Part shown: positions 1 through 64,000 of the stretch, piece by piece
Layout: each line of letters begins with the position of its first letter
How positions within the stretch are numbered: position 1 is the first letter of the stretch
The notes under the pieces: model-generated
What the model was told of the DNA's origin: nothing
Databases searched by the model: none
What the model saw: the letters and a program-made list of their open reading frames with translations, nothing else
NCBI RefSeq assembly: GCF_022869805.1
Contig: NZ_CP094974.1
Location: 1,984,001-2,048,000 of the forward strand
Reading direction: 5' to 3'
DNA length: 64,000 bases
Source of the DNA: Halosolutus halophilus
Lineage (GTDB): Archaea > Halobacteriota > Halobacteria > Halobacteriales > Natrialbaceae
Made by a program: the position numbers and the translations under genes

Positions 1-109
1 CGTCCACGGCGACGAACGCTCCACGCAGGACCTCTCCTCGGCTCTCTACCACGATTTCGACATGCGGACGTTCGCTCCGAAGAACCTCGAGACGTTCAGA
101 TTCCTGTGA
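1..109 (+). CDS. C-terminal fragment of a gene cut by the window edge
   Basis: The reading frame is open from base 2 to a TGA at 107-109 and encodes the last 35 residues of a protein beginning [20 protein letters not shown] and ending in NLETFRFL. The VHGD start followed by a helix is reminiscent of the C-terminal strand-helix of beta-CASP/metallo-beta-lactamase nucleases (VHG-type motif), but this short piece cannot establish the family. Everything upstream is missing because the window starts inside the gene. The product call is a weak guess; that it is coding is supported by haloarchaeal residue composition and absence of stops. Confidence 0.45.
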
Positions 110-282
110 CACCCGCTTCGGCCTAAAGAGCCGGATTTCTCCGCGCCGTTCCGTACCCGCGACTCGTTTTCGACTCGTTTTCGGTACGACGGGCGTTCGG
201 GTCGTCTCGCGTAGCAGGTTCCGGCGGCGACGACGGCCACCCACTGCGAAGCAATGAGGAGTGCGCGGTCCGATCATCGCGT

Positions 283-693
283 ATGAACCACGCCATCACG
301 CTCGCCGTCCTCTCGATGCTCGGCTGGGGCGTCTGGACCGTCCTCGCGAACGAAGCGACGCGAACGATCGATCCCCCGATTGCGATGATCCTCTCGTACG
401 CGACCGGCGTCGTCGTCGCGCTCGGGTACGTCGGCTTCCAGAACGATCCGATCTCCCTCGATCGATCGGGCGTGATTCTGGCGCTCGCCGCGGGCGTCTT
501 CGCCGGACTCGGCGCCGTCGCGTTCTACGCCGGCCTCAGCTACGGTCGCGTCGGCGTCGTGACGACGGTCTCGGCGCTGTATTTCGTCGTCGCCACCGTG
601 CTCGGCGTGTTCGTGCTGGGGGAATCGATCGCGATCACGGACGTCCTCGGGATCGGATTCGCGGTGCTCGCGGTGGTTCTTCTCGCCAACTGA
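283..693 (+). CDS. Single-domain EamA/DMT-type membrane transporter
   Basis: A 136-residue protein with about five predicted membrane helices (roughly residues 4-22, 33-51, 62-84, 90-110 and 115-135). The pattern of glycine-rich helices and the C-terminal FVLGESI segment followed by a final helix is typical of one EamA repeat of the drug/metabolite transporter superfamily. Full-length family members carry two repeats in about 280-300 residues, so this is a half-size version that would have to dimerise, as small multidrug-resistance type proteins do. Substrate is unknown. It stands alone, with convergent nth on the other side. Confidence 0.8.
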   Translation: MNHAITLAVLSMLGWGVWTVLANEATRTIDPPIAMILSYATGVVVALGYVGFQNDPISLDRSGVILALAAGVFAGLGAVAFYAGLSYGRVGVVTTVSALYFVVATVLGVFVLGESIAITDVLGIGFAVLAVVLLAN

Positions 694-756
694 GCCGCTA
701 CTCTGACTCGATCGGTCGAAATCGAAGCCGACCGGGGAACCGGCGTACCGGTTTCG

Positions 757-1569
757 TCACTCGATCGTCGCGGCGGGATCGACGACCTCGTCGGTCGCGG
801 GATAGACGCCGACTCGCTCGCACAGATCGGCCAGCGGGCAGGCCTCCGGGTCGTCCAGACAGGCCGGCTTGCGGGCGCTGCAGTACTCGCGGCCGAACTG
901 GATCGTCGCCGTGTGACCGAAGCCGCACTTCGCGGCGGGGACGTCCCGTTTGAGGACGGCACGGACCCCCTCGTGGTCGGCGTCTGGCTCCGCGATCCCC
1001 ATCCGACGGTAGATCCGGTGGACGTGCGTGTCCACGGGAAAGACGCCGCCGCGGCCGCCCGCGAACAGCAGGACGCAGTCGGCGGTCTTCGGCCCGACAC
1101 CGCGGACGTCGAGCAGGGTTTCGCGCACCGTCTTCGGGTCCTCGTCCTTCACGAACTCGTCGAAGGCTGTGGCGGAACCGAACTCCTGGCGGACCCAGTC
1201 GGCGGTCTCGACGAGGATCTCGGACTTCTGGTTGTACAGCCCCGCGGAACTGATAGTCTCGGCGAGTGCCGACTGCTCGGCGGCGGCGAGCGACTCGGCG
1301 AGGTCCACTTCGTCACCGTCGTATTTCGAGATCAGCGCGTCGTGAGCCGGCTGGCTCGCCTTGTCGCTCGTGTTCTGGCTCAGGATCGTCCGGACGAGAC
1401 AGGTGAACGCGTCCCGGCCGCCGTAGGACTTCTGCCAGTACAGTTCGCCGAGTCGATCGACGACGCGCTCGGCGCGCGTCTCGGCGGTCGCCGGATCGAA
1501 CTCGGCGGGCGTCCCGCCGCCGGTCGTCCCGCCGCTGATGTTGACCGCAGGCTCCGGATCGTCGCTCAT
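757..1569 (-). CDS. nth: Endonuclease III-type DNA glycosylase/AP lyase
   Basis: A 270-residue base-excision repair enzyme that removes oxidised pyrimidines and cleaves abasic sites. The helix-hairpin-helix is LLDVRGVGPKTADCVLLF, with the catalytic lysine in VGPKTAD and the catalytic aspartate in VDTHVHR. The C-terminal iron-sulfur cysteines are present but spaced C-x6-C-x6-C-x5-C (CSARKPACLDDPEACPLADLC region), whereas the textbook spacing is C-x6-C-x2-C-x5-C. I chose the ATG at 1567-1569 (MSDDPEP); the open frame extends further upstream, but that part is non-homologous and arginine-rich. DUF371 lies 89 bases upstream in the same direction. Confidence 0.93.
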   Translation of the reverse strand: MSDDPEPAVNISGGTTGGGTPAEFDPATAETRAERVVDRLGELYWQKSYGGRDAFTCLVRTILSQNTSDKASQPAHDALISKYDGDEVDLAESLAAAEQSALAETISSAGLYNQKSEILVETADWVRQEFGSATAFDEFVKDEDPKTVRETLLDVRGVGPKTADCVLLFAGGRGGVFPVDTHVHRIYRRMGIAEPDADHEGVRAVLKRDVPAAKCGFGHTATIQFGREYCSARKPACLDDPEACPLADLCERVGVYPATDEVVDPAATIE

Positions 1570-1658
1570 ACGGACGCTTGGAACGCAGTCCTCAAAACCG
1601 CGACGGAATCGGCCCTGTCCGATCGTCTCGCCGCCCCGTACCTCGCCCCATCCGGGCG

Positions 1659-2072
1659 TCACTCGACGGTTATCGTCACCGTCGCCTCGCCCCCGTCGGC
1701 CAGCGCATCGACGAGGTCCCGATCGAATCCCTCGGCGGCGAACTCGGCACCGGTCATGATCGTCCGATCGTCCACGTAGTCGCTGGTCCGGCCGACCGCG
1801 CTGCGCTCGTTGGTAAACTCGAGGTCGGGATCGCCACGGCCCGTCACGCTGTCGCTGTGCCCGTCGGCCTCGATCGTGACCGTGATCGTCGCGTCGGCGT
1901 TCCGGCAGGCCGCGACGAACTCGGGATCGAAGTCGGCCGGCGCGCGATCGGCACGGATTGCGAGGATGCAGTCGCCGGCGGGCGTGAGGTAGTCGTCGGT
2001 CGTTACCTCGAACGTGCTCGGGTGCTCGGCGCTGACGTTCTCGTGGCCGCGGGCGTGGATCACTTCCTCCAT
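1659..2072 (-). CDS. DUF371 family protein
   Basis: A 137-residue soluble acidic protein matching the archaeal DUF371 (COG2090) pattern: an N-terminal ARGHENVSAEHPSTFEVT segment, which keeps the family's GHENV..H..T block, then alternating beta strands ending in GGEATVTITVE. The biochemical function is unknown. It is followed by nth in the same direction, so co-transcription is possible, and preceded by the phosphodiesterase gene in the same orientation, 80 bases away. Confidence 0.82.
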   Translation of the reverse strand: MEEVIHARGHENVSAEHPSTFEVTTDDYLTPAGDCILAIRADRAPADFDPEFVAACRNADATITVTIEADGHSDSVTGRGDPDLEFTNERSAVGRTSDYVDDRTIMTGAEFAAEGFDRDLVDALADGGEATVTITVE

Positions 2073-2152
2073 ACCCGTCTTTCGGGCCCCGCGATCGGAA
2101 AACGGAATCGAACTGACGCGCCGACTCGGAATCGGGCCCGGATTCGAGACGG

Positions 2153-3496
2153 TTATACTAGGCTTGCGCCGTCGAAGTCACCGCGACTGTACTCGACGTC
2201 CATCAGGTCTAGAATCGTCGGGGTGATGTCGAAGAGGTCGGCGTCGCCGATCGACGCCTCGGGGTGGTCGATGTACAGGGCGGTGTCGTCGAAGCTGTGC
2301 ATTCCGTTGCGAGGTCCGGTATCGAAGATCTCCGAGTCGGCCTTGAAGCCCGACTTGAGGTCGAAACCCTCGTTCGGGATGGCGACGAGGTCCGGCGCGA
2401 TGTCGTCGTGGTCGCCCCGGAAGGCATCCTCTTTCTCGACGACTCGATCGACGACCGTCCGCCCCTCGGGGCCTTCGAGGGCCTCGAGTTCGGCCTTGAG
2501 TTCGTCCCGGACGGCGTCGTACTCGTCGTCGGGTACCGATCCCCGCGGTTCGCGGCCCTCGAGGTTGATGTAGAACCGGCCGGGGATGAACGAGTAGGCT
2601 TTCGTGTCCGAAGCGATGTCGGCGAGTTCTTCGGGGTCGTCCGTTCGGAAGGAGAGCCAGCCCTCTTCGCGGAGCCACTCGTTGAAGTGGACCTCGTAGT
2701 CGAGGCTGGTGAAGCCGTGGTCCGAGGCGACGATCATCGTGACGTCCTCCGGCAGCGCTTCTCGGAGGCGGCCGACGTAATCGTCGATCTTCTGGTAGAA
2801 CTCGAGGAACTCGTCCTTGTACTCGCCGTCGCGTTCGTAGTCCTTGAAGAGGAAGTGGTTGACCCGATCGGTCGTCATGAAGACGCCGAAGAAGAGGTCC
2901 CAGTCGTCCTCCTCGATGTAGTGTTCGAACGCCTCGAAGCGAGCGTCGACCGTGGCGTGGGCGTCCTCGATGAACTCGGACTTGTCGTCCTCGTGGCCGA
3001 GTTTCGGGTTGACGTCGATCCTGTAGTCGAGCGATTCGAGGTAGTCGCGTACGTCGTCGGGATACGCGGCCTTGTCGAGGCCGGGGGAGAGAAAGCCCGA
3101 GACCATCCGCTGGACGTTGCGCTGGGGCGGGAAGGTGACGGGAACGTTCAGCACCGTCGACTGTCGACCCGCCTCCTGGATGCGGTCCCAGACGCGATCG
3201 GCCTGCACTTCTCGACCCATCGGAACGTAGGTGTCGTAGGTGCCGACCTCGCGGTCCTGGAAGCCATAAACGCCGGTTTCGCCGGGATTCATCCCCGTCG
3301 TGAGCGACGGCCAGCAGGCGCTCGACTCGGGCGGAACGATACTTGAAATTTCGCTTGCGGTTCCGTCCTCGGCGAGGGCAGCGAAGTTGGGAAACAGTTC
3401 CTCGTGCTCCGACAGGAGACTATACGGTACGCCGTCGATCCCGATAAATGCGACCCGGGGATCGCCGTCGCCCCGCAATCGGTCGAACAGACCCAT
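2153..3496 (-). CDS. Alkaline phosphatase superfamily phosphodiesterase (type I nucleotide pyrophosphatase-like)
   Basis: A 447-residue protein of the metal-dependent alkaline phosphatase/phosphodiesterase fold. The first metal site is FIGIDGVPYSLL near residue 16, the nucleophile region is PPESSACWPSLTTGMNPGE, and the later metal ligands sit in MIVASDHGF and GMHSFDD. This is the large haloarchaeal family often called nucleotide pyrophosphatase or phosphonoacetate hydrolase-like; the true substrate is unknown. The start at 3494-3496 (MGLFDRLRG) fits homologues; the longer frame upstream is basic and not family-like. No signal peptide is visible, so it is probably cytoplasmic. Confidence 0.86.
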   Translation of the reverse strand: MGLFDRLRGDGDPRVAFIGIDGVPYSLLSEHEELFPNFAALAEDGTASEISSIVPPESSACWPSLTTGMNPGETGVYGFQDREVGTYDTYVPMGREVQADRVWDRIQEAGRQSTVLNVPVTFPPQRNVQRMVSGFLSPGLDKAAYPDDVRDYLESLDYRIDVNPKLGHEDDKSEFIEDAHATVDARFEAFEHYIEEDDWDLFFGVFMTTDRVNHFLFKDYERDGEYKDEFLEFYQKIDDYVGRLREALPEDVTMIVASDHGFTSLDYEVHFNEWLREEGWLSFRTDDPEELADIASDTKAYSFIPGRFYINLEGREPRGSVPDDEYDAVRDELKAELEALEGPEGRTVVDRVVEKEDAFRGDHDDIAPDLVAIPNEGFDLKSGFKADSEIFDTGPRNGMHSFDDTALYIDHPEASIGDADLFDITPTILDLMDVEYSRGDFDGASLV

Positions 3497-3697
3497 GGAC
3501 GGTCGTAGTTCGACCGTATACAAGAAGGTTCGTTTCGAGACACGGTTTTCGAGAAGTAGCGACAGGGCGTAGGCCACACGTTGCGGCAATCGTAGCCGGT
3601 GCTGTCGGCGACCGGATAACTCCCGGCAGCAGGAGGTGCGCGGAAAGACGGACCGTCGACGGCGGAAAGACGAATCGGCGGCGGGGGCGTGAACGGC

Positions 3698-3820
3698 CTA
3701 CTCGTGGTCGTCCTCGGGGTCGAAGTTCGTCGGGACGACCGTCGGGTGTTTCATACCGACACCGGAGTCGTCGGATTCGGGGACCGACGAGTCGTCTCGG
3801 GCGGGGTTGGTGGCTGCCAT
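3698..3820 (-). CDS. 40-residue acidic mini-protein
   Basis: An intact small frame beginning MAATNPARDDSSVPES and ending VVPTNFDPEDDHE. It is intrinsically hydrophilic, acidic and without cysteines or membrane segments. A TATA-like TTTTATTGGG (minus-strand sense, about 3843-3855) lies roughly 25-35 bases ahead of the ATG, as expected for a leaderless haloarchaeal transcript, and an inverted repeat lies just behind it. I do not recognise the family. The composition is haloarchaeal, and the core segment GMKHPTVVPTNF reads like a short conserved peptide. Expression is unproven. Confidence 0.5.
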   Translation of the reverse strand: MAATNPARDDSSVPESDDSGVGMKHPTVVPTNFDPEDDHE

Positions 3821-3862
3821 GACAGGAGCAACTACGGGTCTGCTCCCAATAAAATTACCCAT

Positions 3863-3879
3863 GCTCATAACGCATGAGC
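3863..3879. promoter_or_regulatory. Inverted repeat upstream of the 40-residue gene
   Basis: GCTCAT and ATGAGC form perfect six-base arms with a five-base spacer (AACGC). The element sits immediately upstream of the TATA-like sequence for the small gene at 3698-3820, where haloarchaeal activators or repressors commonly bind. It could equally belong to the end of the convergent/tandem ppa region; the binding protein is unknown. Confidence 0.4.
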
Positions 3880-3993
3880 CGCGTGCCTACGGATAACCCT
3901 CGCGAATCGGGGGAGCGATGGCCGAGAAACGGAACGTAATCAGGGGAACGGAACCGGGACGGCCCCGCTGACAGAAGCCGGGACCGGCTTCGG

Positions 3994-4527
3994 CTACTCG
4001 AAGTGTTCTTCGTAGAGGTCCTGGGCGTGTTCGATCGCGTCGTAGGCGGCCTGGTGGTCCTCCCAGCCCTGCGTCTCGACTTCTTTGCCCTCCTCTAAGT
4101 TCTTGTAGGTCGCGAAGAACTCGTCGATCTCGTCGAGTTGCTGCTGTGGGATGTCGTCTACGTCCTCGATGTGATCGTAGCGGGGATCCTCGGACGGGAC
4201 GGCGATGACCTTGTCGTCCTGTTCGCCGTCGTCGTCCATCTTCATCAGCGCGACGGGACGGGCCTCGATCACGCAGCCGGGGAACGTCTGGTCCTCGACG
4301 AGCACGAGCACGTCGAAGGGATCCTCGTCGTCGTAGTACGACTGCGGGATGAAGCCGTAGTCCGAGGGGTAGTGGACGTTGCTGTGGAGCACCCGATCGA
4401 GGACGACGCCCGGCACGTCCTTGTCGTACTCGTACTTGTTGCGCTCGCCTTTGAGACACTCCACGACGGCGTAGATCTCTTCCGGCGGGTTCGGTCCAGT
4501 CTCGAGGTCTTCCCAGAGATTGACCAT
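3994..4527 (-). CDS. ppa: Inorganic pyrophosphatase (family I)
   Basis: A 177-residue soluble enzyme hydrolysing pyrophosphate to phosphate, pulling forward nucleic-acid, tRNA-charging and lipid synthesis. The family I signature DEDPFDVLVLVED is present, along with HSNVHYPSDYGFIPQ around the substrate-binding lysine/tyrosine residues and the C-terminal KNLEEGKEVE block. Length matches bacterial and archaeal family I enzymes (170-180 residues). It is divergent from the PadR-type regulator gene, with a 203-base intergenic region holding a strong inverted repeat. Confidence 0.96.
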   Translation of the reverse strand: MVNLWEDLETGPNPPEEIYAVVECLKGERNKYEYDKDVPGVVLDRVLHSNVHYPSDYGFIPQSYYDDEDPFDVLVLVEDQTFPGCVIEARPVALMKMDDDGEQDDKVIAVPSEDPRYDHIEDVDDIPQQQLDEIDEFFATYKNLEEGKEVETQGWEDHQAAYDAIEHAQDLYEEHFE

Positions 4528-4652
4528 GTACCGGAAACTCTACGGGTGGATCAAAAAGTACTTTCGTAATCGAGTTTCATCTTTCAGTTGACGGCTTCCA
4601 GACAGCCGACGGACACGACCCGGTCGCACCAGCGTGCTGGGATCCGCGGATG

Positions 4653-4674
4653 TCGATTAGACGCGCCTAATCGA
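4653..4674. promoter_or_regulatory. Perfect 8-base inverted repeat between ppa and the PadR regulator
   Basis: TCGATTAG and CTAATCGA flank a six-base spacer (ACGCGC). It lies about 28 bases upstream of the TATA box for the 4731 regulator gene and is the only obvious symmetric element in the divergent ppa/padR gap. PadR proteins are dimers that bind palindromes, often in their own promoters, so autoregulation is the simplest inference. RosR, the studied haloarchaeal PadR-type protein, recognises TCG-containing palindromic half-sites, which fits loosely. Confidence 0.5.
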
Positions 4675-4701
4675 CCGAAGTGGGCAAATAGTTGGCAAGT
4701 C

Positions 4702-4708
4702 TTAAATA
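4702..4708 (+). promoter_or_regulatory. TATA box of the PadR-type regulator gene
   Basis: TTAAATA within CTTAAATAG lies 23-29 bases ahead of the ATG at 4731. That spacing places transcription start at or next to the start codon, consistent with a leaderless mRNA; no Shine-Dalgarno sequence precedes the ATG. Confidence 0.6.
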
Positions 4709-4730
4709 GTCTGGTGACATTTGCACACGT

Positions 4731-5099
4731 ATGTCAGAGGCACAATCAATCACCGGCGAACAGAGTATTGCACGCGACCTGACCGCGTTCCAGAACAACA
4801 TCCTCGTCATCCTCGCCAAAGAACCCATGTACGGGCTGGCGATCAAGCGAGAACTCGAGGAGTACTACGGAACCGAAGTAAATCACGGACGACTCTACCC
4901 CAACCTCGACGAACTCGTCGACCTCGGACTGGTCGAGAAGAGCGAACTGGACAAGCGGACGAACCAGTACTCGCTGACCGACGACGGCTACGATGCGGTC
5001 CTCGACGGCATCCAGTGGACCCTCTCGAAGGTCGTCACGGACGACGATCGCGCCGACGAGATCCGAGAGATCGTAAACGAGAGCTACAGTAGCCAGTGA
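4731..5099 (+). CDS. PadR family transcriptional regulator (RosR-like)
   Basis: A 122-residue winged-helix DNA-binding protein. The segment NILVILAKEPMYGLAIKREL followed by VNHGRLYPNLDELVDLGLVEK is the PadR recognition-helix and wing pattern; the C-terminal region is a single helix for dimerisation. It resembles RosR of Halobacterium, a PadR-type regulator of the oxidative-stress response, but I cannot confirm orthology without alignment, so no symbol is given. Divergent from ppa, with a candidate operator at 4653-4674. Confidence 0.88.
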   Translation: MSEAQSITGEQSIARDLTAFQNNILVILAKEPMYGLAIKRELEEYYGTEVNHGRLYPNLDELVDLGLVEKSELDKRTNQYSLTDDGYDAVLDGIQWTLSKVVTDDDRADEIREIVNESYSSQ

Positions 5100-5149
5100 A
5101 ACGCACCACACCGCTCGCAAATTCGCGTGCTGGTGTGTCCCACTGACTG

Positions 5150-5767
5150 CTACTGAACCTGGAATCCGGGCACCGGTTCACCGGCCGTCTCGAAGACGAG
5201 CCTGATCGAGTCGTCGATCACCTCTCGTTGTTTTTCTGCGGGCCACGCATTACGCACGAAGTAGTCCGACCGAAACTCTTCGAGTTCCCCGGCCGTCGCG
5301 GTCTCTATCGGCTTCGCGTAGTGATTGCCCATGAAATCGGCGAGTGCAGCCGCGTTGTCGCCGTGTACGTCGCCGTGGGCCGCTCTGACTTCGCCGGCGA
5401 GTTCGCGGTTGTGCTCGTCGACTGCGTTCCAGTCGTCCGGATCACCGGCGCCCTCGAGCGGAATCTCGATCGCGCGCGAGACGTCGGCGACGCGATCGGT
5501 CCGGATGACGCCGTCCTCGAGCCACTCCTCGGGGTGAAGCACGAGCGTCGCGTCTCCGGCATCGTCCCGAACGCGGGCGGTAAACCCGTGTCCGGCGAGC
5601 AGGGTCTCGCGACGTTCGGCGTACGCCGCCCGTTCGTTCTCGTCGGTCGCGTGTCGCTCGAGTCTGGTGAGTCGTTCCGCGTCGTCGACGACGTCGGCCG
5701 GGAGTTCGGAGTCGTCCTCGTCGACGTCACCGCCGGTCGGTTCGTCAGTCGCGTTCCGATCGTCCAT
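5150..5767 (-). CDS. rnhA-operon conserved haloarchaeal protein (DUF7108-like)
   Basis: A 205-residue highly acidic soluble protein with no recognised catalytic motif. An N-terminal DERL-type helical region is followed by TARVRDDAGDATLVLHPEEW, a central HNRELAGEVRAAHGDVHGDN helix, and the C-terminal block SDYFVRNAWPAEKQREVIDD. Proteins of this type are repeatedly found downstream of rnhA in haloarchaea and annotated as rnhA operon protein; that matches the order here (rnhA ends 76 bases upstream). Function is unknown; a role tied to RNA/DNA hybrid handling is only contextual. Confidence 0.75.
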   Translation of the reverse strand: MDDRNATDEPTGGDVDEDDSELPADVVDDAERLTRLERHATDENERAAYAERRETLLAGHGFTARVRDDAGDATLVLHPEEWLEDGVIRTDRVADVSRAIEIPLEGAGDPDDWNAVDEHNRELAGEVRAAHGDVHGDNAAALADFMGNHYAKPIETATAGELEEFRSDYFVRNAWPAEKQREVIDDSIRLVFETAGEPVPGFQVQ

Positions 5768-5843
5768 GTCGCGTCGTTCGTGCTCGAGGGATTTTCCCTT
5801 GCTGGTCCGTAACCGTACCGACCCACAGCCCGCTTTGGGGGCG

Positions 5844-6437
5844 TCAGTCCTGGTCGAGGGCCTCGTTGGCCAGCTTGTCCGCTCGATCGTTGACCTCGCG
5901 GGGGACGTGTTCGAGGGTCCACTCGTCGAAGGCGGCGAGGAGTTCGCGGACGGTCACGCGCTTCTCGCGCAGTTCGGGGTTGTTCGTGTCGTACTCGCCT
6001 CGGACCTGCTTGACGATCAGTTCCGAGTCGCCACGCAGGTGGACCTCGTCGTAGCCGTAGTCGCGGGCTGCCTCGAGGGCGGCGACGAGCGCCTCGTACT
6101 CGGCCTGGTTGTTCGTCGCGCGCCCGATCCGCTCGCTCCCCTCGGCGACGATACCGTCGCCGGTGACGATCACCCAACCGATCGCCGCTGGACCCGGATT
6201 ACCGCGGGCTGCACCGTCGAAATAGACGTGCGCGCGGCCGCCGCCCTCCCGGAGCAGCGCCTCGAGATCCCGCGGCGTCCCGCCCTGGATCACCACCTTG
6301 TCGTCGTACGCGACCGCGGTCGCGTCGCCGCGGCTCGCACGCCACCGCTCGTGATCCGTATTCCCGGGTTCGACGGTGACACCCGCTTCCTCGAGACGAT
6401 CGCGAGCCGCGTCGACGTCACACTCGATAACCGGCAT
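5844..6437 (-). CDS. rnhA: Ribonuclease HI
   Basis: A 197-residue enzyme that cleaves the RNA strand of RNA/DNA hybrids. The catalytic carboxylates are visible as YFDGAARGNPGPAAIG (Asp), NNQAEYEALVAAL (Glu), LRGDSELIVKQ (Asp) and EVNDRADKLANEAL (Asp). About 70 extra N-terminal residues precede the RNase H core, beginning MPVIECDVDAARDRLEEAGV; this extension is common in haloarchaeal versions. The basic protrusion of E. coli RNase HI is missing, as in other archaeal type 1 enzymes. I chose the ATG at 6435-6437 because it starts the conserved extension; the frame runs on upstream into the divergent tfb gene. Confidence 0.95.
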   Translation of the reverse strand: MPVIECDVDAARDRLEEAGVTVEPGNTDHERWRASRGDATAVAYDDKVVIQGGTPRDLEALLREGGGRAHVYFDGAARGNPGPAAIGWVIVTGDGIVAEGSERIGRATNNQAEYEALVAALEAARDYGYDEVHLRGDSELIVKQVRGEYDTNNPELREKRVTVRELLAAFDEWTLEHVPREVNDRADKLANEALDQD

Positions 6438-6548
6438 TCGTGGCTGTGGTCGGCAGGATTGGGATAAAGGCTTTCCGGTTCCAAATCGTAAACCTTGCGT
6501 ATGAGGGGACCTGAGTGCCGTTTTCGAGGGATACGCGCCATTACCGAA

Positions 6549-6572
6549 AAACCCTTCCCAAGGGTTTATATA
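6549..6572 (+). promoter_or_regulatory. tfb promoter: 8-base inverted repeat fused to the TATA box
   Basis: AAACCCTT and AAGGGTTT are perfect arms around CCC (6549-6567), and the right arm runs directly into the TATA box TTTATATA (6565-6572). The ATG of tfb is 28 bases beyond, giving a leaderless transcript. A protein bound to this dyad would block TFB/TBP access to BRE and TATA, so it looks like a repressor operator; the regulator is unknown. Confidence 0.6.
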
Positions 6573-6599
6573 CTTTGGTGATACTACTATAAAAGTGCG

Positions 6600-7562
6600 A
6601 TGACACGGTCCACCCGCCAGCGGGAGCGAACGCGTGAGACGGACGAGACCGAGGATCAGGAGGGGGTACGTGCCTGCCCCGAGTGTGAATCGGACAATCT
6701 CGTAAAGGACTCCGACCGGGGTGAGCTCATCTGTGAAGACTGTGGGCTCGTCGTGGAGGAAGAAAAGATCGACCCCGGCCCTGAGTGGCGGGCGTTCAAC
6801 CACCAGGAACGACAGGAAAAGTCCCGCGTCGGTGCACCGACGACCCAGACGATGCACGACAAGGGGCTGACGACGACGATCGACTGGAAGGACAAGGACG
6901 CGTACGGGCGGTCCATTTCTTCGAAGAAGCGCAGCCAGATGCACCGACTGCGCAAGTGGCAGGAGCGAATCCGGACCAAAGACGCCGGCGAACGGAACCT
7001 GCAGTTCGCACTCAGCGAAATCGACCGGATGGCATCCGCACTGGGTGTCCCGCGTTCGGTCCGTGAGGTCGCGTCGGTCATCTATCGACGCGCACTTAAG
7101 GAGGACCTCATCCGCGGCCGATCGATCGAGGGCGTCGCGACGTCGGCACTGTACGCCGCCTGTCGCAAGGAAGGAATCCCGCGAAGTCTCGAAGAGATTT
7201 CGGAGGTGTCCCGCGTCGAACGGAAGGAGATCGGTCGCACGTATCGGTACATCTCGCAAGAACTCGGTCTCGAGATGCGTCCCGTCGACCCGAAAAAGTA
7301 CGTCCCGCGATTCTGCTCCGAACTCGAACTCTCCGAGGAAGTTCAGACCAAGGCCAACGAGATCATCGAGAAGACGGCCGAGGAAGGGCTCCTCTCGGGC
7401 AAGTCACCCACTGGCTACGCTGCAGCCGCGATCTACGCCGCGTCGCTGCTTTGCAACGAGAAGAAGACCCAGCGCGAGGTCGCAGACGTCGCACAGGTGA
7501 CCGAAGTGACGATCCGGAACCGCTACCAGGAACAGATCGAAGCGATGGGAATCCACGGCTAG
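6600..7562 (+). CDS. tfb: Transcription initiation factor IIB (TFB)
   Basis: A 320-residue general transcription factor that bridges TBP at the promoter and RNA polymerase. The N-terminal zinc ribbon has cysteines near residues 26, 29, 45 and 48 (CPEC...CEDC), followed by the B-reader/linker and two cyclin-like repeats (about 125-205 and 220-300); the second repeat carries the BRE-contacting helix in [20 protein letters not shown]. Haloarchaea encode several TFB paralogues with different promoter sets; which one this is cannot be told from this window. Divergent from rnhA. Confidence 0.97.
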
Positions 7563-7667
7563 AGCCGACCCGTCTCCGCGAACTCCGTTTTTCTTGGATC
7601 CAACCCGTTCGACCAGCGACTGCCCGCTCTCGTGACCGTCAGCGGGCGCTCACCCGCCGCGGCGTCG

Positions 7668-8324
7668 CTATTCGTCCTTGCCCACGCTGATGACCTGCAA
7701 CAGCGAGTAGACGGGTACGCCCTCGAGTTCCTCGACGCCCTGTTTGTCCGCCAGCACGATGCAAGCCAGCGGTTCGCCACCCTCCGTGCGGATGGCCTCG
7801 ATCGTCTCGCGCATAGTCGTGCCGCTCGTGATCGTGTCGTCGACGACGTAACACTCCCGATCGCGGATCCCGGCGAAATTCCGCGAGAAGGTGCCACCGA
7901 GATCCTCGATGTCGCCTTCCTCCCACTGGTGTTTCGCGGGAGTGTAGGTGCCCAGGTCGGTCTCCAGTTCGCGCGCGACGAGCGTCGCGATCGGGCCGCC
8001 GGCTTTCTCGATCCCGATCGTCAGGTCGACGTCCTCGCCGTGTTTGGCGAGCATGTCGGCCATCGCTTCGGCGATCGCGCCCATGCGCTTGCTGTCGCGG
8101 CCGATCGCCGACCAGTCCACGTGGATGTCCTGCGGACCGCTCGCGCGGAGTTCGGCCGCCTCGGGGGCCGCCTGGTCGGTCGGTTGCGTCGTCGCACCGC
8201 TGCGTTCGACGAGCCAGCTCGCCGTTTCCCGGGAGACGTTCAACTCGTCTGCGATCTCACCCTTCGAAAGTCCCCGAGACGCGAGCTCGGCTGCACTCTC
8301 GATGAGGTCGTCTACGTTTTTCAT
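7668..8324 (-). CDS. gfcR: HTH-phosphoribosyltransferase regulator GfcR (formerly PyrE2-like)
   Basis: A 218-residue protein with an N-terminal helix-turn-helix (GLSKGEIADELNVSRETASW, residues 19-38) and a C-terminal type I phosphoribosyltransferase domain including the PRPP loop CYVVDDTITSGTTM. This fusion, long annotated as orotate phosphoribosyltransferase-like, is GfcR in Haloferax, where it activates sugar-degradation genes and senses a pathway intermediate through its PRTase fold. I infer the same role here by architecture. A TATA-like TTGATAAAAG lies about 25-30 bases ahead of the ATG on the minus strand; the HAD gene diverges from it. Confidence 0.88.
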   Translation of the reverse strand: MKNVDDLIESAAELASRGLSKGEIADELNVSRETASWLVERSGATTQPTDQAAPEAAELRASGPQDIHVDWSAIGRDSKRMGAIAEAMADMLAKHGEDVDLTIGIEKAGGPIATLVARELETDLGTYTPAKHQWEEGDIEDLGGTFSRNFAGIRDRECYVVDDTITSGTTMRETIEAIRTEGGEPLACIVLADKQGVEELEGVPVYSLLQVISVGKDE

Positions 8325-8465
8325 ATGGTACGGGTTCGGGGGCCGCTTTTATCAATGCTGCGAGGCAGTCCCACGGACACGTATCGCGGGTTACGGCCAG
8401 CAGCGGGCCACCGTGGCCTTCGCCGACTGGAAACGATTATCCCACTGCCGACACCTGTAGGTGAT

Positions 8466-9782
8466 ATGGAACGGTACGATCTCGTCTATCGCCTCTACGA
8501 CGAGTACGACACGAAGACGGTACGGGAGTACCAGGAGTTCGTCGACGTCTTTCCGGCCGTCGACTCGCGGGTCGCCCTCGAACACTGGCAGGGCGTCCAG
8601 GAGGAACTCGAGGACCTGAAAGACGAGATCCGATCGGACTTCGCGGCCGGCGAGACGTTCGCGGAGATCGCAGCCCGCGCGACTCGCGACCAGGCGTTCA
8701 CCGCGCTCGACCTCGACGCCAAGTACGGCCGCGCGGTGAACGTCCTCGTGCTGGACGTCGACGAGACGCTCCGGTCGGCCGGCGGAACCGACAACGAGAT
8801 TCCTCGTGATACGCTGCACGTCCTGACGGAGTTCCACGAGGCGGGGGTTCCGATCGTCATCTGTACGGGCCAGACCTTGGAGAACGTCAAGGGCTTCGCG
8901 ATCCAGGGTCTGGGTAGCGAGATCGTCCACTCCGGCGATCTCTCGATCGTCTACGAGGCCGGGACGGGCGTGTTCACGCCGGGCCACGGCGCGGAGACGA
9001 AGCAACTCCTCTACGAGGACCTGGACGCGGAGATCCGCGACGTCTTCGACGACGTGCGCGCTCGAGTCCTCCCGGACGCCCCGGAGAGCCTCCGGCGGGG
9101 CTGTCACCTGCAGGGCAACGAGTTCAACGTCACGATGAAACCCAACTACGAGACCGGATCATCGCAGGCGCGCGAGATCATCGACGAAGCCCTGGTGTAC
9201 CTGATCGACCTGCTCGCGGACGCGGTGGGAACGGCACTCGGACTCGACGACGAACGCGAGGCCAGCGGTGACGACGGCGAGGGCGACGCGAGTGACGGCA
9301 ACGGTGACGTCGAACTCGAGGGGGAAACCGTCCGCGACTGGACCCGTGCCTTCTACGCCGCGCAAGATCCCGAGATCAGGGAGGTCCTCGAAAGTGAGGC
9401 TGCCTACCCGAATCTCGAGACGGACGCGGTACCCGGGACCCTGACCGAGATCCTGGATCGGATCGACGTGGCCTACTACGAGGCCGACGCGGCCGAAATC
9501 GGGAGTCTCGAACTCAACAAGGTCGTCGGGGTCGAGCGAGCGCTCGAGGTGCTCGGCGTCGACGATCCGTTCGCGCTGGTGATGGGCGACTCGAAGAGCG
9601 ATCTGCGGGTGATGCAGTGGGTCGACCGGAACGACGCGGGGATCGCAGCAGCGCCGGAACACGCTTCCCGTGACACCCTGGAGCACGTCATCGAGACGGA
9701 CGAACTCGTCTTCGATCAGGGAAAGAGCGTGGACGTTTTGCGGACCATCTACGCGCTCAATCGACTCGCTCGGCTGAACTAA
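8466..9782 (+). CDS. HAD superfamily phosphatase, haloarchaeal type
   Basis: A 438-residue cytoplasmic protein. Motif I is VLVLDVDETLRSAG (catalytic Asp near residue 97), motif II is IVICTGQT and motif IV is VMGDSKSDLRVMQW, which define a HAD hydrolase. The roughly 90-residue N-terminal helical extension and a long acidic insertion (DDEREASGDDGEGDASDGNG region, residues about 260-285) are unusual for simple HAD phosphatases. Substrate is unknown. The ATG at 8466 was chosen; the in-frame region upstream belongs to the gfcR antisense strand. Confidence 0.82.
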   Translation: MERYDLVYRLYDEYDTKTVREYQEFVDVFPAVDSRVALEHWQGVQEELEDLKDEIRSDFAAGETFAEIAARATRDQAFTALDLDAKYGRAVNVLVLDVDETLRSAGGTDNEIPRDTLHVLTEFHEAGVPIVICTGQTLENVKGFAIQGLGSEIVHSGDLSIVYEAGTGVFTPGHGAETKQLLYEDLDAEIRDVFDDVRARVLPDAPESLRRGCHLQGNEFNVTMKPNYETGSSQAREIIDEALVYLIDLLADAVGTALGLDDEREASGDDGEGDASDGNGDVELEGETVRDWTRAFYAAQDPEIREVLESEAAYPNLETDAVPGTLTEILDRIDVAYYEADAAEIGSLELNKVVGVERALEVLGVDDPFALVMGDSKSDLRVMQWVDRNDAGIAAAPEHASRDTLEHVIETDELVFDQGKSVDVLRTIYALNRLARLN

Positions 9783-10189
9783 CCGGCTTCGATCGACTCG
9801 CCCGACTGGACTACCCGACTCCGATTCGACTCCGATTCTCTGGCTCGACCCAGACTACCCGACTCTCGGAGCACGCTCGGCGGCCGCTACCACAGCTTTG
9901 CGGCCGGTACGACTGTCCCTCTTAAAACGCTGGAACACAAAGGCCTGCTCGTCATCGGTACTGGCGCTGTTTGCTCTACCAGCACGATCCGAACGAGAGT
10001 GGCGGTTAGCGTCGATGCGGCGACTCGCCGGCGTACTGTCGCCCGATTCGTACAGCGTCGACACCCGCTCTCGCCACGATCCGAGTGGATCGGTTGGTAC
10101 ATTATGAGACGCTTCGAGTCCCACGATCACGACGACAGCGGCGTTGTTCGCCAACCGGACTCGAGTGCACACGCGGAGGTGAATTCACG
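9783..10189. other. 407-base gap without a convincing gene
   Basis: Short open frames exist on both strands but none has a family match, a start signal or haloarchaeal residue bias. The left part holds a repeated phrase ACTACCCGACTC near 9811 and 9854. The right end holds the Shine-Dalgarno sequence GGAGGTGA (10175-10182) for the next gene, so that gene has a transcribed leader and its promoter lies somewhere in this gap. Confidence 0.5.
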
Positions 10190-10867
10190 ATGACGACGAT
10201 CGCAGAACTCACGCTCTCGACCGAGGAGTTCGCACTCGCAGACACACTCCAGACGCTCCCGGATCTCGAACTCCGTGTCGAAAGCGTCGTCGCCGAGGGG
10301 CCGACGCGGACGATGCCGCTGGTCTGGTTCTCGAACGTCGATCGGGATCGCCTCGAGGACGCTCTCGACGCTGATCCGACCGTCGACGAATCCCTCCAGT
10401 TGCTCGAGAACACCGGCGCCGAGGAGTGGCTGTACCGCCTCCAGTACAGCGACGCCGTCGGCTCCGTCTGCTGTGCGCTTTACACCCACGGCGGGACCGT
10501 TCTCGACGCACAGTTCGCCGACGGCCGGTGGACCCTTCGACTCCTGTTTCCCCACCGCGACGAACTCTCGAGTGCCGTCTCGGAGATCGAGAACGAGGGG
10601 ACACACGTCGACGTGCGCCGGATGGTCGAAGCCGGCCAGGACGACGACCTCGAGGCGACCGCGGCCCTGACCGAACCCCAACGGGAAGCGATCGCCGAAG
10701 CCTACCGGCAGGGCTACTACGACGTCCCTCGGGAGATCTCCCTCGAAGAACTGGCCAACGAACTCAATATCTCCCATCAGGCGCTGTCCGAACGACTCCG
10801 GCGAGCGAACCGCGTCCTGGCGAGCGAGCAGATCGAGGACCCGACGGGCGAGATGGCCACCGACTGA
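10190..10867 (+). CDS. Bat-type HTH regulator (bacterio-opsin activator HTH_10 family)
   Basis: A 225-residue predicted transcription factor: an N-terminal roughly 150-residue beta-rich sensor-like domain and a C-terminal helix-turn-helix of the HTH_10 class (REISLEELANELNISHQALS followed by ERLRRANRVL). Start fixed by a strong Shine-Dalgarno GGAGGTGA eight bases ahead of the ATG, unlike the leaderless neighbours. It is a paralogue of the 29308-29982 gene, sharing the identical recognition segment SHQALSERLRRA. No effector can be deduced. Confidence 0.85.
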   Translation: MTTIAELTLSTEEFALADTLQTLPDLELRVESVVAEGPTRTMPLVWFSNVDRDRLEDALDADPTVDESLQLLENTGAEEWLYRLQYSDAVGSVCCALYTHGGTVLDAQFADGRWTLRLLFPHRDELSSAVSEIENEGTHVDVRRMVEAGQDDDLEATAALTEPQREAIAEAYRQGYYDVPREISLEELANELNISHQALSERLRRANRVLASEQIEDPTGEMATD

Positions 10868-10988
10868 CGCGGCAATCGCCCCGACTCCGAACCGGTGACG
10901 CCGCTCGAGAGGCACCGCCGTCGGGACCGAGGACCGCTGGCGATCGAATAACTCGAAATATTTGTGTGGTGGACTCGTACCGGCCGGC

Positions 10989-12113
10989 ATGGACCGCACG
11001 CAGGAACGAGCAGCAGTACGGGACGTGGTTCGCGAGTTCGCCCGTGAGGAGATCCGGCCGACCGCCCTCGAGGCCGATCGGACCGAGGAATTTCCCGAGG
11101 AGGTCTGGGACGGTCTCGCCGACCTGGACCTGACGGGGCTGACGGTTCCCGAGGAGTACGGCGGCTACGACGCCGATCCGGTCACCGCCGCGATCGTCAA
11201 CGAGGAGGTCGCCTACGGGATGCTCGCCGTCGCGACGGCCCTGTCGGTCCACTCGCTCGCGACGTCGTGCATCGCGTCATTCGGCGACGAGGACCAGAAA
11301 GCGCGCTGGCTCCCGGAGATGGCCGAGGGCCGTCCGGTGGGTGCGTTCGCGCTCTCGGAGCCCCACGCCGGATCGAACCCGGCGGAGATGTCGACCGAGG
11401 CGCGGAAGGAGGGCGACGAGTACGTCATCGACGGGGAGAAACAGTGGATCACGAACGGGCAGCGGGCGGGCGTCTACGTCCTCTTCGCGAAGACCGATCG
11501 GGACGATCCGTCGACCGTCACGCAGTTTCTCGTTCCGGGCGACGTTGACGGGCTAACCGTCGGCGAGAAGGAGGACAAACTCGGCCTTCGGGCGAGCGAC
11601 ACCACGAGTCTGACCTTCGACGGCGTTCGCATTCCCGCCGAAAACCGCCTCACCGAGGAAGGGAAGGGGCTGTCGGCCGCGTTCCACATCCTCACCGGCG
11701 GCCGGATCGCCATCGCCGCCCAGTCGGTCGGCCTCGCACAGTGTGCGCTCGACGAGGCGCTCGCCTACAGTCAGGAGCGCGAACAGTTCGACGGGCCGAT
11801 CGCGGACATCCAGTCGATCCGGCACAAACTCGCGGAGATGGCCACCAGGACGAAGGCGGCCCGGCTGCTCACGCGCAACGCGGCCGAGACGCGAGCCGAG
11901 GGTGACGCCGCGCTCGAGGCCAGCATGGCGAAGTACTTCGCCAGCGAGACGGCGATGTTCGTCACGAACGAGGCCGTCCAGATCCACGGCGGCTACGGGT
12001 ACGTCACCGAGACGGACGTCGAACGGCTCTACCGGGACGCCAAGATCACCGAGATCTACGAGGGAACGACCGAAATTCAAAAGAAGGTGATCGCGCGGGA
12101 GTTACTCGAGTGA
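10989..12113 (+). CDS. Acyl-CoA dehydrogenase
   Basis: A 374-residue FAD enzyme that oxidises acyl-CoA to enoyl-CoA in fatty-acid or branched-chain catabolism, passing electrons to ETF. The GAFALSEPHAGSNPAEMST and WITNGQRAGVYVLFAK segments are the flavin/substrate-binding signature, and ITEIYEGTTEIQKKVIAREL holds the catalytic glutamate of short-chain/medium-chain type enzymes. Length is typical (about 380). The ATG at 10989 follows an AATATTTG TATA-like element by about 30 bases; no operon partners are adjacent, so the substrate is unknown. Confidence 0.94.
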   Translation: MDRTQERAAVRDVVREFAREEIRPTALEADRTEEFPEEVWDGLADLDLTGLTVPEEYGGYDADPVTAAIVNEEVAYGMLAVATALSVHSLATSCIASFGDEDQKARWLPEMAEGRPVGAFALSEPHAGSNPAEMSTEARKEGDEYVIDGEKQWITNGQRAGVYVLFAKTDRDDPSTVTQFLVPGDVDGLTVGEKEDKLGLRASDTTSLTFDGVRIPAENRLTEEGKGLSAAFHILTGGRIAIAAQSVGLAQCALDEALAYSQEREQFDGPIADIQSIRHKLAEMATRTKAARLLTRNAAETRAEGDAALEASMAKYFASETAMFVTNEAVQIHGGYGYVTETDVERLYRDAKITEIYEGTTEIQKKVIARELLE

Positions 12114-12204
12114 CGATCGATCGCTCTCGGGTGCCGGTCGAACCCACCGGCGATCCCGCCCGGCGACCGAAGTCACTATTCACGAGTCGCTCGTATCGGG
12201 ATTC

Positions 12205-12744
12205 GTGACCGACTACGACGCCATCGTCTACGACCTCGACGGCACGCTCGTCCACCTCGACGTCGACTGGGAAGTCGTCGAGCGCGACGTCCGTGCGGTC
12301 TACGAGGCTGCCGACGTCACGCCACCCGGCGAGGGGCTGTGGGACATGCTCGACGCCGCGAGCGACCTGGAACTCGCCGAATCCGTCGAGGCCGCGATCG
12401 CAGACCACGAGCGAGCGGGGGCCCGGAGTTCGCACCGTCTGCCCCGCGCGGACGAACTTCCCGAGAAGGAGGTGCCGATCGCCATCTGTTCGCTCAACTG
12501 CGAGGCCGCCTGTCGGATCGCGCTCGACGAACACGGCCTCACGGAGCAGGTCGATATCGTGGTCGGCCGGGACACGGTCGGGAACCAGAAACCCCACCCG
12601 GAGCCGTTGCTCGAGGCCGTGGCCGAACTCTCCGTCGTGCCCGATCGGACCCTGTTCGTCGGCGACTCGGCGACCGACGAACGGACGGCCGATCGGGCCG
12701 GAGTCGCGTTCGAGTACGTCGGGGACGGTCCGTCGGGCGTCTAG
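12205..12744 (+). CDS. HAD family hydrolase (phosphoglycolate phosphatase-like)
   Basis: A 179-residue HAD phosphatase starting at GTG (12205). Motif I YDLDGTLVHLD, motif II AICSLNCEAAC, motif III lysine in GNQKPHPEPLLE and motif IV FVGDSATDERTADRAGV are all present. The cap is short (about 60 residues), placing it in the HAD-IA group with phosphoglycolate phosphatases, but the substrate is not established. It follows the acyl-CoA dehydrogenase gene by 91 bases. Confidence 0.85.
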   Translation: MTDYDAIVYDLDGTLVHLDVDWEVVERDVRAVYEAADVTPPGEGLWDMLDAASDLELAESVEAAIADHERAGARSSHRLPRADELPEKEVPIAICSLNCEAACRIALDEHGLTEQVDIVVGRDTVGNQKPHPEPLLEAVAELSVVPDRTLFVGDSATDERTADRAGVAFEYVGDGPSGV

Positions 12745-12796
12745 CGCGGCACGCGAGGCCGCGACGAATCGAGGTATCGAGTATAGGATTCCGGGG

Positions 12797-13033
12797 TCAG
12801 TCGGACTGGCGGCGCTTCGCGTACGCGAACACGGCGAGCGCGACGACCAGCCAGACGACGGCGCCGACGCGAACGGCGAATTCGGCCCGCGCGCCCCACG
12901 TCGGCAGGTCGACGCTGGTCGAGAGGAGCGCGACGATCGGCGCGCCGACCAGGATGGTGGTGACGAAGGTGACCTGCATCACCCACCCGTAGTCGACGCC
13001 GTCGGGATTCGTGGTTTCGACGGGTTCTGGCAC
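12797..13033 (-). CDS. Small two-helix membrane protein (DUF5822-like)
   Basis: A 78-residue protein beginning at GTG with PEPVETTNPDGVDYGWVMQV and containing two hydrophobic segments (about residues 17-36 and 50-70), ending in the basic tail YAKRRQSD. Such proteins are conserved in haloarchaea as DUF5822; function unknown. The GTG at 13031-13033 is preferred because homologue-like sequence begins there, while the longer open frame upstream is arginine-rich and non-homologous. Confidence 0.68.
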   Translation of the reverse strand: MPEPVETTNPDGVDYGWVMQVTFVTTILVGAPIVALLSTSVDLPTWGARAEFAVRVGAVVWLVVALAVFAYAKRRQSD

Positions 13034-13268
13034 ATGCGAAGGTGTCGACCGGGAACTAATAAGCACCGCGGGTGTGCGATCGGTCCGTGTGCCGTTCGCT
13101 GCCGATCGCGATCCGTGACATCCGATCACTCGATAGCTCACGGGTCACGTTCGTTCCTCGATCGCTTTTCGCGGTTCTCGCTCACTTCGTTCGCTCCGAA
13201 CCGCGTTCGCTCCCGACCGCGCGATCGATAAGCGGTGACGTTTACTTGTGTGGGACGAACCTGTACGC

Positions 13269-14081
13269 ATGCCTACCGTACGGGATCTCAGAGCAAAGGC
13301 GGGGAAGGAACCGATCACCATGCTGACGGCCTACGACGCGCCGACGGCCGCGATCGTCGACGACGCGGGCGTCGACGTCATCCTCGTCGGTGACAGCGTC
13401 GGGAACGCGTCGCTGGGCTACGAGACGACGCTGCCGGTGTCCGTCGACGGCATCGCCCACCACGTCGGGGCCGTCTCTCGGGCGGCCGAAGACGCGCTGG
13501 TCGTGGCCGACATGCCCTTCCTCTCGTTCGGCGTCGACGAAAAAGACAGTCTGGAGAACGCCGGGCGGATGCTCAAGGAGGAGGGCGCGGAGGCGGTCAA
13601 ACTCGAGAGCGGCCCCCACACCGTCGAGTTGACCGAGACGATGGTCCAGCTCGGCATTCCGGTGATGGCCCACCTCGGCCTGACGCCACAGCACGTCAAC
13701 CAGTACGGCGGCTACCCGCGACAGGGGACCGATCGGGAAGCCGCGGACCGGATCCTCGACCTCGCGGAAGCTCACGCGGAGGCCGGCGCGTTCTCGCTCG
13801 TACTGGAGCACGTCCCGTCGAACCTCGCGGCCGAGGTCACCGACGCGATCGACATCCCGACGATCGGGATCGGTGCCGGACCGGACTGCGACGGACAGGT
13901 ACTCGTATTCAACGATGCCGTCGGACTGAGCGAGTGGTCGCCCTCGTTCTCGAGGCAGTTCGGAGCGGTCCGCCGGGAGATGGAGCGCGCAGTCGGCGAC
14001 TACGTCTCGGCCGTGGAATCCGGATCGTTCCCGGCCGACGAGCACAGCCACGAAGAGAGCGAACTCGACGAATTCTACTGA
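13269..14081 (+). CDS. panB: 3-methyl-2-oxobutanoate hydroxymethyltransferase
   Basis: A 270-residue TIM-barrel enzyme making ketopantoate, the first committed step toward pantothenate and coenzyme A. Signatures: ITMLTAYDAPTA, the Mg-binding ILVGDSVGNASLGYETTLPV, DMPFLSF, MAHLGLTPQHVNQYGGY and the late IGIGAGPDCDGQVLVFND. Length and motif order match bacterial and archaeal PanB. The ATG at 13269 (MPTVRDLRAK) was chosen over an upstream in-frame ATG at 13248 because homology starts there. It is monocistronic here. Confidence 0.96.
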   Translation: MPTVRDLRAKAGKEPITMLTAYDAPTAAIVDDAGVDVILVGDSVGNASLGYETTLPVSVDGIAHHVGAVSRAAEDALVVADMPFLSFGVDEKDSLENAGRMLKEEGAEAVKLESGPHTVELTETMVQLGIPVMAHLGLTPQHVNQYGGYPRQGTDREAADRILDLAEAHAEAGAFSLVLEHVPSNLAAEVTDAIDIPTIGIGAGPDCDGQVLVFNDAVGLSEWSPSFSRQFGAVRREMERAVGDYVSAVESGSFPADEHSHEESELDEFY

Positions 14082-14290
14082 TTCGCCCCGACGAAAGTGC
14101 GTCCTCACCAGGATCGCTGTCACACCGCTCTCGCCCGTGTCGGGCGACTGCCAGCCGTCTCTCATCCACCCGATCGGTCTCTCGATCGAATACTAAGGCC
14201 ATATTATGATCACAAAGGGACATTGTTCACGTGTCGGGAATAGTTATATCACTCCCCGTCGTATCCGCGGACACGTAGCGATCGAACACG

Positions 14291-14485
14291 ATGTCTACGA
14301 CGCAACCGCCCCGAGATATCGGCCTGGGGTCCGAGTACGCGGCCCGTCTCCAGCACGTGACCGTCGACGAGGGTGCCCTCGCAGCGTGTACGATCTTCCC
14401 ACGGGATCTCGACGAGAACGCGATGGCGACCCAGTGGATCACCGCCAGCGGTGATTCGTTCGTCTCGCTGAGCGAGCGTCGCTAG
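14291..14485 (+). CDS. DUF7511-type small haloarchaeal protein
   Basis: A 64-residue protein starting MSTTQPPRDIGLGSEYAARL, with a central CTIFPRDLDENAMATQWITA block, the pattern of a small protein family restricted to haloarchaea (DUF7511). Function unknown; one cysteine, no membrane segment. A TATA-like TTATAT at 14244-14249 precedes a leader of roughly 20 bases. Base composition is like the neighbours. Confidence 0.72.
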   Translation: MSTTQPPRDIGLGSEYAARLQHVTVDEGALAACTIFPRDLDENAMATQWITASGDSFVSLSERR

Positions 14486-14719
14486 CGCCGCGCCGACAGG
14501 GTGACGCTCGCGATCGGTCGACACACGATGCAGTCGGACGAGGTGGCTATACTCCCGCGTCTCGCTTTTCCGCCGAACCCGACCAGCCAGCGTGGCAACT
14601 CGCGCCCGATCGATCGTGCGGACAAGGGGTGTGGCCAGTGGTCGCGAAGGGTGATCGACTGCCGGCAGCCCGTTACAGAGATCCGAGGCGAAAGCCCGCT
14701 GCTGTAGCCGTGGGAGAAG

Positions 14720-15496
14720 TCACTCGTCGATCGAGTCGAGGAAGTCTTCGACGGTCGCGTTGAACGCGTCGGGTTGTTCGAGCATCGCGAGGTGGGCCGC
14801 GTCCTCGATCTCGGCAAGCGTGGCGTCGTCGATTTCGTCGGCGAGGTACTCGTGGAACCACGGCGGCGTCAACCGGTCGTACTCCCCGTGGACGGCGAGC
14901 GCGGGCACGTCGATCTCCGCGACTCGATCGCGAACGTCGAACTCGTGGCAGGTCAGGAAGTCACGGCGGGTCACCGCCTGTCCGCACGCGTGCATCCGCT
15001 CCATCGATCGCTCCTGGACCTCCGGGCCGGGATCGTGGAAGAGCCGATCGGGGGCGTGGAGGAACTCGACGGCTCGCTCGAAGTCCTCCTCGAGCCACAC
15101 GAGGAGGTCCTCGAGTACACCGAGACGGGCACCGGTGCCGGTAAGGACGGCCGCGTCGGTCTGGAATTCGCGCTCGAGCAACGCGTGCATGACGACCGCG
15201 CCGCCGAGGGAGTTTCCGACGAGCACCCGGGCGTCCGTGGCCTCGGCGACGGCGATGAGGTCGTCCGCGTACGCCGAGAGCGTGACGTAGCCCGGCTCGG
15301 CGTCGATGTCGGTCGACTCCCCGTGCCCGCTCAGGTCGACGCGGACGATCGGTGCTCGAGTGGCCAGTTGCCGCTGTGGGGCCCAGACCTCGCGTGAGGC
15401 GCCGCTTCCGTGAACGAAGCAAATCGGGGGCCCACCACCACCTCGATCCGTCACGTCGTAGGCCGTCTCCCGGCCGTGATGTGTGACCGTTTCCAT
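14720..15496 (-). CDS. Alpha/beta-fold hydrolase
   Basis: A 258-residue serine hydrolase. The oxyanion region is ICFVHGSGASREVW, the nucleophile elbow is VLVGNSLGGAVVMHAL, the acid is in AVHGEYDRLTPPWF and the histidine in IEDAAHLAMLEQPDAFN. This arrangement matches epoxide-hydrolase/esterase/peroxidase-like members; substrate unknown. No secretion signal, so cytoplasmic. It is divergent from the DUF7127-cdc48 pair across a gap containing a large palindrome. Confidence 0.9.
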   Translation of the reverse strand: METVTHHGRETAYDVTDRGGGGPPICFVHGSGASREVWAPQRQLATRAPIVRVDLSGHGESTDIDAEPGYVTLSAYADDLIAVAEATDARVLVGNSLGGAVVMHALLEREFQTDAAVLTGTGARLGVLEDLLVWLEEDFERAVEFLHAPDRLFHDPGPEVQERSMERMHACGQAVTRRDFLTCHEFDVRDRVAEIDVPALAVHGEYDRLTPPWFHEYLADEIDDATLAEIEDAAHLAMLEQPDAFNATVEDFLDSIDE

Positions 15497-15606
15497 ACGT
15501 AAGGGAACGACAGGTCCCCCTATAAAGGCTCGATTCGATAGGGACCACGAGATTGCCGGCCCCGGCGCTATCGGGGTACCGACCCAGTTTCTATTCGGAC
15601 GACCGC

Positions 15607-15643
15607 ACCGATGCGGATCCGGGCCCGGATCCGCGCCATCGGT
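15607..15643. repeat. Large palindrome in the divergent hydrolase/cdc48 gap
   Basis: Bases 15613-15634 are a perfect 22-base palindrome: GCGGATCCGGG followed by its complement CCCGGATCCGC. Outer arms ACCGAT (15607-15612) and ATCGGT (15638-15643) extend it after a three-base GCC bulge, giving 17 paired bases per arm. It is too far (over 70 bases) from the TATA box of 15755 to be a core-promoter element. It could be an operator for both divergent genes or a terminator-like hairpin. Confidence 0.6.
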
Positions 15644-15713
15644 CCCAGCTGATGTGAACTACGAACAACTATCTTTTCCGAATTCGGCTGCCGTCATCGG
15701 GTCGATCTACACA

Positions 15714-15725
15714 ATATTTATATAC
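15714..15725 (+). promoter_or_regulatory. TATA box for the DUF7127-cdc48 pair
   Basis: ATATTTATATAC lies 30-41 bases ahead of the ATG at 15755, a strong haloarchaeal TATA element. The short leader contains GGGGTTAG, a weak candidate for ribosome binding. Confidence 0.65.
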
Positions 15726-15754
15726 TAGTAATGCTTACCTGGGGTTAGTTAAAG

Positions 15755-16003
15755 ATGACACTCGAACAATTCACTCGCGAGGACGGGCAGGTCGCCCGGC
15801 AGTACGAATACGACGACGAGATGGTGGTTGCCGTCGACTTCGGTGCTACCGAAACGGATGCATCCGTCGACCTCGTCGACGATACCGTTATCGTCGTGGT
15901 CGACGAAGAACAATACGAGTTCGAACTGCCGGTTGACGCACACGACGCGCACACGTTTATCAAAAACGGCGTGCTCACTGTCGAGATGGAGGGTCACCGA
16001 TGA
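15755..16003 (+). CDS. Hsp20/CS-domain-like small protein (DUF7127) coupled to Cdc48
   Basis: An 82-residue acidic protein predicted to be almost all beta strand: [38 protein letters not shown] and the C-terminal [11 protein letters not shown]. The last motif is the hallmark C-terminal strand of Hsp20/alpha-crystallin and CS-type beta sandwiches (KNGVLTI/V). Its stop overlaps the cdc48 start in an ATGA, so the two are translationally coupled. The tight link suggests a partner or substrate adaptor for Cdc48, which is inference; the family itself is uncharacterised. Confidence 0.78.
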
Positions 16004-18264
16004 AACTTACTGTCAAACCACTGAAACAGAAAGACGCAGGCCGCGGACTGGCCGCGATCGATCGGGTCTCGATGCGCGAACTCGATCTCGAGAACGGGGA
16101 CTACATCGCGCTCAAGGGCAACGGCGACGGCCAGGCCGTCGCCCGGGTCTGGCCCGGCTACCCAGAAGACGAGGGCCGCGGCATCGTCCGGATCGACGGC
16201 CGTCTCCGGCAGGAGGCCGACGTGGGAATCGACGACCGCGTGACGATCGAGCCCGCGGACGTCAGTCCTGCGAAGTCGGTCACCGTGGCGCTCCCGCAGA
16301 ACCTCCGCATCCGCGGTGACATTGGCCCGCTCGTTCGCGACAAGTTGAGCGGTCAGGCCGTCACCGAGGGACAGACGGTCCCGTTCTCGCTCTCGTTCGG
16401 CCCGATGGCGAGTTCCGGCCAGTCGGTACCACTGAAGATCGCGAGCACCTCACCGGCGGGCACCGTCGTCATCACCGACTCGACGGACATCGATATCTCC
16501 GAGACGCCGGCCGAGCAGGTCAGCGCCGGTGGCGCTCCCTCCGCCGAGGGCGTTCCGAACGTCACTTACGAGGACATCGGCGGCCTGGACGACGAACTCG
16601 ACCAGGTCCGCGAGATGATCGAACTGCCGATGCGCCACCCCGAACTGTTCCAACAGCTCGGCATCGAACCGCCCAAGGGGGTCCTGCTGCACGGCCCGCC
16701 GGGCACCGGCAAGACGCTGATGGCGAAAGCCGTCGCCAACGAGATCGACGCCCACTTCGAGACGATCTCCGGACCGGAGATCATGTCGAAGTACTACGGT
16801 GAAAGCGAGGAGCAACTCCGCGAAGTCTTCGAAGAGGCCGAGGAGAACGCCCCCGCGATCATCTTCATCGACGAACTCGACTCGATCGCCGCCAAGCGCG
16901 AGGAGGCCGGCGGCGACGTCGAACGGCGCGTGGTCGCCCAGCTACTCAGCCTGATGGACGGGCTCGAGGAACGCGGTCGCGTCACGGTCATCGCCGCGAC
17001 CAACCGCATCGACGACATCGACCCCGCACTGCGCCGCGGTGGCCGGTTCGATCGCGAGATCGAGATCGGCGTCCCGGACAAGGACGGTCGCAAGGAAATC
17101 CTGCAGGTCCACACCCGCGGGATGCCCCTCACCGAGTCGATCGATCTCGACCACTACGCTGCCAACACGCACGGCTTCGTGGGGGCCGATCTCGAGTCGC
17201 TGGCCCGCGAGAGCGCGATGAACGCGCTCCGACGGATTCGGCCGGAACTCGACCTCGAATCCGAGGAGATCGACGCGGACGTGCTCGAATCCCTGCAGGT
17301 GACCGAGCGGGACTTCAAGGATGCGCTCAAGGGGATCCAGCCGTCCGCGATGCGCGAGGTCTTCGTCGAGGTTCCCGACATCACCTGGAACGACGTCGGC
17401 GGCCTCGGGGACACCAAAGAGCGCCTGCGCGAGACGATCCAGTGGCCGCTGGACTACCCGCAGGTGTTCGAGGCCATGGACATGGAGGCTGCCAAGGGCG
17501 TCCTCATGTACGGCCCGCCCGGCACCGGGAAGACGCTGCTCGCCAAGGCAGTCGCCAACGAGGCCGAGTCGAACTTCATCTCGATCAAGGGCCCCGAACT
17601 GCTGAACAAGTACGTCGGCGAGTCCGAGAAGGGCGTCCGCGAGGTCTTCGAGAAGGCACGATCGAACGCACCGACCGTGATCTTCTTCGACGAGATCGAC
17701 TCGATCGCCGGCGAACGCGGCCAGCGCCAGGGTGACTCCGGCGTCGGCGAGCGCGTCGTCTCACAGCTGCTGACCGAACTCGACGGTCTCGAGGAACTCG
17801 AGGACGTCGTCGTGATCGCCACGACCAACCGACCCGACCTGATCGATCCGGCCCTGCTCCGGCCCGGACGGCTGGACCGCCACGTCCACGTCCCCGTGCC
17901 GGACGAGGGCGGCCGCAAGAAGATCTTCGAGGTCCACACCCGGGACAAGCCGCTGGCCGACGCGGTCGACCTCGACTGGCTGGCGAGCGAGACCGAGGGC
18001 TACGTCGGCGCGGACATCGAAGCCGTCTGCCGCGAAGCCTCGATGGCGGCGAGCCGCGAGTTCATCAACTCGGTCGATCCCGAGGAGATGGACGACACGA
18101 TCGGGAACGTCCGCATCAGCAAGGAGCACTTCGAGAAAGCGCTCGAAGAAGTCAGCGCGAGCGTGACCTCCGAGACGCGCGAGCGCTACGAGGAGATCGA
18201 AGAGGAGTTCCAGCAGGCCGAACCGGCCCAGGAAGAGGAGCAGCTCGGACGTACCTTCCAGTGA
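16000..18264 (+). CDS. cdc48: Cdc48/p97-type AAA+ ATPase
   Basis: A 754-residue double AAA ATPase that unfolds or extracts proteins, feeding the proteasome. Order: N domain (residues 1-190), D1 with Walker [15 protein letters not shown] near 230 and Walker [12 protein letters not shown], then D2 with Walker [15 protein letters not shown] near 504 and Walker [12 protein letters not shown]. Arginine-finger regions [13 protein letters not shown] and [13 protein letters not shown] are intact. Length is typical of archaeal Cdc48 (about 740-760). Haloarchaea carry several paralogues. Translationally coupled to the DUF7127 gene. Confidence 0.97.
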
Positions 18265-18267
18265 CGA

Positions 18268-18285
18268 CGATCGCGGACGCGATCG
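18268..18285 (+). terminator. Hairpin directly after cdc48
   Basis: CGATCGCG and CGCGATCG form a perfect eight-base stem around a two-base loop starting four bases after the cdc48 stop. A T-rich stretch (TTCTTTTG) follows at about 18309-18316. It sits between convergent cdc48 and the peroxiredoxin gene. Archaeal termination relies mainly on T tracts, so the hairpin may instead protect the 3-prime end. Confidence 0.4.
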
Positions 18286-18411
18286 ATTGTTGACGGACCG
18301 ACCGACGTTCTTTTGTCGGGGTAAACGACGGTCCCGTTCCGGGACGAGCGACGGCCCCGCTGTCGAATCAGTCCCCGAGACGGCCGTCGTCCGACGGAAC
18401 CGGACTCCGGC

Positions 18412-18888
18412 TCAGTCGGCGGCGACTTCGGCGCCGTCGAGATCCGCGAGCACCTCTTCCGCGTGCCCCTCCGGCGTCACGCCCTCGTAGACCGCTTCGA
18501 TCGTCCCGTCGGGACCGACGAGGTAGGTGTTCCGGAAGACGCCGTCGAAAGTATTTCCAAACATGCGTTTCTCGCCGTAAGACTCGTACAGCGTGGCAAC
18601 CTCGCCGAACTCGTCCGAGAGGAGATCGAAGTCGAGGTCGTACTCGGCCGCAAAGTCGGCGAGGTCGTCGACGGGGTCGTCGCTGATACCGACGACGTGG
18701 ACGTCGCGATCGTCGAACTCCGGTTTCGCGTCGTCGAACGATCGGGCTTCGGTGGTACAGCCATCCGTGTTTGCACGTGGATAGAAGTACACGACGAGTC
18801 GCTGCCCCTCGAAGTCGGAGCGGCGGACGGTCTCACCGTGCTGGTTGGAAAGTTCGAACTCCGGCGCGTCGTCGCCTACGTCGAGCAT
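18412..18888 (-). CDS. Peroxiredoxin, Bcp/PrxQ type
   Basis: A 158-residue thiol peroxidase that reduces hydrogen and organic peroxides. The peroxidatic cysteine lies in PRANTDGCTTEARSF; there is no second cysteine at the usual five-residue spacing (E. coli Bcp-type resolving Cys), so this is a 1-Cys version needing an external thiol. The FELSNQHGETVRRSDFEGQ start and NTYLVGPDGTIEAVYEGV end are standard. An AT-rich TATA-like region (about 18909-18920, minus sense AAAATATA) precedes the ATG. Confidence 0.93.
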   Translation of the reverse strand: MLDVGDDAPEFELSNQHGETVRRSDFEGQRLVVYFYPRANTDGCTTEARSFDDAKPEFDDRDVHVVGISDDPVDDLADFAAEYDLDFDLLSDEFGEVATLYESYGEKRMFGNTFDGVFRNTYLVGPDGTIEAVYEGVTPEGHAEEVLADLDGAEVAAD

Positions 18889-19083
18889 AGCGCCATGTTA
18901 GCGAGTGCGGTTGTATATTTTATGATTGGAAAGTTCACTTCCCACTATCCTACACGTGTTAGTTCAGGTAGCGACGCGAGTGCGAGCACGCGCCGAATTC
19001 CCGATCTCGTAGTGCGGTCTCGGATACGGACTTGCCTTCCGATCGACGGAAGTGCAGCACGTCCGGGCCGCGATCGAACGCGG

Positions 19084-20082
19084 CTACTCGAGCGGTTCGG
19101 CCGCCTCCTGTTCGACGAGCGGCGTCGCGTTCTGTTCCGGCAGGGTGACCACGTCGTCACGCGAGAGGGTGTACTCGCGGTCGTCGACCCCGAGAATCGA
19201 GCCGACGTCCTGCGTGATCCGCACGGTGACCCGATCGACGTCCGACCCGTCGGCCGTAGTGCGATCGGCCCCAGTGGCCGCCGTGTCGGCGTCCGACGGA
19301 GCCCTGGACGAATCGGCGTCGGTAGCTGGTTCGGATCGGGACCGATCGGACGGTTCCGTCGGGGTGTCCGGGTCATCCGGCCCGGTATCGCGACGGCCCG
19401 ACTGTGACGGAGAATCGACTCCGTCAGTGTCACGGTCGGGCGTTTCCGTCGGCGCTCCGGACGACGTCGGGTCGCCGCCCATCACGTCCGCCGGGGTGAC
19501 GCCGCTGGCGTCGGCCGGTGCCCCGTCCGCGTCTCCGTCCGCTGGTGTAGGCTGGTCGGGGACAGGTTCCTCCGGCGGTACCGGGGGCGGTTCGGGCTGT
19601 CCCGAATCGTCTCGATTCGGTGGGCCGTCGGGGGTCGCAGGATCGTCGGTCGTGGCCGCCGGTGTGGAATCGGTCGCCTCCGCTCCGTCGCCCGGATTCC
19701 TTTCGAGCGTATCGAGGACCCGGCCCTTGTTCGACCGGATCCGATCGACGAGGTCCGCGAAGAGATCCCGTTCTTCGGCCGTCAGACCCTCGTCGTCGGC
19801 CGGCATGCCGGCCGCGGCGAGACTGGCCTGTTTGACGAGTTTGCCCATGCGGCGCTCGTAGACGGCCTCGACGACGTCGCGGGCGGTCTCGATCTCGTCC
19901 GTGAGTCGACTCACTTCGGGCGAGGAGAAGGGGTCGTCGGCCTGCTCGGCGACGCGGTCGCGTTCGGCCTCGAGGTCGGCGATGTAGTCGCCGACCTCCT
20001 GGTAGAACGAGGGGCGCAGATTCTGGAGGCTGTCCTTCTGGCGCTCCTTGCTCTGGACCGAACGCAACTCGTCTAGATTCAT
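19084..20082 (-). CDS. GINS replication complex subunit Gins51-like
   Basis: A 332-residue subunit of the CMG-type replicative helicase. The N-terminal helical A domain (MNLDELRSVQSKERQKDSLQ to about residue 130, including YIADLEAERDRVAEQ) and a small C-terminal beta B domain (TVRITQDVGSILGVDDREYT region, last 50 residues) give the A-B order of Gins51. Between them is a roughly 150-residue disordered linker rich in Asp, Pro, Ser, Thr and Gly, much longer than in non-halophiles. Its start overlaps the end of priS by four bases, so the two are co-expressed. Confidence 0.88.
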   Translation of the reverse strand: MNLDELRSVQSKERQKDSLQNLRPSFYQEVGDYIADLEAERDRVAEQADDPFSSPEVSRLTDEIETARDVVEAVYERRMGKLVKQASLAAAGMPADDEGLTAEERDLFADLVDRIRSNKGRVLDTLERNPGDGAEATDSTPAATTDDPATPDGPPNRDDSGQPEPPPVPPEEPVPDQPTPADGDADGAPADASGVTPADVMGGDPTSSGAPTETPDRDTDGVDSPSQSGRRDTGPDDPDTPTEPSDRSRSEPATDADSSRAPSDADTAATGADRTTADGSDVDRVTVRITQDVGSILGVDDREYTLSRDDVVTLPEQNATPLVEQEAAEPLE

Positions 20083-21254
20083 TCTTTCTCCTTTTCAGCT
20101 CTGCCACGCGCCATGAGGAACACGGCAACGTACTCCGGTAGAGACTGGTCTCCGTCCGAGACTGTAAAACTATTCCCCCCGAGTTCGACCTCGCCGCCGT
20201 CGGTGACGTCGACCGTGATCTCGTGGCCCGTGAACGTCTCGGGGACGGCGTCGACCAGCGGATCGAAAGCCGTGATCTCGTCGCGTTCGAGCCGAACCGT
20301 CTCGAGGCCGCTGCCCCCGTGGAGACTACCCGGCAGCCGGATGAGCCGGTTCGTGTCGGTGGTGACGGGTTCGTCGATCGGCGCGTTGTCCCGTTCGACG
20401 GCCGTGGCAGCGAACCGTTCGGCCAGTTGTGCGACCGCGGTGTGGACGGTGACGTTGCCCGCCTCGAGCCCCTCGCGGTTGTTCCGGGCGGCGTTCAGTG
20501 TCGCCTGCGCTTTCCCCTCGCCGATGCCGTCGAACTCCTGGAGGCGGTCGAGAGCCGCCGCCTCCTCCATCTCGAGGAGGTCGTCGACGAAGGCCATGAA
20601 GTGCTCGTGGATCCGATCGCCCCAGCCGCCGTGGATCCGCAGCGTGCGTCGTTCCGTCGGCGTCTCGCGACCCAGCCCCGCGACGGTCTCGGTCTCGATC
20701 AGCTCCTCGAAGTCGAGGCCGATACCGCGGACGTAGTCGACGATCTCGCGGCGGTGTTCCCGTTCTAAGTGCAGGACGTTCTCGTCCCGGACGTGGACGT
20801 GGTACCCGCGCCCGCCGGAAAAGACGATCTCCAGGTCCTCGAAGCCGAAGTCGTCCTCGAGGAAGTCCAGCAATCGGAGGAGGGCGTCCTTGCAGGTCGC
20901 GAGCATCTCCGCGTAGGAGTCCTCGCCGAGCGTCACGTTCGGCAGGTGGTCGGCGTCCAGGTCGAAGACCAGGTCCGCGGATTGCCAGTCTTTCTCGTGC
21001 ATCGAACTGGCACCCGGATCGCGAAACCGACCCGCGGAGAAGTAGACGTGTCGCGGCCGCTTGCGGACGAGAAACTCCGATAGGTCGCCGAGTTCGAGCA
21101 GCGAACGATGGCGGACCATCGTCGTTCCAGGTCCATCGGTCCAGGGGATGAAGCCCCACTCCCGTTCGTTGGCCGCGGGCGGTGGCGTCAGCTCCGTCCG
21201 ACGGTAGTGATCGCGGAATCGCCCCCGAAGATAGGCCCTCGTTCGCTCCTCCAT
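20079..21254 (-). CDS. priS: DNA primase small (catalytic) subunit
   Basis: A 391-residue archaeo-eukaryotic primase polymerase. The catalytic carboxylates are in ADLVFDLDADH (Asp 98 and Asp 100), and the nucleotide-binding FSGGRGYHVHV and REIVDYVRGIGLDFEEL regions follow; the C-terminal TDTNRLIRLPGSLHGGSGLE block is the conserved RNA-primer handling segment. A TATA element (minus sense CAATTATACC, about 21281-21290) sits about 30 bases ahead of the ATG, suggesting a leaderless transcript. Overlaps the Gins51-like gene, matching the priS-gins order of haloarchaea. Confidence 0.97.
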   Translation of the reverse strand: MEERTRAYLRGRFRDHYRRTELTPPPAANEREWGFIPWTDGPGTTMVRHRSLLELGDLSEFLVRKRPRHVYFSAGRFRDPGASSMHEKDWQSADLVFDLDADHLPNVTLGEDSYAEMLATCKDALLRLLDFLEDDFGFEDLEIVFSGGRGYHVHVRDENVLHLEREHRREIVDYVRGIGLDFEELIETETVAGLGRETPTERRTLRIHGGWGDRIHEHFMAFVDDLLEMEEAAALDRLQEFDGIGEGKAQATLNAARNNREGLEAGNVTVHTAVAQLAERFAATAVERDNAPIDEPVTTDTNRLIRLPGSLHGGSGLETVRLERDEITAFDPLVDAVPETFTGHEITVDVTDGGEVELGGNSFTVSDGDQSLPEYVAVFLMARGRAEKEKE

Positions 21255-21382
21255 GCGCTTGGCCTACTCGGAGTGGGTCCGGTATAATTGTATTGGACTG
21301 TTCGTCTCGCGCGGTACGGGGTAGGTGGCCGACCGCGGACCGTGGGTCGACGTCGGAGGTGGGTAACGCTCGACGGGCCGGA

Positions 21383-22033
21383 TTACACGCCTTGCCGCTC
21401 GACGGTGACGTAGCCGTCGCCGTCCAGAATCGCTTCGACCCGCCCGTGCCAGGCCTCGGCGAAGGCAGCCCGTTCGTCCGCGGTCGCGTCGCCCTCGATC
21501 AGCGCCGGCAGGTGCTGTGTAGCGGGGCCAGCGTCCGGGATCTTCGACGTGTCGTACGTCACGCGGACCGTCTCGTCCGTGTCAGTTCGCGTGAACTCGA
21601 ACGCGATTCCGTCGACGCCGATTGCGCCGAACCGCAGCAGGTCTTTGCGTCCGCCGTGGCCGCCGGCCAGCCCGGCGAAGCCGTCCTCGCCCGCGGCACC
21701 CGTAATGTACGAGATCAGTCGCGACGTGACGCCGTAACTCGGATCGTCCCGCGGCCCGCCCGCGAGAACGGCAACGTCCCCGCGAACCGGGAGTTCGTCG
21801 CCGGGGTACAGTGCGTCGAGTCCGGCCTGGGCGATGCGGTAGGCCCCTGCCGCCGTCGGACAGGAGTGGCCCGCCGCTTTCACGACGTCCTCGTACGTGA
21901 CGACGATCGGGTCACCCGGGTCGACGACGGCCAGCGCCTCGGCAACGGGGTCGCGCAGCCGGATCGGTTCGACGTCCTCGTAGCTAACGTTCCAGTTCGT
22001 GGTCGTGCGGTCGGTTTCGGTGGTGTCGTTCAT
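21383..22033 (-). CDS. FmdE-like domain protein in a metal-transport operon
   Basis: A 216-residue cytoplasmic protein. The segment AAGHSCPTAAGAYRIAQAGL matches the GH-x-CP start of FmdE-like domains (first described next to formylmethanofuran dehydrogenase), and AGGHGGRKDLLRFGAIGVDG plus a terminal FEFT strand parallel the GC-x-GKG-L and F-F region of that fold. The zinc-ribbon tail of true FmdE is absent and Cys is scarce, so only GHSC is a likely metal site. It lies 32 bases downstream of the P-type ATPase in the same direction, implying a metal or cofactor role. Assignment rests on pattern only. Confidence 0.5.
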   Translation of the reverse strand: MNDTTETDRTTTNWNVSYEDVEPIRLRDPVAEALAVVDPGDPIVVTYEDVVKAAGHSCPTAAGAYRIAQAGLDALYPGDELPVRGDVAVLAGGPRDDPSYGVTSRLISYITGAAGEDGFAGLAGGHGGRKDLLRFGAIGVDGIAFEFTRTDTDETVRVTYDTSKIPDAGPATQHLPALIEGDATADERAAFAEAWHGRVEAILDGDGYVTVERQGV

Positions 22034-22065
22034 TGTCGTGTCCTCTGGGTCGGATCGATCAGTCG

Positions 22066-23967
22066 TCAGTACCGTAGCAGTCGCATCCCGTTCAGGATGA
22101 CCAGTAGCACGCTCCCGATGTGGACGAGCATACCGCTGGCCATGTGGACGTAGCCGGCGAAGACGCCGGCGAGCAGCAGGACGACCGTCGCGACGGCGAT
22201 CGCGACGTTCTCCGTGACGTTCCAGCGGGTCGCCTTGCTGAGCGAGACGGCGTACGGGATGCGTTCCAGGTCGTCTGCCATCAGCGCCATGTCGGCCGTC
22301 TCGATCGCCGTGTCGGTTCCGGCGGCACCCATCGCGATCCCGACGTCCGCGGTAGCCAGCGAGGGCGCGTCGTTGATGCCGTCGCCGACCATCGCGACGA
22401 CGTGTCCCTCTTCCTGGAACGACTCGATCGCGTCCTGTTTCTCCTCGGGCAGCAGGGCCGCCCGGTAGTCGTCGATGCCGATCGTCTCGGCGACCGCGCG
22501 TGCGGTGCGTTCGTTGTCCCCCGTGAGCATCACCGTGCGGACGCCGGCGTCTTTCAGCGCTCTCACGACGTCCGCCGCGGCGGAACGGAGTTCGTCCCGG
22601 AGCGAGACGACGCCGACGACGTTACCGTCGAGGACGACGTGGACCGCCGTCTGGCCGGCCTCCTCGCGCTCGCGGACGTGGTCAGCAACTCGCGTCGGAA
22701 CCTCGATCCCGCGCTCCGCGAGGAGCGCGCGGTTGCCGACGACGATCCGGCGATCGACGTACTGGGCGACGACCCCTTTCCCGGCAACGACCTCGAACGC
22801 GTCGGGATCGGGGATCTGCGGGCGCTCGACGACCGTTCCCCCGTCGGTCAGGTGGGCCGCGCTGGTGCCGCCGCCTTCGCCCCGAGCGGCCTCGAGGATC
22901 GCGTCCGCGAGGTGGTGTTCGCTCTTCTTCTCGGCGATCGCCGCGTAGCGAAGCACCTCGTCGGATTCGACGCCGAACCCCTCGACGGATGCGACGGCCG
23001 TTTCGCCCTTCGTCAGGGTCCCCGTCTTGTCGAACGCGACGAGGTCGATCTTGCCCGCGGTCTCGAGGTGCTCTCCACCCTTCATCAGGACGCCCGATCG
23101 CGCCGCATTGCCGATGGCGCTCACGATGCTGACCGGGGGTCCGATGACCAGCGCGCCGGGACAGCCGATGACGAGCAGCGTCAGCGCCACGATCGCGTCC
23201 CCGGTGTACGCGTACGTTCCGGCCGCAAGCACGACGATCGCGGGCGTGTAGTACCTCGCGAACCGCTCGATGATCGTCTCCGTCGGCGCTTTCGCCTCCT
23301 GGGCCTCCTCGACCCGACGGATGATCCGCTCGAGCGTCGTGTCTGCGCCGGTGCCGGTCGCGACGACCTCGAGCGCGCCCTCCTGGTTGATCGTGCCGGC
23401 GTAGACCTCGTCGCCCGCCGACTTGTGGACGGGAGCGCTCTCGCCGGTGACGGGGGCCTGGTCGATCGCGCTTTCACCCTCGGTGACCTCGCCGTCGACG
23501 GGGACCTTCGCCCCGGGCTTGACGACGACGGTTTCCCCGGGTTCGACCTCGCGTGCCGAGACCTCGACGTCTTCCCCATTACGGCGGACGATGGCCGTGT
23601 CCGGGGTCATCTCGAGCAACTCCTCGAGAGCGGATCGGGTCTTGCCCATCGTCCGCGCTTCGAGGTAGTTCCCGAGCGAGAACAGGAAGACGACGGCTGC
23701 TGCCTCCCAGTACTCGCCGATGACGATCGCGCCGATCGCGGCCAGCGTGACGAGGGAATTGATCCCGACAGTACCGCTTCGGAGGGTGTAGTAGGCCTTT
23801 TTCGCGACGTCGTAGCCGCCGACGATCGACGCGAGGATCATCAGCGCGGCGCTTATCTGGTCCAGGTCGTGGAAGTAGCCGAGGCCCCAGCCGATCGCGA
23901 AGAGCAGGCCACTGGCGGCGACGACGACCGGTTTGCGGTGTTTTCGGACGTATCTCTTGAGATTCAC
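22066..23967 (-). CDS. P1B-type heavy-metal ATPase with altered CPx and HP motifs
   Basis: A 633-residue membrane ATPase expected to move a transition-metal ion. Seen: actuator PVTGESAPVHK, transmembrane metal motif VIGCPGALVIGPPVS, phosphorylation site VAFDKTGTLTKGE, VMLTGDNERTARAVAETIG and VGDGINDAPSLA. The metal motif reads CPG instead of CPC/SPC, and the nucleotide-domain HP dipeptide region reads SEHHLADAIL instead of SEHPL. The protein has no N-terminal metal-binding domain; that domain is a separate gene six bases upstream. Specificity cannot be read safely from this; Zn/Cd or another soft metal is possible. Confidence 0.9.
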   Translation of the reverse strand: MNLKRYVRKHRKPVVVAASGLLFAIGWGLGYFHDLDQISAALMILASIVGGYDVAKKAYYTLRSGTVGINSLVTLAAIGAIVIGEYWEAAAVVFLFSLGNYLEARTMGKTRSALEELLEMTPDTAIVRRNGEDVEVSAREVEPGETVVVKPGAKVPVDGEVTEGESAIDQAPVTGESAPVHKSAGDEVYAGTINQEGALEVVATGTGADTTLERIIRRVEEAQEAKAPTETIIERFARYYTPAIVVLAAGTYAYTGDAIVALTLLVIGCPGALVIGPPVSIVSAIGNAARSGVLMKGGEHLETAGKIDLVAFDKTGTLTKGETAVASVEGFGVESDEVLRYAAIAEKKSEHHLADAILEAARGEGGGTSAAHLTDGGTVVERPQIPDPDAFEVVAGKGVVAQYVDRRIVVGNRALLAERGIEVPTRVADHVREREEAGQTAVHVVLDGNVVGVVSLRDELRSAAADVVRALKDAGVRTVMLTGDNERTARAVAETIGIDDYRAALLPEEKQDAIESFQEEGHVVAMVGDGINDAPSLATADVGIAMGAAGTDTAIETADMALMADDLERIPYAVSLSKATRWNVTENVAIAVATVVLLLAGVFAGYVHMASGMLVHIGSVLLVILNGMRLLRY

Positions 23968-23973
23968 GTCCGA

Positions 23974-24189
23974 TCACCTGGGCTGTGGGGTGTACCCCTG
24001 GTTCGAGATCGTTCGTTCGAAGGCGTCGGGATCGACGGTATCCTCGTCGTACTCGATCTCGACGCGGCCGGTCGTGTAGTGGACCTCGACGCGCTCGACG
24101 CCGTCGGTCCTCGAAAGCGATCGTTCGACGTTGCTCGCACACGTCGGGCAGTCGAAGTCGGTTACGCGGTATTCAGTGATCTGGGTCAT
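23974..24189 (-). CDS. Stand-alone HMA metal-binding domain protein
   Basis: A 71-residue ferredoxin-like metal chaperone with the single CxxC site in YRVTDFDCPTCASNVERSL and the usual beta-alpha-beta continuation VERVEVHYTTGRVEIEYDED. The aspartate directly before the first cysteine (DCxxC) is typical of Zn/Cd/Pb-type domains rather than the GMTCxxC copper type; that is a family rule, not proof. Its stop is six bases before the ATPase start, so together they reconstitute the usual fused HMA-ATPase as two chains. The start ATG at 24187-24189 suits the TATA box at 24222. Confidence 0.92.
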   Translation of the reverse strand: MTQITEYRVTDFDCPTCASNVERSLSRTDGVERVEVHYTTGRVEIEYDEDTVDPDAFERTISNQGYTPQPR

Positions 24190-24221
24190 CGTTCTTCGAG
24201 TGTCCCTACGAAGCCCGCCCG

Positions 24222-24229
24222 TAAATATA
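24222..24229 (-). promoter_or_regulatory. TATA box of the HMA-ATPase-FmdE-like operon
   Basis: On the minus strand the sequence reads TATATTTA, 33-40 bases ahead of the HMA gene start. The gap to the divergent regulator at 24384 has its own plus-strand TATA-like ACTTATACG near 24348-24356, so the shared region is suited to control by the divergent regulator. Confidence 0.6.
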
Positions 24230-24383
24230 TCACTCAAATGACTTGTTTGTGTTCGCCGACGCGTGCTTCCACCGGTGAAACGACTCGTCTAGGGGGTGAT
24301 CGTGAGTCGATCGAGCCACCGTGGCAAACCGGCCGCCAGCCTGCACGACTTATACGGGTCGCTCACCTAGCCACTGTCAACCG

Positions 24384-24920
24384 ATGGCCGAATTCACGTC
24401 GGACGTCACGGTCGAAGACATCGCGGTCAGGGATACGAACGTCTCGAGCGCCGTCGACGAACCCGTCCGGGCGATGATCCTCGACATGCTCGCGGAAGCC
24501 GAACTCTCCGTGGCCGATATCGACGCGGAACTCGCCGGGCGAGGATACGATCGGACGCGCAACACGGTGCGCCACCACGTCAACGAACTCCGGGACGCGG
24601 GCCTCGTCGAGGTCGCACGACTCGAGGAACGCAACGGCGGCACGACGAAGTACTATCGTGCGAACACGATCGTCCTCTCGTACGCGCTTCCCGCGGGCAG
24701 CCAGGAGGATCTCGACGCGATGGCCCACGAGATCGCGCCCGAAATCGCGGACCTCGTGGGATCCCTCGAGTCGGAGTACGGGGAGACGATCGATCGGATC
24801 GTCGGCGAGATGGCACCCTGTGAACACTGTCGCAACCAGAAGTACAGGACCTACCTGCTGTCGACCGTCCTCCGACGGGCGTTCGTGGAGGGCGTCGTCC
24901 GACGTGACGACGGAGAGTAG
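24384..24920 (+). CDS. ArsR-like winged-helix regulator divergent from the metal operon
   Basis: A 178-residue predicted metalloregulator. The winged helix spans about residues 20-95 (EPVRAMILDMLAEAELSVAD, then RTRNTVRHHVNELRDAGLVE as recognition helix, and the wing GTTKYYRANTIVL). The C-terminal part is helical and carries APCEHCRNQKYRTYLL, a CxxC pair suited to metal or FeS sensing. It is transcribed away from the HMA-ATPase-FmdE-like operon, the classic arrangement for its regulator. The start ATG follows a TATA-like element by about 30 bases; homology does not extend to the upstream in-frame ATG at 24321. Confidence 0.85.
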   Translation: MAEFTSDVTVEDIAVRDTNVSSAVDEPVRAMILDMLAEAELSVADIDAELAGRGYDRTRNTVRHHVNELRDAGLVEVARLEERNGGTTKYYRANTIVLSYALPAGSQEDLDAMAHEIAPEIADLVGSLESEYGETIDRIVGEMAPCEHCRNQKYRTYLLSTVLRRAFVEGVVRRDDGE

Positions 24921-24921
24921 G

Positions 24922-24988
24922 GCGTCGATCGCCGAGAACGGAAGGAGAGCGTCGATCGCCGAGAACGGAAGGAGAGCGTCGATCGCCG
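24922..24988. repeat. 27-base tandem repeat, 2.5 copies
   Basis: The unit begins GCGTCGATCGCCGAGAACGG and continues AAGGAGA; copies start at 24922, 24949 and 24976, the third stopping after 13 bases. The first two copies are identical, which points to a recent slippage duplication. It lies just after the regulator stop codon and before the convergent GNAT gene; no function is evident. Confidence 0.85.
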
Positions 24989-25063
24989 TAATCGCGAGGA
25001 AGAGGCCGTATAGTCGACGGAGAGCTGGAGCTGACGAGTCTGATCACATCGCAGAACCGGCCG

Positions 25064-25546
25064 TCAGCGCCGCATCAGGTCCGAAATCCGATCGGTGATG
25101 CCGACGTCGGAGCCGAGTTTCAGGTAGTAGGCGTCGCCGCCGTCCTCGTAGTAGCTGTCGATCCGGCGTTTGATCTCGAACCCGAGGTGTTCGTAGAACT
25201 GGAGGGCGTTCTCGTTGCTCGTCCGGGCGTGACACGTGATCGTGTCGTGGTCCTCGGCGACGCGAGCGACGAGTCGCTTCCCGATTCCTTCGCCGCGGCA
25301 CTCCGGCGAGACCGCCAGAAACAGGATGTAGCCGTCGCGTCGAACGGCCGCGAAGCCGACGAGATCACCGTCCTGGAGGTAACAGTGAACCGTCGATCGA
25401 CGATACGCGTCGGTGAAGAAGTCGTATCGCTGCTTGAGTACCCCCTCACGTCGATTTATCCGCTCTTTCAGCTCCCACGCTTCGTCGACGAAGTCGTCAC
25501 TCCCCGGCGTGACGACGCGACTGTCGATGTTGACGCTCACTACCAC
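25064..25546 (-). CDS. GNAT family N-acetyltransferase (RimI-like)
   Basis: A 160-residue acetyltransferase. The acetyl-CoA binding motif is FLAVSPECRGEGIGKRLVARV (core RGEGIGKRL), followed by NALQFYEHLGFEIKRRIDSYY, the pattern of RimI-type enzymes that acetylate protein N termini or small amines. The open frame begins at a GTG (25544-25546); another GTG two codons later is equally plausible, so the first residues are uncertain. It ends facing the regulator gene. Confidence 0.86.
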   Translation of the reverse strand: MVVSVNIDSRVVTPGSDDFVDEAWELKERINRREGVLKQRYDFFTDAYRRSTVHCYLQDGDLVGFAAVRRDGYILFLAVSPECRGEGIGKRLVARVAEDHDTITCHARTSNENALQFYEHLGFEIKRRIDSYYEDGGDAYYLKLGSDVGITDRISDLMRR

Positions 25547-25699
25547 AGCCTACCATCGTCGCCAATATAATTCCACCGGCAGCACCTGCTCGGGACCGTC
25601 GGATGGAGACGACGCCGCGCCGGTTCTCCCCTCTCGGGACAGTCGATCGCGGCCGGGAACCGACGGGCATACGACGGCGGCCGGAGAACACACCTCACG

Positions 25700-26173
25700 A
25701 TGGGGTTCGAACTGCGCGACCACACGGCCGACGTCGGGGTCGCGGCAACCGGTGACACGCTCGCGGCCGTCTTCGCGGCGGTCGCGGACGGACTCGCCGC
25801 CGCGATGTGCGACGACGTGCCAGCCGAGACCGGCGATCGGTTCTCGCTGTCGGTCACCGCCGAGAGCCGCGACGCACTGTTGTTCGACTACCTCGACGAA
25901 CTGATCTACCTCCGGGACGTCCGGGCAGAACTCCCGGTCGACAACCGCGTCGAATCGATCGCCGGGTCGGCGAACGGGACGGGAGACGACGGCGGCCAAC
26001 CGAATTCCGGCGTCGACGACGTCCCCGCCGAGGCGTGGTCGCTCGAGGCGAGCGCCCGCGGCGTCCCCCTCTCCGCGATCGACGCACGCGAGGTGAAGGC
26101 GGTGACCTACTCCGAGATGCGCCTCGAACGGGTCGACGACGGGTGGGAGGCGTACGTCGTGTTCGACGTCTGA
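25700..26173 (+). CDS. Archease
   Basis: A 157-residue protein that stimulates guanylylation and turnover of the RNA ligase RtcB. Seen: start GFELRDHTADVGVAATGD (the conserved HTADVG), LLFDYLDELIYLRDV, and the C-terminal REVKAVTYSEMRLER with the conserved KA-T-H/Y region. An acidic glycine-rich insert (about residues 92-112) is haloarchaeal. rtcB is 1.3 kb downstream in the same direction, separated only by a membrane-protein gene, which supports the pairing. Confidence 0.94.
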   Translation: MGFELRDHTADVGVAATGDTLAAVFAAVADGLAAAMCDDVPAETGDRFSLSVTAESRDALLFDYLDELIYLRDVRAELPVDNRVESIAGSANGTGDDGGQPNSGVDDVPAEAWSLEASARGVPLSAIDAREVKAVTYSEMRLERVDDGWEAYVVFDV

Positions 26174-26207
26174 ATCGATCGACAGCCGGACCGAACCCCG
26201 CGACGGC

Positions 26208-27359
26208 GTGTTGGCCGAGCGGGTTTTCACGCTGGGAGGCGTAACTGTGGCAGTGACTCTCGCGGTCGATCGCGTTCGGCGGCGTCTCGTCCTCGGAACG
26301 GCCCTGCTCGTTCTCGGCGTCGGGACGGTCAGCGCCCACGAGGAGTACGTCGTCGACGACGAACGGAACGTCGGCGCGGCGGAGTTCCTCGCGGACGCGC
26401 TCACCGATCCGCTCGTCGTCGGGCCGCTGCTCGTGGGTGCGGTGGTCGTCCTCGCAGTCGTCGCGACGTATCTCGCCGTTCGTCCGTTCGGGCGGGACGT
26501 CGCCGCCTTCCGATCGGCTATGCGCGAGTACGAACCGTACGTGCCCTGGCTCCTGCGAATCTCGCTGGGAATCCCGCTGATCGGGGCCGGCTTCGGCGGT
26601 TACTTTATCAGCCCCGAAATCGAGGTGAACCTGCGACTACTGCAGGTCGCGCTCGGCTTCGGCCTGCTGTTCGGCCTCGCGACGCGCCTCGTCGCGCTCC
26701 TCGCGCTCGCCGCCTACCTCGTCGGCGTCGCGATTCGACCGACGCTCCTGTTACAGTTCGAGTTCGTCGGCGGACTCGCCGCGATCGCACTGATTGGGAG
26801 TGGACGACCGAGTGCCGACCACGTGCTCCAGCGGATCGCCGGCACTCCGGGCGCGACGTTCGCTCGCGTCGATCCGGTCTACGATCGAGCGCGGGCGTTC
26901 CAGGAGTGGATCGGGGCCTACACCGCCCTCCTGCCGGTGGTCGTCCGGCTCGGACTCGGGGTGACGTTCGTCTACCTCGGCCTGGGTCAGAAGCTCATGC
27001 GGCCCGGGATCGCACTCTCGGTCGTCGATCGGTACGACCTGACCGCGGTCGTGCCGGCGAGTCCGGAGCTGTGGGCGCTCGGCGCGGGACTGGCGGAAGT
27101 GGCGCTGGGACTCGCACTCGTCGTCGGGTTCTTCACCCGCGCGAGCGCCATGGTCGCGATCGGGATGTTCTCGTTGACGCTGTTCGCGCTCCCCGACGAT
27201 CCCGTCCTCGCTCACGTGGGACTCTTCGGGATGGCCTCCGTGTTGCTCATCACCGGGAGCGGCCCGTACGCCGTCGACGGGCGACTGGGACGCGACCACC
27301 GGACGCCGACGGACGCGCCGACGGACGATCGAGCCAGCGCCACTGCCGTCGAGGACTAG
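26208..27359 (+). CDS. DoxX-like membrane protein
   Basis: A membrane protein of 383 residues if started at GTG 26208. An N-terminal hydrophobic stretch may act as a signal peptide (LVLGVGTVSAHEEY), one helix follows near residues 65-88, and then two DoxX-type bundles: about 110-190 and 235-350, containing GVTFVYLGLGQKLMRP and ALGAGLAEVALGLALVVGFF. A GTG at 26247 has a well-placed GGAGG (about eight bases upstream) and may be the true start. Function unknown; DoxX-like proteins are linked to quinone or sulfur redox chemistry. It sits between archease and rtcB. Confidence 0.8.
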   Translation: MLAERVFTLGGVTVAVTLAVDRVRRRLVLGTALLVLGVGTVSAHEEYVVDDERNVGAAEFLADALTDPLVVGPLLVGAVVVLAVVATYLAVRPFGRDVAAFRSAMREYEPYVPWLLRISLGIPLIGAGFGGYFISPEIEVNLRLLQVALGFGLLFGLATRLVALLALAAYLVGVAIRPTLLLQFEFVGGLAAIALIGSGRPSADHVLQRIAGTPGATFARVDPVYDRARAFQEWIGAYTALLPVVVRLGLGVTFVYLGLGQKLMRPGIALSVVDRYDLTAVVPASPELWALGAGLAEVALGLALVVGFFTRASAMVAIGMFSLTLFALPDDPVLAHVGLFGMASVLLITGSGPYAVDGRLGRDHRTPTDAPTDDRASATAVED

Positions 27360-27501
27360 GGGTACTCGGCCGTCTACCGCGGTATCCGGTGATTTCGAGC
27401 CGCGGTGTCCGGCGATATCGACCTGCGACCACCGTGATTCCGGTACGCGATGTCGATCGGAGAGACGAACATCTTTCATCGTTGCCGACGGAGCATCACG
27501 T

Positions 27502-28968
27502 ATGAGCAAGGCCACGTTCGACGCGGACGGAATCACGCTCGAACAGGTGCACGAGTACGTCTGGGAGATCCCGCGGGAGGGTGACATGCGGACTCCGGCA
27601 CGGGTACTGGCGAGCGAGGCGCTCCTGGAGGAGATCAAGGAGGACAAGACGCTCGAGCAGATCAAGAATACGACCCACCTGCCCGGTATCACGAAGCACG
27701 CGATCTGTATGCCCGACGGCCACCAGGGGTACGGCTTCCCCGTCGGCGGGGTGGGTGCGCTGGATGCCGAGAACGGCTGTATTTCGCCCGGAGCGGTCGG
27801 CTACGATATTAATTGCGGCGTCCGGATGATGCGGACGAACCTCACGTACGACGACCTTCAGGGCCGGGAGGAGGAACTCGTCGACTCGCTGTTCGCAAAC
27901 ATCCCCTCTGGACTGGGCGGCGGCGGCGTCGTCGAATCGGGCGTCGATACCGTCGACGAAATTCTCGCAAGGGGGGTCGACTGGGCGCTCGAGAACGGCC
28001 ACGCCGTCGAGGACGACCTGCTCCACTGCGAGGACGAGGGGATGCGCGAGGGCGCGGATCCCTCGAAGGTGAGCCAGAAAGCCAAGGATCGCGGGAAGAA
28101 CCAGATCGGATCGCTGGGTTCGGGGAACCACTTCCTCGAGGTCCAGCGCGTGACCGACGTTTTCGACGCCGAGGTGGGCGCGGCCTTCGGCCTCGAAGAA
28201 GATCAGATCGTCGTCCTGATCCACTGTGGGTCCCGCGGCCTGGGCCACCAGACCTGCACCGATTACCTGCGGAAGATCGAACGGCAACACCAGGGGCTGC
28301 TGAACCAGTTGCCGGACAAGGAACTGGCGGCCGCACCCGCGGGATCGCAGCTCGCCGAGGACTACTACGGGGCGATGAACGCGGCGATCAACTTCGCGTG
28401 GGTCAATCGCCAGCTGGTCATGCACCGCACGCGGCAGGTGTTCGAACGGGTGTTCGAGCGCTCGTGGGAAGAGATGGACATGCATCTCCTGTACGACGTG
28501 GCGCACAATATCGCGAAGAAGGAGACGCACGTCGTGGACGGGGCGGAACGCGAACTCTACGTCCACCGCAAGGGCGCGACGCGGGCGTTCCCCGCCGGCC
28601 ACCCCGAGGTCCCGACGGCCTACCGCGACGTCGGCCAGCCCGTCATCATCCCCGGCAGCATGGGGACCGGCAGCTACGTCCTGCGCGGCGGCGAGAACTC
28701 CATGGACCTCACGTTCGGCTCGACCGCACACGGCGCGGGCCGGCTGATGAGTCGCACGCAGGCCAAAAACGAGTACTGGGGCGGCGACGTAAAGCAGCAA
28801 CTCGAGGCGCAGGATCAGATCTACGTGAAGGCCCAGTCCGGCGCGACCGTCGCCGAGGAGGCCCCCGGCGTCTACAAGGACGTCGACGAGGTCGTCCGGG
28901 TCTCCGACGAACTCGGCATCGGCGACAAGGTCGCGCGGACGTTCCCCGTCTGCAACATCAAGGGCTGA
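27502..28968 (+). CDS. rtcB: RNA-splicing ligase RtcB
   Basis: A 488-residue GTP- and metal-dependent ligase that joins 2-prime,3-prime-cyclic phosphate to 5-prime-OH RNA ends, essential for tRNA intron splicing in archaea. Signatures: CMPDGHQGYGFPVGGVGAL, GAVGYDINCGVRMMRTN (metal-binding Asp and Cys), LGSGNHFLEVQRV, VLIHCGSRGLGHQ and the C-terminal guanylylated-histidine region DLTFGSTAHGAGRLMSR. Length is typical of intein-free archaeal RtcB. Archease lies two genes upstream. Confidence 0.97.
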   Translation: MSKATFDADGITLEQVHEYVWEIPREGDMRTPARVLASEALLEEIKEDKTLEQIKNTTHLPGITKHAICMPDGHQGYGFPVGGVGALDAENGCISPGAVGYDINCGVRMMRTNLTYDDLQGREEELVDSLFANIPSGLGGGGVVESGVDTVDEILARGVDWALENGHAVEDDLLHCEDEGMREGADPSKVSQKAKDRGKNQIGSLGSGNHFLEVQRVTDVFDAEVGAAFGLEEDQIVVLIHCGSRGLGHQTCTDYLRKIERQHQGLLNQLPDKELAAAPAGSQLAEDYYGAMNAAINFAWVNRQLVMHRTRQVFERVFERSWEEMDMHLLYDVAHNIAKKETHVVDGAERELYVHRKGATRAFPAGHPEVPTAYRDVGQPVIIPGSMGTGSYVLRGGENSMDLTFGSTAHGAGRLMSRTQAKNEYWGGDVKQQLEAQDQIYVKAQSGATVAEEAPGVYKDVDEVVRVSDELGIGDKVARTFPVCNIKG

Positions 28969-29044
28969 CCCCGTCGGTCCCGATCGGCGAATTCCTACCC
29001 GAGGCCGATCGAAACGCTTCGTTCGCCCCGTAGGACGGCCGATC

Positions 29045-29260
29045 TCACTTTAGCCTGAACGGATTGTCCTCGTCGTCTTCGTCTTCCCCGTCCGCGGTCT
29101 CGTACGGTTTCCGCGCCGTGATCGTCACGGTTGCTTCCGGGTCGTCCTCGTCGGCCCAGGGACTGTCGTACGCCGAGAGTTCGAGGTCCGTCACGTCCCA
29201 GCCCTCGTCCTCGACGAGTTCGACGAGTCGGCGCTGATCGGCGAGCATATCGTCGTCCAT
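29045..29260 (-). CDS. Small acidic conserved-type protein
   Basis: A 71-residue protein from ATG 29258-29260: MDDDMLADQRRLVELVEDEG, then a beta region with ATVTITARKPYET and a very acidic tail DGEDEDDEDNPFRLK. No cysteines or membrane segments. I do not recognise a named family. Coding is supported by haloarchaeal acidity and regular structure; the upstream frame is arginine-rich and not homologous. It is convergent with rtcB and followed upstream by the Bat-type regulator on the same strand. Confidence 0.6.
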   Translation of the reverse strand: MDDDMLADQRRLVELVEDEGWDVTDLELSAYDSPWADEDDPEATVTITARKPYETADGEDEDDEDNPFRLK

Positions 29261-29307
29261 ACGGGCCGGTTTGGGACTGATCCGGGTAGCTGTTCCGGCT
29301 GTGGCAA

Positions 29308-29982
29308 CTAGAGTGGGCCGTTCCCGTCGCGTTCGGTAACGTCGACTGCCTCCTCGACGAGCGTCCGGTGGGCCCGTCTGAGCCGTTCGGACAGCGCCTG
29401 GTGAGAAACCTCGAGTTCGTCCGAGAGGGCCTCCATGTCCATCTCCCGTGGGATCTCGTAGTAGCCGTGATCGAGGGCCGCGACCAGCGTCTCGTACTGG
29501 GCGTCGGTGAGCCCGTGGCGAGTCTCGTGGGTCTCGTCGAGCCGGTGGATCTTCCTGACGCCGATCGTCAGACCCCGATCGGTCGCGAACTCGTAGGTCC
29601 GGGAGAGTGCGTCCCGTTCCGGAAAGAGGACGCGAAACCGCCACTGCGTGTCTTCGACGGCCGCGTCGAGGACCGTGGCCTGCTCCTCGGTCAGGATGTG
29701 CAACATGACGGTGACGTCGTCGACCCAGCTCATCCGGTACAGTCGCTCGTCGCTGGTATCCGTGAGCAGTTCGGCCTCGTCGACGGTCGGGTCGTCCGCG
29801 AGGGCGTCGTCGACCGTCGCGAGCGTCGAGTCGTCCCCGCCGAACCAGACGTACGGCATGACCGCGTCCGGATCGTACGCGACGACGCGTTCGATTTCGA
29901 CGGTGAGCGCGTCCGTTGCCTCGAGCGTCCGGCGAAGCGCGAACTCGTCGGCGGGGACCGCGAGTTCGGCGATCGTGCTCAT
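29308..29982 (-). CDS. Bat-type HTH regulator (HTH_10), second copy
   Basis: A 224-residue protein with an N-terminal sensor-like region (VMPYVWFGGDD, RLYRMSWVDDVTVMLHILTE) and a C-terminal HTH_10 domain (REMDMEALSDELEVSHQALS then ERLRRAHRTL). It is clearly paralogous to the gene at 10190, with the same length and domain plan but only moderate identity outside the HTH. The ATG at 29980-29982 begins the conserved STIAELAVPADEFAL. The ligand or stimulus is unknown. Confidence 0.85.
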   Translation of the reverse strand: MSTIAELAVPADEFALRRTLEATDALTVEIERVVAYDPDAVMPYVWFGGDDSTLATVDDALADDPTVDEAELLTDTSDERLYRMSWVDDVTVMLHILTEEQATVLDAAVEDTQWRFRVLFPERDALSRTYEFATDRGLTIGVRKIHRLDETHETRHGLTDAQYETLVAALDHGYYEIPREMDMEALSDELEVSHQALSERLRRAHRTLVEEAVDVTERDGNGPL

Positions 29983-30168
29983 GTGACTCTCCACTACACC
30001 CAGACCCAAGAGTGATTCATAACCGGACCGACAGTTCGTCGCGCTCACGGGATCGGCGATCGGACGGCTGCACGACCGGAGCCGTACGACCCGGACGTAA
30101 ACCAAATACGGTTACGAAGGTGCGAAATGCCCGGCGTGTTTAAGCAGTTCCGTCTGCAACGGGGTGAT

Positions 30169-31194
30169 ATGCTCACCGACGAATTCGGGCGCGAGGTCAC
30201 CGGGGTCCGTATCTCGCTCACCGATCGGTGTAACTTCGACTGTGTCTACTGTCACAACGAGGGGCTCGGCGACACCAGGGGACCGATGGATCCACAGAAC
30301 GACGAGATGACGACCGACGACGTCGTCCGATTTCTCGAGGTCGCCGCCGAGTTCGACGTTGACGCAGTCAAGTTCACCGGTGGCGAGCCGATGCTCCGGC
30401 AGGATCTCGAGGAGATCATCGATCGCACGCCCGATTCGATGGAGGTCTCGCTGACGACGAACGGAACCTTCCTTCCCGGCCGCGCCGAGGACCTCGTCGA
30501 CGCCGGCCTCGAACGGGTCAACGTCTCACAGGACGCGCTCGATCCGGACGACTTCGCCGAGATCACGAAAAGCGGCGCGTACGAACGGGTCCTAGAGGGC
30601 GTCGAGGCGGCACTCGACGCCGGCCTCGACCCGGTCAAGCTCAACATGGTCGTCTTCGAGCACACCGCGGGCTACGTGCCGGAGATGGTCGACCACGTCG
30701 CCGAAAACGACGGGCTCCAGCTCCAGTTGATCGAGTACATGCCCGAACTAACGGGCAAGCCCGAGTGGAACATCGACATCGGGCGCGTCCACGACTGGCT
30801 CGCCGAGCAGGCCGTCGAGATCGAACACCGCGAGATGCACGATCGAAAGCGGTACTGGATCGGCAGCGGTGACGAGAGCACCGCGGCCCAACCCTCCTCG
30901 CCGAACGATGCGGATCTCGGGATGGTCGAAATCGTCGATCCCGTCGAGAACCCGACGTTCTGCGCGAACTGCCACCGCGTCCGGGTCACCCACGAGGGGT
31001 ACCTGAAGGGCTGTCTCAACCGCAACGACGACCTCCGACCGATGGGCGAGATGAGCAAGCCCGAGATCCGCGACGCGTTCCGCGAGGTCGTCGCGAATCG
31101 GGTGCCCTACTACGGCGAGTACATGATCCAGAACGACCAGGGCGAGTGGGAACTGAACGAGGAGTACCTCGAAATCGAGCCGCCGGCGGATTGA
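30169..31194 (+). CDS. moaA: GTP 3-prime,8-cyclase MoaA (molybdenum cofactor step 1)
   Basis: A 341-residue radical SAM enzyme converting GTP to the cyclic intermediate of molybdopterin. The radical SAM cluster is [14 protein letters not shown], the SAM site FTGGEPMLR, and the C-terminal cluster [20 protein letters not shown] (C-x2-C-x13-C). The protein ends in EIEPPAD rather than the Gly-Gly tail that is needed in bacterial and human enzymes. A TATA-like GTTTAAGC at about 30136-30143 precedes the ATG at 30169 by about 26 bases, which favours this start over the in-frame ATG at 30127. Confidence 0.93.
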
Positions 31195-31338
31195 CCGCGA
31201 TGTTGTCCGGATCGAATTCGGTGCGAGACGCCTTCCAACGAGAGCGTCGCATCCGTAGTCGACCGCCGGTTTACGAGCAGTCCGACTCGATAGAACCGAA
31301 CGCCCGCCGCGATCAATCCTCCGCCACCTTTCGTTGCG

Positions 31339-31346
31339 CTTAAGTA
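31339..31346 (+). promoter_or_regulatory. Candidate TATA box for tRNA-Ser and the ribosomal operon
   Basis: CTTAAGTA is the only good TATA-like element between moaA and the tRNA. It predicts a start near 31368-31372, giving a leader of about 55 bases before tRNA-Ser. That leader contains a small hairpin, GGGGA and TCCCC around TGCAG (31381-31395). Confidence 0.5.
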
Positions 31347-31426
31347 CCCGTCGGCGGTACCTTCAGGTGCGATACGTGTAGGGGATGCAGTCCCCGAGTC
31401 CGGGAGGGCGATGATAGCACCACGGT

Positions 31427-31509
31427 GTCGTGGTAGCCAAGCGGCCCAAGGCGCATGGTTGCTAACCATGTGGCGTCAAGCCTCCGGGGTTCGAATCCCC
31501 GCCACGACG
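31427..31509 (+). tRNA. tRNA-Ser (anticodon GCT)
   Basis: The acceptor arms GTCGTGG (31427-31433) and CCACGAC (31502-31508) pair perfectly, with discriminator G at 31509. The D-arm TAGCCAAGCGGCC, the anticodon hairpin CATGG-TTGCTAA-CCATG (anticodon GCT), a long class II variable arm and the T-arm GGGGTTCGAATCCCC are all visible. It decodes AGC/AGU. No CCA is encoded and no intron is seen. It directly precedes the rps13 operon. Confidence 0.97.
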
Positions 31510-31523
31510 TCGGATACACGATA

Positions 31524-31614
31524 CTGTCGGACAAACGTCAGTGAACGCCCGATCGAATCCGATCGGTGCGTGAATAGGTTTGTCCGGCAGTAGAGACTGG
31601 CGATTTCGCCAGTC
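31524..31614 (+). ncRNA. Structured RNA between tRNA-Ser and rps13 (candidate S13-operon leader)
   Basis: Three stems are visible. The outer helix pairs CTGTCGGACAAAC (31524-31536) with GTTTGTCCGGCAG (31578-31590): 13 pairs, one G-U. Inside is a second hairpin, ACGC-CCGATCG with CGATCGG-T-GCGT (31545-31571) closed by loop AATC. The internal loop holds tandem GA on both strands (GA at 31543-31544 and 31572-31573), a kink-turn-like feature. A third hairpin, GACTGGCG and CGCCAGTC around ATTT, lies at 31595-31614. It precedes the rps13 start by 39 unstructured bases. Role (autoregulation or tRNA/mRNA processing) is inferred. Confidence 0.65.
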
Positions 31615-31653
31615 GCTTGCAATGCGCGCAGACCAGACACACATCCATCACAC

Positions 31654-32175
31654 ATGAGCGAGGAAGCACCTCAAGAACAACAGGAGGACGAAGACCTTCG
31701 ATACTTCGTCCGCATCGGTCAAACCGACCTCGACGGAACGAAGTCCGTCGAGCGCTCGCTCTCGGAGATGAACGGGATCGGTCGTCGGACCGCCCGGATC
31801 ATCGCCGACGAAGCGGGCGTCGATCGGACGGCGACGTTCGGTCGACTCGACGACGACGTCATCGACGAGGTCGTCGAACTCGTAGAGAACTACGCCGACG
31901 AAGTCCCCGACTGGCTCAACAACCGCCAGGGAGACTTCTACACCGGCGAAACGACCCACGAGATCGGAAACGACCTCCAGTTGACCCGACAGCACGATAT
32001 CAACCGGATGAAGATGATCGACTCCTACAGGGGCGTTCGCCACAAGCGCGGCCAGAAGGTCCGCGGCCAGCGAACCAAGTCCACCGGCCGAACGGAGGGC
32101 ACCATCGGAGTCAACGTCGAAGAGATCCGCGAAGAACAGGCCGAAGAAGCCGCCGAAGAGGGAGAGGGTGAATAA
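31654..32175 (+). CDS. rps13: Small-subunit ribosomal protein S13 (uS13)
   Basis: A 173-residue protein of the 30S head contacting tRNA and 5S-side bridges. The core [20 protein letters not shown], the helix-two-turn-helix [18 protein letters not shown] and the C-terminal [20 protein letters not shown] are standard for archaea; an acidic glutamate-rich tail ([14 protein letters not shown]) is a halophilic addition. No Shine-Dalgarno precedes the ATG, and the preceding leader is strongly structured. Stop and rps4 start share one base (TAATG). Confidence 0.98.
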
Positions 32176-32696
32176 TGCCACTGGGCACTGACACCAAGCA
32201 GTACGAGACGCCGAACCACCCCTACCAGGGTGAACGCATCGCGACCGAACACTCCCTGCTCGATCGCTACGGCCTGAAGAACAAAGAAGAGCTCTGGCGG
32301 GCCCAGTCCCAGCTTCGCTCCTACCGGCGCGAGGCCCGGGACCTGCTCGGCCAGGCCCAGGGCGACGAGGCCGTCATCCGCCGCTCCGAGGAGTTCCTCG
32401 GACGGCTCAAGCGCGTCGGCATCCTCGACGAGGAAGACGAACTCGGCGACGTCCTCTCGCTGGAAATCGAGGACGTCCTCGAGCGCCGGCTCCAGACGGT
32501 CGTCTACCGCAAGGGGCTCGCCAACACCACCCAGCAGGCACGCCAGTTCATCACCCACGGCCACGTCGTGGTCGGTGACCAGCGCCACCGGATCCCGTCG
32601 TACGTCGTCGACGTCGACGAGGAGGACCTCGTGGCGTTCGACGAGAACAGTCCGCTCGCGGACGAACTTCACCCCGAACGCGCGGAGGGTCAGTAA
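32175..32696 (+). CDS. rps4: Small-subunit ribosomal protein S4 (uS4)
   Basis: A 173-residue primary 16S rRNA-binding protein. Seen: [33 protein letters not shown] and the S4 RNA-binding domain [20 protein letters not shown] followed by [19 protein letters not shown]. Length matches archaeal S4. Operon order rps13-rps4-rps11-rpoD parallels the bacterial alpha operon, where S4 is the translational repressor. Confidence 0.98.
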
Positions 32697-32699
32697 ACC

Positions 32700-33089
32700 A
32701 TGAGTCAGGACGACGAAAAGTGGGGCATCGCCCACGTGCACGCATCGTTCAACAATACCGTCATGACCGTGACCGATCTCACGGGCGCGGAGACGATCGC
32801 CAAGTCCTCCGGCGGGACGGCGGTCAAGCAGAACCGCGACGAGGCCTCGCCGTACGCGGCCATGCAGATGGCCGAGTCCGTCGCCGAGGAGGTCAAGGCG
32901 GCCGGCATCACCGGCCTGCACGTCCGCGTGCGTGGCCCCGGCGGGAACCTCCAGAAGTCCCCCGGCCCCGGCGCACAGGCGACGATCCGCGCACTCGCCC
33001 GATCGGGTATCGAGATCGGACGCATCGAGGACGTCACGCCGATCCCGCACGACGGATCGCGCGCTCCGAAAGGCAAGGGCGGCTACTAG
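32700..33089 (+). CDS. rps11: Small-subunit ribosomal protein S11 (uS11)
   Basis: A 129-residue platform protein of the 30S subunit. Signatures: [40 protein letters not shown], the rRNA-contact region [21 protein letters not shown] and the C-terminal [20 protein letters not shown], which is hallmark sequence. Starts three bases after rps4. Confidence 0.98.
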
Positions 33090-33092
33090 ACC

Positions 33093-33842
33093 ATGACAGA
33101 AGAGTACGACGTCGAGTTCGTCGAACGCGAGGATCGCGAGGCGCGGTTCCTCGTCCGGGGCGTGACGCCCGCGTTCGCCAACGGCATCCGTCGCGCGATG
33201 GTCGCCGACGTGCCGACGATGGCGATCGACACCGTCCGGTTCGTCGAGAACTCGTCGGTCATGTTCGACGAGCAACTCGCCCTGCGGCTGGGACTCGTCC
33301 CGCTGACGACCCCGCCGGAAGGCGAGTTCGGCGAGGACGACACCGTCACGCTCTCGATCGACGTCGAAGGGCCGGCCACCGCCTACTCGGGTGATCTCGT
33401 CTCGAGCGACGACCTCGTTCGGCCCGCCGACGAGAACGTCCCGATCATCGATCTCAAGGACGACCAGCGGCTCGAAGCCGAGGCGGACGCCGTGCTCGAT
33501 CGTGGCAAGGGCCACGCGAAACACCAGGGCGGCGTCGCGGTCGGCTACCGACACCTCCAGCGCGTGGAGGTCGTCGGCGATCTGCCCGAGTTCGAGGACG
33601 AAGAGAGCCAGATCGTCCGCGGCGTGATAGAGGAAGACGGCGAACTCGTGCCGACGGACGAGTTCGATCACGATCTCTCGAACCGCTATCCGGGGAAAGA
33701 GGTCCGGATCGAGGACGTTCCGAACGCCTTCGTCTTCCACGTGGAGACGGACGGCTCCTTCGACATCGAGGAACTGGTCACGCGAGCCGCCGACACCATC
33801 GAGGCGCGCGCGGCTGAACTCGAAGACGCAGTACAGCTATAG
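33093..33842 (+). CDS. rpoD: RNA polymerase subunit D (Rpo3)
   Basis: A 249-residue assembly subunit equivalent to bacterial alpha/eukaryotic RPB3, dimerising with subunit L. It begins [20 protein letters not shown] and has the conserved [19 protein letters not shown] dimerisation segment and [20 protein letters not shown]. The central insertion lacks the four-cysteine iron-sulfur motif found in some archaeal Rpo3 proteins (no C-x2-C clusters here). Operon position after rps11 is the normal archaeal one. Confidence 0.96.
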
Positions 33843-33976
33843 TATGATCCAACGCCCCCGACCCCACCACGCGATCGACGCACCCGTCGCCAGCGCCGCG
33901 AACGACGAGACTGGCGACGCGTCGGCACGCCGAATCGAAAGGGGTTTGAAGGGGCGACGGATAGACGGAAGTGCGA

Positions 33977-34061
33977 GCAGGGATAGCCAAGTCTGGCCAA
34001 CGGCGCAGCGTTCAGGGCGCTGTCTCGTAGGAGTCCGCAGGTTCAAATCCTGCTCCCTGCA
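33977..34061 (+). tRNA. tRNA-Leu (anticodon CAG)
   Basis: Acceptor arms GCAGGGA (33977-33983) and TCCCTGC (34054-34060) with discriminator A at 34061; D-arm TAGCCAAGTCTGGCCAA; anticodon hairpin CAGCG-TTCAGGG-CGCTG (anticodon CAG); class II variable arm; T-arm GCAGGTTCAAATCCTGC. It decodes CUG, the dominant leucine codon in such GC-rich genomes together with CUC. It is embedded in the operon between rpoD and rpl18e. No intron. Confidence 0.97.
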
Positions 34062-34085
34062 TCCACTTCTCGCAGAACACACTCT

Positions 34086-34119
34086 CGCTCGGCGACGCGA
34101 CTCCTCGCGTCGTCGAGCG
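34086..34119 (+). ncRNA. Long hairpin between tRNA-Leu and rpl18e
   Basis: CGCTCGGCGACGCGA (34086-34100) pairs over its full length with TCGCGTCGTCGAGCG (34105-34119), 15 pairs with a single G-U, closed by loop CTCC. A good Shine-Dalgarno GGAGG (34140-34144) and the rpl18e ATG (34151) follow, with a CGCAG-TTT-CGCAG direct repeat between. It may separate the tRNA from downstream mRNA during processing or act as a control hairpin for rpl18e; which is unknown. Confidence 0.6.
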
Positions 34120-34150
34120 GTCGCAGTTTCGCAGTATTTGGAGGAAACCA

Positions 34151-34504
34151 ATGAGTAGCAAGACCAATCCGAGGCTCACCGATCTCATCGCCGAGCTGAA
34201 GTCGACGTCCCGCGAGACGGACGCCGACGTCTGGCGAGACGTCGCGGATCGACTCGAGAAGCCCCGGCGCACCCACGCAGAGGTGAACCTGGGCCGCATC
34301 GAGCGATACGCACGCGAAGAAGAGACAGTCGTCGTCCCCGGCAAAGTGCTGGGCTCCGGCGCACTACAGAAGAACGTCACCGTCGCGGCCGTCGACTTCT
34401 CGTCCTCGGCCGAGACGAAGATCGATCAGGTCGGTGACCCAGTACCGCTCGAGCAGGCGCTCGAAGAGAACCCAGACGGAGCAAACGTGCGGGTGATTCG
34501 ATGA
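34151..34504 (+). CDS. rpl18e: Large-subunit ribosomal protein L18e (eL18)
   Basis: A 117-residue protein of the bacterial-L15-like fold in the 50S subunit. Seen: [40 protein letters not shown] and the conserved [20 protein letters not shown]. Start fixed by Shine-Dalgarno GGAGG. Its stop overlaps the rpl13 start by four bases (ATGA). Order rpl18e-rpl13-rps9 is standard in archaea. Confidence 0.97.
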
Positions 34505-34950
34505 GCATCGCAGAGTTCGACGCGGACGTCGTCGTCGACGCCCGCAACTGTATTCTCGGCCGCGTCGCCAGCGAGGTCGCCCAGCGCGCCCTCGACGGCG
34601 ATCGAGTCGCGATCGTCAACGCCGAAGACGCCGTCATCACCGGCGACAAGGAAGACGTCTTCGACACCTATCGGACGCGGCTCCAGCTCGGCTCCGACAG
34701 GGGGCCGAACTACCCGCGCCGGCCGGACACGATCTTCAAGCGGTCCGTCCGCGGAATGCTGCCGCACAAGAAGCCGCGCGGACGCGAGGCGTTCGACAAC
34801 GTCCGCGTCTACGTCGGCAACCCCTACGCGGACGACGACGAGCACGAGGCCGAGATCCTCGAAGACACGTCGCTGGATCGGCTGTCGAACATCCGCTTCG
34901 TCCACCTGGGCGAAGTCTCCGAACAACTCGGTGCTAACGTCACATGGTAA
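34501..34950 (+). CDS. rpl13: Large-subunit ribosomal protein L13 (uL13)
   Basis: A 149-residue 23S rRNA-binding protein. Seen: [40 protein letters not shown], and [20 protein letters not shown], the family core. Overlaps rpl18e at the start and rps9 at the end (7 bases), so translation of the three is coupled. Confidence 0.97.
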
Positions 34951-35342
34951 CCAACACGAGTGGCAAGAAAAAGACCGCCGTCGCTCGCGCCACCGTGCGC
35001 GAGGGCGATGGTCGCGTGCGAATCAACTCCAAGCCGGTCGAACTGGTCGATCCGGAGATGTCCCGTCTCAAGATGCTCGAACCGTTCCGCATCGCCGGCG
35101 AGGACCTGCGCAGCGAGATGGATATCGAGGTCCACGTCGAGGGTGGCGGAATTAGCGGCCAGGCAGACGCCGTCCGCACCGCCATCGCACGCGGGATCGT
35201 CCAGCACACGAACGACGCCGAACTCCGTGACGCGTTCATGGAGTTCGATCGCTCGCTGCTGGTCAACGACGTTCGCCAGTCCGAACCGAAGAAGTGGGGC
35301 GGCCCGGGCGCTCGGGCGCGCTACCAGAAGTCCTACCGCTAA
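34944..35342 (+). CDS. rps9: Small-subunit ribosomal protein S9 (uS9)
   Basis: A 132-residue protein whose C-terminal tail contacts P-site tRNA. Seen: [40 protein letters not shown] and the tail [17 protein letters not shown] with the invariant terminal arginine. Start overlaps the end of rpl13. Confidence 0.98.
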
Positions 35343-35357
35343 GGTGATTCAATCATG

Positions 35358-35549
35358 ATGGTACCGGTCCGGTGTTTCACCTGTGGTAACGTCGTCGGCG
35401 AACACTGGGAGGAGTTCGACGAGCGAGCAAACGAGGGCGACGAGGATCCCGAAGCGGTTCTCGACGAACTCGGCGTCGATCGCTACTGCTGTCGGCGCAT
35501 GCTCGTCTCACACACCGACCTCGTCGACGTCGTCGCTCCGTACCAGTAA
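35358..35549 (+). CDS. rpoN: RNA polymerase subunit N (Rpo10)
   Basis: A 63-residue zinc-binding subunit equivalent to RPB10. The atypical zinc motif is complete: [18 protein letters not shown] (C-x2-C) and [17 protein letters not shown] (CC). Two ATGs are adjacent (35355 and 35358); the second gives the usual [10 protein letters not shown] start. Between rps9 and rpoK, the normal archaeal order. Confidence 0.97.
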
Positions 35550-35552
35550 CCC

Positions 35553-35738
35553 ATGCAACAGGAACGACACAACCGATACGAGAAAGCACGGATCCTCGGC
35601 GCGCGAGCGCTGCAGGTGTCCTACGGCGCCCCGGTGTTGATCGAGACGGATCAGACGGAGCCGATCCTGATCGCCGCCGAAGAGTACGACGCGGGCGTGT
35701 TGCCGTTCACCGTCAAGCGGGGCTACGATCGAAAATGA
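35553..35738 (+). CDS. rpoK: RNA polymerase subunit K (Rpo6)
   Basis: A 61-residue subunit equivalent to RPB6/bacterial omega. Signature [20 protein letters not shown] followed by PVLIE and a C-terminal [14 protein letters not shown]. Length is typical for archaea. Its TGA overlaps the eno start (ATGA), coupling the two. Confidence 0.97.
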
Positions 35739-36946
35739 CGCTCATTACCGACGTCCGACTCCGGCGGATCCTCGACTCGCGAGGGAACCCGACGGTCGAG
35801 GCCGACGTGGTGACCGAAAGCGGCGGTTTCGGCCGTGCCGCAGCACCGAGCGGAGCCAGCACCGGCGAGTACGAGGCCGTCGAGCGACCGCCGACCGAGG
35901 CGATCGCCGCGGCTCGCGACCACGCCGTCCCGCGACTCGTCGGGGAGGCCTACGCAGGCAACCAGCGCGAAGTCGACGCCATCCTGCACGCCGCGGACGG
36001 CACCGACGACTTCTCCGAGATCGGTGCCAACAGCGCGGTCGCGATCTCGATGGCCGCTGCGAAAGCCGGTGCCGACGTCCTCGGTGCCCCGCTCTTTCAG
36101 CACCTCGGCGGTACGTTCCGCGGCGAAAACTTCCCGATCCCGTTGGGCAACGTCGTCGGCGGCGGCGAACACGCCGCCGACGCGACCGACATTCAAGAGT
36201 TCCTCGCCGCGCCCGTCGGCGCGCCGAGCGTCGAGGACGCCGTCTTCGCCAACGCCGCCGTCCACGCCGCCGTCGCAGACCTCCTCGAGGAACGCGACGA
36301 ACCCGCCGGCAAGGGTGACGAAGGCGCGTGGGCACCGTCGATCGACGACGGCGAGGCGTTCGAGATCGTCGACGAGGCGGTCTCGATGGTCGCCGACGAG
36401 GTCGGCTTCGAGATCGGCTTCGGGCTCGACGTCGCGGCCGCCGAGATGTACGACGACGACTCGGAAACCTACGAGTACGAGTCAGCCGGCACCAGCCGCG
36501 ACACGGACGAGCAGATCGACTACATCGCCGACCTCGTCGACGAGTACGACCTCATCTACGTCGAGGACCCGCTCGACGAGAACGACTACGACGCCTTCGC
36601 GGATCTCACCGATCGGGTCGGGGAGCAGACCTTGATCTGCGGCGACGATCTGTTCGTCACCAATACCGATCGGCTCGTCGAGGGGATCGATCGCGGCGCG
36701 GCAAACAGCATCCTGATCAAGCCCAACCAGATCGGAACGCTGACCGACGCCTTCGACGCGATCGAACTCGCGACGAAGAACGGCTACGACTCGGTCGTCT
36801 CTCACCGCTCGGGCGAGACCGAGGACACGACGATCGCACACCTCGCCGTCGCGACCAACGCGCCGTTCATCAAGACGGGCACGGTCGGAGGCGAGCGAAC
36901 CGCCAAGCTCAACGAGCTCGTAAGAATCGCAGACGACGCGACATGA
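35735..36946 (+). CDS. eno: Enolase (2-phosphoglycerate dehydratase)
   Basis: A 403-residue glycolytic/gluconeogenic enzyme. Start [38 protein letters not shown] loop; metal ligands in [22 protein letters not shown] and CGDDLFVTN; catalytic lysine in [14 protein letters not shown]; and [18 protein letters not shown]. Its place between polymerase subunit and rps2 genes is conserved in archaea and would link central metabolism with translation capacity. Overlaps both neighbours by four bases. Confidence 0.97.
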
Positions 36947-37731
36947 CAGACAACGACGCATCCCAGGAAGGGCTCGACGCCGCCGAGGAGGAGATCGACG
37001 AGGAGCCAGCCGAAGGGGCTGGCCCCGCCGCCGAACCCGAGGAGGACGTCGAGCCAGCAGACGAACAGCCAGCCGAGGCCGACAGCGAGGCCGAGGCCGA
37101 ACCGGAAGACGAGGGCCCTACACTCGACGACGACGTGATGTCGGACGAGGAAGCGGACCTGCTGATCCCCGTCGAGGACTACCTCGGCGCCGGTGCCCAC
37201 ATCGGCACTCAGCAGAAGACCGAGGACATGGAGCGGTTCATCCACCGCGTCCGGACCGACGGTCTCTACGTGCTGGACGTCTCGAAGACCGACAGCCGCA
37301 TCCGCACGGCCGCCGACTTCCTCGCGAACTACAACCCCGAACAGATCCTCGTCACTTCGAGCCGTCAGTACGGGCGGTTCCCGGCGGAGAAGTTCGCCGA
37401 AGCCGTGGGCGCTCGCGCCCGCACCGGCCGCTTCATCCCCGGCACGCTCACGAACCCGAAGTACGACGGCTACATCGAACCCGACGTCCTCGTCGTCACC
37501 GACCCGATCGGCGACGCCCAGGCCGTCAAGGAGGCCATCACGGTCGGCATCCCGGTCATCGCGATGTGTGACTCGAACAACCAGACCAGCAACGTCGACC
37601 TCGTCGTCCCGACGAACAACAAGGGTCGCAAGGCCCTCTCGGTCGTCTACTGGCTGCTCGCGAACGAAGTCCTCGATCGACGCGGCGCCGAGCCGTCCTA
37701 CTCGCTCGAGGACTTCGAGAGTATGGTCTGA
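36943..37731 (+). CDS. rps2: Small-subunit ribosomal protein S2 (uS2) with acidic extension
   Basis: A 262-residue protein. The core starts near residue 75 ([20 protein letters not shown]) and includes [38 protein letters not shown] and [20 protein letters not shown]. Before it lies a roughly 70-residue low-complexity acidic segment built of Glu, Ala, Asp and Pro; archaeal S2 normally has only a short lead. The start codon overlaps the eno stop (ATGA), so the extension is genuinely translated if the coupling is real. Last gene of the operon. Confidence 0.96.
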
Positions 37732-37752
37732 GCGGATTCGGATTTGTAGCGT

Positions 37753-37758
37753 GATTTT
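37753..37758 (+). terminator. T tract after rps2
   Basis: The sequence GATTTTTCC starts about 22 bases after the rps2 stop; T runs of this size are scarce in this GC-rich DNA and act as archaeal terminators. A bulged hairpin (CCTCGATCGG with CCGATCGGAGG, 37791-37811) follows and might be a backup or a separate element. Confidence 0.4.
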
Positions 37759-37920
37759 TCCGTCGACTCGCCCCTCGAGCCACGCGGCCACCTCGATCGG
37801 CCGATCGGAGGCCTGCACCCGATCGATCAGCCCCGTCTACGCCGGGCCGGTAGAACCAGCCCCGTCCGCGCCGAATCGGCGGAGCGACAGAATTAGGTGC
37901 TGACCGCCGGAAGTGCCGAT

Positions 37921-38049
37921 ATGATCGAGTCCCTCTTCGAGTTCGAGCAGGAGACGCTGCCGCCGGCCGTCGTCCTCTCGACCCTGGCACTGATTGCACT
38001 GTTCGCTGTCGGGATCGCCTACCGACTGCTTGCGATCGTCGCGTTCTAA
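37921..38049 (+). CDS. 42-residue single-helix membrane peptide
   Basis: An intact frame beginning MIESLFEFEQETLPPAVVLS with one long hydrophobic segment (residues about 15-42: ALIALFAVGIAYRLLAIVAF at the end) and a short acidic N terminus. It is typical of the small membrane proteins seen in haloarchaea. No family recognised. It is the first gene of the accessory insert between rps2 and mvk. Whether it is expressed is unknown. Confidence 0.5.
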   Translation: MIESLFEFEQETLPPAVVLSTLALIALFAVGIAYRLLAIVAF

Positions 38050-38361
38050 CGGGCCAGCGTCGAGACGGAATCGTGTGAATACAGGGCATCAACTGGAAAG
38101 TACCATGTCACGATCGGTACCGTCTGGAGCACAGACCGAACCCATCGCGGCCACGCGATCGCCGTGATGGCACTCGTCGTCGGCATCGGACTGTACACCG
38201 TCTACGTCGGTAGAGTCCGCCCCGGGCAGAGCGATCGAGCGAGCGAGGAGACGACGATCGACCTCGTCTGGGAGGACCTGGAAGACGGGGAGCGCGGCGT
38301 CTTTCCCGTCTGCGAGTCCGGCATGGACGGGAAGATGGTGGAGGCGATCGTTACAGGGTAA
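38050..38361 (+). other. Open segment of an unrecognised, possibly decayed gene
   Basis: An uninterrupted plus-strand frame follows the 42-residue gene's stop codon. From ATG 38167 it gives MALVVGIGLYTVYVGRVRPG (one hydrophobic stretch) and then an acidic soluble part DLVWEDLEDGERGVFPVCES, ending at TAA 38361. It has no start signal of quality, and its end abuts a truncated gene on the other strand, so it may be a remnant. No family recognised. Confidence 0.3.
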
Positions 38362-38387
38362 GTTCCCGCCTTTTCCCCTGTATCAGT

Positions 38388-38651
38388 TACTGCACGCGCG
38401 GTGATTTCACCACTTTCGGGTCCTGTCGCATCTGGGCGATGGGCCGTGTTCTGCAGACCGACGCCGTACATCGGCCAGTCACTACCCGGCGATTCCTCGT
38501 CAAGTTCCTCACCATCACCGCCATCGTCCTCGCCATTCTCACTATTGCCGGTTTCGTCGCTTCCGAAACAGCCAGCGAGGGCAGTTGTGCCCGCAACCCC
38601 TGCACAGGTACCGAGCCATCGTCGCCGCGTCTGTGAGACCCGATCAGTCAT
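38388..38651 (-). pseudogene. Truncated Tat-lipoprotein of the PQQ/beta-propeller type
   Basis: From ATG 38649-38651 the frame encodes a twin-arginine lipoprotein signal (SQTRRRWLGTCAGVAGTTAL then AGC lipobox), an acidic linker (GEDDGGDGEELDEE) and the opening blade DWPMYGVGLQNTAHRPDATG, which is how haloarchaeal PQQ-like beta-propeller (BamB-like) proteins start. Homology-like sequence stops about residue 88 and the rest of the roughly 400-residue protein is missing; the frame then runs into unrelated sequence antisense to the segment above. A deletion or rearrangement remnant. Confidence 0.7.
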
Positions 38652-38842
38652 TGCCTGTCCGCACAAACACTTCAAATAAATAACTCTCCCAATACGGATT
38701 ACTAGAAAAAAGACGGATGATAGGGGCGGTAGTTGCTCATCGATACCCCACGTCGGGGCTGCTTCCATCGCGATCGTCGCACGACCTCGCGTATCGGGCG
38801 ATCGCGTTCGAGGCCGACCGACTCGCGGCCATCGAGTCGGGG

Positions 38843-39835
38843 TCAGCTTTGTGACGGTCGCTCCGGTTGTCGTGCAGGCTCCGACGGCGCTGTCTCCGCG
38901 AGGGTGCGGTCGTAAACGGCACGCAGACGCGCCCCCATCTCGTCGATGGTGTAGCCGGTGATCCGGTCTCTCCCGTCCGCACGCTCGTCGCGTTCGAGGA
39001 CCGCGGCCAGTCGATCGCGGAGCGCGCCTTCCTCGTCCGCGACGAACGAGTTCGAGACGTTCGCGAGCACCGATCGAGCGAAGCCGACGTCGCGGGAGAC
39101 GACAGGGACGTTGCAGGCGGCGGCCTCCTTGATCGTCATCGGACCGCTTTCGAACCGCGACGTGATCAGGACGGCGTCGGCAGCGTTCAGGTAGTGCGGA
39201 ACCGCCTCGTAGGGCTGGTTGGCGACGGTCCGCAGGCTGACCTCGCGCTCGAGGCCGTCGACGACGCGTCTCGCCAGCGGGTAGTTCTTCTCCTCGCGAG
39301 CAGGGGCGTACGGGAAGAGGACGATTCGTTCGTCGGTTTCCCAGCCGACGCGCTCGCGCGCTTCGCCCCTGGGAATCGGTCGAAACTGCGACGTATCGAC
39401 GGGGAACGGGACGACGTGGCAGGGCCGATCGACCCGATCGGCCATCGCGTTCGAGGGTACGACGACGGAATCGGCCCGGGCCGTGAACCGCTCGATCACC
39501 GGGGCGTAGGGATTGTCGCGGAACTCGCCGCCCCAGAGCGTACAGACGACCTCTAGATCGGTCCGCGAGAGCATCGACGATGCGACGGCGAAGGGAGCGG
39601 TGAGGCCGTAGTTGGCGTGGACGAGATCGTAGTCGCCGCCCGCTTCCCGGAGCACTCGTGGGAGGTATCGAGCGTAATCGAGCGACGTCCGCCGCTCGAC
39701 GTCGTTCTCGAGTGCGCGGTGTTCGCCGGGGACCGGCAGGGTCGTCACCTCGACGTCGGCTCGCTCGAGGGCAGCCACCTGGCTCCGGTAGAAGCTCCGC
39801 CAGTCGGTCGTCGTGAGGCTCAGGACGCGTCTCAT
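38843..39835 (-). CDS. Glycosyltransferase family 4-type protein
   Basis: A 330-residue GT-B glycosyltransferase starting MRRVLSLTTTDWRSFYRSQV. The C-terminal donor-binding half shows IVLFPYAPAREEKNYPLARR, DAVLITSRFESGPMTIKEAA (E-x7-E type motif) and ACNVPVVSRDVGFA, typical of GT4 enzymes. It likely transfers a sugar for cell-surface glycan or glycoprotein assembly. An upstream GTG (39847) is possible, but the ATG at 39833-39835 starts the fold. The frameshifted DUF354-type gene ends nine bases upstream on the same strand. Confidence 0.88.
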   Translation of the reverse strand: MRRVLSLTTTDWRSFYRSQVAALERADVEVTTLPVPGEHRALENDVERRTSLDYARYLPRVLREAGGDYDLVHANYGLTAPFAVASSMLSRTDLEVVCTLWGGEFRDNPYAPVIERFTARADSVVVPSNAMADRVDRPCHVVPFPVDTSQFRPIPRGEARERVGWETDERIVLFPYAPAREEKNYPLARRVVDGLEREVSLRTVANQPYEAVPHYLNAADAVLITSRFESGPMTIKEAAACNVPVVSRDVGFARSVLANVSNSFVADEEGALRDRLAAVLERDERADGRDRITGYTIDEMGARLRAVYDRTLAETAPSEPARQPERPSQS

Positions 39836-39843
39836 GGTCACTG

Positions 39844-40934
39844 TCACCGGGGTGGAATCCGATCGCCTCGCTCCCGCGTGACCGGCGTCGGTTCGCTGAC
39901 GTCGTCGAGCAACTGGCTGGTCACGTACTCGGTCACGTCGATCGACTCCGCGAGGAGCGTCTCGCGTCGGTTCGCCCAGGTTGCGCGGGCGTTCGAGTTA
40001 CGACTGATCCGTTCGATGACGTCGATGCCCAGTCTTCGCGATCCGTATGAAACGATCGGACGAGGCCGTACTCCTCGAGCGCTCGAAACTTCCCCATCTC
40101 GTCCGGTCCCGCGAACGGGCTGATGCGGACGGTCGGGGTCCCGAGAATCCCCGCCTCGAGCGTCGTCGTCGCGACCTCGCCGACGACGATGTCGGCGAAC
40201 GCCAGCAGGTGGTGGAAGGCTGCCGACGGGATGGGAAGCGGTTCGCATCCGTCGGGGACCGGGCCCCCGCGCTCGTCGGAGACGTACACCCGTCCCTCGG
40301 AGGCGAGTTCGTCGACGATCTCGCGGCGCCCCTCGGGAGAGATGCCCTCTTTCCCGATATCGTGATTTCCCTCCCACGCACCGAAGCGGAGGACCGCGTA
40401 CCGTTCGTCTGGGTCGACGCCGTGTCGTCGCAGGATCGCCGGATCCGGTTCGAACCGATCGGGGTGGAGGTAGGCGAGTTCGTGGTAGCCGGGGTAGGTA
40501 ACGTGATCGTCGCCGTACGCTTCGCGGAAACTGACGGGCGTATAGAGCACGTCCGCGAAGGGAAGGGTCAGCCGGTTCCCACCGTTGACCGCCGTTTCGG
40601 TGTCGACGTAGACGTGGCTCTCCGCGCCGACCAGCGTCGCGACGTGCGTCGCCGCGATCCCGTGGCTGGTGACGATGTACTCCGGATCGATCGCGCGTGC
40701 CCGTCGGAAGAGCCGTGCCTCGTACCGTAGCTGCGTCACTCCCAGCTCGAGCCAGCTGTCGGGTTCCGGACAGAGAAGTTCGTGACCGATGTCGTAGGCG
40801 TCGAGGAGACGGCTGGTAACGCCCTTTTCCCGGGCGAACACGTGGACGTCGTGTCCCGCGGACTCGAGTTCACGAATCACGTGTTTGAAGAAGTGGACGT
40901 TCGCCGCGTGCTGTATCGTGATGATGCAATCCAT
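39844..40934 (-). pseudogene. DUF354/glycosyltransferase-like gene with a frameshift
   Basis: The ATG at 40932-40934 starts MDCIITIQHAANVHFFKHVI and continues as a GT-B-like DUF354 protein (VHVFAREKGVTSRLLDAYDI, TSHGIAATHVATLVG, VVGEVATTTLEAGILGTPTV) to about 40025. There the family sequence jumps to the next frame: ...SFHTDREDW in one frame, IDVIERISRNSNARATWANR in the other, ending at TGA 39844. One missing base at about 40020-40030 explains it. It is either a true pseudogene or a sequence error; the rest is intact and in an operon with the following GT4 gene. Confidence 0.75.
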
Positions 40935-41162
40935 ACGCGTGAGCGTGAGACCCTCGAGACAGCAGCTGCGGATTATTATACGGATATTACGGCCGTACTG
41001 GCGCACGAAACTATTCATCATCGGACCCGGATCCGGCGATCGATCGTTCTCTCTTCCACAGTGGAGTGCAATCGACCGACCTGCTCGAGATCGAGTATCG
41101 CCGAACGGATCCGACTGGTGTGAGGCGGTAGCCCCCCGGAACCGCCCATCAGGTCCGGGAAA

Positions 41163-42086
41163 TCACGACGATGCCGTCGCGATCAGTTCTTCGACGAGTT
41201 CGGCCGCGTCGATCGCCGTCGTGCCGAAGACGTAGGTGGCCGGTTCGATCCCGAACGCGCCCCGATGATAGGCGACGAGCGGCACGCTGCCCCGATCGTC
41301 GAACCGCGATCGGAGGTGTGCGCACCGATCGTCGTAGTCGGCGTCGAACTCGAGGGGGTCGATTCCGAGCGATCGGGCGGCGTCGAGAATCGCGTCGTCG
41401 GTCGCGATATTCGTCGCCCCGCGGACCTCGGGGTCGACGTCGGTGGCGGCGAGGATCGCCGTGGCGACGTGTTTCGAAGCGCCGAACTCCGGATTCGCGG
41501 GAATTTCGATTCGACCGCCGATCGCGTAGATCCGGCCGGGGATCGCGGCGACGTCGGTCTCGTCGTGCGGTTCGGACAGGCACATGCCGACGTTGGTCCC
41601 GACGTTCGGGACGAAGTCGGCCATGCCGGGGACTGAGGCGAGCGTGCGCGCTGCCGTGCGGACGGTCGCGAGCACGTCGCGCTCGGCTCGGACGTCCGGA
41701 TCGAGGCCGCGGACACAGAGGTCACAGCCAAGCCCCCTGAGTTCCGGCATCTCCTCCTCGTGGAGTTCGCAGATCGGTCCCCGGTCCTCGAGTTGGCGAA
41801 CGAGCGACAGCAGTTCGGCGAGCGCGTCGTAGCCGTCCATGTCGCCGCTTGCCAGCCCCTCGGCGATTCGATCGGCGGTCGCCACGGTGTTCGGATCCCC
41901 GCGGAAGCGATCGTCGCCCTCCGGATCGCCGCTGACGTACTTGCTGACTGCAGCCTGCGTCACGCCGAGGTTGGCGGCGATCTCCTGCTGAGTGAGGCCG
42001 CGATCGGCGAGCCGTCGGGCGAGCATCCCGCGCACCGTCGGCAGGAACCGCTCGACGACGAGTTCGCTCGGCAAGACCAGTGACAT
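41163..42086 (-). CDS. HTH-ThiN regulator (thiamine-phosphate synthase family, ThiR-like)
   Basis: A 307-residue protein with an N-terminal helix-turn-helix (LADRGLTQQEIAANLGVTQA then AVSKYVSG, about residues 22-50) and a C-terminal ThiN domain (VPNVGTNVGMCLSEPHDETD, AIPGRIYAIGGRIEIPANPE, FGASKHVATAIL). In archaea ThiN can be an enzyme (thiamine-phosphate synthase) or the sensor domain of the thiamine regulator ThiR; the fused HTH makes the regulator more likely. The ATG 42084-42086 was chosen. It is divergent from mvk with 98 bases between. Confidence 0.85.
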   Translation of the reverse strand: MSLVLPSELVVERFLPTVRGMLARRLADRGLTQQEIAANLGVTQAAVSKYVSGDPEGDDRFRGDPNTVATADRIAEGLASGDMDGYDALAELLSLVRQLEDRGPICELHEEEMPELRGLGCDLCVRGLDPDVRAERDVLATVRTAARTLASVPGMADFVPNVGTNVGMCLSEPHDETDVAAIPGRIYAIGGRIEIPANPEFGASKHVATAILAATDVDPEVRGATNIATDDAILDAARSLGIDPLEFDADYDDRCAHLRSRFDDRGSVPLVAYHRGAFGIEPATYVFGTTAIDAAELVEELIATASS

Positions 42087-42184
42087 TGCCCCCGGATTCG
42101 GCCGACGAGGACATAAGTCCAGCCACCGCGACCCCGACCGTCGGACACAGAAGCTATTAACCGTCGTCGTGCGAACCGCCGGGC

Positions 42185-43171
42185 ATGACACGTTCGAGCG
42201 CCCCCGGGAAGGTGTACTTGTTCGGGGAGCACGCGGTGGTTTACGGCGAGCCCGCCGTCCCATGTGCGATCGAGCGGCGGGCGCGGGTCGAGGTGCAACG
42301 ACGCGACGACGGACGGCTCCGGGTCAATGCGGAGGACCTCAGCCTCGACGGGTTCACGGTCGAGTACGGAGCGACGGCCGATAGCCAGCCCGACGTCGAC
42401 GTTCCGGAATCGCTGGTGACGGCGGCGACGCAGTACGTCGACGGCGCGATCGAACAGGTACGCGAGGTGACCGGCGCGGAGGACGTCGGCTTCGACGTGA
42501 CCATCGAGAGCGACATTCCGCTGGGTGCGGGACTCGGGTCGTCCGCGGCCGTCGTGGTCGCAGCCATCGACGCCGCCACTCGCGAACTCGGCGTCGCGCT
42601 CGACACCGACGACCTCGCCGAGCGCGCCTTCCGGACCGAGTACGCTGTCCAGGAGGGACAGGCCTCGCGTGCGGACACGTTCTGTTCGGCCACCGGCGGC
42701 GCGGTCAGGGTCGAGGGCGACGACTGCCGATCGATCGAGGCACCCGATCTGCCGATCGTGATCGGCTTCGACGGCGGCGCTGGCGATACGGGTGAACTGG
42801 TGGCGGGCGTCCGCGGCCTGCGCGACGAGTACGAGTTCGCGGCGGATACGGTCGAGGCGATCGGTGACGTCGTCCGGAACGGCGAACAGGCGCTCGCGGA
42901 CGGCGACCTCGCGGAACTCGGGCGGCTGATGGACTTCAACCACGGCCTCCTGTCGGCGCTGGGCGTCTCCTCGCGGTCGCTCGACGCGATGGTCTGGGCG
43001 GCACGTGACGCCGAGGCCTACGGCGCGAAACTGACCGGCGCCGGCGGCGGCGGCTGTATCGTCGCCCTTGATCCGACCGACGAGACCGAGACGGCCCTCT
43101 CCTTCACGCCGGGCTGTGAGAACGCCTTCCGCGCGGAACTGGCCGATACGGGGGTGAAACAGCTCGAATGA
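42185..43171 (+). CDS. mvk: Mevalonate kinase
   Basis: A 328-residue GHMP kinase phosphorylating mevalonate in isoprenoid (archaeal ether lipid) synthesis. Seen: APGKVYLFGEHAVVYGEPAV, ATP loop DIPLGAGLGSSAAVVVAAID with the catalytic region, and the C-terminal KLTGAGGGGCIVAL. Overlaps the ipk start by four bases (ATGA). In many haloarchaea mvk follows rps2 directly; here 4.4 kb of other genes intervene. Confidence 0.96.
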   Translation: MTRSSAPGKVYLFGEHAVVYGEPAVPCAIERRARVEVQRRDDGRLRVNAEDLSLDGFTVEYGATADSQPDVDVPESLVTAATQYVDGAIEQVREVTGAEDVGFDVTIESDIPLGAGLGSSAAVVVAAIDAATRELGVALDTDDLAERAFRTEYAVQEGQASRADTFCSATGGAVRVEGDDCRSIEAPDLPIVIGFDGGAGDTGELVAGVRGLRDEYEFAADTVEAIGDVVRNGEQALADGDLAELGRLMDFNHGLLSALGVSSRSLDAMVWAARDAEAYGAKLTGAGGGGCIVALDPTDETETALSFTPGCENAFRAELADTGVKQLE

Positions 43172-43920
43172 TCGTGTGCAAACTGGGCGGCAGCGTCGTC
43201 ACCGACAAGGACCGCCCGGAGACGCTCGACGGCGAGGCGCTCGATCGGGCGGCGGACGCGATCGCCGCGGCGACCGCGAAAAGTGGCGACGCGTTCGCGG
43301 ATGGACTGGTCGTCGTCCACGGCGGCGGGAGTTTCGGACACCACAACGCGAGCGAACACGGCGTCAGCACGACCGCCGGGACGCACGACGCGGGTGCCGT
43401 CCTGGACATCCACGGCGCGATGAAGACGCTCAACAGCTTCGTCCTCTCGCGACTGCACGAGCGAGACGTCGCGGCCGTCCCGGTCCATCCGTTCTCGGCG
43501 GGCCACCGCGACAGCGAAGCAACACTGACGCTTTCGACCGGCCAGATCGAGACGCTGCTCGCAGAAGGGTTCGTCCCCGTCCTGCACGGCGACGTGATCG
43601 CCCACGAAGGCGAGGGGGCGACCATCGTCAGCGGGGACGAACTCGTCGCGGCGCTCGCGCGCGATCTCGGGGCCGATCGGATCGGCCTCTGCTCGACGGT
43701 TCCGGGCGTCCTCGACGCGGACGACGCCGTGATCGATCGGATCGGGGCCTACGAGGACGTGGCGGACGTGCTCGGGGAGAGCGATTCGACGGACGTCACC
43801 GGCGGGATGGCCGCGAAGGTCCAGGCGCTGCTCGAACTGGATGCCGAGGCCTCGATCTTCGGCCTCGACGACTTGCACGCGTTCCTGGAGGGCGCGGAAC
43901 CGGGAACGACGATCGGGTAG
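43168..43920 (+). CDS. Isopentenyl phosphate kinase
   Basis: A 250-residue amino-acid-kinase-fold enzyme making isopentenyl diphosphate in the archaeal alternative mevalonate route. Seen: start MIVCKLGGSVVTDKDRPETL, the catalytic-histidine region VVHGGGSFGHHNASEHGVS, HGDVIAHEGEGATIVSGDEL, and VTGGMAAKVQALLELDAEAS. Its start overlaps the mvk stop. The next pathway gene, the prenyl diphosphate synthase, lies 2.7 kb downstream. Confidence 0.95.
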   Translation: MIVCKLGGSVVTDKDRPETLDGEALDRAADAIAAATAKSGDAFADGLVVVHGGGSFGHHNASEHGVSTTAGTHDAGAVLDIHGAMKTLNSFVLSRLHERDVAAVPVHPFSAGHRDSEATLTLSTGQIETLLAEGFVPVLHGDVIAHEGEGATIVSGDELVAALARDLGADRIGLCSTVPGVLDADDAVIDRIGAYEDVADVLGESDSTDVTGGMAAKVQALLELDAEASIFGLDDLHAFLEGAEPGTTIG

Positions 43921-43970
43921 GACGCTGTTGCACGATTTTGACTCGTTCTCCGACACGGCGCACGCAGCGG

Positions 43971-44882
43971 TCAGAACGTGTCGACGACCTCGTGGAGACA
44001 GCCGTCTTCTTTGTAGTGGCTGAAGTGGTCCGGGACGTAATCGACGTTGTGGTCGGTGTAGTTCTCCGGCGGCGTGCCGTCGACGCCGGCAGCCCCGACG
44101 GCGGTTCCCCACTCGGCGGTGCTGTACGCCCAGTCCAGGACGTCGTCGTCTTCCATCCAGTAGTTGTCCAGACGTCCGGTCGCAGCTTCGATGCTCGACC
44201 CGTACTGGCCAGCCATCGAGACGGCGTCGTCGTCAGCCGCACCGCCGAGCAGGACCGTCGATTCGACGACGTCGGTCCGGCCCCAGGCGTCGAGCGATTG
44301 CAAGGCGCTGAGCGCGACTCGCGCACCGAGCGAGTGACTGCACACGCGGAGCGTGACGTCGGGATTCGCATCCGCGTACTCGGTCAGGAAGGCTGCCAGT
44401 TTCGCGCCGTTCCGTTCAGCGATTTCGGTCGCGTTGTACCAGCCGAAATCCGCGTCCCAGGAGTAGCCGACGACGGGGGAGTCGTATCCTTCGGCCGCGA
44501 ACGTCTCGCCGGCCTCGCTGACCGAGCAGACGCCGCCCTCCAGATCGTTGTTCCACCCGTGGGCGTGGATCAGGAGTTCGTCCTCGGGATCGGTGTGAAC
44601 GCCCGGAATCCCGTCTCCGGCGTACTCGAAGTTGGTGGCGGTATTGCCGTCGGTCAGGACGACGCTCCCGTACCACGTCGTATCGAAGTGGCCGCGGGTC
44701 GTCACCCGCGGATAGGACATCGGCGGATCGTCGCAACTGCCTTTCTTCCCCGCCGAAACGGGAGAACTCGCCGTCGCGATCGCTCCGGTTCCGACGACGA
44801 CCGCGCCGACCCCTCGAAGGACGGATCGTCGAGAGGGGGTCGTCGAAGGAGACGAACTCGAGCTCTTGGTATGCCGTGACAT
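43971..44882 (-). CDS. Tat-exported alpha/beta hydrolase
   Basis: A 303-residue protein with a twin-arginine signal (TTPSRRSVLRGVGAVVVGTG, cleavage likely after ASSPVSAG) followed by a serine hydrolase: DELLIHAHGWNNDLEGGVCS, VVGYSWDADFGWYNATEIAE, nucleophile VCSHSLGARVALSALQSL and a C-terminal histidine region VPDHFSHYKEDGCLHEV. Cysteines in the mature part could form disulfides outside the cell. Probably a secreted lipase/esterase; substrate unknown. It is inserted, in opposite orientation, between ipk and the aRNase J gene. Confidence 0.85.
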   Translation of the reverse strand: MSRHTKSSSSSPSTTPSRRSVLRGVGAVVVGTGAIATASSPVSAGKKGSCDDPPMSYPRVTTRGHFDTTWYGSVVLTDGNTATNFEYAGDGIPGVHTDPEDELLIHAHGWNNDLEGGVCSVSEAGETFAAEGYDSPVVGYSWDADFGWYNATEIAERNGAKLAAFLTEYADANPDVTLRVCSHSLGARVALSALQSLDAWGRTDVVESTVLLGGAADDDAVSMAGQYGSSIEAATGRLDNYWMEDDDVLDWAYSTAEWGTAVGAAGVDGTPPENYTDHNVDYVPDHFSHYKEDGCLHEVVDTF

Positions 44883-45017
44883 AACGGTAGACCATTACTC
44901 CAATACAATTAATATTTATGAAATACGGGTCGGAAAATGCCGCTCGACGGGGTTCGGTCTCCGGATCGAGTCGACGACGGGCGGCGTAGTCGGCCGGCAC
45001 GTGGTCAACCCGCTGTG

Positions 45018-45024
45018 TTTTTAA
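45018..45024 (+). promoter_or_regulatory. TATA-like element ahead of the aRNase J leader
   Basis: TTTTTAA within GTGTTTTTAACACC predicts a transcript starting near 45045, almost 185 bases before the ATG at 45229. No comparable TATA element lies 25-35 bases before that ATG (the best there is CTTTCAGTA), which supports a long leader. Confidence 0.45.
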
Positions 45025-45054
45025 CACCCGGGCGTGTAGGGATCAGTAGCGAAA

Positions 45055-45134
45055 CCCGCGGGCAAGTGCGTTCGCGGCCCACGGCGGTGCCGTGGGCCGA
45101 TCGGCGGCGGTCGCCGCCACGAGCGCATAGCGGG
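45055..45134 (+). ncRNA. Structured element upstream of aRNase J (candidate leader RNA)
   Basis: Outer pairs CCCGC (45055-45059) with GCGGG (45130-45134) and TGCG (45067-45070) with CGCA (45124-45127). They enclose two hairpins: GGCCCACGG / CCGTGGGCC around CGGTG (45076-45098, nine perfect pairs) and GGCGGC / GCCGCC around GGTC (45103-45118). A closed three-way arrangement like this is RNA-like rather than protein-like, and no convincing gene covers it. The 346-base gap 44883-45228 holds nothing else recognised. Either a 5-prime leader or a separate small RNA. Confidence 0.6.
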
Positions 45135-45228
45135 ATGGCCAACGTGCTGCAAGACGCCGGGGCCGCACAACCGGGAGTCCGCGGACCGTTTCGATGAGAG
45201 TCCACACGCGGCTTTCAGTACAACGACC

Positions 45229-46581
45229 ATGGAAATCGAAATTGCAACGATTGGCGGTTACGAAGAAGTCGGACGGCAGATGACTGCCGTCCGTGCCGGT
45301 GACGACGTCGTCATCTTCGACATGGGACTGAACCTCTCGCAGGTTCTGATCCACGACAACGTCGAAACCGAGCGGATGCACAGTCTCGACCTGATCGACA
45401 TGGGCGCGATCCCCGACGACCGGGTCATGAGCGATCTCGAGGGCGACGTCCAGGCCATCGTGCCGACCCACGGCCACCTCGACCACATCGGTGCCATCTC
45501 CAAGCTGGCCCACCGGTACAACGCGCCGGTCGTCGCCACGCCCTTCACGATCGAACTCGTCAAGCAGCAGATCGAGGGCGAGCAGAAGTTCGGCGTCGAG
45601 AACGACCTGATCAAGATGGACGCCGGCGAGACGATGTCGATCGGCGACAGCGGGCAGGTCGAACTCGAGTTCGTCAACGTCACCCACTCGATCATCGACG
45701 CGATCAACCCGGTTCTCCACACGCCCGAGGGTGCCGTCGTCTACGGGCTGGACAAGCGGATGGACCACACGCCGGTCATCGGCGACCCGATCGACATGGA
45801 GCGATTCCGCGAGATCGGTCGCGAGGGCGACGGCGTCCTCTGTTACATCGAGGACTGTACGAACGCGAACAAGAAGGGCCGGACGCCCTCCGAAAACGTC
45901 GCCCGCGAGCACCTCCGCGACGTCCTCTACAGCATGGAGGACTACGACGGCGGCATCGTCGCCACGACGTTCTCGAGTCACATCGCTCGCGTGACGAGCC
46001 TCGTCGAGTTCGCCAAGGACATCGGCCGCCAGCCCGTCCTGCTGGGCCGGTCGATGGAGAAGTACTCGGGCACTGCGGAGCGACTCGACTTCGTCGACTT
46101 CCCCGAGGACCTGGGGATGTTCGGCCACCGCAAGTCCGTCGATCGGACGTTCAAGCGGATCATGAACGAGGGCAAGGAGAACTTCCTGCCCGTCGTCACC
46201 GGCCACCAGGGCGAGCCCCGTGCGATGCTCACCCGGATGGCACGCGGCGAGACGCCGTACGAACTGGACGACGGCGACAAGGTCGTCTTCTCGGCGCGGG
46301 TCATTCCGGAACCGACCAACGAGGGCCAGCGCTACCAGGCCGAAAAGCTGCTCGGGATGCAGGGCGCCAGGGTCTACGACGACATCCACGTCTCGGGCCA
46401 CCTCAACCAGGAGGGCCACTACGAGATGTTGGACGCCCTCCAGCCACAGCACGTCATTCCGGCCCACCAGGACATGAGCGGCTACTCCAGCTACGTCAAC
46501 CTCTGCGAGAGCGAGGGGTACAAGCTCGGTCGGGATCTCCACGTCACGCGAAACGGCAACCTCATCCAGCTTGTCGACTGA
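45229..46581 (+). CDS. Archaeal RNase J (beta-CASP ribonuclease)
   Basis: A 450-residue metallo-beta-lactamase/beta-CASP nuclease with 5-prime to 3-prime exoribonuclease activity in RNA decay. The metal site is [20 protein letters not shown]; further motifs are [40 protein letters not shown] and the C-terminal [17 protein letters not shown] with [14 protein letters not shown]. Bacterial RNase J is about 100 residues longer because it has a C-terminal domain that is absent here, as usual for archaea. The prenyl synthase gene follows after one base. Confidence 0.95.
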
Positions 46582-46582
46582 T

Positions 46583-47641
46583 ATGACGAGCCCCGAGGCA
46601 CGAGAAGAAGCAGTGCTCGAGGCGGTCCGGAAACGGCGTGAACAGGTCAACGAATCGATCCCCGACGAACTCCCGATCCAGCGGCCGGAACGGCTCTACG
46701 AGGCATCGCGCTACCTGCTCGACGCCGGCGGCAAGCGGCTCCGCCCGGCGGTCCTGTTGACGACCGCCGAGGCGCTCGTCGACGTCGAGCCGATGAGCCA
46801 GGATTACCGATCGTTCCAGCCGATAGCGGCGGACGAGGCGTCCACGATCGACGTCATGGCGGCCGCAATCAGCGTCGAGGTCATCCAGTCGTTCACGCTG
46901 ATCCACGACGACATCATGGACGACGACGACCTTCGTCGGGGCGTCCCCGCGGTCCACAGGGAGTACGACCTCGAAACCGCGATCCTCGCGGGTGATACCC
47001 TCTACTCGAAGGCCTTCGAGATTCTGCTCGAGACCGGCGCGGACGCCGATCGGCTGGTCGAGGCGTTCGAGGTGCTCGCGACCACCTGCACGAAGATCTG
47101 TGAGGGGCAGTCGCTCGACGTGACCTTCGAGGAACGCGAGGACGTCTCGCCGGCGGAGTACCTCGAGATGGTCGAACAGAAGACGGCGGTACTGTACGCT
47201 GCCTCCGCGTGTCTCCCCGCAGTCTTGCTGGGTGCCGACGTGGAGACGGTCGACGCCCTCTACGGCTACGGGCTCGACATCGGCCGCGCGTTCCAGATCC
47301 AGGACGACGTCCTCGACCTGACGGTTCCGAGCGAAAAACTCGGGAAACAACGCGGTAGCGACCTCGTCGAGAACAAACAGACGCTGATCACGGTCCACGC
47401 TCGCGACCACGGACTCGACGTGGAGGACCTGGTCGATACGACCGACGTCGACGCCGTCACCGAGTCCGAGATCGACGACGCAGTCGCCGAACTCGAAACC
47501 GTCGGCTCGATCTCGTACGCGAACGAGACGGCTCGCGAACTGGTCAGCCAGGGGAAAGACCGGCTCGAAGTGCTGCCGGACAACGAGGCTCGCGGCCAGT
47601 TGTGCGATCTCGCGGACTACTTGATCGAGCGCGGGTACTGA
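46583..47641 (+). CDS. idsA: Geranylgeranyl/farnesylgeranyl diphosphate synthase
   Basis: A 352-residue trans-prenyltransferase building the C20 (or C25) chains of archaeal lipids. The first aspartate-rich motif is FTLIHDDIMDDDDLRRGVPA and the second IQDDVLDLTVPSEKLGKQRG; LLDAGGKRLRPAVLLTTAEA is the IPP-binding start. Which chain length is made cannot be read without modelling the residues before the first DDxxD. The ATG at 46583 immediately follows the aRNase J stop, so the genes are co-transcribed. Confidence 0.95.
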   Translation: MTSPEAREEAVLEAVRKRREQVNESIPDELPIQRPERLYEASRYLLDAGGKRLRPAVLLTTAEALVDVEPMSQDYRSFQPIAADEASTIDVMAAAISVEVIQSFTLIHDDIMDDDDLRRGVPAVHREYDLETAILAGDTLYSKAFEILLETGADADRLVEAFEVLATTCTKICEGQSLDVTFEEREDVSPAEYLEMVEQKTAVLYAASACLPAVLLGADVETVDALYGYGLDIGRAFQIQDDVLDLTVPSEKLGKQRGSDLVENKQTLITVHARDHGLDVEDLVDTTDVDAVTESEIDDAVAELETVGSISYANETARELVSQGKDRLEVLPDNEARGQLCDLADYLIERGY

Positions 47642-47650
47642 CCGTCGAGG

Positions 47651-49324
47651 TCAGTCGGCCGGCGGCGCGACGGCGTCGCGCTCGTTTCCGTCGGTCCTCT
47701 CCTCGCCACCCGCTTCGTCACCCGACTTCTCCTCGGCCGCCTCGAGGATCGTCGCCATCGTCTCGAGTTCCCGCTCGAGCGAGTCGTCGCCGATGGCGTC
47801 GGCCTCGGCGGCGAAGTGATCGCGGAAGGCGTCGATGCGCTCTGCGTACGGGGGTGTAACCTGCAGGTCCGCCGACTGCCGCTCCCACTCGCCGAGGTCG
47901 GGCGCGTCGGTCCGCTCGAGACCGCCGTCGGGGGCTTCCGGGTCGTCGCCGGCGAGCGAGGCGCGCTCGTGGTCGATCCAGTTCTCCATCAGGGTCGCGT
48001 ATCGCGAGAGAGCGACGGCTTTGCGGACGCTGTCGGTCTCGAAGTACTCGGGCTCGCGATCGTCGAAAACCACGCGCTCGGACGTCTCGTGGCGCACGCC
48101 GTCGCGATCCTCGTAGCTCGCAGTCAGTTCGAGGTCAGGGTCGTCGCCGGTCTCGTTCAGTTGCAACAGGACGACTCCTCCCTTGCTGGCGCCGTCCTCC
48201 GTGGGCGAGGGAAACAGCGTGTTGACCGACAGCAACTCCCCGGTCGCCTCGTCGGCGTCCGGCGAGCCGTAGACCTCCTCGATCTCGTACCCCTCCGACT
48301 CGAGGGTGAGTTCGAGGTCGTACACCATCGGCGTGACCATGTACTCGAACTCCTCGCTCATCCGCTCCTCGAAGCGCTCGGCGGAGTGGACGGCGTAGTA
48401 GTTGGCGCCGCGGACGGCCGTAATCTCCTCGACAAGCGCCGAGTGGAAGTCCATCCCGACGCCGACGAACGTCGAGTGGATCCCCCGCTCGGCGTCGGCC
48501 TCGAGGCGTGCTTCTAACCCGCCGGCGCTCGTGTCGCCGGCGTTCGGCATCGCGTCGGTGAGGTAGACGATCCGGGTGTCGTAGCCCGCGTCGTCGGCGT
48601 GCGGTTCGACCAGTTCGCGGGCCTCGTCCATCCCGGACTCGAGGTTCGTCCCGCCGTCGGCTTCGATCGAACGGATCTCCGTCTCGAGGGCGTCGCGGTC
48701 GCGTTCGTCCATTCGTTCGAGGGGGGCGACGGTCTCGGCGCGGTCGTCGAAGGTGACCAGCGCGAAGCGGTCGTCGTCCTCGAGTCGATCGAGGAGGGCG
48801 ACGGTCGCTTCGTTCGCCGCGTCCATCTTCGGTTTCGTCTCCTCGGGGACCGTCTCGGATTCGTCGTCGTAGTGGTACTCGGCCATCCCGGAGTCCATCG
48901 ACCCCGAGACGTCGAGGACGACGACGAGGTTGAGGTTCTCGCGCTCGAACTCGGACGCCTCGAGGTTCGAGTTCAGCCCGACCGAGAGGTACTGTTCGGT
49001 CTCGTTCGAGAGCGGATCGGCCGTCACGGCCCGGCTGTAGGCCGGACAGAACAGTTCGTCGCAGTCGCGATCCCCCGTCTCGAAGTAGTAGTCGTAGAAC
49101 AGTCCCTCGTGGGTGACGTCGGAGCGGATCGGCAGGTAACCCGCCTCGACGTTGTCCCTGAAGTTGTCGACGTCCTGTGCGCCGCCGACAGCGTAGCCGA
49201 GACTGTCACCAGCGTCGCCACCGGACGAGGCCTCGAGACCGCCGCCGAACGAACAGCCCGCGAGCACCAGCATCGCGACGACCGCGAGCGTGGTTATCAC
49301 GTACCCCCGTCTCCGCTGTATCAT
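47651..49324 (-). CDS. VWA-domain lipoprotein
   Basis: A 557-residue secreted lipoprotein. The signal ends in a lipobox (VVAMLVLAGCSFGGG; Cys at residue 24). A von Willebrand A domain (about 130-320) has the MIDAS motif VVVLDVSGSMDSG, DRFALVTFDDRAETVAPL and the later TDAMPNAGDTSAGG. The N-terminal and C-terminal regions match the YfbK/Ca-activated chloride channel-like architecture, ending in a helical acidic tail. It is convergent with the prenyl synthase gene. Function in the cell surface is unknown; adhesion or protein interaction is plausible. Confidence 0.87.
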   Translation of the reverse strand: MIQRRRGYVITTLAVVAMLVLAGCSFGGGLEASSGGDAGDSLGYAVGGAQDVDNFRDNVEAGYLPIRSDVTHEGLFYDYYFETGDRDCDELFCPAYSRAVTADPLSNETEQYLSVGLNSNLEASEFERENLNLVVVLDVSGSMDSGMAEYHYDDESETVPEETKPKMDAANEATVALLDRLEDDDRFALVTFDDRAETVAPLERMDERDRDALETEIRSIEADGGTNLESGMDEARELVEPHADDAGYDTRIVYLTDAMPNAGDTSAGGLEARLEADAERGIHSTFVGVGMDFHSALVEEITAVRGANYYAVHSAERFEERMSEEFEYMVTPMVYDLELTLESEGYEIEEVYGSPDADEATGELLSVNTLFPSPTEDGASKGGVVLLQLNETGDDPDLELTASYEDRDGVRHETSERVVFDDREPEYFETDSVRKAVALSRYATLMENWIDHERASLAGDDPEAPDGGLERTDAPDLGEWERQSADLQVTPPYAERIDAFRDHFAAEADAIGDDSLERELETMATILEAAEEKSGDEAGGEERTDGNERDAVAPPAD

Positions 49325-49411
49325 GTGCGTCTCGACAGTGGGTCACCACTACTATGTTTGGATAGTTATAATGTTCATTTCAGCTAGGTTCTCCAGCGGC
49401 CAGCGCGAGCA

Positions 49412-49487
49412 CCGCATCTGCCAGGGGGACTCTACACCGCATCCGCCAGGGGCGACCCTACCCCGCATCTGTCCGGGACGACTCCAC
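49412..49487. repeat. Three imperfect 25-26-base tandem repeats ahead of gltX
   Basis: Copies begin CCGCATCTGCCAGGGGGACT (49412), CCGCATCCGCCAGGGGCGAC (49437) and CCGCATCTGTCCGGGACGAC (49463), each followed by a CTACA/CTACC/CCACA end. They lie 40-115 bases before the gltX start. Copies differ by a few bases, so they are not very recent. A regulatory role is possible but unproven. Confidence 0.65.
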
Positions 49488-49527
49488 ACCGCGGGGATTT
49501 TGAACGGGCGCGGTAAATCTCCCACCA

Positions 49528-51246
49528 ATGGACGACGAGTTACGCGAGCGTGTCGAACGCGAAGCCGAAAAGCACGCGTTGTTGAACGCGGTCAAGCACG
49601 AGAGCGACGCCGACGTCGGTGCCATCATGGGGCCGCTGATGGGCGACAATCCCGACTTCCGCGCACACGGCGACGAGATCCCCGGCGTCATCGGCGGCGT
49701 CGTGGGTCGGGTCAACGACCTCGAGTACGACGCCAAGCGCGATCGCCTCGAAGAACTCGCGCCCGAGGAACTGGCCGCGATCGAGGCCGAAGACGAGGCG
49801 GACGAGCACGCCCTCCCGTCGCTGCCGAACGCCGACGAGTACGACGAGATCCGGATGCGGTGTGCGCCGAACCCGAACGGCCCCTGGCACGTCGGCCACG
49901 CCCGGATGCCCGCCGTCATCGGCACCTACAGGGAGCGGTACGACGGCTGGTTCTGCGTCCGGTTCGACGACACCGATCCCGAGACGAAACGTCCGGATCT
50001 CGACGCCTACGACGCCATCCTGGAGGACCTGGACTACCTCGGCTTCGAACCCGACGACGTCTACCGGGCGAGCGATCGGCTCGAAACCTACTACGAGCAC
50101 GCACGAGAACTGATCGACCTGGGCGGCGCGTACACGTGCTCGTGTCCGGGTGACGAGTTCTCGGACCTGAAGAACGCGGGCGAGCCGTGTCCACACCGCG
50201 ACAAGGCTCCCGAGGCCGTCCGCGAGGAGTTCGAGGCGATGGTCGACGGGGAGTACGACAGCGGCGAGATGGTCCTCCGCGTGAAGACCGATATCAGTCA
50301 CAAGAACCCGGCGTTGCGCGACTTCGTCGCCTTCCGGATGATCGACACGCCCCATCCCCGCGAGGAGGCCAGCGAGTACCGCTGCTGGCCGATGCTCGAC
50401 TTCCAGTCGGGGATCGACGATCATCGTATCGGCATCACCCACATCATCCGCGGGATCGACCTCCAGGACTCGGCGAAGAAACAGCGATTCGTCTACGACT
50501 ACTTCGACTGGGAGTACCCCGAGGTCGTCCACTGGGGGCACGTCCAGATCGACGCCTACGACGTGAAGATGAGCACCTCGACGATCGCCGAACTGATCGA
50601 GCAGGGCGAACTCGACGGCTGGGACGACCCCCGGGCGCCGACGCTCAAGAGTCTGCGTCGCCGCGGCATCCGCGGCGAGGCGATCGTCGACGCGATGGTC
50701 GACCTCGGCACCTCGACCAGCGACGTCGACCTCGCGATGAGTTCGATCTACGCGAACAACCGCGACCTGATCGACGACGAGAGCGATCGGCGGTTCTTCG
50801 TCCGCGACGGGACCGAACTCCCGATCGGCGGCGACCCACCCGCGGAGGCGAACCCGCCGCTGCACCCCGACCACGAGGATCGCGGCGTCCGCGAGATCCC
50901 CGTCGGCGACGCGGTCCTGCTCGAGTCCGAAGACGTCCCGCAACGGGAGGCGCGCGTCTGGCTCAAGGGGCTGGGCTGTTTTCAGTTCACCCGCGACGTC
51001 CTCCAGTACACCGGCGAGGATATCGACGTGGTCCGCGAGGGTGACGTCGACGTGATCCACTGGGTCCCGGCGAGCGAGAGCGTCCCCGTCCGGATGCGCA
51101 CGCCCGACGGCGACGTGGCCGGGCGTGGGGAACCCGGCGTCGCCGACCTGGAACCGGACGAGGTCGTCCAGTTCGAGCGCGTCGGATTTGCCAGGATCGA
51201 TCACCACGACGACGGGGAGACCGTCGTCTACTTCACGCACCCCTGA
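49528..51246 (+). CDS. gltX: Glutamyl-tRNA synthetase, archaeal GluRS
   Basis: A 572-residue class I synthetase. The HIGH motif is RCAPNPNGPWHVGHARMPAV, and the KMSKS equivalent is DAYDVKMSTSTIAELI. A 100-residue N-terminal helical region and the archaeal-eukaryotic C-terminal beta-barrel anticodon domain (GDAVLLESEDVPQREARVWL region) identify the GlnRS-like archaeal type. In archaea this enzyme also charges tRNA-Gln with glutamate for later amidation. Length is typical. Confidence 0.97.
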   Translation: MDDELRERVEREAEKHALLNAVKHESDADVGAIMGPLMGDNPDFRAHGDEIPGVIGGVVGRVNDLEYDAKRDRLEELAPEELAAIEAEDEADEHALPSLPNADEYDEIRMRCAPNPNGPWHVGHARMPAVIGTYRERYDGWFCVRFDDTDPETKRPDLDAYDAILEDLDYLGFEPDDVYRASDRLETYYEHARELIDLGGAYTCSCPGDEFSDLKNAGEPCPHRDKAPEAVREEFEAMVDGEYDSGEMVLRVKTDISHKNPALRDFVAFRMIDTPHPREEASEYRCWPMLDFQSGIDDHRIGITHIIRGIDLQDSAKKQRFVYDYFDWEYPEVVHWGHVQIDAYDVKMSTSTIAELIEQGELDGWDDPRAPTLKSLRRRGIRGEAIVDAMVDLGTSTSDVDLAMSSIYANNRDLIDDESDRRFFVRDGTELPIGGDPPAEANPPLHPDHEDRGVREIPVGDAVLLESEDVPQREARVWLKGLGCFQFTRDVLQYTGEDIDVVREGDVDVIHWVPASESVPVRMRTPDGDVAGRGEPGVADLEPDEVVQFERVGFARIDHHDDGETVVYFTHP

Positions 51247-51288
51247 CGCGATCGACTGGTTCGCCGATCGCAGCCGCTACGGGGGAGT

Positions 51289-51453
51289 TCACTCGAGCAG
51301 ATCGTCGGCCCGATCGGGCACCGGGTCCGCGACGACGCCGTCCTGACGGCCGAGCACGCGGGCGTGGGCGGCACAGACGTACCGGTTCGCGGCCCACGGA
51401 ATGTGCAACTCGACGGCGGCGGGCCGATCGCAGTCCGCTTCGGAACACTCCAT
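51289..51453 (-). CDS. 54-residue zinc-binding mini-protein
   Basis: From ATG 51451-51453 the protein reads MECSEADCDRPAAVELHIPW and continues ANRYVCAAHARVLGRQDG. The C-x4-C and C-x2-H spacing is that of a small treble-clef or knuckle zinc finger, and the acidic tail is haloarchaeal. Similar tiny single-finger proteins are frequent in haloarchaea, mostly without known function. The longer upstream frame is arginine-rich antisense sequence. It follows the DUF456 gene on the same strand by 47 bases. Confidence 0.68.
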   Translation of the reverse strand: MECSEADCDRPAAVELHIPWAANRYVCAAHARVLGRQDGVVADPVPDRADDLLE

Positions 51454-51500
51454 ACCGGTGTCAACGTGACCCACCGTTTGAGTGTTTCCCCCGTTCCCGA

Positions 51501-51986
51501 TCAGAACAGGAAGACGGCCACGAGGAAGCCGAAGAGGATCGACGCCGTCAGCAGGACCTGCACCGCTGTCGACGCGAAGACGCCGACGGTCGTGTAGACG
51601 GCCGAGCGCGTGCTCCCCTCGAGTTCCCCCTTCCGGACGAACTCGAGGGCGAAGACGGTGCCGAAGAGGCCGGCGACCAGCCCCAGCGGGCCGGTGACGA
51701 CCATGAGGACGAGCCCGACGACCGCGGCGACGGCGGTCGTTCCCCACGAGGCGCCGCCGGCTTTCGCCGCCATCGATCCGCCGAAGAACTCGACGAGTGC
51801 AGTGACGACGGCGATGGAGACGAGGACGGCGAAGGTGAGAACCCCGAGGTTGGCGAATCCGGAGCCCCACCAGTAGAGGCCGAGTCCGGCCAGCGAGAGG
51901 AGGCCGCTGGGAACCATCGGGACGGCCGCCCCGACGATGGCACCGACGAGCAACGCGATCGCGAGGACCGTCACTGCATCGACCAT
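51501..51986 (-). CDS. DUF456 family membrane protein
   Basis: A 161-residue protein with about four or five membrane helices: ALLVGAIVGAAVPMVPSGLL, GLYWWGSGFANLGVLTFAVL, a central GGSMAAKAGGASWGTTAVAA glycine-rich motif and a final helix ending GFLVAVFLF. This glycine-zipper arrangement is the DUF456 pattern. Function unknown. The ATG 51984-51986 starts the first helix; the long frame upstream belongs to the antisense of the permease. Confidence 0.82.
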   Translation of the reverse strand: MVDAVTVLAIALLVGAIVGAAVPMVPSGLLSLAGLGLYWWGSGFANLGVLTFAVLVSIAVVTALVEFFGGSMAAKAGGASWGTTAVAAVVGLVLMVVTGPLGLVAGLFGTVFALEFVRKGELEGSTRSAVYTTVGVFASTAVQVLLTASILFGFLVAVFLF

Positions 51987-52057
51987 ACGCCCACCGACGG
52001 GCCCTCGGATCAAAATCGTACCGCTGGCTTCAGCAGGTCGGGGACCGGGATCGGCGA

Positions 52058-53857
52058 TCACAGGCCCCAGAAGAACGCGATACCGACGGTCGTCACGATC
52101 GCGAGCAGGAACTGGAGCGGGCCGCCAACGCGGACGAAGTCCCGGAACTGGTACTTTCCCGGTCCGTAGACGAAGAGGTTGGTCTGGTAGCCGACGGGCG
52201 TCATGAACGCCGTGCTGGCGGCGAAGGTCACCGCGAGGACGAACGCGAACGCGTTCGCGTCCAGTCGCGAGGCCACGTCGACGGCGACCGGGACGAGCAA
52301 CACGACGCTCGCCTGGTTGCTGACGACGTTGGTCATCAGGGCCGTCACCAGGTAGAACAGGCCGAGGACGGCGACCGCCGGCAGAACGTCCGCACTCGAG
52401 ACGACGAGCGCACCGAGGATATCCGCGCCGCCGGTCTCGGCCATCGCGTTCCCCAGCGGGATGACGCCCGCGAGCAGGAAAATGATGTCCCACTGGACGG
52501 ACTCGTAGGCCTCGGCCGGTTTGACGACGCCGGTCGCGAGCATCGTGAGGACGCCGGCCAGGGCGGAGACCATGATCGGCAACAGATCGATCGCGGCCAG
52601 TCCCACGACAGCGAGAATGACGCCGACCGCGATCGGCAGTTTCGAGCTTCGGAACTGCTGGAGCGCGAGATCGCCGGCGACGATGACGTTCGGATCGTCT
52701 GCGAGGCGGTCGACCGTCTCGGGCTCGGACTCGATGAGAAGCGCGTCTCCCGGCCGGAAGGTGAACTCTGACAGCCGTTCGTGGGTGATCTTGCCGCCGC
52801 GGCGAACGGCGAGCACTCGAGCCCGATAGGTGTCGGAGAAGCCGGCCGAGTCGATCGTCTCGCCGATCAGTTCCGACCCCGCCGTGAGGACGATCTCGAC
52901 GAGCGTCTGTTCCGGCGCGAGGGTCTCGAGGTCAGCTTCGGCGGTCACGCCGGGAACGAGGTCGACCCCGTCGACGTCGAGCAACGTCTGGAGCGCGTCG
53001 TCGGTGAGTCGGACCGTGTAGACGTCGTCGCTCTGGACGGTCGTCGACAGCGGGGGCGAGGAGACGTACCGATCGTTCCGGATGAGCTGGGTGACCTCGG
53101 CCTCGAAGTCGACCTCCTCGAGGGCGTCTCGAATCGTCGTGCCGATCACCGGCGAGTGCTCGCGAACGACGAGTTCCGTGAGGAACTCCTCTTTCGCCGT
53201 CGTCTCTCGCTCGCTTCGCGGCGTCACGTGCGACGGAGTGAGCCAGTTGCCGACCGTGAGCAGGTACGCCGAACCGACGACGAACACGACGACGCCGAGG
53301 TGGGTAAACTCGAACATCGAGAAGGGCCGATCGATGTACTGCGCGGAGAGACTGCTCGCGACGAGGTTGGTGGAGGTACCGATGAGGGTGAGCATGCCGC
53401 CGAACATCGACGCGTACGACAGGGGCAAGAGGAGCTTCGAGGGGGAGGTTCCGTTCTCGTGGGCGAGGTCGTTGACCATCGGCACCAGCACGGCGACCGC
53501 GGCCGTGTTGTTGATCAGTCCCGACAGCGGCCCGACGATGCCGATCGTCGCGCCGAGTTGCCTGTATTCGTTCGTGCCGGTGTACGACGCGATGGTCTGC
53601 TGGAGGCGCTGAATCAGGCCGGTCCGGCGAACCCCCTCGCTCAGAATCATCATCGAGAGGATCGTGACCGTCGCGGGGTTCGAGAATCCCGCCACGCCGT
53701 CGCTCGGCGAGACGCCCGTCCACGGACCGAGTACCATCAGGCTGACCATGATCCCGATCGCCGTGACGTCGATAGGGACTGGCTCGGTGACGAACAACAC
53801 GAGCGCCACGAAGATGATCAGAAAGACCAACAGTGCCCCAGTCGTCAGCGCGGCCAT
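52058..53857 (-). CDS. SLC13-type permease with two RCK-C domains
   Basis: A 599-residue anion/dicarboxylate permease. The membrane half starts LLVFLIIFVALVLFVTEPVP and includes the SNT-like motifs TLIGTSTNLVASSLSAQYID and NVVSNQASVVLLVPVAVDVA. In the middle are two TrkA-C (RCK-C) repeats, about residues 215-300 and 305-390 (VVREHSPVIGTTIRDALEEV; VEIVLTAGSELIGETIDSAG), which in this family bind a ligand and gate transport. Substrate (sulfate, citrate, dicarboxylate) cannot be decided. Confidence 0.92.
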   Translation of the reverse strand: MAALTTGALLVFLIIFVALVLFVTEPVPIDVTAIGIMVSLMVLGPWTGVSPSDGVAGFSNPATVTILSMMILSEGVRRTGLIQRLQQTIASYTGTNEYRQLGATIGIVGPLSGLINNTAAVAVLVPMVNDLAHENGTSPSKLLLPLSYASMFGGMLTLIGTSTNLVASSLSAQYIDRPFSMFEFTHLGVVVFVVGSAYLLTVGNWLTPSHVTPRSERETTAKEEFLTELVVREHSPVIGTTIRDALEEVDFEAEVTQLIRNDRYVSSPPLSTTVQSDDVYTVRLTDDALQTLLDVDGVDLVPGVTAEADLETLAPEQTLVEIVLTAGSELIGETIDSAGFSDTYRARVLAVRRGGKITHERLSEFTFRPGDALLIESEPETVDRLADDPNVIVAGDLALQQFRSSKLPIAVGVILAVVGLAAIDLLPIMVSALAGVLTMLATGVVKPAEAYESVQWDIIFLLAGVIPLGNAMAETGGADILGALVVSSADVLPAVAVLGLFYLVTALMTNVVSNQASVVLLVPVAVDVASRLDANAFAFVLAVTFAASTAFMTPVGYQTNLFVYGPGKYQFRDFVRVGGPLQFLLAIVTTVGIAFFWGL

Positions 53858-54061
53858 CCGGTTGCGCGTACTTCCGGAGCGATTGTCAAATAACCCCCGT
53901 CACGTCTCGCCGGGCGCCCGACGCACCGGATCGCGATCGTCGGGCGGTCCCGACGCACCGGATTGTGATCGTCGAGCGCCCATATCGGTCGCCGTCGATG
54001 GCCCATCCCGGAGCCCCCGTCGATTCGGTACACATACCTGCCTTCGGTAGAACCATTACCT

Positions 54062-54796
54062 ATGACGGACGGTGCGATCGTCGTCGGCGCGTCCTCGGGG
54101 ATCGGCGAAGCGCTCGCCCGGGAACTCGCCGACGAGGGGTACGAGGTCGGCCTGGCGGCGCGACGCACCGAGCGACTGACGGAGATCGGTGCCGAGTTGC
54201 CGACGATGGCCTACGTCGCGACGATGGACGTGACCGATACCCAGGACGCCCGCGAGGGGTTTTTCGAACTGGTGGACGCGATGCAGTCGGTCGATCTCGT
54301 CGTCATCAGTGCCGGGGTGGGCTGCGCGAACTACGACCTCGACTGGGAACCGGAACGCCGGACGATCGACGTCAACGTGCGCGGGTTTACGGCGATCGCG
54401 ACGGCCGCGATGGAGTACTTCGAGAAGGAGAACCTGGCGAGCAAAACGGACGGCCACCTCGTGGGAATCTCGTCCGTCGCCGCCCACTTCGGTAACGGCG
54501 GTACGCCGGCGTACAACGCCTCGAAGGCGTTCGTCTCGACCTATCTCGAGGGCCTGCGAAACCGCCAGCGCGGTGTCGGTTCGGACGTGACGATCACGAC
54601 GATCGAACCCGGATTCGTCGACACCGGCATGTCCATGGGCACGTTCTGGGAGTGCTCGCCCGAGACGGCGGCGAAACAGATCGCCCGCGCGATCGAGATG
54701 CGGCGGGAGCACGCGTACGTAACCCGGCGCTGGCGACTCGTCGCGTGGACGCTTGACCTGCTACCAGAGTTCGTCCTCCGGCGTGTCCTTCCGTGA
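54062..54796 (+). CDS. Short-chain dehydrogenase/reductase
   Basis: A 244-residue NAD(P)-dependent oxidoreductase. The Rossmann motif is AIVVGASSGIGEALARELAD; DVT lies in MDVTDTQDAREG; NAG-type ISAGVGCANYD; catalytic serine in LVGISSVAAHFGNGG; and the tyrosine-lysine pair in PAYNASKAF. An arginine pair after the first strand (AARRTERL) favours NADP. Substrate unknown. Between two convergent-divergent membrane and RNA genes, apparently monocistronic. Confidence 0.93.
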   Translation: MTDGAIVVGASSGIGEALARELADEGYEVGLAARRTERLTEIGAELPTMAYVATMDVTDTQDAREGFFELVDAMQSVDLVVISAGVGCANYDLDWEPERRTIDVNVRGFTAIATAAMEYFEKENLASKTDGHLVGISSVAAHFGNGGTPAYNASKAFVSTYLEGLRNRQRGVGSDVTITTIEPGFVDTGMSMGTFWECSPETAAKQIARAIEMRREHAYVTRRWRLVAWTLDLLPEFVLRRVLP

Positions 54797-54863
54797 CCTC
54801 GGCCCGCAGATATAGCCGTGGGCGTTCTCCCGTCCCCGTACGATCCGTCCCCGAATTCGAGAG

Positions 54864-57179
54864 TTACTCCCCGGCGAACCGATCGCGGACCGCGAGCGCC
54901 GCGTCCGTTCCGTAGCGATCGACCAGCGGGCAACAGGCCTCGCCGAGGGCGCGCATACACTGCCCGGATGAGGGATAATCGAGGCGATCGGCGACCGTCG
55001 GCCACTCGCGTCCCTGCAGGGCCCGGAGGACGAGCAGTCGTTCCTCGCGTGCCGTCAGGTCGATCGAATCGGGGTCCTCAGTCAGATATCGGACGACCAG
55101 CGATCGGAACGGGCCGGGGTTCACGTCGAACAGTCCGGGTCCGTAGGCGGCGCCGGCGACGACGCGCCACTCGTGATCGGACAGGTCGAGCGGCGGGGTC
55201 GCGTCGACGCTCCGGAGGACTGCGCGGGCCACGTCCGGGTCCAGATCGGCGAGCGAATCCGAGCAGACGGCGGCGAACCGGCGGGCGAACCGGTCGGCGT
55301 GGCGATCGTGGAGCGCTCGACCGTCGTCGCTCGTGGGCGCGAGCATGAGCGCGGAGTACTCGCCGCTGGCGTCGTTGCGCGTCGTCGAGACGTGGATCGT
55401 GCCGTACCCGTTTTCGTTCCAGAACCGCAAGAGGCCGGGCGTGGCCCCGAACCCGGTTCCGAGCCAGTCGACGTCGTCGGCGAACTCCGTCCGGATCTCC
55501 GCGAGCAGTCGCGATCCGAGTCCGCGCGATCGCGCGACGTGGTGGGTCGCGATCCGAACGATCCGGAGTCCCGCAGGATCGCCCGCCGCCTCGTCTCGCA
55601 ACTGGCTCGTGAGCACGTCGGGGAGCATGTTCCCGCGGACGCGACCGCCCTCGTACATCGCCGATCGCGTCTCGCTCGCGAGGTTCCCCTCGCGGGCCAG
55701 CAGTGCGACGCTGACGACGTGATCGTCGTGGACCAGCGCCCGCGCCTCGAGGTTCGGAGCGTCGAGGAGTCTGGCGAGATCGTTGGGTTCGGTCCGGTAG
55801 TGGGCGAGCACCAGGAGTCCGAAGGCCTCCCGCAGCAGGGTTTCGTCGGCCAGGAGCGCGTCCGGATCGATCCGGCGGTACTCGATCGCGTCCGAGTCGG
55901 GTTTCGCGTCCGCGACGAGCGGCTCCACGGGCGGTCTGGCGTCGAGCAACAGGGCGCGAAACGCCCAGACCTCGATCGGATCCCCCGCAGCGTAGCGGAT
56001 CGGCACCGACATCGTGCAGTCGGTGACCGCGTGATCGCTCGCCGCGAGCCGATCGCGAAAGCGGACCGAGAACCCGCGACCGGCGCCCTCGTAACCGTGG
56101 ATCGTCGTCGCGAACGCGATGCAGTCGGCGTCGAGCAACGATCCGAGCGTCGCGACCGGCAGTGCGGCCGCCTCGTCGACGACGACGACGTCGGCACGCT
56201 CCAGTCGATCGACGGCCTCGTCAGGATCGCGAAACCGGACCCGCCCGCCGGTACTCGTCTCGATCGACTTCGGTTCGGTGGTCGTCGCGACGTCGAGCGT
56301 CTCGCAGAGTTCGCCCGCGCGATCCAACACCTCTCGCGCGTTCCGGAACTGGGGTGCGGTGACGAGCACGTCTCGGCCGTCGGCGGCGAACGCCCCCGCC
56401 GCGAGTCCGGCCGCGCTCGACTTGCCGCGGCCTCGATCGGCCTCGAGGACGACGGCCTGTGGGTCCCCGGACTGTCGATCGGTTGTCCCGATGCCGTCCT
56501 CGTCGACGGCCAGCGATTCGAACGCGGCGACGGCCTCGGCCTGATCGGCAGTGAGGCAGGCCTCGTAGGCGGCGGCCGGGAACCGGTGGTCGTCGGGGGC
56601 GGCGATCGAGGTCGATTCAGCGGCCAGGCGGGGGGCAGGCCGGGTGAGTCCGTCGTCTTCGATCGCGCCGGCGTCGCAGTCGACGATCGCGATTCCGCGA
56701 TGTGCGCAGAGGGTCTCGACGAGACGGCGGCGAAACCGACCCGTCACGTCCGACAGCGAAAACGGGGGCACGGCCAGCGACTCGTCGAACCCGTCGCGCC
56801 GATCGGGCCACGCGTCGAGCGGCGGCGTCAGGAGGACGAGCAGGCCGCCACCGTCGACGGTGCCGACGAGTTTCCCGAGGGCGTTGGGCCGGAGTTCCGC
56901 GTGGGTGTCGATCGCCACGACGTCTCTCGTCGTCCCGAGCAGGTCGCCGGCGTGCGACTGGGGGACCTGCTCGCAGCGAAGTCGATCGTCGGGGCCGACC
57001 AGCGTCGTCCGCGTGATCGGGACCGACAGACCGTCGAGGACGGCCTCCAGGGCGTCGTAGCCCCGGTCGCGATCGCCCGCGAGGACGAGCAGTCGGCGCT
57101 CGTTCGATCGGCGCGCTTCGTGCCGGAGTTCGCGGGCGAGTTCGAGGACGGCCGCGTCCGCGTCCGAATCCGCGTCCAT
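54864..57179 (-). CDS. tmcA: tRNA(Met) cytidine acetyltransferase TmcA (NAT10/Kre33 family)
   Basis: A 771-residue enzyme that makes N4-acetylcytidine in tRNA and, in archaea, rRNA. Order: N-terminal DUF1726-like region, RecD-like ATPase with Walker A LEADRGRGKSSAAGLAAGAF and Walker B VVVDEAAALPVATL, GNAT acetyltransferase domain with IATHHVARSRGLGSRLLAEI, and a C-terminal tRNA-binding region ending with the GREWPTVADRLDYPSSGQCM segment. The ATG at 57177-57179 (MDADSD) was chosen; the frame upstream is unrelated and runs past a stop-free stretch. Confidence 0.94.
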   Translation of the reverse strand: MDADSDADAAVLELARELRHEARRSNERRLLVLAGDRDRGYDALEAVLDGLSVPITRTTLVGPDDRLRCEQVPQSHAGDLLGTTRDVVAIDTHAELRPNALGKLVGTVDGGGLLVLLTPPLDAWPDRRDGFDESLAVPPFSLSDVTGRFRRRLVETLCAHRGIAIVDCDAGAIEDDGLTRPAPRLAAESTSIAAPDDHRFPAAAYEACLTADQAEAVAAFESLAVDEDGIGTTDRQSGDPQAVVLEADRGRGKSSAAGLAAGAFAADGRDVLVTAPQFRNAREVLDRAGELCETLDVATTTEPKSIETSTGGRVRFRDPDEAVDRLERADVVVVDEAAALPVATLGSLLDADCIAFATTIHGYEGAGRGFSVRFRDRLAASDHAVTDCTMSVPIRYAAGDPIEVWAFRALLLDARPPVEPLVADAKPDSDAIEYRRIDPDALLADETLLREAFGLLVLAHYRTEPNDLARLLDAPNLEARALVHDDHVVSVALLAREGNLASETRSAMYEGGRVRGNMLPDVLTSQLRDEAAGDPAGLRIVRIATHHVARSRGLGSRLLAEIRTEFADDVDWLGTGFGATPGLLRFWNENGYGTIHVSTTRNDASGEYSALMLAPTSDDGRALHDRHADRFARRFAAVCSDSLADLDPDVARAVLRSVDATPPLDLSDHEWRVVAGAAYGPGLFDVNPGPFRSLVVRYLTEDPDSIDLTAREERLLVLRALQGREWPTVADRLDYPSSGQCMRALGEACCPLVDRYGTDAALAVRDRFAGE

Positions 57180-57380
57180 ACGTCTGCCTTGGGAACTCGA
57201 GCGTAATAGCGGTGTTCGATATCCGCGGCGGCCATGGCGCGCAGGGCACGTGTGGGTTCTCTTCGGACGTTCCTGTGACCACTGAACCGGGGGATACTCC
57301 TCGTCGGTCGTTCCCCCAAATTGGGAATCAATTTGTAGTTTCTTATACAATTGGTGTCGAACGACGATACGTGAGTGACC

Positions 57381-58994
57381 ATGACTTCCGACGCTGACGA
57401 CAGTGGTGTCCGACGGCAACCGGACGGTACCGATCGAGCGGCCTACTTCGTGGGCGGCGGAATCGCGTCCCTTGCTGGGGCCGCGTTTTTGGTTCGTGAC
57501 GGGGAGATGCCCGGTGAGAACGTTACCGTCCTCGAAAAGTTGGACGTGATGGGCGGTGCACTCGACGGCTCCGGATCGCCGGAAGAGGGATACGTCATCC
57601 GCGGCGGCCGGATGTTGAACTATCCGACCTACGAGTGTACGTGGGATCTGCTGGAGTCGATCCCCTCGCTCGAAGACCGCGACAGGTCGATCAAGGACGT
57701 GATGGACGAGTTCAACGAACGGAACCCGACGTACGCGGTAGCGAGGTTGATGGGTGAGGATCAGAAGGTACTGGACGTCTCGTCGTACGGCTTGGAGATG
57801 GAGCACCGACTCTCGCTGTTGCAACTCGTCCTCACGCCCGAGACGCGACTGGGGGACACGCGGATCGAGGAGTGGTTCTCCGAGTCGTTCTTCGAGACGA
57901 CGCTCTGGTACATCTGGGCGACGACGTTCGCCTTCCAGCCGTGGCACAGCGTCGCGGAAATGCGCCGGTACATGCACCGCTTCATGCACGAGTTCCCCCG
58001 GCTACACACGCTGGAGGGCATCGACCGGACCAAGTACAACCAGTACGACTCGATGGTGCGTCCCATCCGGCGGTGGCTCGAAGAGCACGGCGTCGAGTTC
58101 CGGAGCGGCTGTGAAGTGACGGATCTGGACATCGCGCCCGCCCGGGCCGGCAAGACGGTCGAGACGATCCACTACGAGTCCGACGGAACGGCCGAAACGA
58201 TCGACGTCGAGCCGAACGACCTCGTCTTCGTGACGAACGGGTCGATGACCGACGGATCGGACCTCGGATCGATGACGGACTCGCCCGACCTGAACACGAC
58301 GGGTGCCTCCTTCGAGCTATGGAAGAACATCGTCGAGGACCATCCGGAGTTCGGATCGCCGTCGGCGTTCGCCGACCACGTCCAGGAGACGAAGTGGCCA
58401 TCCTACACGGTCACACTCGACGAGCCGGACCTGCTCGAACACATCGTCGAGGTTACCGGTGAAGAACCCGGGAACGGACTGATCACGTTCACCGAATCGA
58501 ACTGGCTGATGTCGATCGTCGTCGCCGCTCAGCCCCACTTTGCGAACCAGCCCGACGACGTGAAGGTCTTCTGGGGATACGGCCTCTTCCCCGAAGAAGA
58601 AGGAAACCACGTGGAGAAGAAAATGGAGAACTGTACGGGCGAAGAGATCCTCGAGGAACTCTGTTACCACCTCGGCTACCTCGACGAACTGCCGTCAGTC
58701 CTCGAGGACGCGAACTGCATTCCCTGCAACATGCCGTTCATCACGAGCCAGTTCATGCCGCGAACCCCTGGCGATCGACCGGACGTCGTCCCGGCGGGAT
58801 CGAACAACCTCGCGTTCATCGGTCAGTTCGCGGAGGTTCCCGAAGACGTGGTGTTCACCGTCGAGTACTCGGTCCGATCCGCCATGATGGCGGTCTACGA
58901 ACAGCTCGATATCGAGGACGAGGTACCGCCGATCAGCGCCCACCAGTACGAGCCGGACGTACTGATAGACGTCGGAAAAGCCGCGTTCAGGTAG
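57381..58994 (+). CDS. Oleate hydratase-like flavoprotein (MCRA family)
   Basis: A 537-residue FAD protein resembling oleate hydratases, which add water to cis-9/10 double bonds. Seen: AYFVGGGIASLAGAAFLVRD (dinucleotide fold), TVLEKLDVMGGALDGSG, the flavin region YVIRGGRMLNYPTYECTWDL, and WYIWATTFAFQPWHSVAEMR. Length fits the smaller members of the family (about 535-590). Haloarchaea do not make fatty acids as main lipids, so a role in detoxifying or using external unsaturated fatty acids is likely. A GTG two codons upstream (57375) is an alternative start. Confidence 0.9.
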   Translation: MTSDADDSGVRRQPDGTDRAAYFVGGGIASLAGAAFLVRDGEMPGENVTVLEKLDVMGGALDGSGSPEEGYVIRGGRMLNYPTYECTWDLLESIPSLEDRDRSIKDVMDEFNERNPTYAVARLMGEDQKVLDVSSYGLEMEHRLSLLQLVLTPETRLGDTRIEEWFSESFFETTLWYIWATTFAFQPWHSVAEMRRYMHRFMHEFPRLHTLEGIDRTKYNQYDSMVRPIRRWLEEHGVEFRSGCEVTDLDIAPARAGKTVETIHYESDGTAETIDVEPNDLVFVTNGSMTDGSDLGSMTDSPDLNTTGASFELWKNIVEDHPEFGSPSAFADHVQETKWPSYTVTLDEPDLLEHIVEVTGEEPGNGLITFTESNWLMSIVVAAQPHFANQPDDVKVFWGYGLFPEEEGNHVEKKMENCTGEEILEELCYHLGYLDELPSVLEDANCIPCNMPFITSQFMPRTPGDRPDVVPAGSNNLAFIGQFAEVPEDVVFTVEYSVRSAMMAVYEQLDIEDEVPPISAHQYEPDVLIDVGKAAFR

Positions 58995-59078
58995 CCGGCG
59001 GGTCGCCGATCCCGCCGACTCCCGACTGACCGTCTCACCCGTGCGGAACCGTCGCACAGCCCCGACCGTTTGAACACG

Positions 59079-59086
59079 CTTTTAAG
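59079..59086 (+). promoter_or_regulatory. TATA box of the rpl7ae operon
   Basis: CTTTTAAG (in CGCTTTTAAGGG) predicts transcription start near 59108-59112, just before the first base of the structured leader at 59114. Confidence 0.6.
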
Positions 59087-59113
59087 GGGGGCAGCGCTAC
59101 TGACGTAGTACAC

Positions 59114-59221
59114 CCTACGCGGGGTTGATGATGCTCCTAGCCTCACAGGACTTCCGCCGGATTCTACTCGGCCCGGGGACCCAGACCTCGGACGGCAGGG
59201 GAGCGCGAGCCCACGCGTAGG
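59114..59221 (+). ncRNA. Kink-turn-like leader of rpl7ae
   Basis: Helix I pairs CCTACGCG (59114-59121) with CGCGTAGG (59214-59221) and, after a bulged A at 59213, GGG (59122-59124) with CCC (59210-59212). An asymmetric loop follows: TTGATGAT (59125-59132) opposite GCGAG (59205-59209). Helix II pairs GCTCC (59133-59137) with GGAGC (59200-59204). UGAUGA facing GA allows tandem sheared G-A pairs, as in box C/D-type kink-turns that L7Ae binds. The last paired base touches the Shine-Dalgarno GGAGAGGTGA (59220-59229), so binding could block translation of L7Ae itself. Confidence 0.6.
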
Positions 59222-59236
59222 AGAGGTGAACAACCA

Positions 59237-59599
59237 ATGTCAGTCTACGTCACAACCGACATCCCAGCCGACCTCGCAGACGACGCCCTCGAGGCGCTCG
59301 AGGTCGCCCGAGACACCGGACGCGTAAAGAAAGGAACCAACGAAACGACGAAAGCGATCGAGCGCGGCAACGCCGACCTCGTCTACGTCGCCGAAGACGT
59401 CTCTCCCGAGGAGATCGTCATGCACCTCCCCGACCTCGCGGAGGAGAAGGGAATTCCCGTCGTCTTCATCGAGACCCAGGACGACGTCGGCCACGCCGCC
59501 GGCCTCGAGGTCGGTTCGGCCGCTGCAGCGATCGTCGACGCCGGCGAGGCCGAAGGCGACGTCGAGGATATCGCCGACAAGGTCGAGGACCTCGACTGA
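59237..59599 (+). CDS. rpl7ae: Large-subunit ribosomal protein L7Ae
   Basis: A 120-residue kink-turn-binding protein that serves in the ribosome, box C/D and H/ACA RNPs and RNase P. Seen: [20 protein letters not shown] (RNA-binding helix), [20 protein letters not shown], and [20 protein letters not shown] with the selectivity loop. Start has a Shine-Dalgarno site, unlike most genes here, and a structured leader in front. First gene of rpl7ae-rps28e-rpl24e-ndk. Confidence 0.98.
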
Positions 59600-59610
59600 G
59601 GTGATTAGAG

Positions 59611-59835
59611 ATGAGTGCTGAAGAGGAAGAAAGCGGCTCTACGCCCGCCGAGGTCATCGAGATCGTCGGCAAGACCGGCATGCACGGCGAGGCCATGCAG
59701 GTCAAGTGCCGAATCAAGGAGGGCGAGAACCAGGGACGCATCATCACCCGAAACTGCCTCGGGCCGGTCCGCGAGGGGGACGTACTCCAGCTCCGCGAGA
59801 CCGCCCGCGAGGCCGACTCCATCGGAGGACAATAA
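59611..59835 (+). CDS. rps28e: Small-subunit ribosomal protein S28e (eS28)
   Basis: A 74-residue protein at the mRNA exit of the 30S. Seen: [40 protein letters not shown] and the closing [20 protein letters not shown]. One base shared with the rpl24e start. Confidence 0.97.
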
Positions 59836-60233
59836 TGGTCGAGAAACGAACCTGCGACTACACCGGGGAAGAGATCGAACCCGGCACGGGTATCATGTAC
59901 GTCCGCAACGACGGTACCGTGCTCCACTTCGTCGACTCGAAGGCGGAGAAAAACTACAAGCTCGGTCGCGAACCGCGCGATCTCGAGTGGACCGAGGAGG
60001 GCCGTCGCGGCAAGGGGCCGGCCCAGGCCGAGACGCCCGTCGACGAGGAAACCGATCGGACCGAACAGGTCGAGACCGACGAGGACCTCGAAACCGAGTC
60101 TGAAACGGTCGACAAAGACGAGGAAGACGTGCCAGCCGGGGACGAAACCGTCGACGAGGCCGAAGAGGCTGACGAGGTCGACGAGGCCGAAGAAGCCGAA
60201 GAAGCCGAAGAAGCCGAAGAGGCCGAACAATGA
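59835..60233 (+). CDS. rpl24e: Ribosomal protein L24e (eL24) lacking zinc ligands, with acidic tail
   Basis: A 132-residue protein. The core [20 protein letters not shown] and [20 protein letters not shown] is clearly L24e, but the zinc site is lost: the family pattern C-x2-C ... FCSSKC appears as C-D-Y-T ... F-V-D-S-K-A, leaving one cysteine. After residue 62 comes a 70-residue acidic tail ending in repeats of Glu-Glu-Ala (near-identical GCCGAAGAA units). Usual archaeal L24e is about 55-70 residues. Stop overlaps the ndk start (ATGA). Confidence 0.95.
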
Positions 60234-60694
60234 CCGATCACGAGCGCACGTTCGTGATGGTCAAGCCCGACGCATTCGCGCGCGGACTCGTGGGCGATGT
60301 CGTCTCCCGCCTCGAGGAGCGCGGGCTCAAACTCGTCGCGATCAAGATCGAGAACATGCCCCGCGAACGGGCCGAGGAACACTACAGCGAGCACGAGGAC
60401 AAGCCGTTCTACGACGACCTCGTCGACTTCATCACCTCCGGTCCGGTCGTCCCGATGGTCTGGGAGGGCCAGGACGCCACGCGCCAGGTCCGCCGGATGA
60501 TCGGCGCGACCGACCCGCTCGAGGCCGACCCCGGCACGATCCGGGGCGACTACGCGCTCGACCTCGGACGGAACGTCGTCCACGCGGCCGATCACGAGGA
60601 CGAGGGAGCCAACGAACGCGAGATCGCGATCCACTTCGACGAAGACGAGTTGATCGACTACGATCAACACGACGGCGCGTGGCTGTACGAGTAG
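60230..60694 (+). CDS. ndk: Nucleoside diphosphate kinase
   Basis: A 154-residue enzyme exchanging gamma-phosphates among nucleotides. Start [40 protein letters not shown], and the active-site histidine in [20 protein letters not shown]. Conserved as the last gene after rpl24e in archaea. Confidence 0.98.
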
Positions 60695-60717
60695 CGGCCC
60701 GCCTCGGCCGTCGCGTC

Positions 60718-60730
60718 TATTTTGTGGTTT
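60718..60730 (+). terminator. T-rich stretch after ndk
   Basis: TATTTTGTGGTTT starts 24 bases after the ndk stop, behind a short GGCC-type stem. T-rich runs like this end archaeal transcripts; the assignment is by position and composition only. Confidence 0.35.
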
Positions 60731-60870
60731 CGGCGGCGACGTAGCCGATGGTGTGCCGTATCGCGGCGGCACCGCCGCGAGATAATGTTAAATTTCTAAC
60801 AAATCACCGAAAGAACCAGTCATTCAAGTAGGATGCCTGTCTACCCCGAACCGGAGCGCAGGACCGAGAG

Positions 60871-62589
60871 ATGAACGACGTGAGTTTCCTGCCGCTGGCA
60901 CTCGTCGCGCTGTCGGGTGGTGCGGCGGCGATCGCGTGGTACGGCTACCAGCGACAGGAACTCCCCGGAGCGGGTGCGTTCGCGGTCCTCGCCGGACTGA
61001 TGGGAGTCTGGACCGCGACGCACGCGTTTCGCCTCTCGAGTTCGACGTTCGAGACGTTCTGGATCTGGGTCAACCTCGAGTGGATCGGGATCATGTTCGC
61101 GCCGGTCGCGTGGATCGTGTTCTCCCTCAGTTACGCCGGCCAGCAGCAGTACGTCACGCGGCGATCGATCGCCGCACTGTCCGTCGTCCCCGTGCTCGTG
61201 CAGGTCCTGGTCTGGACGAATCCGTACCACGGACTCGTTCGGGACGGCGATCCGTCGGGGTTTACGATCGGCAGCGGCTATCCGACGTGGGAAGTCGCGT
61301 TCGAACTTCCCTACTACCTCGCGGTCGGTTACAGTTTTCTGCTCGTTCTCGCCGGTGCGGCGGTCTTGCTCGCGTTGCTCGGCACCTCGCAGGGGCTCTA
61401 TCGCGGTCGCACGACGGCGCTGTTGCTGGGCGTGTTCGTGCCGTCGCTCGCCGGGGGGTGGCAACTGCTCTACGTCGGCCCGATCCAGGGCGTCGATGCG
61501 ACGCCGGTCGCGTTTGCCGTTTCGATGGTCTGTTTCGGCTGGGCACTCTTCGAACGGGACCTCTTCGAAGTCGTTCCGGTGTCTCCCCTCGTCGCCAGTC
61601 GGACCGTCCTCGCGGAGATGGAAAGCGGCGTGATCGTGGTCGACACGCAACACCGGATCGTCGAGTACAACGCGCGAGCGAACGAGTTCACCGATCGTGA
61701 TCTCTCGCGAGGCTCTCGACTCGAGGAGTCCGCCGAACCGCTCGTGGAGGTCCTCGAGAGCGACGACGGGGTCGATCGACCGGTCGTGATCGGGACCGCG
61801 TCGGGAACCCGTCACTACGACGTCGAAGTGAGCGATATCGAACGGGGAACACACGTCGTCGGCCGTCTCCTCCTGTTGCACGACGTCACCGAACAGGCAC
61901 TCCGGGAACAGCAACTCGACGTCCTCAACCGCGTGCTTCGACACAACGTCCGTCACGATACGAACCTCATGCTCGGCCACAGTTCGATTCTGCGCGAGGA
62001 ACTCCCGGCCGACCAGCACGACCACCTCGAGCAGATCGAGGCGGCCGCCGAGAACCTCGCCACCCTGAGCGAGCGATCGCGTCTCGCGGAGCGAACGATG
62101 GGCGAGGCGAGCGCGAACCGGCAGCCGATCGACCTCGTCCCGCTCGTCGAACGAACGGTCGCCGAGTTTCGATCGAACCGAGCGGACGACTCGATCTCGA
62201 CGACGCTCCCCGAACGGGCCCCGGTGGTCGCCCACGAATCGTTCGAACTCGCACTCGAGGAGGTACTCAGTAACGCGTTCGAACACGCCGATCGGCCCGT
62301 ACCGGACGTGACCGTGGCGATCGACTGCGATCGATCCGAGACGGTCCTTCGCGTGAGCGACGACGGCCCGGGGATCCCGGGTCACGAACGACAGGTCCTC
62401 GAGACGGGACGGGAGACGGCACTCGAACACACCAGCGGGCTCGGTCTGTGGCTGGTCAAGTGGCTCGTCCGCGTTTCGGGCGGGACGCTCGACATCACCG
62501 ATCGATCACCACGGGGAACGACGGTCGAGATCGCACTCCACTCGGCCCCGATCGAGTCGGTCGACGAAACAGCCGAACCGGCTCGGTAG
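60871..62589 (+). CDS. Membrane histidine kinase with 7TM sensor
   Basis: A 572-residue sensor kinase. About seven membrane helices fill residues 5-225 (7TMR-HISK-type; for example IMFAPVAWIVFSLSYAGQQQ and GYSFLLVLAGAAVLLALLGT), then a PAS-like region (about 245-345: VIVVDTQHRIVEYNARANEF), the phosphoacceptor helix NRVLRHNVRHDTNLMLGHSS and an ATPase domain with N-box EEVLSNAFEHADRP, VSDDGPGIPGHERQVLETGR and TSGLGLWLVKWLV. Haloarchaeal HRHNVR-type H-box. No response regulator is adjacent. AT-rich promoter region upstream (AATGTTAAATTTCTAAC). Confidence 0.92.
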   Translation: MNDVSFLPLALVALSGGAAAIAWYGYQRQELPGAGAFAVLAGLMGVWTATHAFRLSSSTFETFWIWVNLEWIGIMFAPVAWIVFSLSYAGQQQYVTRRSIAALSVVPVLVQVLVWTNPYHGLVRDGDPSGFTIGSGYPTWEVAFELPYYLAVGYSFLLVLAGAAVLLALLGTSQGLYRGRTTALLLGVFVPSLAGGWQLLYVGPIQGVDATPVAFAVSMVCFGWALFERDLFEVVPVSPLVASRTVLAEMESGVIVVDTQHRIVEYNARANEFTDRDLSRGSRLEESAEPLVEVLESDDGVDRPVVIGTASGTRHYDVEVSDIERGTHVVGRLLLLHDVTEQALREQQLDVLNRVLRHNVRHDTNLMLGHSSILREELPADQHDHLEQIEAAAENLATLSERSRLAERTMGEASANRQPIDLVPLVERTVAEFRSNRADDSISTTLPERAPVVAHESFELALEEVLSNAFEHADRPVPDVTVAIDCDRSETVLRVSDDGPGIPGHERQVLETGRETALEHTSGLGLWLVKWLVRVSGGTLDITDRSPRGTTVEIALHSAPIESVDETAEPAR

Positions 62590-62729
62590 GTACCTGCGCC
62601 TATTTTACTGATTTGAAAATACAAGAAGTAATACAAGTATCGTTCTAGAGAGACGTAACATCTAATGTGTCGGCTGCAGTAGGGACGGCTGGTGGTTTCG
62701 AATGGTAACTTACGGTAGGTGGTTCGTGG

Positions 62730-63104
62730 ATGCGTGAAACGGAGGGTGAGCCGACGTCACTCGCGGTCGAGGCAACGCCGTCGCTAGATCTCATCTTCGA
62801 TATGCTCTCGAACCGACGGCGGCGGCAGGTGCTGTACGATCTCAACGATCGGCCGGACGGCGTCGCGACGATCGACGAACTGGCCGACACGGTAGCAGCA
62901 CGCGAGCACGGATCCGGCGGGACGGACCTCGACGCGGACGAGCACCGCACCCAGATTCGCACGGAACTCCAGCACGTTCACCTGCCGAAACTGGAGGACG
63001 CGGGGATCATCGAGCACGATCGGCGCAGCGAGACGGTTCGGTACTGGACTCAGCCGTCGCTCGAGGAGTGGCTCGAACACGCACAACACAAGGAACGGGC
63101 GTAG
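62730..63104 (+). CDS. Winged-helix DUF7344-type regulator
   Basis: A 124-residue protein with a conserved N-terminal helix LDLIFDMLSNRRRRQVLYDL, a second helix region ATIDELADTVAAREHG, and HVHLPKLEDAGIIEHDRRSE followed by a wing (TVRYWTQPSLEEWLEHA). This is the haloarchaeal DUF7344 winged-helix pattern. Target unknown. It lies 140 bases after the kinase in an AT-rich region, so it may be a separate transcript. Confidence 0.8.
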   Translation: MRETEGEPTSLAVEATPSLDLIFDMLSNRRRRQVLYDLNDRPDGVATIDELADTVAAREHGSGGTDLDADEHRTQIRTELQHVHLPKLEDAGIIEHDRRSETVRYWTQPSLEEWLEHAQHKERA

Positions 63105-63226
63105 GGTTCACTCGACGGATCGACAGGCCGTGGTTCTGGGGTCGCCGTCGCTGAAAGGTTTAACACGTGGTCCGTCGTTGGTCCAGTGGAGGGTCGGCAA
63201 CGCACACGTCGGTAGCTAACGATTTA

Positions 63227-63263
63227 TGAGGTGTGATATCATTTCACTCCTCAAAACTTAACA
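63227..63263 (+). promoter_or_regulatory. Superoxide dismutase promoter with a dyad
   Basis: TGAGG (63227-63231) and CCTCA (63249-63253) are inverted arms around TGTGATATCATTTCACT, which itself contains the palindrome GATATC. The right arm abuts the TATA-like CAAAACTTAACAG (63252-63263... TATA core ACTTAA). The sod ATG is about 36 bases further. Symmetry at this place suggests a redox or metal repressor site; the factor is unknown. Confidence 0.5.
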
Positions 63264-63298
63264 GGGGAGCTACCGATACAAGATAACAGGTGAGAACC

Positions 63299-63901
63299 AT
63301 GACTGATCACGAACTTCCACCACTACCGTACGACTACGACGCACTGGAACCGTCGCTTTCCGAACAGGTGCTGACCTGGCACCACGACACGCACCACCAG
63401 GGGTACGTCAACGGCCTCAACGCCGCCGAGGAGACCCTCGCCGACAACCGCGAGTCGGGCGACTTCGACTCGACGCCCGGGGCGCTCAACAACGTCACCC
63501 ACAACGGCTGTGGACACTATCTCCACACGCTGTTCTGGGAGAACATGTCTCCCGACGGCGGCGGCGAACCCGAGGGCGACCTCGCCGACCGGATCGAGGA
63601 GGACTTCGGCTCCTACGAGGGCTGGAAGGGCGAGTTCGAGGCCGCTGCCGGTGCTGCCGGTGGCTGGGCACTGCTGGTATACGACCCGGTCGCCAAGCAA
63701 CTGCGCAACCTTGCAGTCGACAAACACGATCAGGGTGCACTCTGGGGGTCCCATCCCGTTCTCGCGCTGGACGTCTGGGAGCACTCCTATTACTACGACT
63801 ACGGTCCGGACCGCGGGAGCTTCATCGACGCCTTCTTCGACGTCGTCGACTGGGAGAAGGCGGAAGAAGAGTACCAGAAGTGTCTCGACCACTTCGAGTA
63901 A
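63299..63901 (+). CDS. sod: Superoxide dismutase, Mn/Fe family
   Basis: A 200-residue enzyme dismuting superoxide. The metal ligands are visible: EQVLTWHHDTHHQGYVNG (His), NGCGHYLHTLFWENM (His), and ALDVWEHSYYYDYG (Asp and His). Length and the haloarchaeal acidity match the halophilic Mn-type enzyme. The ATG at 63299 follows GGTGA-like sequence; the in-frame ATG at 63290 is an alternative. An operator-like dyad overlaps its promoter. Confidence 0.97.
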   Translation: MTDHELPPLPYDYDALEPSLSEQVLTWHHDTHHQGYVNGLNAAEETLADNRESGDFDSTPGALNNVTHNGCGHYLHTLFWENMSPDGGGEPEGDLADRIEEDFGSYEGWKGEFEAAAGAAGGWALLVYDPVAKQLRNLAVDKHDQGALWGSHPVLALDVWEHSYYYDYGPDRGSFIDAFFDVVDWEKAEEEYQKCLDHFE

Positions 63902-64000
63902 TACCGTCGCCCGTACCCGTTCGTCGGATTCGCCGGTCGGTCTCGGCGAATTCGATTCACTGACTTGCAGCGACGACAGATACGACGAACGAGTCGCCAC

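Follow-up and report, generated by a model that had tools for sequence, protein, structure and literature searches.

Membrane motifs are used to assign the specificity of P1B pumps. The pump described here carries CPG in M4, which raises the question of its class and its ion. The pump belongs to a four-gene cassette at 21383-24920 of the window (the whole 64,000-nucleotide stretch of Halosolutus halophilus DNA that was analysed). A stand-alone HMA (CopZ-like) protein of 72 aa (23974..24192, ATG start), a P1B-type ATPase of 633 aa (22066..23967, GTG start) and an FmdE-like core-domain protein of 216 aa (21383..22033) are encoded on the minus strand as one operon, and a winged-helix regulator of 178 aa (24384..24920, plus strand, ATG start) is encoded in the opposite direction. 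The genes of the operon are separated by 6 bases (HMA/ATPase) and 32 bases (ATPase/FmdE-like), as first reported in an earlier note on this DNA.

The P-type core of the pump is intact, with DKTGT, TGES, GDGxND and a CPx-type M4 all present. Its best NCBIfam match is TIGR01525 (567 bits over nearly the full protein length), followed by TIGR01512 of the cadmium family. Pfam gives E1-E2_ATPase and Hydrolase only, in agreement with the proposed lack of an own HMA domain, and the CPG motif (LVIGCPGALVIGPP) is present. We mapped C269-P-G in M4, M613-x-x-H616-x-x-S619 in M6, E88 in M2, D313KTGT and SEH351H; C269, M613, H616, S619 and E88 are each kept in >95% of 73 CPG sequences. The earlier note had described the HP pair as replaced by HH and taken the lost HP as a mark of class. 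The nucleotide-binding motif reads SEHHLA: the conserved His (H351, which aligns with H408 of sCoaT) is kept, and only Pro is changed to His. This change occurs in all haloarchaeal members examined and, within the CPG clade, in haloarchaea only; SEHH/SEHHIA is also found in nearby SPC-type pumps. Because bacterial members of the clade carry SEHP or SDHP, loss of HP was ruled out as a class mark.

Haloarchaeal and bacterial CPG ATPases have in common CPG, a separate HMA gene and GM-x-x-H in M6, and those included in the tree formed one supported clade. The tree and the AU test bear out the idea of a distinct class, as judged against P1B-1, P1B-2 and P1B-4. The nearest solved structure (7qbz) comes from P1B-4 (sCoaT, CtpD; SPC...HEGxT), whose members resemble the pump in lacking an N-terminal metal domain and in conserving the M6 His and M2 Glu. 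However, a single clade with P1B-4 was rejected (AU p 0.0034). CPG and HIGSV stand in place of SPC and HEGxT with only the His in common (the Glu too in most relatives), the M6 pattern is M-x-x-H-[IEQ]-x-S, and the HMA partner is separate. In the sCoaT structure, the M6 His is a built-in counter-ion and the M2 Glu is also given a role (PMC8880997). The membrane site of the CPG pump would consist of one M4 Cys (C269 of CPG) with Met613 and His616 of M6; His616 matches the P1B-4 counter-ion His and may act likewise, and Glu88 of M2 may lie on the exit path.

The pump could instead be a P1B-2-like variant that exports Zn(II), Cd(II) or Pb(II), with CPG having replaced CPC at an unchanged substrate. 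It has the P1B core and the first Cys of CPC in common with ZntA/CadA. The TIGR01512 match, the resemblance of the HMA site DCPTC to the DCPSC sites of L079, the Zn-type pump of the same genome, and the cadA- and merA-like genes that lie near the pump in some bacteria are consistent with this. In contrast to P1B-2, the second Cys is Gly, V/T and His take the places of the M5 Lys and M6 Asp, and the HMA domain is a gene of its own. One clade with P1B-2 was rejected as well (AU p 0.0039), and the genome already has its own P1B-2 pump. We regard a P1B-2 variant as unlikely on balance, if still a serious contender.

Copper pumps carry CPC plus N-Y in M5 and M-S-S in M6. The motif map of the CPG pump showed no second M4 Cys and neither N-Y (M5) nor M-S-S (M6), and the CPG pumps fall outside the Cu clade (P1B-1) with full support. 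These results, together with the CopA, CPH and CopA2-type pumps already encoded in the genome, make it improbable that the pump moves Cu(I) or loads Cu into respiratory cupro-enzymes in the manner of YvgX/VNG0702H or CopA2/FixI, tied to anaerobic respiration. Such a role would nevertheless suit the HMA protein, which scores best against a CopZ model, and the NorB, NirK-like and ApbE genes near some cassette copies, as well as the Fnr regulators in bacteria, where CueP or CopB is nearby in some. The Cu system of H. salinarum also pairs a haloarchaeal P1-type ATPase (YvgX) with separate HMA chaperones (VNG0702H); unlike the cassette, YvgX is under an Lrp/TRASH regulator, and an FmdE partner is not described for it. 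Since the genome encodes its own Cu- and Zn-type pumps, the CPG pump is probably not simply a Cu or Zn exporter.

Judged from its sequence, the pump is a bona fide P1B ATPase of its own subclass. The earlier note had left room for a private CPG substitution inside a known Zn/Cu clade and for an FmdE-like gene with no such partner elsewhere. Neither is the case: the pump lies outside those clades, recurrence across genomes, the tree and the motif alignment rule out a private substitution, and the FmdE-like gene co-occurs in other genomes. The CPG branch of heavy-metal pumps is apparently uncharacterised; no named CPG class was found in the literature searched, a search that had the 2014 P1B classification outside it.

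Among 391 haloarchaeal genomes, 88 carry the CPG motif, at 104 sites in all. The pump is directly followed by an FmdE-like gene at 100 of these sites, and contig breaks account for three of the other four. This agrees with the proposed place of the FmdE-like gene in the module. The cassette is often plasmid-borne, and because the same three-gene order recurs in dozens of genomes, its conservation is far beyond chance. CPG pumps with separate HMA genes occur in two domains of life, with bacterial members in Lactobacillales, Listeria, Staphylococcus, Actinomycetota and alphaproteobacteria, a breadth that rests on plasmid records. In the plasmid records examined, the Listeria/Enterococcus block (FetAB-Dps-Fnr-HMA-ATPase, e.g. 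pLM58) likewise combines a CPG ATPase with a separate HMA gene, whereas Dps and Fnr replace the FmdE-like protein and the ArsR-like regulator, and SDHP is found rather than SEHH.

In haloarchaea and bacteria alike, CPG pumps have the HMA gene as a conserved neighbour. Its product matches PF00403 (48.7 bits) and has the CxxC of an HMA metallochaperone, here within FDCPTCA, which contains the predicted DCxxC site. In ZntA-type pumps, an Asp before CxxC is associated with metal specificity; the haloarchaeal HMA protein has this feature too. The HMA protein may represent the N-terminal metal-binding domain of the pump, split off as its own gene, and from what is known of the family it would bind cytoplasmic metal via CPTC and pass it to the pump.

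The regulator matches HTH_20/ArsR in Pfam, with an NCBIfam metalloregulator score below the cut-off, and its modest structural model (pTM 0.50) is closest to the ArsR homologue 1uly/2cwe. The CxxC noted earlier is CEHC, and C146-x-H148-C149, near the C-terminus, is invariant. Two blocks on the minus strand are conserved in the intergenic alignment, a promoter/operator block, CAAACAAGTCATTTGAGTGATATATTTA (24222..24249), whose terminal TATA box lies ~33 nt upstream of the HMA start codon, and a candidate operator, CTAGACGAGTCGTTTCACCGG (24272..24292). A TATA-like box on the plus strand, ACTTATAC (24348..24355), lies ~30 nt upstream of the ATG of the regulator and is conserved in close relatives as GTATAAGT on the minus strand. 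The intergenic palindromes within the window are weak ones only. The HMA transcript is presumably leaderless. The ArsR-like regulator likely senses metal, probably via the C-terminal Cys-x-His-Cys cluster, and would control the divergent operon. We consider it probable that the cassette is a metal-inducible efflux system in which the HMA protein stands in for the N-terminal domain of the pump. Between the exporter and the maturation system suggested before, export is the simpler reading, and maturation is not indicated.

The FmdE-like protein matches PF02663 marginally (24.1 bits; cut-off, 22.9), and only 11 of 34 orthologues reach a Pfam E of 0.001. A PDB sequence search gave no match; in the Foldseek search, the top four were FmdE entries (2glz/2gvi/3d00), with no other entries having E below 0.001. 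The fold and the GHxCP motif (here GH56-S-C58-P, the GHSCP claimed earlier) are those of FmdE, as is the frequent location beside metal-ion transporters, reported already in 2010. Unlike the solved proteins, it lacks the zinc finger, and the N-terminal metal site, HxHxC plus Cys, is incomplete. The first His is Ala (A54-x-H56-x-C58), the second-strand Cys is absent and no other Cys is conserved, so two of the four known ligands are lost and one His and one Cys remain. C58 is the single, invariant Cys of the protein, and H196 is present in 33 of 34 orthologues. A paralogue (46-51% identical) is paired with the TusA sulfur carrier and once fused to it.

Half a metal site, a lone invariant Cys and the TusA-associated paralogue would also suit a sulfur- or thiol-transfer partner, in a module that copes with metal-thiol or persulfide damage; the cstRAB persulfide genes adjoin one bacterial CPG pump. 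However, no TusA gene was seen within the pump module, the FmdE-like gene is strictly coupled to a metal pump, and H196 could complete a metal site with H56 and C58, which leaves sulfur transfer a rather doubtful alternative to metal handling. By gene order, the pump has a near-obligate partner in the FmdE-like protein in haloarchaea. In the weakest step of our model, this protein would act through His56/Cys58, its most likely role being to relay metal or thiol/sulfur or to serve as an adaptor for the substrate.

The substrate is most likely a divalent first-row metal. A Dps/ferritin-like gene adjoins the CPG pump in E. faecium, L. paracasei, Listeria, Leuconostoc, L. salivarius and S. equorum, with a weak match in L. 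lactis, and FetB and VIT1/CCC1 are also nearby in some Firmicutes. pLM58 has the same gene order as the Dps-linked block. In Halolamina, three ferritin-like genes directly follow the FmdE-like gene. These neighbours, Dps/ferritin, FetB, VIT1 and Fnr on Firmicutes plasmids and in one haloarchaeon, would favour Fe(II). Among haloarchaeal loci an Fe context was seen at one, and it is strong in Firmicutes alone; in Actinobacteria and alphaproteobacteria, the genes nearby suggest Cu or Hg no less than Fe. Two features of the HMA protein, its best score against a CopZ model and the Asp before CxxC in haloarchaea, also weigh against Fe(II). A known zinc-linked context was sought in the Fnr-like proteins FlpA/FlpB of lactococci, and nothing usable emerged. 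We rank Fe(II) first, as a tentative candidate somewhat short of an even chance, with Zn/Cd second and less likely, and Cu(I) a distant third.

It is possible, though we hold it with less than even confidence, that the CPG pumps form a new P1B subclass in functional terms, with a membrane site built from Cys, Met and His and with the HMA domain outside the pump. Its dedicated substrate would be Fe(II) or some other ion that has not been assigned to P1B-1/-2/-4, and in haloarchaea an FmdE-fold protein would have become an obligate component of the export machinery. The CPG motif fits none of the tested P1B classes, and as far as we found the whole clade is without an assigned ion, even though many haloarchaeal plasmids and plasmids of food and gut bacteria carry it. 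The fixed FmdE-like pairing offers a clean handle on the role of the FmdE fold beside metal transporters, a question dating from the 2010 structures, and the substrate of the cassette is now directly testable.

The four genes at 21383-24920 form a genuine metal-export cassette that is conserved in many genomes; its P1B pump belongs to a clade outside all classes tested, and an FmdE-fold partner is part of it. The genome holding the window is a single 5.06 Mb contig, haloarchaeal by its relatives, and the genes lie where the earlier note placed them, with intergenic gaps of exactly 6 and 32 bases. In the Pfam search the pump comprised E1-E2_ATPase and Hydrolase domains and no HMA domain was found within it; the 72-aa protein was HMA and the divergent gene HTH_20/ArsR. 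The FmdE-like protein matched FmdE at 24.1 bits, barely over the cut-off of 22.9. The pump scored 567 bits against the general heavy-metal P-type model and lower against the Cd and Cu models.

The arrangement recurs in other genomes. A scan of genome contigs returned 75 loci, nearly all haloarchaeal; it was seeded with window-protein peptides, and this sample leans to close relatives. Almost all of these loci share the order of divergent regulator, HMA gene, ATPase and FmdE-like gene, and every haloarchaeal copy with a readable motif has CPG in M4 and SEHH in the nucleotide-binding motif. Independently of the scan, an even draw of 391 Halobacteria genomes contained 104 sites of the CPG DNA pattern, in 88 genomes, and 105 strong matches to the FmdE-like profile. 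The FmdE-like gene, assigned to the module in the earlier note, stands directly downstream on the same strand at 100 of the 104 sites, with 1.1-1.9 kb between it and the motif. At three of the four exceptions a contig break appears to be responsible: the contig ends inside the pump (G336), the missing gene opens the next contig (G205), or its fragment lies on a different contig (G196). The one remaining exception is Halobiforma nitratireducens (L061, L116), whose CPG pump has no FmdE-like gene. Few strong FmdE-like genes lack the pump, and some of these belong to decayed cassettes: L112 (6741-7845) retains the regulator and FmdE-like gene but no pump, and in L115 (7776-9403) the C-terminal part of the pump survives along with the FmdE-like gene. 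In the same phylum outside Halobacteria, one of about 200 genomes carries the motif (G524; L125, 5184-7288); there an HMA gene comes after the CPG pump and the FmdE-like gene is missing, which is the Firmicutes-like form of the locus, possibly acquired from bacteria.

Bacterial plasmid relatives of the pump (42-53% identity) also keep CPG, the motif having been read in a handful of the 451 plasmid records strongly matching the E. faecium pump, and have a separate HMA gene with an SCPSC, TCPSC or similar site alongside. In a 41-row tree, in which some branches are long and reference pumps are few, all CPG pumps form one clade (support 99/94); its sister group contains P1B-2 and P1B-4, and the Cu pumps lie elsewhere. 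Constrained trees joining the clade with P1B-4 (p 0.0034) or P1B-2 (p 0.0039) were rejected, in keeping with the earlier view that the pump is distinct. No CPG class was found in the literature searched; a 2014 paper, outside that search, reportedly defined P1B-6 and P1B-7, so a catalogue entry for CPG may exist. Contrary to the earlier note, the HP signature is not lost: H351 is retained and only the next residue changes from Pro to His, a substitution limited to haloarchaea within the clade.

Across 73 CPG sequences, the membrane residues C269 (the first of CPG), E88 and, in M6, M613, H616 and S619 are conserved. The Lys and Asp typical of P1B-2 do not occur. C269, E88 and H616 align with S325, E120 and H657 of sCoaT, a P1B-4 ATPase of solved structure in which H657, positioned between the SPC residues, acts as a built-in counter-ion and E120 functions in release (PMC8880997). 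By analogy, H616 may serve as counter-ion and E88 as release residue. Other pumps were also seen. A P1B-4-like SPC/HEGST pump adjoins the cassette in four haloarchaea (L006 8590-10803, L022 8589-10802, L053 9244-11463, L055 8595-10361), with SEHH in all three copies read, and a Dehalococcoidaceae P1B ATPase (L076, 5572-7734) has another non-standard motif, CSC in M4 with NEGG in M6.

The AlphaFold2 model of the FmdE-like protein (pLDDT 84.5) matched only FmdE-family structures below E 0.001 (2glz, 2gvi, 3d00), with modest TM-scores of 0.38-0.58. The core metal site in solved FmdE structures is His-x-His-x-Cys plus another Cys, and most FmdE-family genes were already noted to adjoin metal-ion transporters (PMC2954224). 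The first of these His residues is replaced by Ala in 33 of 34 orthologues, and 33 of 34 contain just one Cys, so that half of the known site is gone; H56, C58 and H196 are invariant or nearly so. A separate paralogue, 46-51% identical, adjoins the TusA sulfur carrier (L109 6629-7594, L110 6844-7798, L111 6216-7082, L113 6462-7485), a possible sulfur-handling system in haloarchaea. In L111 the two are fused, with NosL just upstream. Because the paralogue pairs with TusA, the cassette protein might likewise have a sulfur-relay role.

The regulator has an ArsR-like fold with invariant C146, H148 and C149, and is probably a metal-responsive repressor. In the shared intergenic region each start codon has its own TATA-like box, about 30 nt ahead of it, and there are two conserved blocks, which are candidate operators.

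The cassette also travels in a 10-12 kb segment with an ArsP-type permease bearing a YHS domain, an amidohydrolase and an integrase-like gene, as in Haloarcula marismortui pNG600 (L087, 1-12003) and in Halobaculum, Halobellus, Halobacterium hubeiense, Halosegnis, Halorussus and Halorhabdus records. The segment moved recently, since it is ~99-99.9% identical across genera and families. Its right edge is the dyad TGGTCGTGATTAC...GTAATCAGGACCA, ~147 bases past the integrase gene, beyond which several copies diverge; the dyad is a likely recombination site.

Contig C1 of the window's own genome encodes about 10 further heavy-metal P-type ATPases, which either exceeded the family cut-off or were assembled from separate pieces. 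Among those whose sequence was read, separate CopA-, CPH-, CopA2- and Zn-type pumps were assigned, and redundancy of the CPG pump with them is therefore unlikely. A Zn/Cd-type substrate is hinted at by DCPTC in the HMA protein and a Cu-type one by that protein's CopZ score, and genes for nitric oxide reductase and other anaerobic-respiration functions are found close to some copies; all three speak against a role in iron handling. However, a Dps or ferritin-like gene is present at every annotated Firmicutes plasmid CPG locus inspected (weak for L. lactis), usually with Crp/Fnr alongside, and the published gene table of pLM58 has the same order. FetB or VIT1/CCC1 lies near the CPG loci of Listeria and Leuconostoc, and in Halolamina pelagica three tandem ferritin-like (Dps) genes directly follow the cassette's FmdE-like gene (L018, 8827-10477). 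These neighbours favour Fe(II) or iron-linked oxidative stress as the role of the pump.
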